Positions 1 to 29,616 of a stretch of DNA of 29,616 nt are shown here, one piece after another (within the stretch, counting starts at the first letter, position 1; the number at the start of each line of letters is the position of its first letter). The translations under genes were made by a program, and so were the position numbers. The stretch comes from a virus: positions 1 to 29,616 of the IMG/VR virus record IMGVR_UViG_3300042516_003430, one strand, 5' to 3'. The notes below the pieces were generated by a model. The model saw only the letters and a list, made by a program, of their open reading frames with translations. It made no database searches and was not told where the DNA came from.

Positions 1-89
1 TTGGCAGCTCGACCTGGCGATGTGGTCTCGACGTCCCAGGCTGTTTTAATGTGACCTGCGATGGCGTTGAAAATGTCCGTGTAGTGCAT
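1..89 (-). CDS. Duplicate 5' fragment of tail terminator gene
   Basis: This is the first 29 codons of the gene present in full at 29141-29578, repeated here only because the window ends overlap. It begins with an ATG at 89 that shares one base with the upstream TGA stop (TGATG arrangement) and runs off the left edge of the window. It is not a separate gene on the circular molecule. Confidence 0.9.
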   Translation of the reverse strand, partial: MHYTDIFNAIAGHIKTAWDVETTSPGRAA

Positions 90-127
90 CAGTGTTTCAC
101 CCCGACCGCATAGACTGCGATGTGGTC
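1..127. repeat. Terminal direct repeat, left copy (circular overlap)
   Basis: Bases 1-127 are identical to bases 29490-29616. An exact overlap of 127 bases at both contig ends is what de Bruijn assemblers leave when a circular or circularly permuted molecule closes on itself with k = 127. The reading frames agree: the gene that ends at 89 overlaps the start of the gene whose full copy lies at 29141-29578. I infer a unique circle of 29,489 bp rather than a true 127-bp phage terminal repeat. Confidence 0.95.
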
Positions 128-442
128 TGTCGCCAGACCCTGTTCATTCGTCTGAACCTTCTCGATGGCGTACAAATCGCCGACCCATTCTATGGTTCCG
201 CCGACCTCGAATGTCGAACGATTCAGGTCTGTCACGTCGACATAGAATGCGAACCCGTTCGTCACATCTCGAGCGAAAATATCGTATGCCGCGTTCGGCG
301 ACATCTGCTGTGCGCATCCTGAAATGTAGATACCTGGCGCATCTGGAGCGAATCCCTCGACCACATTGTTCGCCCCCAACCTCGCGGAAACTGCGAACAC
401 TCGAAACTGGTGCGGCTTAAATGGGACACTCACGACAACCAA
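89..442 (-). CDS. Putative head-closure (stopper) protein
   Basis: This 117-residue protein has no motif that I recognise with certainty. Its size, its predicted beta-rich composition and its place directly after the connector gene and before the tail terminator match the head-closure or stopper protein of HK97/SPP1-type siphoviruses, which seals the connector and provides the surface for tail joining. The start overlaps the connector stop by 13 bases, and the stop overlaps the next start in a TGATG junction at 89, indicating translational coupling. The function is inferred from gene order. A structure prediction resembling SPP1 gp16 or HK97 gp7 would confirm it. Its last 12 codons are repeated at the right end of the window because of the circular overlap. 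Confidence 0.6.
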   Translation of the reverse strand: MVVVSVPFKPHQFRVFAVSARLGANNVVEGFAPDAPGIYISGCAQQMSPNAAYDIFARDVTNGFAFYVDVTDLNRSTFEVGGTIEWVGDLYAIEKVQTNEQGLATDHIAVYAVGVKH

Positions 443-1032
443 TACCCTCGAGCGATTTCGGCAGCTTGTTTCCGCAGCTCTTTCACTGGATTATCTGGTG
501 TCGAAATTTCTATCAATCCTGTTTTTAGACGACTGGTGATGCCGTCTCGACCTCGGCTTTCCTCAATAGCTCTGGCGGACGCCAGACAGTAAATGGCGTC
601 GTTCACCTGGTCGTCGATGCCGTTCGCGTCTGTGTATCCCCATGTCGCTGTAATTTCCAGCCTGATGTATGGTTTGGTCCTGAAAATCAGCTGCGTATAT
701 GGCGCTGTATAGTCTGGCAGTTGCCAGTCGTCCCACTGCACCAATGTCGTGCCTGCGACGTTCGTGCTGACGCCAGATTTGACCAGCGTCGGCGCTGCGG
801 AAATAGGTACGGCTAAGTCCAATACCCAGCCGCGCCTATCCGCTTGGATGTCTCGCGGATCAAAAACTTTGGTCGATGAAACCGCGAGAAATGGTCTGAC
901 TCCGACCAGCCCTTCCCATTCACCGATGGCTGAACCCAGTAGCCGCTGCGCGTCCGCGTCGGACACTTCAGCAGTTACGAATCCCTTATCGAAAAGATAA
1001 GTAGCCAAGTCGGTGTATGAGATGTAAGCCAT
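430..1032 (-). CDS. Head-tail connector protein (HK97 gp6-like)
   Basis: This 200-residue protein begins with a short helical segment typical of connector proteins (MAYISYTDLATYLFDKGF) and has a central beta part containing ATWGYTDANG followed by DDQVNDAIYCLASARAIEESRG. That layout, ATWGY followed by an acidic start to a long helix, is typical of gp6-like adaptors that dock under the portal ring. The C-terminal helix ends in EIARGYWLS. It lies after the capsid and putative decoration genes and overlaps the closure gene by 13 bases. About 9 bases separate it from the preceding gene. The connector role is well supported by position and moderately supported by sequence. Confidence 0.7.
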   Translation of the reverse strand: MAYISYTDLATYLFDKGFVTAEVSDADAQRLLGSAIGEWEGLVGVRPFLAVSSTKVFDPRDIQADRRGWVLDLAVPISAAPTLVKSGVSTNVAGTTLVQWDDWQLPDYTAPYTQLIFRTKPYIRLEITATWGYTDANGIDDQVNDAIYCLASARAIEESRGRDGITSRLKTGLIEISTPDNPVKELRKQAAEIARGYWLS

Positions 1033-1041
1033 GGTCAGATG

Positions 1042-1494
1042 TTAGAGATATGAACCAGCGACGACGACGACTGCTGCGTTTTGGTTCGCAGTTGTCACCT
1101 GAGCCACTGGAAGTGCGCGTGGTCGAGCGTACGCCTTGATGCCGCTGATGACGGCATTCGCAGTGTTTCGGTCGATGGCGACTCGGATGTACCTGTTGGT
1201 CAATTCCGACAAACAGATGGTGATAGTTTTGTTAGTATCAGCATCCGTGTAGTCGTATTTGGCGCCGACGATGTTTGCCCAGCTCGAGTTGTTGTCGCTG
1301 CGCTGCAGCTGGAATGTTCCAGTCCCAGTCGATGTGATGGCGCCCATGTCGATGACGACGTTGAGCGCGCTGTCTGCTAGACAGTCGATGCTGCTGGAGT
1401 TGACGTCAGTCGTACCTGCAGCCAGGTTTTTCGTAGTTGCTGCAGTAGCATCAGGAAAAACTGTGACGATGTTGAACGCGTTAAAAGTAGCCAT
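1042..1494 (-). CDS. Putative capsid decoration or head-fibre protein
   Basis: The product is 150 residues, rich in Ala, Thr, Val and Asn, with beta-strand-like patterning throughout and no recognised catalytic motif. The segment FQLQRSDNNSSWANIVGA followed by RYIRVAIDRN resembles the jelly-roll proteins often encoded just after the major capsid gene, which decorate capsomers or form small head fibres. The capsid stop and this start share a base (TAATG at 1494), so it is probably made at high level together with the capsid protein. The C terminus is hydrophobic (NAAVVVVAGSYL). The role rests on position and composition; I do not recognise a named family. Confidence 0.5.
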   Translation of the reverse strand: MATFNAFNIVTVFPDATAATTKNLAAGTTDVNSSSIDCLADSALNVVIDMGAITSTGTGTFQLQRSDNNSSWANIVGAKYDYTDADTNKTITICLSELTNRYIRVAIDRNTANAVISGIKAYARPRALPVAQVTTANQNAAVVVVAGSYL

Positions 1495-2705
1495 TATGCT
1501 TTCACCTTGAGTCGTGAGAATGCCTCCTCGAGAACTGGCGCGCCGTCCGAGAACTTGTGCATCACATAGCCGTATTCGCCTGCTGATGCGTATGGATCCT
1601 CGACGAGAACTTGAACCGCCAGATTCAAGAAATCATAGATATGATAGTATTGGAAGTCGCCGAAAACGACAGGATAGTTGCCAGCTGTGAACACAGTTGG
1701 CGCGCTTTCCGATTCGTACAATGGTCGACCCTTCAATGTCATCGGAGTGCCGACGGCGAGAACGTTTCCAATGCCAGCAGATTCGGTGAAAATATACTGG
1801 TTTGCGCTGTCCTTGAGTTTCATGACCGTAGTCACGAACTGTCTCGATCCGACCCAGCTTCCTCGATTTCTGATGGTCGCTTTCACGTTCATCATGGTCG
1901 AGAGAATGTCGTCTGCTGCGATGGTTCCTGAACCTGCAGTCTCGATGTCTCGGCTTGTCGAGATACCGTCGTTCGATGCAGTGAAAATGCCTAGCCATTG
2001 ACCAGTGCCGTTTCCTTGCATGGCTGCTGCTTCTTCCTTGAGTCGAACGCTGTAGTCCAATTCCTCAGCCAGCCACTGCTCGACATCAATCACAGACTGC
2101 TCGATGAGTAGTCGGCTGTTGGAAGTCTTTACAGTCACTCGGTGCGGCTTGAATTCACGCTGACCTGTGGTCACGTTGGTCGGAATCGCAGTTTCTGCTT
2201 CGCCTTGCCAGTATGATGTGGCTCGGTTCGTTTGCCGCGGCACAGATACGTTTCCTCGAATGGTGTTCACGCGGCAGATTTGTCGCATGAAAATCGGATC
2301 GTCGACTGGCTTGATAATCTCGTTGAGGATTACAGTCGGGACCAAAAATCCACCTGCAGTGTTCGGGTTTACCTGTTGCTGCGCTCGGATGTTTTGAACC
2401 TGGCTGCTGTCGCCTCGCAGATACTGTCGCCATGCGCGAACGTTTGCGTCCTCGACATCGTTGGATGTCTTGCTGCCCATGACTGCAGGACCGTTTGCTG
2501 GCTGCATCATGAATGATCGTGCGGACTCGAGTTCTGCTCGGAGTTCCAATTCCTTTTTCGCGTCGAGCATGTCGTTTGCTGCTTGATCGAATCGCGCCTC
2601 TACATCAGCTGGCATGGTTGCCTTGCCTTCGTATTTAGCTCGGGTTTCGTCCAAAAATGCGACAGCGTTCGCGAGTTGTTGATTTAGCTCGTTTACTGAT
2701 TTCAT
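1494..2705 (-). CDS. Major capsid protein, HK97 fold
   Basis: The protein has 403 residues, a usual length for an HK97-family capsid precursor. Residues 1-70 are helical and highly charged (ELNQQLANAVAFLDETRAKY and similar), which matches the internal scaffolding delta domain that the prohead protease removes. The mature part begins around residue 100-115 before the typical GGFLVPTVILNEII motif, and continues with VSVPR, a WQGEAETAIPT segment and a C-terminal VMHKFSDGAPVLEEAFSRLKVKA. The start is fixed by a GAGG Shine-Dalgarno sequence eight bases upstream and by a 4-base ATGA overlap with the protease gene. It assembles the icosahedral shell. Confidence 0.93.
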   Translation of the reverse strand: MKSVNELNQQLANAVAFLDETRAKYEGKATMPADVEARFDQAANDMLDAKKELELRAELESARSFMMQPANGPAVMGSKTSNDVEDANVRAWRQYLRGDSSQVQNIRAQQQVNPNTAGGFLVPTVILNEIIKPVDDPIFMRQICRVNTIRGNVSVPRQTNRATSYWQGEAETAIPTNVTTGQREFKPHRVTVKTSNSRLLIEQSVIDVEQWLAEELDYSVRLKEEAAAMQGNGTGQWLGIFTASNDGISTSRDIETAGSGTIAADDILSTMMNVKATIRNRGSWVGSRQFVTTVMKLKDSANQYIFTESAGIGNVLAVGTPMTLKGRPLYESESAPTVFTAGNYPVVFGDFQYYHIYDFLNLAVQVLVEDPYASAGEYGYVMHKFSDGAPVLEEAFSRLKVKA

Positions 2706-3844
2706 TTTATTAACCTCAATTTGGCAAACTTTTCCGCCTGTCGTTCCATGGCTGACGGCGCGGACGCAGCTGAAATCAGCTGGTCGAGTGCGTCGCGTAA
2801 ACCTTGCAATTTCTCGATGGATGTTTTGCCGAGTGTTTTGTTTTCGCTCGACCGCAGCTCGAAAACTTCGGTCGCTCGCTTTGTTGCTGCATCGACTGCA
2901 TCACGAGCAAAATCGATTTCATCAGCCATGGACCTGCCAGCAGGAGCAGACCCTAAATCTTGTCGGACGGCAGTTGCCTCCGATTCGGGGACCGCAGGGA
3001 AATTCACCTGCGATACTTCAAAAATTTTCGCGATTCGGGTAATCAGATAGCATTCACGCTGGCATTTTCTGATGGATTCGACATCGAACGCATTCAAGTC
3101 CATGTTCATGGTCGCCGCCATTTCCAGCAGCGCGTCGCCGTTTTGCAGCTCGACGTAGTCGCCGATGTTGAACCCAATAGACAGACCGACTCGTTTTCCT
3201 GCAGCAAGACGTTCCATGGCAACCGTGCGAGCATCCTGCGCATCACCTGTAGTGTGATAATCCACCTCGACCTCGATGCCTGCGCCATTGTCCGCTGCGG
3301 ACCGAATATAGCCGATAGCCAGGTCGTCGGCATCGTGTGCAGCCAGGAACGAACCATTCGCGACGAAATCTGGCAGTGCAGCCGTGGCGGACCCTGGCGC
3401 GAACACTGTCATGTAGGAATCCATTTTCCCGTATGCAAGCGCAGTCCCTTTGAGTCCTCCTTTGCTTTCGACTGCATCGTCCATGCGTAGGTCGAATTGT
3501 CGGTGCTGAATTTTTGTCATGTTCATCTGCCTGTTTTGCTCCTGATCGATAATGTAATTATAGGCATCTGTAAACCATGCCTTCGCCGTCCTGCCGCCCC
3601 ACAGCAGCGCAGCCACATACGCTGGTGAGTCCTCAGGTTCATCGAGGAATCGTGCGTTCCTAGCCCACCACCGATAACCCTTGCGGATCTTGTTTTCTGT
3701 CTGCTGCTCACCCGCTGCCATCGAGCGCGCTTCCTTGATAGTCGCAGGCTCGAGACCGTCGCCGCCCATGCCCTGCTCAAACATATACAGTCCTCGCTTG
3801 CATGCGTTCTGTACGGCTTTTGGCGGATAGAAAATTTCTGGCAT
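2702..3844 (-). CDS. HK97-type prohead protease with extra N-terminal domain
   Basis: The 380-residue protein is longer than a typical HK97 protease of about 200-225 residues. Residues 110 to about 290 hold the S78-type protease: MTKIQHRQFDLRM start-like segment, the histidine in FLAAHDADDLAIGY (H170), the serine in VGLSIGF (S222) and the closing strand FEVSQVNFPAVPESEATAV. Residues 1-106 form a separate helical domain with GYRWWARNARFLDEPEDSP and LLWGGRTAKAW, a module seen in some phage head proteins. Residues 300-380 are charged helix and may act as scaffold. It should cleave the capsid delta domain during maturation. An internal ATG at residue 107 or 109 could give a protease-only product, although I see no strong ribosome site. 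It overlaps the capsid gene by ATGA. Confidence 0.85.
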   Translation of the reverse strand: MPEIFYPPKAVQNACKRGLYMFEQGMGGDGLEPATIKEARSMAAGEQQTENKIRKGYRWWARNARFLDEPEDSPAYVAALLWGGRTAKAWFTDAYNYIIDQEQNRQMNMTKIQHRQFDLRMDDAVESKGGLKGTALAYGKMDSYMTVFAPGSATAALPDFVANGSFLAAHDADDLAIGYIRSAADNGAGIEVEVDYHTTGDAQDARTVAMERLAAGKRVGLSIGFNIGDYVELQNGDALLEMAATMNMDLNAFDVESIRKCQRECYLITRIAKIFEVSQVNFPAVPESEATAVRQDLGSAPAGRSMADEIDFARDAVDAATKRATEVFELRSSENKTLGKTSIEKLQGLRDALDQLISAASAPSAMERQAEKFAKLRLIK

Positions 3845-3847
3845 AGT

Positions 3848-4597
3848 TTAGACCTCGAGCGTGACTGGCTTAATTGATGATACCGTCTCGCCGTTAACCT
3901 CGAATTCCAGATGGCATTTGCAGTTTCCGAGACATGGTGTCGAACATGCACCTGGCGTTGTGAACAAATCGTCTGGGAAAAACGGCGACATGCCAGCCAG
4001 TGCAGGACAGTCCTGACAGTGAATTTCGACAGCTCCCAGAACCCATGTGATTTCAGTTTCAATCGGCAGATTGTCGACTGCTGCCTGACCCGCGATGCCT
4101 CTGGCTTTGCCCATGTATAGACGTTGGCGCTGCAGGATCAGGTCCTCGCGCAGATCGCCGAATTCGTCGTCATACCTTCCATCGAGAATATCGTCAATGA
4201 ATCCCTGCAGGTAGTCGGCATCGACGTCGGCGATGGATTGACCAGCAAGAATGTCCTCTGTCCCGAATTCTGTGAACAGCGCTGTCGACACCTGATCCCT
4301 GCCTATCCAATGCGCGTTCGCGTTTGCCTGCAGTATTGCATCGAAAAATGCGTCCGCCCACTGCGTCTCATCGAATGCGCCGTTTACCAGCCTGCTCGTC
4401 GCCCTTTTTGATGCGTTCCAGTTGAAATTCAGCATGTCGGTAAACCATGCCTGATGGCTTCGATTTCCTGGCTGATTAAATGCCGACGGCAGCGCCCTTA
4501 TCTGGACTGGCTTCGGTGTATAGATTAGCACCCGTGTCGCCAACTGGTCATAGTGCGACCCTAAATGGCTGACACAATGGCGGCTGGTTTTACACAT
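3848..4597 (-). CDS. Mu F-like head morphogenesis protein
   Basis: This 249-residue protein lies between portal and protease, the usual place of the minor head protein. Its C-terminal part carries a cysteine/histidine pattern known from phage Mu gpF/SPP1 gp7-type proteins: EIHCQDCPALAG, then PGACSTPCLGNCKCHLEFEV. The preceding TWVLGAVE matches the beta start of that domain. The N-terminal half is helical. Its start overlaps the portal stop by eight bases. In related phages the protein sits inside the capsid near the portal and may be ejected with DNA. The cysteine cluster suggests a bound metal ion, but that is inference. Confidence 0.75.
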   Translation of the reverse strand: MCKTSRHCVSHLGSHYDQLATRVLIYTPKPVQIRALPSAFNQPGNRSHQAWFTDMLNFNWNASKRATSRLVNGAFDETQWADAFFDAILQANANAHWIGRDQVSTALFTEFGTEDILAGQSIADVDADYLQGFIDDILDGRYDDEFGDLREDLILQRQRLYMGKARGIAGQAAVDNLPIETEITWVLGAVEIHCQDCPALAGMSPFFPDDLFTTPGACSTPCLGNCKCHLEFEVNGETVSSIKPVTLEV

Positions 4598-5948
4598 CGG
4601 ACTTCAGTTGAACGTTCTCGAGTGCGCGCATCTGCGCAGCTGTGTATCTTGCGGACCTGGTCGCTGGAATCGGCGCCATGAGCGCAGACATGTCGAACCA
4701 TGTGCGACCGTCTTCCAGGTCGGTGATGAATCCGAGCGCTTTTCTAAATTCACCTCGAGTGCTGGCGCCAGCCTTGAATGCCTTTTCTGCTCGGTCGTAT
4801 TTCGCTGTGACGTCCTCATCCAGCTCGCGATAGCAGGAATAGTTAAACGCCAGCATCTGGTTATCGCTGAATGCCACACCTTCCTCGAAAAACGCCTTGT
4901 CGAGTGTGCTGGAAATAATCGAGAGTAGCGGCAAAATGGTGTCCTCGATGAACGCCTCACGCGCCTCCGCCATGTTGTTGTACGTTTTGCTGTCAGATGG
5001 CAGCCCGAGAATCATCGGATCCACACCGAGCGCCGCCAGGATTTCTGTCATGCCATGGACTTTCTGCTCAATGGCTTTGATGTCTGTCGGCGACATGGCG
5101 ACTCTGGTGATTTCAAACGCGCCAGGTAAATCCATTGCCTGTCCTCGTCGGTCCCGCGTGAATGACTGCCATCGGTCCCGCATGCTCTTTCGCTGCTCGG
5201 TGGATGGCTCGAGTGCGTTGGAATCCTTCGGGCTGAAAATCACGCCAGGGATTCCCATGTTCGACATGAGTGTCGCTGCATAATTCGCCGCCTCGTTATC
5301 GCTGACGACCTGCCGCAGACATGCCATGAGCGCCGACATGCCCAGCGCTGGATTGTTGGTGTCGACCATGCCATCGCGGAAATGGATGATTTCCGACGGC
5401 GCGACACTGAACTGCTGCCCGCCGCCGTATGGGAAAATCTGATACCTGGTTATCAGCTCGTTTCCGTTATTCGGCGAACCATCGACATGCGTGTCCGATT
5501 TCGGCTGCACCTGAAATGGCATCAATGGTGCGAGTCCGATCATCAGACCTGTTTTGCTTCGGCGCTTGAGCAGGTATGCGTTTCCGTACACCTTCAGGCT
5601 GCAGCTGATTGCCTTCATCAGCGTATGCTGGTCCAGCCCTGGCATGGGATTCGTCCATGCGAAAATTCGATAGTCTGGCGAGTAGACGACCGCGCCGTCT
5701 GGCTGAACTGTTTTCAGCTCCAGCTTGGGCTGCGCGACTTTCTGTGCGATCTTGCTGATGGCGATGGCGACAGTGCTGTTCGACTCGATGGTTCCTGCCT
5801 CGCTGCGCCAGTCCCTGTCTGTGGCTCCGTAGCGCAGATACCCGCCGAGCATCGATGATGGACCGACGTATTTGTCACCGACGAACTCAAAGTTTTTGTT
5901 CTGTGGTCGTGGTCGAGCAGCTCGAATTTCTATGCCGAAAATCTTCAT
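4590..5948 (-). CDS. Portal protein, HK97 family
   Basis: The 452-residue length and sequence order fit HK97-type portals: an N-terminal YVGPSSMLGG region, SNSTVAIAISKIAQKVAQPKL, the helix LMKAISCSLKVYGNAYLLK, FSVAPSEIIHFRDG, then ALGVDPMILGLPSDSKTYNNMAEAREAF, a strongly conserved portal signature split here across a loop. The protein forms the dodecameric ring through which DNA is packaged and to which the connector binds. Only three bases separate its start from the large terminase stop, so the packaging motor and portal are encoded as one block. Confidence 0.93.
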   Translation of the reverse strand: MKIFGIEIRAARPRPQNKNFEFVGDKYVGPSSMLGGYLRYGATDRDWRSEAGTIESNSTVAIAISKIAQKVAQPKLELKTVQPDGAVVYSPDYRIFAWTNPMPGLDQHTLMKAISCSLKVYGNAYLLKRRSKTGLMIGLAPLMPFQVQPKSDTHVDGSPNNGNELITRYQIFPYGGGQQFSVAPSEIIHFRDGMVDTNNPALGMSALMACLRQVVSDNEAANYAATLMSNMGIPGVIFSPKDSNALEPSTEQRKSMRDRWQSFTRDRRGQAMDLPGAFEITRVAMSPTDIKAIEQKVHGMTEILAALGVDPMILGLPSDSKTYNNMAEAREAFIEDTILPLLSIISSTLDKAFFEEGVAFSDNQMLAFNYSCYRELDEDVTAKYDRAEKAFKAGASTRGEFRKALGFITDLEDGRTWFDMSALMAPIPATRSARYTAAQMRALENVQLKSDV

Positions 5949-5951
5949 TTG

Positions 5952-7358
5952 TTACCAATCCCAGACATTTTTCGTTTTGAATAATTCATTATAAGCACCT
6001 GCTGCCGCATCGACCTGGTCGTCGTTTTTGCCTGTCGGAAACTGCCGCAGCTCATCGACGAATGCCGCGTTCCATGGTTGTCGAACCAGTGCCACATTTC
6101 CTGCGTTTACCTGGCTCGCCAGACCATCGGCTCGCAACTCTTTCGACCCTGTTTCCCTGACTGCTTTTATATTGTATCCCCCGAATAATCTGATGAAATT
6201 CAGTGCTGCGTCCTTGCCTGCGCTGCCAGGATCCTCAGGAACGACAATGCGGACCTGCTGACCGTCTGCCTGCGCCACCTGCTGCATCACTGCGTTTCTC
6301 TGGTCGGACGCCCACTGTCCCCGAATGACGTCGAGAATGTAGATGCGACCTGCTGCGTCCTTGCCTAGTTTCACGCCAGCTGTCCAGTCGCCCTTGCCAC
6401 TGCTGGCGGCGACGTCCCATTTCCTGACCAGCTCGACCATCGGCGGCACGTCTGCTGCATCGATGTACGCGAATCGGTCGACCTTGAAAATGGCGCCTTC
6501 TCTGATGCTCGGACGTCCCTGAAATAGCGCCTGAAAATTGTATTCGCCCATCTGCTGGCGGACTTGCTCGAGGAATGACAGCGGCTTCACTTCCTGCCAC
6601 AGTGCCTCGCCAGGTTGTCGACCGAGTGCATCGTTTTCCTCGGCGATTGCTGGCAGATTGATAAACGTCCAGCTGCTGTCTGCTTGATCCTGCAGCCGTC
6701 CGATTAGATCGTCGTGATGCCACCGTGTAGCGATGACGAATGCTTTGGTACGCGGATAAAATCGCTGAACGATGCTTCCCTGCCACCAGTCCCAGATGTT
6801 TCCTCGCTCGATGGCTGATTCCGCCTGCGCTCGGTCCTTGATGGGATCATCGCACACCAGCAGCGAAATCGGATTGATTCCCGTCGGTGCGCTGCCGACT
6901 CCTCTGGCGACCAACCTGGCGCCGTTTGTAAGTCGCCATGTACTCATCGCATTCGAGGACTGGTCGAGGATTCCCAGTTCAGCTGCCATCTCACGCGCTG
7001 GTCTGCTTAGTTCACGGTCGGCAAAATCCTGCGAGTAACCAGTGAAAACGATTGCGTCTTTTGGATGCCGCTGCGCCCAGTACACTGGCAGTCTGGTCGT
7101 AATGGTCTGGCTCTTTCCATGTCCTGGCGGCATGCTGATGGCGACGTTCTGCAGCTCGCCCTTGATGACCTTGTCTGCGATGTCGCACAGATACCTGATG
7201 TGTTTTGGGAACGCATAGTCTGCAGGTTTACGCAGCTGATACCACTGGCTGAATGTCAGATTATGCTGCTCAATCGCCAGTCGCAGTTCCAGTTCACGTC
7301 TGCTTAATTTGTTCAATTCGTTTGAGTTCAGCGACCATTTCCTCCATCGACATGCCAT
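5952..7358 (-). CDS. terL: Terminase large subunit
   Basis: The 468-residue protein has a Walker A motif MPPGHGKS at residues 76-83, Walker B LLVCDD at 166-171 and a coupling motif ATRWHHDD at 210-217. The RNase H-like nuclease half follows, with acidic residues at KWDVAASSGKGDW (D315), VPEDPGSAGKD (D376) and NDDQVDAA (D447/D450). It translocates DNA into the prohead and cuts packaged DNA. The listed ATG gives a 65-base overlap with the small subunit; a TTG at codon 15 (inside NELNK) is an alternative start that would reduce the overlap. Protein similarity should settle this, because conserved sequence seems to begin near residue 16. Confidence 0.95.
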   Translation of the reverse strand: MACRWRKWSLNSNELNKLSRRELELRLAIEQHNLTFSQWYQLRKPADYAFPKHIRYLCDIADKVIKGELQNVAISMPPGHGKSQTITTRLPVYWAQRHPKDAIVFTGYSQDFADRELSRPAREMAAELGILDQSSNAMSTWRLTNGARLVARGVGSAPTGINPISLLVCDDPIKDRAQAESAIERGNIWDWWQGSIVQRFYPRTKAFVIATRWHHDDLIGRLQDQADSSWTFINLPAIAEENDALGRQPGEALWQEVKPLSFLEQVRQQMGEYNFQALFQGRPSIREGAIFKVDRFAYIDAADVPPMVELVRKWDVAASSGKGDWTAGVKLGKDAAGRIYILDVIRGQWASDQRNAVMQQVAQADGQQVRIVVPEDPGSAGKDAALNFIRLFGGYNIKAVRETGSKELRADGLASQVNAGNVALVRQPWNAAFVDELRQFPTGKNDDQVDAAAGAYNELFKTKNVWDW

Positions 7359-7764
7359 TGATGTCTTTGCCGTTCGTCGTGATGTCGACCTTGTCTTGTT
7401 TTCCGAAATCCTCTTTCCGCCTTCGCTCGAGATACCATGCTGCTGCCTGCCAAGTCTGAGTCGACGCTGTGTGAATCACGTTGACGTAATGCTCGATAGC
7501 TTGTTCCTCGGCTCTTTTAATGGCATCAGAAAATTCAGGAAATTCCCGCACATAGACTGCAAATGTTTCCATCGAAATGCCAGCGCATGTGGCTGCTGTG
7601 GTCCGCGTGTTGCCCTGGGATAGTGAATAGCAGATGCGCTCGACCACCTCTGGCGTGTACTTCGATGGTCGTCCTCGCCCAGGTCGTTCGTCAGCTTTTA
7701 AGTTTTTCTTAACAGCTGGTTTTCGCTTCGGTTTTGCCGCTGGTTCTGGTTTTGGTTTCGGCAT
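7294..7764 (-). CDS. terS: Terminase small subunit
   Basis: This 156-residue protein begins with a Lys/Pro/Ala-rich tail (about residues 1-30), then GRGRPSKYTPEVVERICYSL and a helix-turn-helix segment with QGNTRTTAATCAGISMETF. A helical region with YLERRRKEDFGKQDKVD follows, and a C-terminal acidic/helical stretch MSMEEMVAELKRIEQ that may contact the large subunit. Small terminases bind the packaging start site and regulate the motor ATPase. The gene is directly upstream of the large subunit and partly overlaps it. No cos or pac site could be identified by eye near it. Confidence 0.85.
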   Translation of the reverse strand: MPKPKPEPAAKPKRKPAVKKNLKADERPGRGRPSKYTPEVVERICYSLSQGNTRTTAATCAGISMETFAVYVREFPEFSDAIKRAEEQAIEHYVNVIHTASTQTWQAAAWYLERRRKEDFGKQDKVDITTNGKDINGMSMEEMVAELKRIEQIKQT

Positions 7765-7779
7765 TTATAGAGAGTACCT

Positions 7780-7923
7780 CTAGTGCCAGCGACCCTTTAT
7801 CATCGACAGATGCAGCGCCGACCCTTCCCTAATCCACTGACCCTGAATCAATTTGTAGCCCTTGGCAGCCATCGCCTCGCGTTGTTTTCGCATCTTGATT
7901 CGCCTCGATTCACGCCTGGTCAT
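7780..7923 (-). CDS. Small basic protein of unknown function
   Basis: A 47-residue protein that starts MTRRESRRIKMRKQREAMAA and ends IKGRWH. It is strongly basic in its first 20 residues, so it could bind nucleic acid. The start is chosen because its ATG overlaps the upstream stop in an ATGA junction at 7920-7923; a much longer upstream extension in the same frame is only a shadow of two other genes. The terminase small gene begins 15 bases later. I do not recognise a family. Small basic proteins beside terS sometimes are HNH or packaging accessories, but no such motif is present. Confidence 0.6.
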   Translation of the reverse strand: MTRRESRRIKMRKQREAMAAKGYKLIQGQWIREGSALHLSMIKGRWH

Positions 7924-8123
7924 GGCTTTTCTTTCTCGACAATTTCGGCAGTCACACCGAATCGACCCAGCAACAGTTTGCCGATGATAATTTCGGCAGG
8001 TTTCACATCGTCTAGGTTTCCCTCGAATGTCAGTGTCTGTCTGAGTTTCCATCCGAATACTCGGACCACTTTTTCTAGCGGCGTTAGTGCTGGATGCCAC
8101 AGCTTCAGGTAGTGCGTCGTCAT
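7920..8123 (-). CDS. Small protein of unknown function before terminase
   Basis: The predicted product has 67 residues and starts MTTHYLKLWHPALTPLEK. The start is chosen for its ATGA overlap with the preceding small hydrophobic gene; the longer in-frame upstream extension overlaps that gene. It holds WKLRQTLTFEGNLDDVKPAEIIIGKLLL and a charged C terminus EIVEKEKP. It has no membrane segment or recognised motif. Coupling on both sides makes it a real member of the block between the lysis genes and the terminase. The function is unknown. Confidence 0.6.
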   Translation of the reverse strand: MTTHYLKLWHPALTPLEKVVRVFGWKLRQTLTFEGNLDDVKPAEIIIGKLLLGRFGVTAEIVEKEKP

Positions 8124-8311
8124 TGGACAGCTGCTCCGAATCCCAGCGCGGCGGCAGCTCCAGACACAGCGCCAGCCAGCCATCGCTTGGCTGCCAGTTT
8201 GAAATCAAAATCAGGATTCGGTGAGAGTTTCCATGCATTCAGGTCGACCATGATGGCGGACAGTAGTCCAGAGAATGCACCGACGATTACGTTTTTCACG
8301 ATGATGTTCAT
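8120..8311 (-). CDS. Small membrane protein, possible holin
   Basis: A 63-residue protein with two hydrophobic segments: KNVIVGAFSGLLSAIMVDL near the N terminus and WLAGAVSGAAAALGFGAAV at the C terminus, joined by a polar loop with NPDFDFKLAAKR. Two-helix proteins of this size close to an endolysin are often class II holins, which permeabilise the inner membrane at lysis. The metallophosphoesterase gene lies between it and the amidase. The second segment is glycine/alanine-rich and small-residue-rich, as in many holins. The identity is inference from size, topology and neighbourhood; a membrane protein with another role remains possible. Confidence 0.55.
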   Translation of the reverse strand: MNIIVKNVIVGAFSGLLSAIMVDLNAWKLSPNPDFDFKLAAKRWLAGAVSGAAAALGFGAAVQ

Positions 8312-8329
8312 GATGTCTGTATTATGACT

Positions 8330-9193
8330 TCACAAAATGACCCTGCTCTGGCAGGTCAGCGTGGTCTTGTACTTTACGCATTTCTCGACATGGCGCAGCT
8401 CGATGATGGCGCCGCCCATTGGCTGCGGCGAGAGATTCCAGCCTGCCGCGTAACTCGGACGTGTGCGCTCATGAATGCCATAGGTCGACAGGTATGACCC
8501 TGTCATGACACAAGTCACTGGCAGCTCGATAACGCGATGATGCTGCGAATCGTAGTGCATTTTCATATCCATAATCGCGTATCTGTTATGTTTGTGACCT
8601 AGCCACAATGCGTCGATGTTCGTGTGCCATGCCATCATACGCTGGAAATCCGTGACACCCTTCGTCACTGGCGCAGCTCCACCAGCACCATGGTGTCGAT
8701 ACAATGTCCAGCTGGTCCTCTTATTTTTCCTGAAAATCTGGATGTTCCAGAAACCGCACCACCCGCCAGCGATGATGTTCACATTCGGCAGCTGATTGAG
8801 TCGGTCAATCAAGATTGATGTGAGACAGATGTGATGCCGCTTTTCGACATGCGCCTCATGATTTCCGATGCCGATGCCCTCGATGTGCTGCGCGTATGGT
8901 TTCAGGAATTCGTATGCCATTTCCAGCGCCGCGTCCAATGGTGTCGAACCCAGCTGCAGCAGCTCAGGATCTAGCGCCTTCAGGTCGAATCGTTTTATGT
9001 CGGACGGCAGTATCGCGTCCCAGATGTCACCATTGAGAAAAATCTTGGCATCCAGATTCGACATCACATCGAAATCGTTTTTGAGCGCTGGCTTGTAAAG
9101 ACTGCTCGACCCAAAGTGCAGGTCAGAAATCAATCCCAGTCTGACGATGTCATGCACCGACGAAGTGTGAACCTGCGTAATGTGGTTTCGCAT
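8330..9193 (-). CDS. Calcineurin-like metallophosphoesterase
   Basis: The 287-residue protein contains the ordered signature of calcineurin-like phosphoesterases: ISDLHFG (D24, H26), LNGDIWD (D56), IGNHEAH (N111, H112), RHHGAGG (H167/H168) and LGHKH (H200, H202). These residues bind a two-metal centre that hydrolyses phosphomono- or diesters. The substrate cannot be told from sequence; DNA ends, cyclic nucleotides or nucleotide signals are all possible in phages. It sits between the lysis proteins and has the short intergenic stretch with DnaA-box-like 9-mers immediately upstream. The C terminus (after about residue 260) contains KCVKYKTTLTCQSRVIL and may be a divergent tail. No signal peptide is seen, so it should be cytoplasmic. 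Confidence 0.88.
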   Translation of the reverse strand: MRNHITQVHTSSVHDIVRLGLISDLHFGSSSLYKPALKNDFDVMSNLDAKIFLNGDIWDAILPSDIKRFDLKALDPELLQLGSTPLDAALEMAYEFLKPYAQHIEGIGIGNHEAHVEKRHHICLTSILIDRLNQLPNVNIIAGGWCGFWNIQIFRKNKRTSWTLYRHHGAGGAAPVTKGVTDFQRMMAWHTNIDALWLGHKHNRYAIMDMKMHYDSQHHRVIELPVTCVMTGSYLSTYGIHERTRPSYAAGWNLSPQPMGGAIIELRHVEKCVKYKTTLTCQSRVIL

Positions 9194-9207
9194 AGGTTCA
9201 TTTTGAC

Positions 9208-9228
9208 TGTGGAAAACTATGTGTATAA
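9208..9228 (-). promoter_or_regulatory. Tandem DnaA-box-like 9-mers
   Basis: On the minus strand, TTATACACA (9228-9220) and TTTTCCACA (9216-9208) both fit the host DnaA-box pattern TTWTNCACA and lie 12 bases apart in one of the few intergenic gaps. A third copy, TTTTCCACA, lies at 9380-9372 inside the neighbouring gene. These could bind host DnaA, either for gene control or for a secondary origin. The match is sequence-only. Confidence 0.4.
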
Positions 9229-9231
9229 GTT

Positions 9232-9483
9232 TCAGCGATGGTTTCGGTCGCTCATGAGTGTCTCGACATGCGCTGCCAATTTCGCCAGATGCGTTTCGGT
9301 TCGATGTACTAGCGCTTTCATGTCGACGTGATCCGCCTCAATTTGATTCAGTTTCTGCTGCATTTTTCCCATGTGGAAAATTCCTGCAATCATAGGAATC
9401 AGCCATGCCCAGAATGACGAGAGCGCGCTGCTCAGTGCCGAAATGGTTTCGACGCCTTGCTGCTGGCTTTCTGGCGCTGGCAT
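9232..9483 (-). CDS. Membrane-anchored coiled-coil protein, holin- or spanin-like
   Basis: The protein has 83 residues from the chosen start (MPAPESQQQGVET). One hydrophobic helix, FWAWLIPMIAGIFHM, lies at about residues 25-40 and is followed by a heptad-like helix MQQKLNQIEADHVDMKALVHRTETHLAKLAAHVETL. An N-terminal membrane helix followed by coiled coil resembles inner-membrane spanins or some holins, and it is adjacent to the amidase. The start at 9483 is preferred over an ATG 18 bases upstream because a strong GGAGG lies eight bases before it and because it shares a base with the amidase stop (TAATG). I call it a lysis-cassette protein; which class is uncertain. Confidence 0.6.
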   Translation of the reverse strand: MPAPESQQQGVETISALSSALSSFWAWLIPMIAGIFHMGKMQQKLNQIEADHVDMKALVHRTETHLAKLAAHVETLMSDRNHR

Positions 9484-10028
9484 TACTTTAGCCTCCGACA
9501 TAGACCTGCCCAGAATTTTAGACGCACGTTTCGGTCCCGAATGACGGATCTGTCGTGTGGGTTGTCCAGAAATCCGATTTCAGCGAGACATGCTGGTGGT
9601 CCAAAGTCCAAAACAGCCAGACGAGAATGCTGGCTTTCCGACTCACGTTTTAGACCTCTGGATTTCAGACCTGTCGCCTCGACCAGGCTGTCCAGAACCA
9701 GCTGCGCGAACGCCCTGTCAGAACTGTCTCGATAGTAGACCTCGACGCCAGTGGCTTTCCCATCAGCGGCATTACAGTGAATCGAGAGAAAATGTGTGCA
9801 GTGCGCAGCTGTTGCCATGTCGTCGCGGCGACCGACAGGAACCTCGTCGAGATTATCGTCTCTGGTGAGAAAATGATTGATGCCATACTGCGGCAGAATG
9901 TACTTTCCTGTCAGCGCCCACTCGAGCGCGATGTCGGCTTCTCTGACACCAGCTGCGATTGCGCCTGGATCAAACACATCATCGCGTTTATTTGACATGC
10001 CGTGTCCAGGATCAATAGCCAGTTTCAT
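9483..10028 (-). CDS. N-acetylmuramoyl-L-alanine amidase, endolysin (Amidase_3)
   Basis: The 181-residue protein has the Amidase_3 fold signature: DPGHG (H9), a zinc-binding glutamate in GVREADIALEW (E30), FLSIHCNA (H84) and the catalytic glutamate in CLAEIGFLDN (E150). It cleaves the amide bond between N-acetylmuramic acid and the stem peptide to lyse the host. The start at 10028 is preferred over an upstream one at 10088, because the family begins at MKLAIDPGHG and a GAGGT site lies just upstream. There is no signal peptide or separate cell-wall-binding domain, so release should require a holin. Confidence 0.93.
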   Translation of the reverse strand: MKLAIDPGHGMSNKRDDVFDPGAIAAGVREADIALEWALTGKYILPQYGINHFLTRDDNLDEVPVGRRDDMATAAHCTHFLSIHCNAADGKATGVEVYYRDSSDRAFAQLVLDSLVEATGLKSRGLKRESESQHSRLAVLDFGPPACLAEIGFLDNPHDRSVIRDRNVRLKFWAGLCRRLK

Positions 10029-10115
10029 TTGATGACCTCGGTAGTTAGAACGGATGCTGGTCTGGTCTGACAGCTGCTTTCGCAGCACCAGCTACATGAA
10101 CTTACTACACCAAAA

Positions 10116-10292
10116 TCATTCTACATCACCAGATTCATCGGCATCGGCTCGACGCTCAATTTCGTCCTCGATGTTTTCTAACCTTGCCAGTGTTTCTGGT
10201 CGCAGATAACGTGCATCGTTTCGCCACCACTTGTCGTGTTGCTCGATGTTGTTAGACCATATCTGTTTTCCGTTGTCTGGTTTATATGCCAT
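10116..10292 (-). CDS. Small charged protein of unknown function
   Basis: A 58-residue gene missed by length filters: it starts MAYKPDNGKQIWSNN and ends RADADESGDVE. A GAGGAAATTG ribosome site precedes the ATG, and the start overlaps the stop of the nuclease-like gene by 11 bases. The sequence has an aromatic/basic middle (DKWWRNDARYLRPETLARLE) and an acidic C terminus, probably one helix. About 87 bases with no gene separate it from the amidase. The function is unknown. Confidence 0.65.
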   Translation of the reverse strand: MAYKPDNGKQIWSNNIEQHDKWWRNDARYLRPETLARLENIEDEIERRADADESGDVE

Positions 10293-10779
10293 CAATTTCC
10301 TCGCTGTGGTCCTTTGCTGCTGTACGTTTTAACTCAGACCAGCTCACCTGTGCTATCGGTTTGGTCCCGTCAAAATAGCCATCGGTCCTGAATCCCATAC
10401 CGAATGTACACACCCGCTCGACAGCAGCATGCCGCATCAGCACCGACTCATCAGCTGCCTGATTGTAGAAAAACCACAGGACAGTGTTCAGCCGTTGCCA
10501 TCGACCAGCAGCTCGCAACTTACGATGCTTGAATTTCACTGTCCTGTCGGATCCGCAGCCTTGAACCTCTATCAAATAGACATGTGGACCAAGCTGCGCA
10601 AGATAGTCTGGCATGTGGCTGATAGTGTCCGCCAGTAGCCTGGCATCGACGTTCGGTCGACAGATGCCGAATCGGTCAAACCTGATGTCCTTACTGCCAG
10701 CCCATTTTTCAAATTCCCGCTCTGCGATGTCACCCAGTGTGCGCTCGCGTTGCTCCCAGTTTTGGTCCTTAAAACTCAT
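10282..10779 (-). CDS. Putative PD-(D/E)XK-like nuclease
   Basis: This 165-residue protein has an arrangement like PD-(D/E)XK nucleases: an N-terminal helix GDIAEREFEKWA (E20), a strand with PDY (D58), YLIEVQG (E71, Q73) and a basic follow-on VKFKHRKLRAAGRW. The usual lysine is replaced by glutamine in E-x-Q, a variant known in BglII-type enzymes. Endonucleases of this fold process recombination intermediates or host DNA. It is located in the early leftward block after the replication genes. The active-site variation means catalysis is not certain; a catalytically inactive DNA-binding relative is possible. Confidence 0.55.
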   Translation of the reverse strand: MSFKDQNWEQRERTLGDIAEREFEKWAGSKDIRFDRFGICRPNVDARLLADTISHMPDYLAQLGPHVYLIEVQGCGSDRTVKFKHRKLRAAGRWQRLNTVLWFFYNQAADESVLMRHAAVERVCTFGMGFRTDGYFDGTKPIAQVSWSELKRTAAKDHSEEIDGI

Positions 10780-11074
10780 GTGGATGTCCTGGCGCGTAGA
10801 TGACCTCGCCGCCTCTCTCGATGGTCCAGCCTGGCGGAATCGTGCCTGCGTATGGAATCAGCACCCAGCTGTCGAATGCGATCCGAATCGACCCGTCGAT
10901 GATGTCCACCGACTTGACCGTGAACCGCGTTTCTTTGGATGTCGAAATGACATCACCTGTCCTGATTTCTGCTGCCCTCATGCCCTGATACCTGTGGACT
11001 TTTATTTGCTCGACATCCTCAGTTTTATAGACATATTTATCGGACATGCCAACGGCATCGGTATGTTCATTCAT
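10769..11074 (-). CDS. Unknown protein, 101 residues
   Basis: The protein begins MNEHTDAVGMSDKYVYKTED and is linked by ATGA to the cysteine-containing gene upstream and overlaps the nuclease-like gene by 11 bases. Its middle, AAEIRTGDVISTSKETRFTVKSVDII, looks like a small beta-barrel (a hint of an OB- or SH3-like fold), and GTIPPGWTIERGGEV follows. No family is recognised. A start ten codons later (MSDKYVYK) is possible. Confidence 0.6.
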   Translation of the reverse strand: MNEHTDAVGMSDKYVYKTEDVEQIKVHRYQGMRAAEIRTGDVISTSKETRFTVKSVDIIDGSIRIAFDSWVLIPYAGTIPPGWTIERGGEVIYAPGHPHEF

Positions 11075-11358
11075 TTTGCAAACCTCCCCGTTTGATTATC
11101 CCATTCGTCCCAATGAGCGTTTGCGACTTTTCCACCATCTGAGCAAGAATAGTCTCCGATGATGTACTCCATGTCTAGAATTGAAGGAGCTTTCTTGCGG
11201 CATTGGTTCGAGCAGACTTTGAACTGTCTTGCACCAATGTCTTGGTGTCCGACTGATCCGTAGAGATGCGAATTACTCCCCCATTCAAATGGTTGCTTGC
11301 AAACATCGCAGTGGTAAACCTTGATGGTTCTGGGAGTGAATTTGATAACATTGCTCAT
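11071..11358 (-). CDS. Small putative zinc-finger protein (foreign-looking)
   Basis: The 95-residue protein has two cysteine pairs, YHCDVCKQPFEWG and FKVCSNQCRKKAP, which would make a Cys4 zinc site. The rest contains SILDMEYIIGDYSCSDGG. DNA base composition is AT-richer than the flanking genes and lacks the TCGA-rich look of the rest of the genome. Both junctions are 4-base ATGA overlaps, so it is coupled to its neighbours. Function unknown; probably an acquired accessory gene that entered with the gene at 11355-11699. Confidence 0.6.
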   Translation of the reverse strand: MSNVIKFTPRTIKVYHCDVCKQPFEWGSNSHLYGSVGHQDIGARQFKVCSNQCRKKAPSILDMEYIIGDYSCSDGGKVANAHWDEWDNQTGRFAK

Positions 11359-11699
11359 TCCTCATCCTCCAAGATTTCAACGCAACGGAACGTTGCCTTC
11401 TTGCAATTATCTGGAAACCTATCTTCTAAGCTATGTAACGTTTGCCACTTGCCATCGTATTTGGCAAACGTTGCCTCAAACTCAATGGGTTCTGGCTTGA
11501 TTTCTTTCCATAGTTTAATACCAAGAATATGGAACAATTGTTCTGGAATGAATGTATTTTTTAGCCAGCGTATGCCAATAAACTTGCCGTGATAGTACTC
11601 TAATCCCACCTCGTTGCCTCCTAGCAAATACATTTTGCCGTTTACCTCAACATGGGTAGCGTCTCCCAACGGGCATGGCTCAAATTGTTTGTCGCTCAT
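11355..11699 (-). CDS. Unknown accessory protein (foreign-looking)
   Basis: This 114-residue protein starts MSDKQFEPCPLGDATHVEVN, with a short VEVNGKMYLLGG hairpin-like segment and IGIRWLKNTF, and ends in an acidic tail CVEILEDEE. It overlaps the upstream loader-like gene and the downstream zinc-finger-like gene by ATGA each. The DNA is AT-richer than the surroundings. No family recognised. It is a likely member of a two-gene inserted cassette (11071-11699). Confidence 0.6.
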   Translation of the reverse strand: MSDKQFEPCPLGDATHVEVNGKMYLLGGNEVGLEYYHGKFIGIRWLKNTFIPEQLFHILGIKLWKEIKPEPIEFEATFAKYDGKWQTLHSLEDRFPDNCKKATFRCVEILEDEE

Positions 11700-12217
11700 T
11701 CCAGACCTCCCAGTGTTCGCTCGATGAGCATTTTCGCATGTGCCAGCTCGTCGGCTGTCAGCTGCCTGTCCTCGCTGTCTGGTGTTGGCAGACCTAGCTG
11801 CTCACGCGCTCGCTGAATCATCTGCTCTTTTTCCCGCTCTGGAATGTTTCGCCTGACCTCGACAGTGTGCATAATCTGATACCCGCGCTCGTTTGTGCTG
11901 TAGCCGATTGCCAGCGTCTGGTACATGGCATGGTGCGTCTGCAGACATGCCTCCCGAAATTCTGGCGCAGACGGGAAATCCAGACTCGCCTGCTGCTGCT
12001 CGCATCCCTTCCAGACCCAGACCTCGCGCCGCATGTAGCGCATGGTTGTCGCCTGCACGACATCGCGTGTGATTTTTGGATCGTCCAGCAGCATCGCGTA
12101 TAACCGTGCCTTGGTCTGCAGCAGCTCGGCTGACCAATCGCCGTATGTCCGATAGCCGCCATCAATCAGAATGGCGAATGACTTGAGTAGTGTTTTGGTT
12201 AGTGTTGGTTCAATCAT
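11696..12217 (-). CDS. Possible helicase loader or replication accessory protein
   Basis: The 173-residue, mostly helical protein lies directly after the initiator gene and overlaps it by eight bases. Its segments GGYRTYGDWSAELLQTKARL, KITRDVVQATTMRYMRR and FPSAPEFREAC recall the helical helicase-interacting proteins (G39P or loader-type), in which a W-x-x-x-L segment and a FPP-x-xE-like strand recur. The C-terminal part has a charged linker and a final helix ADELAHAKMLIERTL. Position (initiator then loader, as in lambda O-P) supports the idea. This is inference; no catalytic motif such as Walker A is present. Confidence 0.45.
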   Translation of the reverse strand: MIEPTLTKTLLKSFAILIDGGYRTYGDWSAELLQTKARLYAMLLDDPKITRDVVQATTMRYMRREVWVWKGCEQQQASLDFPSAPEFREACLQTHHAMYQTLAIGYSTNERGYQIMHTVEVRRNIPEREKEQMIQRAREQLGLPTPDSEDRQLTADELAHAKMLIERTLGGLE

Positions 12218-13061
12218 TTTCGTAGTCTCCCAGGCCGCCTAGACGTGCCAGTGTCGATTGTTTTCCGTTATCAAATTGTACAGCTCGTGTGCGCCCAGGT
12301 CGCTCGATGTCGACCTTTTCTGGAAACACTCCCTGCCAGCCGTTCGACAGCGATTCGTCCAGTGCGGCTGTCGCGACCTCGACAGAATGCTGCTCTAATT
12401 TTCGCAGCAGTGCCTTGCCACCGACAGCCGAAATCGGTTTGCGCATCTGCTTCCTATGCTGCACAAATGCCGTCCAGCTGTGCAGGAATTTCTCGGTCTG
12501 CAGACCATCAGGAATGCTCCAAACATGCGTCGTCTCTACAGTAGATTTATCTACTGTTAAATTGTTTGTGTTTATGTTTATGTTTATGTTTGGTTCAGCA
12601 TCTGTTGAACTGTTGTTGAACACCTGTTGAACACCTGTTGAACACTTGTTCATCACCTGTTCGTTTCTTTTCGTTTTCTTAGGTTTTTGAACCTGATTTC
12701 GCCTGACCTCACCTGATTTCTGACCTGCTGTTTTCTTGCGTTCTTGCCGCTCTATTGCGTCCTGGCGCAACTTATGCAACTTCTCATTCCTGCCATCAGG
12801 AAACAACTCGTCTAAAAATGGCGCGAATTGTGACCACTGTTCCTGCGAAATACCGATGATGTTCTGCATGCGTTGAACATCTGTTAAACAGCCGTTCTCC
12901 CACTGAATGTCCAGCAGCTCACGATAGATGGCGCGCGCCGTAAATGACATGCTGCGCACGATAATTGATGATGCGAAATCACGCGGAAACCATGGATACC
13001 AACCCAATGGTGTCGCTGTTTTTGAATGCCCAGAATCCCCAGGCTCGTCTATTATTTTCAT
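12210..13061 (-). CDS. Replication initiator, DUF1376 N-terminal domain
   Basis: The 283-residue protein has a DUF1376-type N-terminal winged-helix domain at about residues 18-105: GWYPWFPRDFASS, MSFTARAIYRELLDIQWENG, CLTDVQRMQNIIGISQEQW and QDAIERQERKKT. A basic linker (about 110-135) and a low-complexity Asn/Ile stretch (NINININTNN) follow, then a C-terminal domain at about 180-283 with HSWTAFVQHRKQMRKPIS and GWQGVFPEK. Tandem iterons and an AT-rich run lie inside the linker-encoding DNA, as in lambda O. It should bind the iterons and recruit a helicase loader. An AAGGAG site precedes the ATG at 13061. Confidence is good for a replication role, less for the exact mechanism. Confidence 0.75.
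   Translation of the reverse strand: MKIIDEPGDSGHSKTATPLGWYPWFPRDFASSIIVRSMSFTARAIYRELLDIQWENGCLTDVQRMQNIIGISQEQWSQFAPFLDELFPDGRNEKLHKLRQDAIERQERKKTAGQKSGEVRRNQVQKPKKTKRNEQVMNKCSTGVQQVFNNSSTDAEPNINININTNNLTVDKSTVETTHVWSIPDGLQTEKFLHSWTAFVQHRKQMRKPISAVGGKALLRKLEQHSVEVATAALDESLSNGWQGVFPEKVDIERPGRTRAVQFDNGKQSTLARLGGLGDYEND
12538..12557. promoter_or_regulatory. 20-bp palindrome next to origin repeats
   Basis: Two perfect 9-bp inverted arms, ACAGTAGAT at 12538-12546 and ATCTACTGT at 12549-12557, flank two T bases. It lies inside the initiator gene, immediately beside the AT-rich run. A protein-binding palindrome or cruciform near the origin is plausible; its exact role cannot be told. Confidence 0.5.
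12555..12593. other. AT-rich repeat, candidate unwinding element
   Basis: This stretch is almost pure A, T and G on the + strand and has GTTTAT three times in tandem (12570-12587), followed by GTTTGG. It lies beside the iteron block and encodes the Asn/Ile-rich linker of the initiator. AT-rich direct repeats next to iterons are where strand opening starts in lambda-type and plasmid origins. Confidence 0.55.
12599..12664. repeat. Six tandem 11-bp iterons, candidate replication origin
   Basis: An 11-bp unit with core CTGTTGAA recurs six times at exact 11-base spacing, with core starts at 12602, 12613, 12624, 12635, 12646 and 12657. Four copies keep CTGTTGAA or TTGTTGAA; the last two are degenerate (TTGTTCAT, CTGTTCGT). 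Because 11 is not a multiple of 3, the array is not explained by a repeated peptide. The 11-bp period is close to one helical turn, so bound proteins would be on about the same face. Its position inside the initiator gene and beside an AT-rich run matches a lambda-type ori. Confidence 0.65.
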
Positions 13062-13080
13062 TTTCTCCTTGTGTCCATTT

Positions 13081-13134
13081 CTAACAGGTTTTCAGCATAG
13101 GACGTGGAGAAAGGAATGCTTACTCACCTGTTAG
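13081..13134. promoter_or_regulatory. Inverted iteron-like half-sites upstream of initiator gene
   Basis: CTAACAGGT (13081-13089) and ACCTGTTAG (13126-13134) are perfect 9-bp inverted arms 36 bases apart, just upstream of the initiator start at 13061. ACCTGTT is also the conserved part of the iterons, so these may be sites where the initiator represses its own gene, as in many iteron systems. Inference from sequence only. Confidence 0.4.
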
Positions 13135-13142
13135 ACCCTGCT

Positions 13143-13514
13143 CTATTCTATCACAACTGGAGTCAGCGTGATAGTGACCGACGATTCCTTATCCTCGACT
13201 CGACGATGCTCATAGGCTGCCGCGACGACCACACTGAATGTGTCCCCTTTAATTATCTGTGCCTCGACCAGTGCGTCCTCGATCGCTTTGATTCGATTCG
13301 ACAGGTCACCTCGAAACGTGCTGCCTAAATTGAACATGTAGTCGATCCTGACAGGACCATCAATCCGTTTCAGTGTGAGTGCCATGTACGTCACAACACC
13401 TTGCCTCCAGACCTTGTAATGACCCGTCATTCGACGACCCTTGCCTGGCACGTTTGCGTACAGGTTGTTGACCGTTGGCGACATGGTGATTGTAGTCGTG
13501 TAGGTTTTCCTCAT
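13143..13514 (-). CDS. rusA: RusA-like Holliday junction resolvase
   Basis: This 123-residue protein has the RusA layout: NNLYANVPGKGRRMTGHYKVW near the N terminus, then FRGDLSNRIKAIEDALVEAQ and IIKGDTFSVVV. It resolves four-way junctions during replication and recombination. Aligned to the E. coli RusA active site, D70, K76 and D91 are present, but D72 is a serine (S72) and the residue before D70 is glycine instead of arginine. The missing D72 could weaken metal binding, or this phage branch may use a different acid such as D80. It lies between the initiator and the SSB block, a normal place for such a gene. Confidence 0.8.
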   Translation of the reverse strand: MRKTYTTTITMSPTVNNLYANVPGKGRRMTGHYKVWRQGVVTYMALTLKRIDGPVRIDYMFNLGSTFRGDLSNRIKAIEDALVEAQIIKGDTFSVVVAAAYEHRRVEDKESSVTITLTPVVIE

Positions 13515-13534
13515 GATGGTCCCTGTCTGAATGT

Positions 13535-13699
13535 CTATGCGCCGTCGTCCTCGATTGACCTCGCCAGGTCAATCAGCTGCTGCTCACCGATAATGTCTAT
13601 TTCGTCGCCGCACGTCAGCTGCCAGATGCCTGGTCTGACCACATCTAGTGTCACATGGTCACAGCTCGCGATGATGTCGGCAGCTCGTCCCACTGTCAT
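13535..13699 (-). CDS. Small protein of unknown function
   Basis: The 54-residue product starts MTVGRAADIIASCDHVTLDV and ends EQQLIDLARSIEDDGA. The start is fixed by an ATGA overlap with the stop of the small membrane gene, although the frame stays open upstream to an ATG at 13810 that would give a spurious Arg/Gly-rich extension. It looks like a small alpha/beta protein. No family recognised. Confidence 0.55.
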   Translation of the reverse strand: MTVGRAADIIASCDHVTLDVVRPGIWQLTCGDEIDIIGEQQLIDLARSIEDDGA

Positions 13700-13830
13700 T
13701 TCGGAAACTCCTCCTCGTCGAAATCCTCGACCTCCAGGTCGCTGACGACTATGGCCGTATACGCGACCATAATTCCTAGAATCACCACCACTGCCAGACC
13801 GACTTGCCACATGCTTGTATTATTCACCAT
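13696..13830 (-). CDS. Tiny membrane protein with acidic tail
   Basis: A 44-residue gene too short for common filters. It starts MVNNTSMWQVG, has one membrane helix VGLAVVVILGIMVAYTAIVV and ends in an acidic tail SDLEVEDFDEEEFPK. It begins four bases after the SSB stop and is coupled by ATGA to the next gene. A membrane anchor with a strongly acidic cytoplasmic or periplasmic tail is unusual between SSB and RusA. Function unknown; a DNA-mimic or membrane-attachment role is speculation. Confidence 0.55.
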   Translation of the reverse strand: MVNNTSMWQVGLAVVVILGIMVAYTAIVVSDLEVEDFDEEEFPK

Positions 13831-13834
13831 GGCA

Positions 13835-14236
13835 TCACTCATCGGCAAATGGATCATATTCACCCTGCGCAGCTGGCTCAGGCTGTCGGTTCGTCGATGT
13901 GTTCGCGCCTGATTCGTCGCGTGGTCTGTCGAGCGCGTTCACGTTATCTGCGACCACCTCGATCGATTCACGCTTGTTGCCGTTCGCATCCTGCCATGTG
14001 CGCTGCTCCAGTCGACCGTCGACTGCGACCAGACGACCTCGACCGATGTACTCGCTGACGTACCTGGCGACCTGACCCCAGGCTCTCACGCGAAAGAAAT
14101 CTGCGTCTGGTCCTTCCTGTGGCTTGATGCGCTTGTTGACCGCGATGCTGAACTCGACGACGTCTTTCCCTGTGGATGTCGTGCGCAGCTCTGGATCGCG
14201 TGTGAGTCGTCCGATAAGAATTGTTCTATTTACCAT
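13835..14236 (-). CDS. ssb: Single-stranded DNA-binding protein
   Basis: The 133-residue protein has the OB-fold signature of bacterial-type SSB: VNRTILIGRLTRDPELRTT, FSIAVNKRIK, DFFRVRAWGQVARYVSEYIG, GRLVAVDGRLEQRTW and ESIEVVADNVNAL. A disordered, Asn/Pro/Glu-rich tail ends in EYDPFADE, which resembles the acidic PF-containing tip used to recruit partner proteins. It protects single strands during replication and annealing. The gene overlaps the SWIM finger gene by 11 bases and lies in the recombination block with ERF. Confidence 0.95.
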   Translation of the reverse strand: MVNRTILIGRLTRDPELRTTSTGKDVVEFSIAVNKRIKPQEGPDADFFRVRAWGQVARYVSEYIGRGRLVAVDGRLEQRTWQDANGNKRESIEVVADNVNALDRPRDESGANTSTNRQPEPAAQGEYDPFADE

Positions 14237-14495
14237 TGTTTAATTTCCTGTATTGCTGTCCGATGCGACGCATGTGCTTGCATGCCAGCGCATTTTTGTC
14301 TGTGATGATGTCGAGAAACTGCGGCTGCTTTCGCCTGAATGCAGCATCCTGGCAGTCGCAGGTGGTGTGTCCATGCTGATTCACATGGACCTCGTAGAAA
14401 TGATTCCAGCGGCTTTCGCTGCCGACAATAAACAGACACTCATTGTCGACCACATCCACCAGATAGACTGGCATCCGCTGGAATCGTTTGGTCAT
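14226..14495 (-). CDS. SWIM-type zinc-finger protein
   Basis: The 89-residue protein contains CDCQDAAFRRK (C46, C48) and ALACKHMRRI (C72, H74), the CxC...CxH pattern of SWIM zinc fingers. The N-terminal half is a beta-hairpin-like segment (VYLVDVVDNECLFIVGSES), and the C terminus is basic. SWIM fingers bind DNA or protein partners; eukaryotic Sws1-type SWIM proteins act with recombinases. It is encoded between the annealase (ATGA overlap) and the SSB, so a part in single-strand annealing or loading is plausible. The fold is well supported, the role is inference. Confidence 0.75.
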   Translation of the reverse strand: MTKRFQRMPVYLVDVVDNECLFIVGSESRWNHFYEVHVNQHGHTTCDCQDAAFRRKQPQFLDIITDKNALACKHMRRIGQQYRKLNNGK

Positions 14496-15142
14496 TTCTT
14501 AGTCAGCACCGAATGAGCAAATAGCGCGATGTCCTCGATGTTCAGGCAACCGTCAGCCAGTGCATGATGGACCAGCTCGAAAACGTCTTGACCCTTAGCG
14601 ACAGCCAGCTCGCGCAGCTGTGTAAATTGAGCGTTAGTGCCGCCCATTTCCTGCCAGCGAGTTTTGACCGAATTTCTCATGACTGCTCTAGCGTCCTCGA
14701 CCGTCACTTTCGTGGGTGCTGGTGGCTTGGCTGCTGTCTTCGCAGGACCATCCGCATCGGTGTCTGTGTCGTCGACTATGGGAATCATCAGATATTTCAG
14801 CAGCGCGTATTTTGTGCAGCTGGTGATGGCCTTTTGAATGCCTTTGTCGTCGTTTCCTTTTGACTCGCCGAACCACACGAATTCGTCGCGCTGATCGGAT
14901 TCAGTGTCGCGCACCGTGAATGCCATCTCGACCAGGACGTGCTGTCCATCGTGCGTCACGTTCCTGACCGTCGGTGTGATTTGGACACCATGCTCGACGC
15001 ATGCGTTTCGGACAGCTGGCAGGACGTCGTCCCAGGCTTGAAATTTGAATTTGAAATGCTGGTTCAATCCGTTTTTCTCGACTGCACCTATGGACCTGCT
15101 CACTGCCAGTACTTTCGCTGCGAGTGTTAATGGCTTAGTCAT
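14492..15142 (-). CDS. erf: ERF-family single-strand annealing protein
   Basis: This 216-residue protein matches ERF annealases: AVSRSIGAVEKNGLNQHFKF, FQAWDDVLPAVRNACVEHGV, PTVRNV, VEMAFTVRDTES, and the strongly conserved GESKGNDDKGIQKAITSCTK followed by YALLKYLMIPIVDDTD. It pairs complementary single strands to repair or circularise phage DNA. After a Pro/Ala linker (about residues 130-145) the C terminus holds a helical domain. Its start follows a 24-bp repeat that also begins the gene at 15139-15339. ATGA overlaps link it to both neighbours. Confidence 0.92.
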   Translation of the reverse strand: MTKPLTLAAKVLAVSRSIGAVEKNGLNQHFKFKFQAWDDVLPAVRNACVEHGVQITPTVRNVTHDGQHVLVEMAFTVRDTESDQRDEFVWFGESKGNDDKGIQKAITSCTKYALLKYLMIPIVDDTDTDADGPAKTAAKPPAPTKVTVEDARAVMRNSVKTRWQEMGGTNAQFTQLRELAVAKGQDVFELVHHALADGCLNIEDIALFAHSVLTKK

Positions 15143-15154
15143 TTGTCCACCACC
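15131..15154. repeat. 24-bp direct repeat, copy 1 (gene-junction duplication)
   Basis: This 24-bp sequence is identical to 15328-15351 and spans the end of one gene and the start of the next: VVDK stop plus MTKP. The two copies are 197 bases apart and bracket the AT-rich gene at 15139-15339. It looks like a duplicated gene junction left by insertion or recombination at short homology. Confidence 0.85.
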
Positions 15155-15339
15155 TCTTGTTCGCTCTCGTGTTTTGTTCGCTTGCTATACAATGTCATAA
15201 TTTCCATTTTCCCTTCTTCAAAAGCCCAATGGGAAAACCATGAAGCTATCTCAAGCGTAGTCCAATTTTTTCTAACCATTTCATCCAATTGTTCTCTTAT
15301 GAACTTGTCATCATAAGCTCTTGGGTTTGGCTTAGTCAT
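15139..15339 (-). CDS. Inserted small gene of unknown function
   Basis: A 66-residue protein that starts MTKPNPRAYDDKFIREQLDE and ends HESEQEVVDK, mostly helical (WTTLEIASWFSHWAFEEGKM). The start at 15339 is preferred over one eight codons earlier because it makes the ATGA overlap used throughout the operon. The DNA is clearly AT-richer than either neighbour and lacks the TCGA-rich pattern. Both ends match each other through the 24-bp repeat, so the gene appears to have been inserted between the Gam-like and annealase genes. Function unknown. Confidence 0.7.
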   Translation of the reverse strand: MTKPNPRAYDDKFIREQLDEMVRKNWTTLEIASWFSHWAFEEGKMEIMTLYSKRTKHESEQEVVDK

Positions 15340-15351
15340 TTGTCCACCACC
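15328..15351. repeat. 24-bp direct repeat, copy 2 (gene-junction duplication)
   Basis: Second copy of the repeat at 15131-15154, spanning the stop of the Gam-like gene and the start of the inserted gene. It carries the same VVDK/MTKP junction. Confidence 0.85.
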
Positions 15352-15887
15352 ACAATGTCGCATTTTTCGACGTCCGATGTGACCTCAAAACCCTCTGGTT
15401 TCTGCTCGATCAGCATGGTGCGCTGCAGCTCTGTCAGACGCGAAATCTGAAACTCCTCTGTGGTCTTGATGGCCTCGACCCAGCCATGCTGGTGCGCCAG
15501 TGCGAGTGCTGCGTTCTTGTCGATCACTTTCAATCCGCCGCGTACCGTCCTGAATTTGACCTTCCCAAATGGAGTGTCAAGAGTTTTGGATTTCTGACCT
15601 GTTAGGCGACCCTGTGCAAATGCCTCGATGTGTGCGCCGTAGAGATCCCGCAGGTAGTCGACGTGCGACTGCAGCCGCTTTTCCTGCCGCTTGCAGTTGT
15701 CGAGAATGAACGCATGGTGCTGCTGCATGGCTGCCAGCGCATGCTCGGTCCTGCCGATGCGCTCTAGCGCCGCCTCCAGCGCAGTCTGCGATGTAATGCC
15801 GTCGTGGCTGATTGCCTCGCATAGGATCTCTCCAGTGGCTGTTTCGACGACGTTGTTGTCAATGATGGTGTATGTTCGTTCGCTCAT
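15336..15887 (-). CDS. Gam/Gp157-like nuclease-inhibitor family protein
   Basis: The 183-residue protein has a long helical region (about residues 35-100) with a coiled-coil look (HHAFILDNCKRQEKRLQSHV), then the turn GQKSKTLDTPFGKVKFR and a strand-rich tail with GLKVIDKNAALALAHQHG. A helical hairpin followed by K-T-x-x-T-P-F-G/K is the pattern of siphovirus Gp157 and Mu Gam host-nuclease inhibitors, which shield linear DNA ends from RecBCD-type nucleases. The C-terminal EGFEVTSDVEKCDIVVVDK is typical of the end of Gp157-like proteins. It abuts the regulator stop and leads the recombination block. Confidence 0.7.
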   Translation of the reverse strand: MSERTYTIIDNNVVETATGEILCEAISHDGITSQTALEAALERIGRTEHALAAMQQHHAFILDNCKRQEKRLQSHVDYLRDLYGAHIEAFAQGRLTGQKSKTLDTPFGKVKFRTVRGGLKVIDKNAALALAHQHGWVEAIKTTEEFQISRLTELQRTMLIEQKPEGFEVTSDVEKCDIVVVDK

Positions 15888-16073
15888 TTACTTTTTCCCT
15901 TTCTGTCCTGGCATCTTGCCTGTTCTGATGAAATGTTCTGCTCGGTATCGCAGACCCTGGGGACTTAGTCCCGCCTCTTTCGCGATGCGAGAAAATGGTC
16001 GCAGGTTTCGCTGAATAATCAGCCACTGCGCCGCTTCCTCCACCAGCTCGTTTATGGTTTTTGTGTTAGCCAT
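15888..16073 (-). CDS. Small helix-turn-helix protein, candidate regulator
   Basis: The protein has 61 residues from the chosen start, MANTKTINELVEEAAQW, with a likely HTH of FSRIAKEAGLSPQGLRYRAE and a basic tail KMPGQKGKK. It is the first gene of the leftward unit and is next to the only large control region, so it may bind the operator at 16100-16124 or be a DNA-binding replication accessory. An earlier ATG at 16091 would extend it by six codons, but the -10 box lies there. With the start at 16073 the mRNA would begin at or within one base of the ATG. Its function as repressor or activator is not proven. Confidence 0.6.
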   Translation of the reverse strand: MANTKTINELVEEAAQWLIIQRNLRPFSRIAKEAGLSPQGLRYRAEHFIRTGKMPGQKGKK

Positions 16074-16080
16074 CCACCAT

Positions 16081-16109
16081 AGTATACACATTTTCTCAGA
16101 TTGTATAAA
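16081..16109 (-). promoter_or_regulatory. Leftward promoter for the main operon
   Basis: On the minus strand a TATACT -10 box (16086-16081) lies 17 bases from TTTATA (16109-16104), a four-of-six match to TTGACA. Transcription would begin at about 16074, right at the ATG at 16073. The -35 box lies inside the 25-bp palindrome. Confidence 0.5.
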
Positions 16110-16124
16110 AACTTTTTCTACAAT
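16100..16124. promoter_or_regulatory. 25-bp near-perfect palindrome, candidate operator
   Basis: Arms ATTGTATAAAAA (16100-16111) and TTTTTCTACAAT (16113-16124) are inverted with one mismatch and a single C between them. The site covers the -35 box of the leftward promoter, a good position for repression by a phage regulator. Confidence 0.6.
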
Positions 16125-16178
16125 CGTCTGGGACTTTAGACCTATATCACACTTATATATATGAATTGTTTTCTCCGA

Positions 16179-16209
16179 TTGACAAAAACATTTTCTCCAT
16201 GTGTATAAT
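16179..16209 (+). promoter_or_regulatory. Rightward early promoter
   Basis: TTGACA (16179-16184) and TATAAT (16204-16209) are both perfect consensus boxes, separated by 19 bases, longer than the usual 17. Transcription would begin at about 16216, 28 bases before the first + gene. TTTTCTCC repeats surround it (16169-16176 and 16192-16199), and TTATACACA on the minus strand (16208-16200) overlaps the -10 box, so binding there could regulate it. Confidence 0.65.
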
Positions 16210-16243
16210 AGAGTTTGTCGGCACGGAGTCGACACGGAATCAC

Positions 16244-16621
16244 ATGACACACTACGATCTCGCAACTGGAAACCCAACACCAGAATTTCTCATTGAACTC
16301 GCCAAAATGCTCGGCGGCAGACCCTGGGCGAACCACGGCAAATTCCGCGTGTACTTTGACGAAGGCCGCAAAACCCAGGTCTATTTGAACTTTGAAGATG
16401 GTTGGTCGCTCAACATCTGGCTTGAACCATGCGGACAGACAGCGAAATGGTACGCGAATCGGAAACGCGATCTGCAGCAGCAGTACACTCGACATATCCG
16501 AATCGCTGTCGGCAGCCATCACTACGGCGAACCTGTCACTGCCTACTCAACAGAAACCAATGCGGATTTCGAGAAAATGGTTTCGGAATTTGCTGCTCTG
16601 CTCGATGGAGTCGCGGCATGA
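16244..16621 (+). CDS. Early protein of unknown function (first + gene)
   Basis: The product has 125 residues from the chosen start (MTHYDLATGNPTPEF). An earlier in-frame ATG at 16166 lies upstream of the promoter, so the later start is chosen; a GGA-type ribosome site precedes it. Segments are GGRPWANHGKFRVYFDEGRK, TQVYLNFEDGWSLNIWLEPC and FEKMVSEFAALLDGVAA. Beta-rich middle with helix at the end; no family recognised. It leads a four-gene coupled operon and overlaps the next gene by ATGA. Leading early genes of small phages often target host defence or transcription; that is inference. Confidence 0.65.
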   Translation: MTHYDLATGNPTPEFLIELAKMLGGRPWANHGKFRVYFDEGRKTQVYLNFEDGWSLNIWLEPCGQTAKWYANRKRDLQQQYTRHIRIAVGSHHYGEPVTAYSTETNADFEKMVSEFAALLDGVAA

Positions 16622-16971
16622 CTGAACTCCTCATCGCTTCCATCAGACTGTCGATGTCTCAGCTGCTCATTGAATGCGACCTCGATGGCTGCGCCTGCTA
16701 TGATGGCGACTGGCAAAATCCACCAGAAACCTGCGATGCGTGCTGGGCGATTAATGAATTCAGACACATCATTAAATGGTACACAGATGCCTCGCACGAC
16801 CTGGACGCATGTGACCTCGACAGCTGCATGGCTGTCGTCGAATCGCATTTCATCCCTGAATGGTTTAGCACCTATTCCACCGACATGGCTGCACACAAGC
16901 TGGATGAAACCCAGCGGACCGTGCTGTTCGTCTATGACATCTTGCCTATCCTCTCGGACTACATCAAATGA
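16618..16971 (+). CDS. Early cysteine-rich acidic protein
   Basis: The 117-residue protein starts MTELLIASIRLSMSQLLIE and has ECDLDGCACYDGDWQNPP, ETCDACW, and later DLDACDLDSCMAV: a dense run of cysteine and aspartate. The spacing C-x5-C-x-C then C-x2-C suggests a metal site. The C-terminal helix holds VLFVYDILPILSDYI. The start is chosen for ATGA overlap with the previous gene (a longer upstream form at 16429 is a shadow of that gene). It overlaps the next gene by ATGA. No family recognised. Its negative charge raises the possibility of a DNA-mimic or a metal-binding inhibitor, untested. Confidence 0.65.
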   Translation: MTELLIASIRLSMSQLLIECDLDGCACYDGDWQNPPETCDACWAINEFRHIIKWYTDASHDLDACDLDSCMAVVESHFIPEWFSTYSTDMAAHKLDETQRTVLFVYDILPILSDYIK

Positions 16972-17351
16972 ATACTAAACTCTACGCGCACATCACGCGC
17001 ACCAAAACCTCGACCACCGTCACTGCCTCGACATTCAGCACCAGCTCGACTGCGCAGGTCCTGCCAATTACTGGCTTTGCCACCTCACTGCTGGCTGCAC
17101 ACTATGTCGCGCTGTTTCTCAAGCAGCACGATGTGCCTGACCTGACTCAATTCTATCTGACGAACTGTGTCAACTATGCGGCAGCATATGACTCGATTGT
17201 TCACTGCGTCGAGATTTATGAAGCGCACGGCAAAAACAATTTGCTGCCGATTTCGGACGTCGTGCAGTTCATGTATAACTGGACCAATGACACGCTGACC
17301 GACCTGCTGCCACACATCGCACCTGCCCTTGAAACCTCTGGAGTTAACTAA
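16968..17351 (+). CDS. Early protein of unknown function
   Basis: The 127-residue protein begins MNTKLYAHITRTKTSTTVTA with a Ser/Thr-rich first 35 residues, then LAAHYVALFLKQHDVPDLTQ and a helical C-terminal half (FMYNWTNDTLTDLLPHIAPA). A Ser/Thr-rich start followed by helices does not match a family that I know. It is joined by ATGA to the preceding gene and ends one base before the last gene of the operon. Confidence 0.6.
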   Translation: MNTKLYAHITRTKTSTTVTASTFSTSSTAQVLPITGFATSLLAAHYVALFLKQHDVPDLTQFYLTNCVNYAAAYDSIVHCVEIYEAHGKNNLLPISDVVQFMYNWTNDTLTDLLPHIAPALETSGVN

Positions 17352-17352
17352 A

Positions 17353-17589
17353 ATGAAATCAGACTATAGCCACAAACTCAGCGACGTCGTCCTCTCGCAA
17401 GACGAAATCGATCGCATCGAAAACCTCACCGAAACCCAGCGACAGCAAATGAATTCAGACATGCTGCAGCTGCTCGCACGTTCCAAATCCCTGTCGACCA
17501 TTAAGTCGCACGACATGGACTGGCTTGGCGCCTGCTCGATGGTCCTGCTGGCTGTCCTGGTGTTCCTGGCTGCCTACCTGCTGCGCTGA
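17353..17589 (+). CDS. Early tail-anchored membrane protein
   Basis: A 78-residue protein that begins MKSDYSHKLSDVVLSQDEID, is charged and helical up to about residue 50, and ends with one membrane helix CSMVLLAVLVFLAAYLLR. It is therefore a C-tail-anchored membrane protein with the body in the cytoplasm. The start is chosen for a GGAG ribosome site nine bases upstream of the ATG; an earlier ATG at 17329 overlaps the previous gene. Superinfection exclusion or membrane-attached counter-defence is a reasonable guess; no family recognised. A terminator hairpin lies 25 bases after the stop. Confidence 0.65.
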   Translation: MKSDYSHKLSDVVLSQDEIDRIENLTETQRQQMNSDMLQLLARSKSLSTIKSHDMDWLGACSMVLLAVLVFLAAYLLR

Positions 17590-17610
17590 CCTCGACAACA
17601 GACCGACATA

Positions 17611-17646
17611 AAATAGCCCCCTATAATGGGGGCTTTTGTGGTTTTT
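17611..17646. terminator. Bidirectional intrinsic terminator
   Basis: A 7-bp GC-rich hairpin, AGCCCCC (17615-17621) and GGGGGCT (17628-17634) with a TATAAT loop, is followed by TTTT and a second T run. On the minus strand the same hairpin is followed by TATTTTATG. It lies between the end of the + operon and the end of the last leftward gene, so it can stop both converging transcription units. Confidence 0.85.
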
Positions 17647-17657
17647 AGGATGCCCGT

Positions 17658-18104
17658 TTACAAATTTTCGTCTGCTGGCTGCTCGATGTCTGCTGGCTTT
17701 CCAAATCCTGCAGCGATGAAATCGACGACTGATTTGGTCTGCTTGGCTGTCAATTCCAGCGACTGTCGGTGTGGCATCGTCTGACCGATGCGGCTTTTTT
17801 GGTCGTCATAAAATGGCTGCACCGTCGCTACTGACGCGAAAATCTTTTCATCGACGAACTGCCAATTCACTGCTATGACCTCTCGATTCGTGGCGATCGC
17901 TTTTCCGAATAGCTTTTTCACAAATGCCAGAATGTTTTCGATGTACTCCATCGGCAGCACAAATGTCTCGACATACTCACCCTCATTTCCAGTGCCGATG
18001 ACGTTTAATTTTTCGTCGACGACCAGGTCAATTTTGCGGATGAGTAGATGATTTTCAGCAGCTGGCTGAAAGATGATTTCGCATGTTTTTGTGATGATTT
18101 CCAT
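17658..18104 (-). CDS. Unknown protein at the end of the leftward operon
   Basis: The 148-residue protein starts MEIITKTCEIIFQPAAENHL and contains VETFVLPMEYIENILAFVKK, and ELTAKQTKSVVDFIAAGFGKP near the C terminus. It is the last gene before the terminator and directly abuts the fibre-tip gene, so it may be a fibre assembly or tail accessory protein. It has alternating strands then helices. No recognised family; a tail-fibre chaperone is only one possibility. Confidence 0.55.
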   Translation of the reverse strand: MEIITKTCEIIFQPAAENHLLIRKIDLVVDEKLNVIGTGNEGEYVETFVLPMEYIENILAFVKKLFGKAIATNREVIAVNWQFVDEKIFASVATVQPFYDDQKSRIGQTMPHRQSLELTAKQTKSVVDFIAAGFGKPADIEQPADENL

Positions 18105-18653
18105 TTATGCCACCTGATATTGAAACCCGCCAGACAACCGTGCGTTATTGCCTGAGAATATCGCTGCAGTAAGGCTCCCTGCGCCTCCATTTAATAACTG
18201 AAGACTCATAATTGCCTCGGTAGATGCTAGAATCCTCACCGCAATACTACCACTGTTTGTCGAAATGGTAAAACCTTCCGCCATCAAAACAGGTCGATAA
18301 TTGATTCCAGACGCTAGTGCCTGCCCCGCAAATGGTAGATTCAAAAGGATACATTCACCAGTTGTCGTGCCTGTTGTCGCGCCAGATAGCTGCAGCGCAA
18401 ATTCGACGAAAACCATTTTGCCGACTCTGACGTATCTGCCAACAGTTTCTGTGGCATTCACACTGAATGTCGCCAGGTTGTTTGATGACCTGACACCTGG
18501 TGTCCAGGTCGATTCCTCGTAATAGTTGAGCGTGCCTGTGCCAGACCCGAATTTAATGCCAGACGAAAATGTCTGCAGCGCTGTGAATGTGTTCGCTGTC
18601 GCTGCGTTGAAATTGATTGTCGGAATGACATCGACGCCGTTTAGATCAAACAT
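18105..18653 (-). CDS. Tail-fibre tip-like protein
   Basis: The 182-residue protein contains the phage fibre-tip layout ESTWTPGVRSS, GRYVRVGKMVFVEFALQL and ILLNLPF, which occurs near the ends of tail fibres and spikes (W-T-P, then Y-x-x-x-G, then LPF). The N-terminal part, FTALQTFSSGIKFGSG, looks like the usual repetitive coiled collar. It should be involved in receptor binding. The start shares a base with the upstream stop (TGATG). It is similar in module order to the 154-residue gene at 19005-19469, suggesting duplication. Confidence 0.7.
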   Translation of the reverse strand: MFDLNGVDVIPTINFNAATANTFTALQTFSSGIKFGSGTGTLNYYEESTWTPGVRSSNNLATFSVNATETVGRYVRVGKMVFVEFALQLSGATTGTTTGECILLNLPFAGQALASGINYRPVLMAEGFTISTNSGSIAVRILASTEAIMSLQLLNGGAGSLTAAIFSGNNARLSGGFQYQVA

Positions 18654-18976
18654 CAGGCCAGGATTTCCTCACCCTTGAGTGTAATTGATGCGCCTGATTC
18701 CAGCACCGCATAAATGTCCAGCGATGCAGCTGCGCCATCGACGACCAGTGCGCCTGCCTCTGCCCTCGCGCTGCAGCCCAGCAGCATGTTCGCTTTCGTC
18801 GGTGCAGTTGCGCCTGCTGTCTGGCACTGAAAGCGTACACCGACACCAGCTGTGACACTTGTCGGAATGATAACCCGCCAGCCGATGCGAGTCGCAGTGT
18901 TGCTGTCAAATAGTTTCACTGGAGTCGTGCTGTCGACTGTCACCGAATTTCTTATTGCTACGTTGTTATATGCCAT
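18653..18976 (-). CDS. Small beta-rich tail accessory protein
   Basis: The 107-residue product starts MAYNNVAIRNSVTVDSTTPV and continues RIGWRVIIPTSVTAGVGVRF, with Ala/Val-rich strands and ESGASITLKGEEILA. It lies between two fibre-tip-like genes and overlaps the downstream one by a base. It probably is a small beta-sandwich that decorates the fibre or the tail. No family recognised. Confidence 0.55.
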   Translation of the reverse strand: MAYNNVAIRNSVTVDSTTPVKLFDSNTATRIGWRVIIPTSVTAGVGVRFQCQTAGATAPTKANMLLGCSARAEAGALVVDGAAASLDIYAVLESGASITLKGEEILA

Positions 18977-19004
18977 GGCTGTTCTCTGTGTTAATTATGA
19001 ATCC

Positions 19005-19469
19005 TTATAACTCTGCCGTAAAATACGTCAGGCTGCCGACTATGTCGAAATTGCTGCTGTTACCGACCACACTGACCTGCACGAAATTATTATTGTGAAT
19101 AATGCGCAACACTGAACCTGGCGACCATGCGACAATGCTGTCAACTGAATCGGTAGTTGAGCTTGCAGCTCCGATGGCGCATGGTTTAGTGCCTGAGAAA
19201 TTTGACACCACTGGAAACGGCAGATCCCCAATCAGCAGATTTCCGCTCTCGCCGTTGGTGTTATGCGCAGTTCCCTTGAAAACGAAATTGATGTGGCAGA
19301 CATTCCCAATTTTTTGATAATAGCCAGATCGCTGGATGACAGCAAAATCCAACACCCCGCCATCAGATGTCAATGTCGGTGTCCATGCGCCCTCACTTGG
19401 GCTGATCGGTTTTGTGGTCTGAATCAGCTGGCTGAATCCGCCATCGATGGTCTTGTTCACTGTCGCCAT
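19005..19469 (-). CDS. Tail-fibre tip-like protein, paralogue
   Basis: The 154-residue protein begins MATVNKTIDGGFSQLIQTTK and has EGAWTPTLTSDGG, then GYYQKIGNVCHINFVFKG, and LLIGDLPFPVVSNFSG. The G/W-T-P-T-L start, the Y-x-K-I-G-N step and the LPF end are the classic fibre-tip module, also present in the 182-residue gene at 18105-18653. It follows the giant tail gene with 28 bases between and probably provides or presents the receptor-binding tip. Confidence 0.7.
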   Translation of the reverse strand: MATVNKTIDGGFSQLIQTTKPISPSEGAWTPTLTSDGGVLDFAVIQRSGYYQKIGNVCHINFVFKGTAHNTNGESGNLLIGDLPFPVVSNFSGTKPCAIGAASSTTDSVDSIVAWSPGSVLRIIHNNNFVQVSVVGNSSNFDIVGSLTYFTAEL

Positions 19470-19497
19470 TTGGGTTTAGTTTACACCTGTCATTTCA

Positions 19498-22400
19498 TCA
19501 GCTGAATGTGATGCCATCGTCGGACGTGCGCTGCGTCAGGCTGCCTGACTCGACATCAATCAGGACCAGCCGCCGATTGCCGCCGTTCGTCACATCCTCG
19601 TCCACTGCGATGCATTCGTCGTCGACACCTGATGCGACTGCTGTCACCGATGCCTGCAGCACCGTGTCTGCTCGGTCTGTTATTTGTCCCTTGATGGATG
19701 CGCCATCGATCCAGTAGATGTATCGATTTCCGTCCCTGCCGATAATGAATGTGGGCTTGACGCCGTTTGCAATAGTTCTCATAAGTGTAAATGTCTCGTT
19801 TAACGCAGCTGCTGAATACAGCTTGATTGACTTGTTGATTTCGACGACTAGGTAAATTTTCTGATCTGTTGACTGCCTGTCGATTCTGATGGCGCAGCTC
19901 GTCGCAGACAGTGCCAGCGTGTTCACTGTGGAAAATGCCAGACCGTTGTCAGACTTGCGGATCAGGACGTTTCCTGAGTTATCCACATAGGCTGCAGCAT
20001 GGACGTTCGATGCGAAGTCGATGTCGAGAGACAACCTGCATCTGGCGGACCTGAGCAGACAAAACCAGCCATGCCATGGTCGCGCCTTCGCATAGATGTC
20101 GCCGCTCGAGACGATGCGCCAGTCGGTTTCTGTGTTGTCCAGAACTGGATTAAACTGCCAGATGTACCAGCCAGATGGTGGCACAGCGACAGCTGACCCT
20201 GAATCCGCAGCTGCTGGTGTCTGGAGTTTTGCTGCTGCTGACGCGTTGGAAATCAGGTAGCGACCGTCCTGAACATGGTCGTACACTACCTGCGCGTAGC
20301 TGCCTGTTGCGGACCAGTCGGTCGTCAGTCGTTTCTTATATGGAAATGCTGCCAACGGCGGAATCTCGCTGAATGAGTTAATTAGTGCCAGCCTGAAATC
20401 GTCGTTCGTTCCCTTAGGCAAAACGTAGCTGTTCGAGAACTTGTCGGCGACTGCGATTGACTGACCTTCGTACGAATCATAAAGACTCGACAGGTCAGTC
20501 GTGATGGTCGATGCCAGACTCGCGCCGCCATTTCCCTGCACCACTCGGTATTTGAATGCCAGCGCGTCGACGATGGTATTCGGTGTTCCCATACCTGTGA
20601 CTAGAGGCGGATCCTGGAAACCCAGAATCGGCGAATACCAGGTCAGATTCCCCCAGCGATGGTTCGGTCCATCCGCCCACAGCATGGATGCCGCCCTGCT
20701 GTTTTCCCAGTAGACCAGCGGATGTGTCGCCTCAAGATTGAACGTCGGAAAATTGATGGTGACAGGATTCGCAGGATTCGTCGGCGTAATTCTGAATCTT
20801 AATTTCGCGAACTGGCGACCTTTCCCCAGCTGAAACCCGACGACCGTCTCTGGATTCGACATATACGCGCTGCTGACACCAGACGCCAGCTGGTCGACAC
20901 CTGTGTCTGTGATGGCGCTGATAATTGAATACCCGTTATCAATCGCCCATGTGCCAGAGTATTTCAGCTGAATTCCTGTCGGCAAGTCGTACGTTCCTGG
21001 CGCGGATGCAATGTAATTTGTGGCATTGTCCTGACCATAGAATGAAACCTCGATTCTCGAGACGTTCGTCGTGGACCATGCCAGAATGACCTGCTTTGCT
21101 TTGGTCAGCAGCATGAATGGATCCGCCGTCCACTGCGCCATGTCTAGCTCGATGTAAGTGTTCGACCCCGTGAAACCTGTGACGACGATGTTCGCGCCGA
21201 GTGTCACTGTGCAATCGTTCGCAGTCCAGACGCCTGGTCTGCTCGTCGAGAGTGTGATGCTGCTCGGCTGCGTCATGGTCAGCACCTTGAATCTGCTACT
21301 GCCTATCCACCTGAAGCCACCGAAAAACGCATCAAGAAATGGCTGATTTCCGTTATCAATTTCTAGCACCGAGGAAATCTGGCTGTTTCTGGTCCTCGGA
21401 TTCGACGGCAGCGCGGCATTGTACAGCCACTGCTCTTTTATTGGTCCCCAATAATCCTCCCATGGCTGCGATGCGCCGTCGACATCCCAGTCTGCTCGAT
21501 GGTATGCCAGATTCCAGTGCGGATTCACCCAGCTGCCTGTATAGCGCATCAGCATGTCGGCGTGTCCCTGATAGCCAGCCAGCGTGTCGACACTCGACGG
21601 AAATGTGATGGCGATGCCCTCAGACTCGTTCAGGTTAGTATCGGTCGGCGCAATGTTGGTGCAGGTCCATGACAGCACCTCGCCCTCTGGACAGCTCGGA
21701 ATCGGCACCGACGGCGGCGGACATAGACAAACCGTATATCCTTCGTAGCTCCAGGTCTTGCTGTAGCTTTTGCCTTTTGACCAGTTCGCCTGAGTGTAGA
21801 TGGTCGCTGGAAATGCATCCTCGACATCAGACGTCGCGTTTGTCACGACTTCAAGGAAATCAGGTCCAAGATCCGCATAGACAACCTGCGACCCGCCAGT
21901 GTTCACTGTGACCGCACCGACTGTGCAGTTTCTTGTCGCCGACCCTCTGACCTCTGGAAAATCAAAACGTCGCCACAATGCTTTGTAGTCTGTGTTCCAC
22001 CTGACGATGGCGCGCTCTAGATTCGGTATCGCTCTGGCTGCGCCGCCGTGGCTTTCGCTCCAGCTTTCGACATAATACGCGTCGATGTAGCCGTCGTCGT
22101 ATTCGTCTGTGCAAGGATCGAGACAGTAACCCTGCACGATTTCGTCGTATACAATGGTTCCGCCGTCCTCGCCGACACACTCACCGACGACTCGCTGCAT
22201 CAGTGCGCGTCTGCCGTCATAGGTTCGCTCTGTCTTGCTGTAGGACCTTGTCGAAATGATAATGCTGTCGGTGTCCTCGACCGAGATTTCGTCGTCAAAT
22301 TCCAAGTTATAGGGACAACTGCCAGACGTCGGAATGCTGGCTGTCCAGACCTCGCATGGCAGAACCGTCCAGACGTTGTTTTCGTCCTGAAATCGCCAGC

Positions 22401-22986
22401 CAGCAGTGATGGTCTGGTTCGCCTCTGCCTCTGTCACATATTCCATCGCGCCAGGATCGCAGGGATCGTATGCGCTCGGCGTGTATACCTTTGATGCGCT
22501 GCAGCTGCCCGTTGCGTACAATGGTGTGGCGAGATAGTCGATGTAATTTGGTCCAACGCCGTTGGATGTAACGTCGACGCCGCCCAGTGTCGTCGACAGC
22601 ACACCATTCACATAGACCTGCAGCGACGTCCAGGTCGTTCGATAGAGACTGCCTGTGAGTTTGGTGTAGATTTTTAGACCGAGAATGCGAACCTTGATTG
22701 TGACTGTGGACAGAAATGCTGCAGCTCCGACGACGTAGCCACCGAATGGCGCGCCAGGACCGTCATATTTCACTTGCCATGCGACCGTACCTGCACCATC
22801 GTCGCTCGAGGAAACCTCCAGGTATATACCTGTATTTACATTTATCGCATTCGGCACATACTGCGTCTGAGCATTCGCAGTGTGCGATTTTGCCAGCGTC
22901 CCGCTGCCGCTGCCTGTCGCTGAAACCGTCGACTCCAGCTTGTACTCGATAGCATCGGTCGCAAAAATTAAACCGTTATTTGGCAT
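19498..22986 (-). CDS. Large tail protein, cysteine-rich, probable tail-tip or fibre base
   Basis: The longest gene codes for 1162 residues. It begins MPNNGLIFATDAIEYKLEST and has beta-rich repeats with GNVNTGIYLEVSS-like segments. Between residues 162 and 442 there are twelve cysteines, including GYCLDPC and YTVCLC, unusual for a phage structural protein. The C-terminal third contains LDIDFASNVHAAAYVDNSGN, SDNGLAFSTVNTLALSATS and GRDGNRYIYWIDGASIKGQ, which look like repeated blades of a beta-propeller or sialidase-like fold. Position between hub and fibre genes suggests the tail-tip. It overlaps the 66-residue gene by 11 bases. Confidence 0.7.
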   Translation of the reverse strand: MPNNGLIFATDAIEYKLESTVSATGSGSGTLAKSHTANAQTQYVPNAINVNTGIYLEVSSSDDGAGTVAWQVKYDGPGAPFGGYVVGAAAFLSTVTIKVRILGLKIYTKLTGSLYRTTWTSLQVYVNGVLSTTLGGVDVTSNGVGPNYIDYLATPLYATGSCSASKVYTPSAYDPCDPGAMEYVTEAEANQTITAGWRFQDENNVWTVLPCEVWTASIPTSGSCPYNLEFDDEISVEDTDSIIISTRSYSKTERTYDGRRALMQRVVGECVGEDGGTIVYDEIVQGYCLDPCTDEYDDGYIDAYYVESWSESHGGAARAIPNLERAIVRWNTDYKALWRRFDFPEVRGSATRNCTVGAVTVNTGGSQVVYADLGPDFLEVVTNATSDVEDAFPATIYTQANWSKGKSYSKTWSYEGYTVCLCPPPSVPIPSCPEGEVLSWTCTNIAPTDTNLNESEGIAITFPSSVDTLAGYQGHADMLMRYTGSWVNPHWNLAYHRADWDVDGASQPWEDYWGPIKEQWLYNAALPSNPRTRNSQISSVLEIDNGNQPFLDAFFGGFRWIGSSRFKVLTMTQPSSITLSTSRPGVWTANDCTVTLGANIVVTGFTGSNTYIELDMAQWTADPFMLLTKAKQVILAWSTTNVSRIEVSFYGQDNATNYIASAPGTYDLPTGIQLKYSGTWAIDNGYSIISAITDTGVDQLASGVSSAYMSNPETVVGFQLGKGRQFAKLRFRITPTNPANPVTINFPTFNLEATHPLVYWENSRAASMLWADGPNHRWGNLTWYSPILGFQDPPLVTGMGTPNTIVDALAFKYRVVQGNGGASLASTITTDLSSLYDSYEGQSIAVADKFSNSYVLPKGTNDDFRLALINSFSEIPPLAAFPYKKRLTTDWSATGSYAQVVYDHVQDGRYLISNASAAAKLQTPAAADSGSAVAVPPSGWYIWQFNPVLDNTETDWRIVSSGDIYAKARPWHGWFCLLRSARCRLSLDIDFASNVHAAAYVDNSGNVLIRKSDNGLAFSTVNTLALSATSCAIRIDRQSTDQKIYLVVEINKSIKLYSAAALNETFTLMRTIANGVKPTFIIGRDGNRYIYWIDGASIKGQITDRADTVLQASVTAVASGVDDECIAVDEDVTNGGNRRLVLIDVESGSLTQRTSDDGITFS

Positions 22987-23176
22987 CCTGACACCCGCAT
23001 GGTTTCACTGTCATGGTCGATGTCGGCGCAGCTGCGTCCGCAACAGCTTTCCACTGATTCGCGAATTTCACCAGCGCGAAAATGAAGTCCTCGCGCCTAC
23101 AATCGCAGCCGATGATTTTGAGGTCCAGCTCGACCTGCTCACCTTCGCCGCCGATGTTGATGGTGATGTCTGTCAT
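22976..23176 (-). CDS. Small tail protein with two CxC pairs
   Basis: The 66-residue product starts MTDITINIGGEGEQVELDLK, has IIGCDCRREDF and ends TVKPCGCQDAK, giving two C-x-C pairs. The start is chosen because its ATG overlaps the stop of the 778-residue gene as ATGA; the frame stays open upstream to an ATG at 23347, but that extension is a shadow. It sits between hub and large tail protein. The two CxC pairs could bind one metal or form disulfides with the cysteine-rich neighbour. Function unknown. Confidence 0.65.
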   Translation of the reverse strand: MTDITINIGGEGEQVELDLKIIGCDCRREDFIFALVKFANQWKAVADAAAPTSTMTVKPCGCQDAK

Positions 23177-25509
23177 AAAACATTCCGCGTGTAAATCGGC
23201 ATTCGTGTGATGCTGCCTTCGATGAATCCTCGACGTGCCAACGCTGTCCTGACCCCGTTCATCGTCCCGAATGCGACGATTTCGTCGAACGATGCCGAAT
23301 TTGAATAGCCGACGATGTTGGATAAAACGTATGTGCAAGGTCGCCACATGAAGTCGTCGCTGGCTGCTGAATTTGGATCCTTCTCGACGCCGCCCTGAAT
23401 GCTGGTCACAATGAAGTCGACACCATTGAGTGTGACCTTATCACTCACCCACACTGGAAAACCTGTGACATCAGAAACGACTGGCAGCTCGACCTCAATC
23501 TCATTCACCTGCCGCGCAGGACTGCATCTATCATAAAGCAGCGCAGCTGCCGAATCCGCCAGGTCCTGAGTCGCGAGTCCCTTGTTAATCAGACCCAGTC
23601 TCGACAGCCCACCGATCCAGTTCGTCGGTCTAGCTGATGGTGCTAGCGTGGGATCGATGCTCGACGTGTCACGCTTCACTGCCTGAACTGGCTGTTGCTG
23701 ACGCGGATCAAAGCCTGTGACGATGATTTCGTTCGCCTCTGGGTTGATATAATGGTACCGCTGCTGTCTGTAGACGTAGCGCCACGCCTCGGCTGCTGCT
23801 TTCCCGCCTGCGATGGCGTTCGCGATGGTGTCATAGAATGTAAATTTCGATGCTGCAGCATTGATGGTCGCTGGCGACTTCGTCGTGAATTTCGGTGTGG
23901 TTGCATGTGGGTATTCGCCATACCACCAGCCGCCTAGATAGTCCTGCATGACTCTCGACAGGTATGACCATGCATTTTCGCCAATGTCTGCAATTTCACT
24001 GAAATCACCGCACAGTGCTGGTGCGATGTCGCCAGCTCTGACTGTGGCTGTTTCCAGTGCCAGGTCCGCGCTGCTGCCGCCGACCAGCTCGACTAACCGT
24101 TTAATGACGCAGTCGCTGCTGGCGTGAGAAATCAGCATGCCATCGAAAACCATGCGCTCGCGGAACATGTAAGTTTTCAGCAGCTGCGTGATGTGGCTGT
24201 TTGCTGTCAGTGTGGCTCGACCGAGTGATGGTGTCGTTCCCTCGATCCACTCAATAGGCTCGGTGATTCCGTTGTGAAAAACTGTCGTCCCCAGCGTCGT
24301 TTTTGTCGGCTTGTTCGCGTGGTCCTGCAGACCAGTGATGCCGATGCCAAGCGGATCGAACAGGTCCCACCTGAGTGTCGCGCCGCCAGTCTCTGGGACG
24401 CTGAATGACATATTTTGCCAATACGTCGACAGGTTCGCCGACTCGCTCGCATCAGTGTTCGCGGACAGTGCTTTATAGCCGCCAGAAATTCCATAAACGA
24501 ATGGCGACGAAAAACCATTCCCTGTCAGTGCAGCTTTGACCCTGACCTGAATTTTGACGCCGTCTGGCACGAATGCCGTGGTCCCGTCAGTGTCAGTCAG
24601 CGATGCGACGACTGCATCGGTGTTGCCTGTCCTGTAGCTTTGGTTTCCGTACACTCGACCTGACCCAGACGCCCAGCTCGGATTCGTATTCGTTTCCAGA
24701 ACCGCACCTGTGGCTGGCGCTTCCGCCAGGTCGTACAGCATGGATGCTGCATAGCCTGACGTGGCGAACTTCAGCGGCGCTGCCTGAAATTTGACGGTCC
24801 CGTACATTTTCACCCAAAACTTTGTGGCTGGCGTGATGGTTGGATCTGTGTCGGAATCAAGAATGTCGTCGAACACTGCGCGCACACCATTTCCAGCAGT
24901 CGACAGGACCAGCAGCTCACGATGGCGACACGGAATCAGCACCAGCTCGATGAGTGTGTTTTGAATGGTCGCGCTGCCCTTCGCACCAGACACTTGACCC
25001 TCGACGACTTTGATGCCGCCGCGCCAGACCTCGACGACGCCATCGGAATACAATCTGCATGCTGTGTTTGATGTGACACTGCCCCCAGCGTCCCAGCCGA
25101 ATTCAGCCAGTGTGTATCGACTGCCTTCCGAGTAGCCGAAAAACCCGACGTAGAATCCTGTGTTTTTCGCGTACGTCGCAGTTGTGATGACCGACGTACC
25201 TTTCGCAGACGTCGGACCTTCCAGGTATTTAGATCCACCGACTCCAGTGATGTCTGTGACTGACCAGGTCGCGCCGAGTCCGAAATCCGCCAGACCGAGT
25301 TTGTCGTACGGCGCAGTATTGCTGGTGTACCATGCTGCATAAAATGGTCGTGGTCGCAGCATTAAAGTCGATGTCAGCGGATCGATGAACGTGTCCGCGA
25401 AATATTGACCAGTATTAAAGTCGTCACCAGCAGCCGAAAACCCAATTCGGTCCTTGCTCTGTCGCCACTGCGCCACATCGACATCGAAACTGAATTCTGG
25501 TCGTGGCAT
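23173..25509 (-). CDS. Tail hub / baseplate-like protein
   Basis: The 778-residue protein begins MPRPEFSFDVDVAQWRQSK, has two LamG-like or beta-sandwich segments early (FYAAWYTSNTAPYDKLGL, KNTGFYVGFFGYSEG) and a hub-like part from about residue 450: MFRERMVFDGMLISHASSD, LVELVGGSSADLALET, DIGENAWSYLSRVMQDYLGG, and late strands INPEANEIIVTGFD and VWVSDKVTLNGVDFIVTSIQ. That late part recalls the beta-barrel of siphovirus hub (gp27/gp44-like) proteins. It follows the tape measure with a one-base overlap (TAATG) and precedes the tail-tip gene. The role is inferred from these features and the order. Confidence 0.65.
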   Translation of the reverse strand: MPRPEFSFDVDVAQWRQSKDRIGFSAAGDDFNTGQYFADTFIDPLTSTLMLRPRPFYAAWYTSNTAPYDKLGLADFGLGATWSVTDITGVGGSKYLEGPTSAKGTSVITTATYAKNTGFYVGFFGYSEGSRYTLAEFGWDAGGSVTSNTACRLYSDGVVEVWRGGIKVVEGQVSGAKGSATIQNTLIELVLIPCRHRELLVLSTAGNGVRAVFDDILDSDTDPTITPATKFWVKMYGTVKFQAAPLKFATSGYAASMLYDLAEAPATGAVLETNTNPSWASGSGRVYGNQSYRTGNTDAVVASLTDTDGTTAFVPDGVKIQVRVKAALTGNGFSSPFVYGISGGYKALSANTDASESANLSTYWQNMSFSVPETGGATLRWDLFDPLGIGITGLQDHANKPTKTTLGTTVFHNGITEPIEWIEGTTPSLGRATLTANSHITQLLKTYMFRERMVFDGMLISHASSDCVIKRLVELVGGSSADLALETATVRAGDIAPALCGDFSEIADIGENAWSYLSRVMQDYLGGWWYGEYPHATTPKFTTKSPATINAAASKFTFYDTIANAIAGGKAAAEAWRYVYRQQRYHYINPEANEIIVTGFDPRQQQPVQAVKRDTSSIDPTLAPSARPTNWIGGLSRLGLINKGLATQDLADSAAALLYDRCSPARQVNEIEVELPVVSDVTGFPVWVSDKVTLNGVDFIVTSIQGGVEKDPNSAASDDFMWRPCTYVLSNIVGYSNSASFDEIVAFGTMNGVRTALARRGFIEGSITRMPIYTRNVL

Positions 25510-27056
25510 TACACTTCCCGCCTGCTGACGTTATAGCCGATGTTTTTCGCTGAGACATTCACCATGTTACGCTCGATGGCATAACCTAGCTCGACCAGCA
25601 GTGACTTGATTTCCTGAGTGCCAGACCGACGCCTCCCTGCCAGCCCTTGCATTTCCTCGCGACTTAACCCTCTTGATGCCAGACCGCCGCCGCCAAGGAC
25701 TCGGTCGTTTATGTCCGCCATCTTTTTAGTATTGTCATTCGTTCCTGCACTGCTGTCTGCGATGTTTTTCAGCAGGTCCTTGACCGACTCGCCTGGAGTC
25801 GCAACCCCTGTCGGTGCTTCAGCAGTTTTCCCTAAGTTTTCCCCAGCTGCAGCGTCTGCGGCGTCCTTGGCTTTTCTGGCTGACAGTTCAGCTCGTTTCT
25901 GTGCGATAAAATCCGATGCTGCTGTCTGACCGTACGCCTCGCCGAGAAATTTGTCGATGCCAAGTGTTTTCCCAATGAATCCCAGATGCGCCCTCAGCAG
26001 CTTAATCCCTGGGAACATTTCCGCGATCGATAAAATTCCCTCGCCGAATGCAATCATCCCGTCATAGAAATTTTTCAGGTACTGACCCAGCCCAACAAAT
26101 GCGCCAGCCACATTTAGTAGGTATTCCTCGACGTCCAGCGTCGCATTTGGAATGCCCTGCAGAGTGCCGACGAATGATTTCACCGCGTCGCCAAAAACGT
26201 TCACCTTCGTCAGGTTTTCCATCGCGCTCGCCAGCGTTTCAAAAACTGGGACCACATAGTCAATCAGCGACAGACCAATTTGTCGCATAACCCTGTTGAA
26301 GGAGTCGCCCAGCGACGCCAGCTTTGCCATCGGACCACTCGCCATTTCCTCCGCCAATTTCCCGAATTTGGCATTCACGACGACCTCAATCGCAGTGAGT
26401 GCCTGGTCGACCGTTCCTTGGAATGACCCACCCTTGTCGAACTTCAGACCCTGCGCAGCCAGCGCTTCTCTAGAAATGCCACCTCTCGCCAGCGACTCGA
26501 AACCCTCGCCGAATCGACCCGACTTGATATAGCCGAGCGCCGAGACGAATGAATTCAATGACTCCGCATTCCCGCCGAAAACCGTTCCCAATTTTTCCGC
26601 AATCGGCAGGAATCGCTCGGTGCTAAGTCCGAATGCCTCGAGCAGCTTCGCCGACTCGCCAAGTGTGGCTGTGTCGAACACCGACGGAATCGCGAGTTTG
26701 TCGATGAATGAAAGAATCTGACCTGTCCGCTCGCCACTGCCTGTGATGGCTGTCAGTGATCGCTGCAATGTGTCGAACTGTGTCGCCGTCTCGAGTGCCG
26801 CTTTTCCGCCAAGAACCAATGGGACAGCGATTGCAGCCACAGCCCCGACAGCTGCTCCGATGGTCCCTGTCACCAGCTGCGCACCTTCGCCGAGTTTCTT
26901 GAGCATTCCACCGCTTGAGTGCGCCGATGCGCCTGATTTCTTGACAGCCTTGTCAGCGTCAGCCGATGCCGCGGCGACCTTTTTCGCGCCGTCCTCGAAA
27001 CCCTTGGAATTCAAGACATACTGCGACTCGACTATTTCGACTGTGACTTTTGACAT
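25509..27056 (-). CDS. Tape measure protein
   Basis: The 515-residue protein has the usual TMP features: a helical, Ala/Lys-rich start (KKVAAASADADKAVKKSG), a hydrophobic segment with GAAVGAVAAIAVPLVLGG near residues 65-83, and the conserved FDTLQRSLTAITGSGERTGQ followed by KLAIPSVFDTATLGESAKLL and FGLSTERFLPIAEKL. It sets tail length; at about 0.15 nm per residue it predicts roughly 75-80 nm, a short siphovirus tail. The start lies three bases after the frameshift gene stop, with an AGGA site upstream. Confidence 0.9.
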   Translation of the reverse strand: MSKVTVEIVESQYVLNSKGFEDGAKKVAAASADADKAVKKSGASAHSSGGMLKKLGEGAQLVTGTIGAAVGAVAAIAVPLVLGGKAALETATQFDTLQRSLTAITGSGERTGQILSFIDKLAIPSVFDTATLGESAKLLEAFGLSTERFLPIAEKLGTVFGGNAESLNSFVSALGYIKSGRFGEGFESLARGGISREALAAQGLKFDKGGSFQGTVDQALTAIEVVVNAKFGKLAEEMASGPMAKLASLGDSFNRVMRQIGLSLIDYVVPVFETLASAMENLTKVNVFGDAVKSFVGTLQGIPNATLDVEEYLLNVAGAFVGLGQYLKNFYDGMIAFGEGILSIAEMFPGIKLLRAHLGFIGKTLGIDKFLGEAYGQTAASDFIAQKRAELSARKAKDAADAAAGENLGKTAEAPTGVATPGESVKDLLKNIADSSAGTNDNTKKMADINDRVLGGGGLASRGLSREEMQGLAGRRRSGTQEIKSLLVELGYAIERNMVNVSAKNIGYNVSRREV

Positions 27057-27059
27057 GGT

Positions 27060-27637
27060 TTATCCTACGATTATGACTTGCTGCGGCGATGGCGGCTGAA
27101 CCTCGTTCAGTGCCAGAATTTGCAGGACGCGATACTGGTGATGCGAGTCCAGGTCGTCGAACCATTGTCCATAGACATCGACCGCGACCCTGCATTTGGC
27201 GGCATAGTCGCGATTCAGCTCAAGTCTTTTTTTTCGTCTACGAATACCGCGAACTCGCTGGTCTTGTTAGCAGCTGCAGCATCGAGCGCCGCGATGGTAC
27301 CAGCGAACACTGGTGCTGCTCGTTTTGCCAGAGTCAGCCATGCCAGCTCGTTCTGGAATTCCTCGTCCAGCGACAGCATGGCGAGCATTTTCGCCTGTGC
27401 CAGAATGCCTGCATTTGATGTCGCGACGTCTTTCCAATTTGGCAGCACAGCGCCCTCGGAAATCTGTTTCGACATTTGTTTTGCCCAGCGCGTGACCTCG
27501 TTTTCAATGCGAATTCGTTCCTCCATGTCGATCAGGATTTTGAACCGCAGCTTCACGCCCTCGACGACTGTCACCTCCACAGTGTCACTGACTGGCGCCG
27601 ATGTCTCGAGAATCTTATTCAGCAGCTCGCCGACCAT
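27060..27637 (-). CDS. Tail assembly chaperone frameshift product (G-T)
   Basis: The zero-frame product runs to 27215, but a -1 shift at A AAA AAA (27233-27227) adds 55 codons to an in-frame stop at 27060 and yields a 192-residue fusion. After the shift the frame continues R-L-E-L-N-R-D and later QWFDDLDSHHQYRVLQILAL, closing with QQVIIVG, three bases before the tape measure ATG. This is the G/GT arrangement of lambda-like tails. Both products are needed in a fixed ratio to chaperone the tape measure. Coordinates cover the shifted product. Confidence 0.85.
27181..27234 (-). other. Programmed -1 frameshift signal
   Basis: A run of eight A bases (27234-27227, minus strand) includes the slippery heptamer A AAA AAA in the correct phase. 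After a 12-base spacer an 8-bp stem can form: ATCGCGAC (27214-27207) pairs with GTCGCGGT (27188-27181), with one U-G pair and an 18-base loop. The spacer is longer than the usual 5-9 bases. Confidence 0.8.
27215..27637 (-). CDS. Tail assembly chaperone, zero-frame product (G)
   Basis: The unshifted product has 140 residues: MVGELLNKILETSAPVSDTV, FKILIDMEERIRIENEVTRW, ILAQAKMLAMLSLDEEFQNE and a C terminus FAVFVDEKKDLS. It is acidic-helical and of the usual size for a gpG-type chaperone, placed between major tail protein and tape measure. The ATG shares a base with the stop of the 42-residue gene (TAATG at 27637). Most ribosomes stop at 27215; a minority shift at the A run to make the longer form listed separately. 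Confidence 0.85.
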   Translation of the reverse strand: MVGELLNKILETSAPVSDTVEVTVVEGVKLRFKILIDMEERIRIENEVTRWAKQMSKQISEGAVLPNWKDVATSNAGILAQAKMLAMLSLDEEFQNELAWLTLAKRAAPVFAGTIAALDAAAANKTSEFAVFVDEKKDLS

Positions 27638-27765
27638 TACTTGTCGCCAGCCTCGGCTTTCGCCTCAGATTTTTCTGGCTGTTTTGCCTCAGGTTTTTCG
27701 TCAGCAGTTCCGCATTGATACTCGCGGAATCCGCCTTCTCGCTTGGTTTCGTTTTGTTTTGCCAT
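27637..27765 (-). CDS. Tiny charged protein between major tail protein and chaperone
   Basis: A 42-residue gene too short for common filters, beginning MAKQNETKREGGFREYQ. A strong AAGGAAA site lies upstream and its stop overlaps the chaperone start. The C-terminal half is a repeated Glu-Lys-Ala run with PEAKQPEK and SEAKAEAGDK, likely disordered. No function known; possibly a small tail-assembly helper or simply a translational coupling leader. Confidence 0.6.
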   Translation of the reverse strand: MAKQNETKREGGFREYQCGTADEKPEAKQPEKSEAKAEAGDK

Positions 27766-27783
27766 TTGTTAGGTTTCCTTACA

Positions 27784-28545
27784 TTAACTCTTAACCAGAG
27801 TTCCCATGCCCTTAAATGTGTAAGATTCAGTCACGATGCCAGTCTCTGGCATCGTCAGCGACGCCGACTCGACCAGCGTGGTCCCAGTGTACGTCCCGAT
27901 AGTCGTGATGGTCGCAACGAATGTGACCAGCGTGTCGCCAGTGAGCGCAGTTGTCCACAGAGTGTTGCCTGTCGATGTGGTCGGAGTGCCGCGCTGCTCG
28001 AAATCGATGTTCACCAAAATCAGCCCGTCCCGCTCGGTCCGCAGCTCAGCTGTCGTCAGCGTCACAGGTAGCACCAGAACCATGCCGCCGATGCTGACAG
28101 ACAGTGTGGTTTCAACAGATGACAGTGTCGCATTGTTGAGTGTTTCCATCAGAGTCGATGTGTCTGCATCGAGAATCTGGAGTGTCGCGGATCCTGTGAA
28201 TTTGGTCCCTGTTGACTGATAGGTCATGAATCCATCAGCTCGACCAGAACATTCCTGTGATGCTGTCGAGATGTTGATGTTGAGTGTGCGAATCTTCGCC
28301 AGCACGTCTGCGACGATGTTCGCGACCGTCAGTGTGAGTGTGGTCTGGCGTGTGCCTGTGACGTCTCGCATCAGCTCGGTCGATGCCTCGAAACTTCGTT
28401 TCACAGGTACAGCTTTTGAATGTCTGGCTGCTCCGCCCTTGCCCTCCTCGACTTGCGCTGAAACCTTAAAACTGACGTTCGTGAAAACGTCGAGAACACT
28501 GGTTGCGTCGAGTGTATATGCTGTGAGATCGCCTGCGTATTTCAT
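27784..28545 (-). CDS. Major tail protein (tail tube)
   Basis: The 253-residue protein begins MKYAGDLTAYTLDATSVLDV and contains typical tube-forming beta strands: FTNVSFKVSAQVEEGKGG, KRSFEASTELMRDVTGTR, TSTLMETLNNATLSSVETTL and GLILVNIDFEQRGTPTT. Size and position (before the chaperones, after the tail-completion genes) match the siphovirus major tail protein that polymerises as hexameric rings around the tape measure. The C-terminal extra domain with TESYTFKGMGTLVKS is common in such proteins. An AGGT site precedes the ATG. A CCTGTTGA iteron-like core lies just upstream (28555-28562). Confidence 0.8.
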   Translation of the reverse strand: MKYAGDLTAYTLDATSVLDVFTNVSFKVSAQVEEGKGGAARHSKAVPVKRSFEASTELMRDVTGTRQTTLTLTVANIVADVLAKIRTLNINISTASQECSGRADGFMTYQSTGTKFTGSATLQILDADTSTLMETLNNATLSSVETTLSVSIGGMVLVLPVTLTTAELRTERDGLILVNIDFEQRGTPTTSTGNTLWTTALTGDTLVTFVATITTIGTYTGTTLVESASLTMPETGIVTESYTFKGMGTLVKS

Positions 28546-28586
28546 AACTGGTTACCTGTTGATAAATTCATTTTGACACTTTGATT

Positions 28587-29150
28587 TCATGGTTTCCGAT
28601 TGCCATCAAGATACATCTGCCGAAACACTTTTCGATAACTCTTGATTTTCTCGCCGATGTATCCTTTCTCCCCTTTGCCCCAGACGCCTCGACCAACCAT
28701 TTTTCGAGTGCCTGCTGGCAGGACCACATAAATGCTGCCCTTGGCTGACCGACCGAAACCAGCTGTGATAACGTGTGCGCCGCCTGCTCGACGTTTTGTG
28801 ACGTAGGCAGAACGTGTCAGATTGCCACTGATTCGACCGATGGGTAGATTCGGCGCAGAACCTTTGCGCTTGCCGACCTTTGGTCCTCGCCTGTACTGCG
28901 CCGCACCTCTTTTCCGTCCGTTCGGCGTAGACTTTGCTGCCGAGACTCCTCGACCGTATGGATGCCCCATGCGCGCCAGCCAGTTGATTCGCGCTTCGCC
29001 GCTCGGCTTTGCACCGTTCGTCACATCCTGCATGTCTAGCCGTATCTGCGCTCTGATTTCCTCGACCGCCTTGTCCATTGACATGTTTAGCCGTTTCATT
29101 TTCTCAGCCATGGCAAGCGCCGCCTGAGTCGTCGTGCGCTTTACTGCCAT
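28587..29150 (-). CDS. HK97 gp10-like tail-completion protein
   Basis: The 187-residue, very basic protein has the gp10-like core ISGNLTRSAYV, GGAHVITAGF, GSIYVVLPAGTRKMVGRGVW, in which the GT-x-K-M-x-x-R step is the family signature near the C terminus. The first half is positively charged (GRKRGAAQYRRGPKVGKRKG) and may bind DNA. Tail-completion proteins of this family occur in the same place and act at the head-tail joint. The gene overlaps the tail terminator gene by 10 bases. The basic insertion is longer than in typical gp10 proteins of about 130-150 residues. Confidence 0.7.
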   Translation of the reverse strand: MAVKRTTTQAALAMAEKMKRLNMSMDKAVEEIRAQIRLDMQDVTNGAKPSGEARINWLARMGHPYGRGVSAAKSTPNGRKRGAAQYRRGPKVGKRKGSAPNLPIGRISGNLTRSAYVTKRRAGGAHVITAGFGRSAKGSIYVVLPAGTRKMVGRGVWGKGEKGYIGEKIKSYRKVFRQMYLDGNRKP

Positions 29151-29578
29151 ACAGTTGTATTCACCGTGAATGTCATGCTGACGCCGCAGGAATTGTCGAC
29201 ATCATCCAATGGAATCGGTGTCCAGCTCGTCACCATCGGCATGTAGCCAATGCCACCGAATGCGGCTGGCGATGTTGGAATGGATCCTGAACTTTCAGAA
29301 AATGGTGTCAGCAGGTCGATGAGTGCCTCGGCTTTTTCCGCCATGAGTTTCTGTGCATCGGTGCTGCCCACTGGCAGTGCGAATTCGCCTGCGATGGTCC
29401 ATGTCCACTGCTGCTCGACAGACCGACCAGCTGCAGCTCGGTCGCAGCTCTCGAGCGTAATCACAGCTCGCGGCAGCTGTGGCAGCGGCTTGGCAGCTCG
29501 ACCTGGCGATGTGGTCTCGACGTCCCAGGCTGTTTTAATGTGACCTGCGATGGCGTTGAAAATGTCCGTGTAGTGCAT
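29141..29578 (-). CDS. Tail terminator protein
   Basis: The 145-residue protein starts MHYTDIFNAIAGHIKTAWDV and includes PRAVITLESCDRAAAGRSVE, WTWTIAGEFALPVG and a helix AEKAEALIDLLTPFSE. The layout of an N-terminal helix, then a strand-rich middle and a late MTFTVNTTVWQ strand is typical of the lambda gpU/SPP1 gp17-type terminator that caps the tail. It lies between head closure and gp10-like genes; the start shares a base with the closure gene stop in a TGATG. The first 89 bases of the window repeat its beginning because of the circular overlap. Confidence 0.65.
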   Translation of the reverse strand: MHYTDIFNAIAGHIKTAWDVETTSPGRAAKPLPQLPRAVITLESCDRAAAGRSVEQQWTWTIAGEFALPVGSTDAQKLMAEKAEALIDLLTPFSESSGSIPTSPAAFGGIGYMPMVTSWTPIPLDDVDNSCGVSMTFTVNTTVWQ

Positions 29579-29616
29579 CAGTGTTTCACCCCGACCGCAT
29601 AGACTGCGATGTGGTC
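29490..29616. repeat. Terminal direct repeat, right copy
   Basis: Identical to bases 1-127. See the left copy; together they indicate a closed circle of 29,489 bp. Confidence 0.95.
29578..29616 (-). CDS. Duplicate 3' fragment of head-closure gene
   Basis: These 39 bases hold the last 12 codons and stop of the gene at 89-442, repeated because the window ends overlap. They are not a separate gene. Confidence 0.9.
   Translation of the reverse strand, partial: DHIAVYAVGVKH

Follow-up and report, generated by a model that had tools for sequence, protein, structure and literature searches.

A rightward four-gene operon with conserved control elements and exchangeable genes in a siphovirus-like phage: a possible early host-interaction locus

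The operon and its place in the genome

The window, that is the whole stretch of DNA analysed here, is an IMG/VR record of 29,616 bases which, judged by its gene content, represents a siphovirus-like tailed phage of about 30 kb. Recognised head, tail and lysis genes code for the small and large terminase subunits, portal, protease, major capsid protein, tape measure protein and an amidase, while an early block codes for Gam-like, Erf-like, SSB, RusA-like and replication-initiation proteins (the SSB being assigned from its own sequence and a search). All recognised structural, lysis and early-block genes are found on the - strand. End repeats were looked for and none were found, and we take the record to be an approximately full, circularly permuted genome because IMG/VR relatives open at different points of the same gene circle. 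In an attempt at host assignment, the large terminase subunit (TerL) was found to be 47% identical to that of Microcystis phages, while portal and capsid point elsewhere.

Four genes (g1 to g4, Table 1) form an operon on the + strand at positions 16244–17589, flanked by the tail genes, which end at 17658, and by the early leftward block, which starts at 16073. The genes are tightly coupled, as proposed in an earlier reading of the same DNA (the sequence-only reading): g1/g2 and g2/g3 overlap by ATGA and a single base separates g3 from g4. For comparison we used six genomes, the window and the five relatives from IMG/VR in which the site is covered (L002, L003, L004, L005 and L012). The operon occupies the identical place in all five relatives and the gene order is kept in each of them, with g1 itself present in four and replaced in one. 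All four genes are under purifying selection (dN/dS 0.04–0.63, mostly <0.35, with synonymous change near saturation in many of the comparisons), and their dN/dS values give no sign of positive selection. Conserved order together with dN/dS well below 1 indicates that these are real genes and not chance ORFs, so that the proposed four-gene operon is borne out. Its G+C content is 51–55%, compared with 52.8% for the genome.

The operon had also been described as the only rightward unit of the genome. Five other long + strand ORFs were checked, and all are antisense to conserved genes, four of the five being interrupted by stops in at least one relative. The weakest case, ORF 22048–22494, is stop-free in four relatives but lies antisense to a conserved gene of 1162 aa. 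As the tested ORFs are antisense to conserved genes and mostly stop-broken, the description stands.

Table 1. Genes and control elements of the locus, in window coordinates
Feature	Position	Strand	Remarks
HTH-like protein, 61 aa	15888-16073	-	opens the divergent leftward block (recombination/replication)
Divergent promoter-like site TTTATA-N17-TATACT	16081-16109	-	9/12 matches, weak; early leftward genes
Direct repeat (26 nt), copy 1	16091-16116	+	includes half of the palindrome
Palindrome GATTGTATAAAAA-C-TTTTTCTACAATC	16099-16125		overlaps -35 region of divergent promoter; putative operator
Conserved box TGGGACTTTAGACC	16129-16142	+	invariant in 6 genomes; between the two divergent promoters
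Direct repeat, copy 2	16169-16194	+	77% match; covers -35 box of operon promoter
Operon promoter TTGACA-N19-TATAAT	16179-16209	+	same spacing in 6/6 genomes
5'-terminal mRNA hairpin (predicted) TGTCGGC-ACGGA-GTCGACA	16216-16234	+	
g1	16244-16621	+	125 aa
g2	16618-16971	+	117 aa
g3	16968-17351	+	127 aa
g4	17353-17589	+	78 aa
Intrinsic terminator, hairpin and T-run	17615-17634	+	terminator-like on the - strand too

Promoter, leader, terminator and the divergent control region

The operon possesses a sigma-70-type promoter of its own, and a terminator stands between it and the late genes. The -35 box (16179–16184) and the -10 box (16204–16209) match the consensus at 12 of 12 positions, with a spacer one or two bases above the ideal length; boxes and spacer are unchanged in all six genomes. 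This is the sole match of at least 11/12 in the window, and none of 20 shuffled windows contained a 12/12 site, which confirms the consensus promoter claimed previously. The hairpin predicted at the 5' end of the mRNA is not exceptional in the window by its energy alone (z -1.3). A hairpin is nevertheless kept in all six genomes, across both leader types, as L004 and L005, whose leader sequence differs, form another hairpin in the corresponding position. The terminator, which ends both the operon and the convergent genes, is likewise kept in all six genomes; in two of seven pairs both sides of its stem have changed with pairing preserved at 100%. That the operon has its own terminator, as the sequence-only reading held, is thus supported by a stem that covaries among relatives.

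On the other side of the promoter, the gene for a small HTH-like protein is kept in the six genomes. The assignment is based on how its sequence looks, together with a weak match to an AsnC-type HTH (E 0.087); family scans of this gene, and of the convergent gene downstream of the operon, gave nothing credible. Ten TerL-bearing fragments from this phage group, all of them shorter and incomplete, showed neither g4 nor the HTH-like gene. The HTH-like gene and the palindrome suggest coupled control of both directions. In the simplest reading, one regulator, presumably the HTH-like protein, would act on both promoters. The invariant TGGGACTTTAGACC between them resembles GGGACT-type response-regulator boxes in appearance. 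The idea that HTH protein and palindrome change together was dropped, as L012 combines an L003-type palindrome with a largely window-type HTH protein.

The four proteins and the exchange of genes between relatives

None of the four proteins matches a family in Pfam, PHROGs, NCBIfam or PADLOC, and searches of PDB profiles gave chance matches only, in line with the earlier statement that they belong to no recognised family. Weak Pfam matches (E 0.02–0.05) were discarded as sub-cut-off and mutually inconsistent. Matches to known structural proteins were also looked for, and none were found for the operon genes. A tblastn search of g1 and g2 against 50,697 phages gave no match, and g1 and TerL revealed no prophage-like relative among 84,980 bacterial and archaeal species genomes, a search with a reach of close relatives only. 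The structure-based search proposed in the sequence-only reading was run for g1 and g2 with weak AlphaFold models (pLDDT 51.5 and 66.0, respectively) and gave no Foldseek match at E <= 0.001; many weak matches of g1 were set aside because the models are too weak.

The g1 protein is 82–93% identical in four relatives, with dN/dS of 0.07–0.18. No other protein of the window is as acidic as g2 (pI 4.15, net charge -15), and g2 is acidic in all six genomes (pI 4.05–4.49), with invariant cysteines at C25, C27, C39, C42 and C65. The description of g2 as an acidic, Cys-rich protein therefore holds. Its likely metal site, also proposed before, is backed by four candidate ligands conserved in 6/6 genomes (C25, C27, C39 and C42), so that a zinc site is plausible. 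Strong acidity is common to several DNA-mimic inhibitors; g2, being small and strongly acidic, is similar to these in both respects, and its low-confidence model (pLDDT 66) is all-alpha and without a fold match. In L012 (6001–6384), g2 carries a 10-residue insertion resembling an imperfect tandem duplication (SSDLVAHQLHFSDMAAHQL).

The Ser/Thr-rich character previously ascribed to g3 is not kept among relatives: 27 of 127 residues are Ser or Thr in the window, compared with about 10%, as read from the alignment, in the second version of the protein (type B, see below). For g4, the N-terminal part of about 49 residues is near-invariant and is followed by a single hydrophobic segment at the C-terminus (Kyte-Doolittle maximum of 2.49 at residue 59), of which two versions occur among relatives. 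The predicted topology is that of a tail-anchored protein, in agreement with the earlier assignment.

Gene content at this fixed place varies among close relatives. In L012, an unrelated ORF of 159 aa, for which no credible match was found in NCBIfam or PADLOC, stands in place of g1; promoter and leader are undisturbed there, and the ATGA coupling to g2 persists. L004 and L005 have an extra ORF between promoter and g1; these are 49 or 57 aa long and unlike each other. A stable GGGCAGG...CCTGCCC hairpin is found between the extra first ORF and g1 in both (L004:4935–4995, L005:3250–3312), and may serve as a processing site or as a partial terminator. Further along the operon, g2 and g3 occur in two types, with type A in the window, L002 and L012 and type B in L003, L004 and L005. 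Identity between the types is 44–46% for g2 and about 30% for g3, and the types of the two genes are linked, which in six genomes and for adjacent genes would not amount to proof of an interaction. The head and tail genes group the genomes differently (window, L002, L004 and L005 vs L003 and L012), and this discordance implies that the g2/g3 pair has been moved by recombination.

Thus, genes have been swapped while promoter, leader, divergent regulator and terminator have been retained. We regard the variation of the operon as supportive and not decisive, because other parts of these genomes are also mosaic and variable (replication genes, 15139–15363 and 17658–18104). The last of these is the convergent gene on the - strand, which is about 30% identical in three relatives and unmatched in L012.

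Possible functions of the operon

The combination of a host-type promoter, a stabilising leader, an insulating terminator, coupled orphan genes, a dispensable first gene and a recombining gene pair is, in our best reading, the look of an early host-interaction operon. We favour an accessory operon of this type with counter-defence as its likeliest use, although, as read from sequence, this is close to an even call. Anti-defence or host takeover had been put forward by the sequence-only reading and is still the best available explanation. It has been strengthened because relatives keep promoter, leader, regulator and terminator while exchanging the genes behind them, the function itself being inferred.

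In the proposed course of events, host sigma-70 RNA polymerase would read the operon from its near-consensus promoter soon after DNA entry and without phage factors. Such early timing is what we infer, as nothing in the DNA itself reveals it. The 5' hairpin would stabilise the mRNA, the bidirectional terminator would insulate the operon from the convergent late genes, and the four small proteins would be co-produced through translational coupling. Probable binding sites of the 61-aa HTH-like protein are the palindrome and, at the operon's own -35 box, the half-site related to it, through which the protein may shut down or tune both divergent promoters. The acidic, Cys-rich g2 and its neighbour g3 might be cytoplasmic inhibitors, acting together or on related targets, with g4 acting at the membrane. 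Exchange at this slot (replacement of g1, extra first ORFs, swap of the g2/g3 pair) would be expected for proteins that face changing host targets. More specifically, g2 and g3 could represent a new paired class of counter-defence proteins, a zinc-knuckle acidic helical inhibitor and its co-evolving partner, supplied by a regulated cassette whose conserved promoter, 5' hairpin and terminator would form a landing frame into which a genus of virulent phages takes exchangeable anti-host genes; this we consider a speculative and rather improbable extension.

Besides the mosaic state of other genome parts and the lack of a positive-selection signal in dN/dS, two observations speak against the host-interaction reading: conservation is high in g1 and in the cytoplasmic portion of g4, as in ordinary core functions, and the searches made revealed no likeness to any known inhibitor. 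The best of the alternatives is a core regulatory or replication-support operon whose proteins would assist phage DNA replication, recombination or the timing of transcription, the divergent layout being a developmental switch. Its presence in every genome that covers the site, the degree of conservation of g1 and the g4 N-terminus, and its position divergent to the Gam, Erf and SSB genes with shared control elements would all be accounted for. It is harder to reconcile with a g1 that is dispensable, as its replacement in L012 indicates, with a divergence of g2/g3 far above that of Gam or SSB, and with family scans in which nucleic-acid enzyme families went unmatched. We regard this explanation as possible, if on the unlikely side.

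Superinfection exclusion or immunity, also named in the sequence-only reading, has become less likely. In this case g4 would block DNA entry by related phages from the membrane, which its C-terminal hydrophobic segment would permit, and the remaining genes would have immunity functions, the own promoter and reversed orientation being like those of lysogenic conversion genes. Neither an integrase nor a repressor was recognised among the window proteins examined, however, and bacterial genomes yielded no prophage-like relative of g1 or TerL within the close-relative reach of that search. Although exclusion factors occur in virulent phages too, we consider this role improbable, and a link to lysogeny unlikely.

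The overlap of g2 and g3 and their joint change of type could be taken to indicate a two-component pair, of toxin-antitoxin or other kind, that serves plasmid-like maintenance or control of the host. This is very unlikely, as adjacency alone explains such linkage in six genomes, no toxin or antitoxin family was matched in the scans, and both proteins are unlike a DNA-binding antitoxin. A lysis or lysis-timing cassette, with the small g4 and its one membrane segment as holin, antiholin or spanin part, is the least probable of all, since the amidase endolysin (9486–10025) and an adjoining hydrophobic protein (9235–9501) lie elsewhere, unlinked to an operon that is insulated from late genes by its terminator, and since g4 is predicted to face the cytoplasm, the reverse of an inner-membrane spanin.

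The host-interaction operon favoured here is reminiscent of several known systems. Morons and lysogenic conversion genes have their own promoter and terminator, lie between conserved modules and vary among relatives. The operon shares each of these features, but differs in comprising four coupled genes at a fixed position in all relatives, with genome-like base composition and no sign of lysogeny. In anti-CRISPR operons, HTH repressors acting on inverted repeats of the promoter are the rule (PMC9410906). Such acr-aca loci and the present one have in common small orphan proteins, a strong promoter, an inverted repeat within the promoter region and a small gene of HTH-like type (PMC9410906). Here, however, the HTH-like gene is encoded on the opposite strand as the first gene of the early block; its own promoter is the site of the full palindrome, the operon -35 box having just a related half-site, and there is no likeness to PDB Aca entries or any PADLOC model. 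We have not filed the locus as acr-aca because its HTH-like gene is outside the operon and no homologue of a CRISPR inhibitor was found for g1 to g4 in PADLOC, Pfam, PHROGs or NCBIfam.

A parallel in layout may be drawn with archaeal viruses, where anti-defence genes have been discovered by way of a conserved strong early regulatory sequence that precedes diverse orphan genes (PMC11065993). In both cases, non-homologous, exchangeable small genes follow a conserved strong promoter region; the locus described here differs by its bacterial sigma-70-type promoter, its single polycistronic operon and in being known from sequence alone (PMC11065993). Anti-defence genes of plasmid leading regions (PMC11541004) are similarly expected to be the first expressed at DNA entry, the difference being that the present genes are those of a phage, without conjugation signals or a known anti-defence homologue.

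It therefore appears that the gene families are new and the type of locus is already known. The locus yields five to seven protein families without recognised homologue behind one constant promoter, these being g1 to g4, the replacement of g1 and the two extra first ORFs. If the anti-host reading is true, the conserved promoter-leader and terminator would provide a handle to fish more anti-host genes from related phages, and swaps of cassette type between sister phages would put directly to the test which host systems are answered by each type.

A scan of IMG/VR with the promoter motif had produced two additional contigs (L030 and L032), which were rejected as they lack credible homology and their number is, by our own estimate, about that expected by chance. 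In L030, an unrelated contig of 45 kb, an intergenic region (6008–6087) contains GGGACTTTAGACC and its inverted counterpart TCTAAAGTCC, spaced by about 70 bp. Elsewhere in the window, a tail-assembly-chaperone-like gene on the - strand (27056–27637) immediately precedes the tape measure gene and has an A8 run at its end (about 27233), beyond which an alternative frame stays open as far as 27056; this arrangement corresponds to the classic type of programmed frameshift site. Two tail-fibre-like genes on the same strand (18105–18653 and 19005–19469) have a common WTP-containing motif and are paralogue-like.
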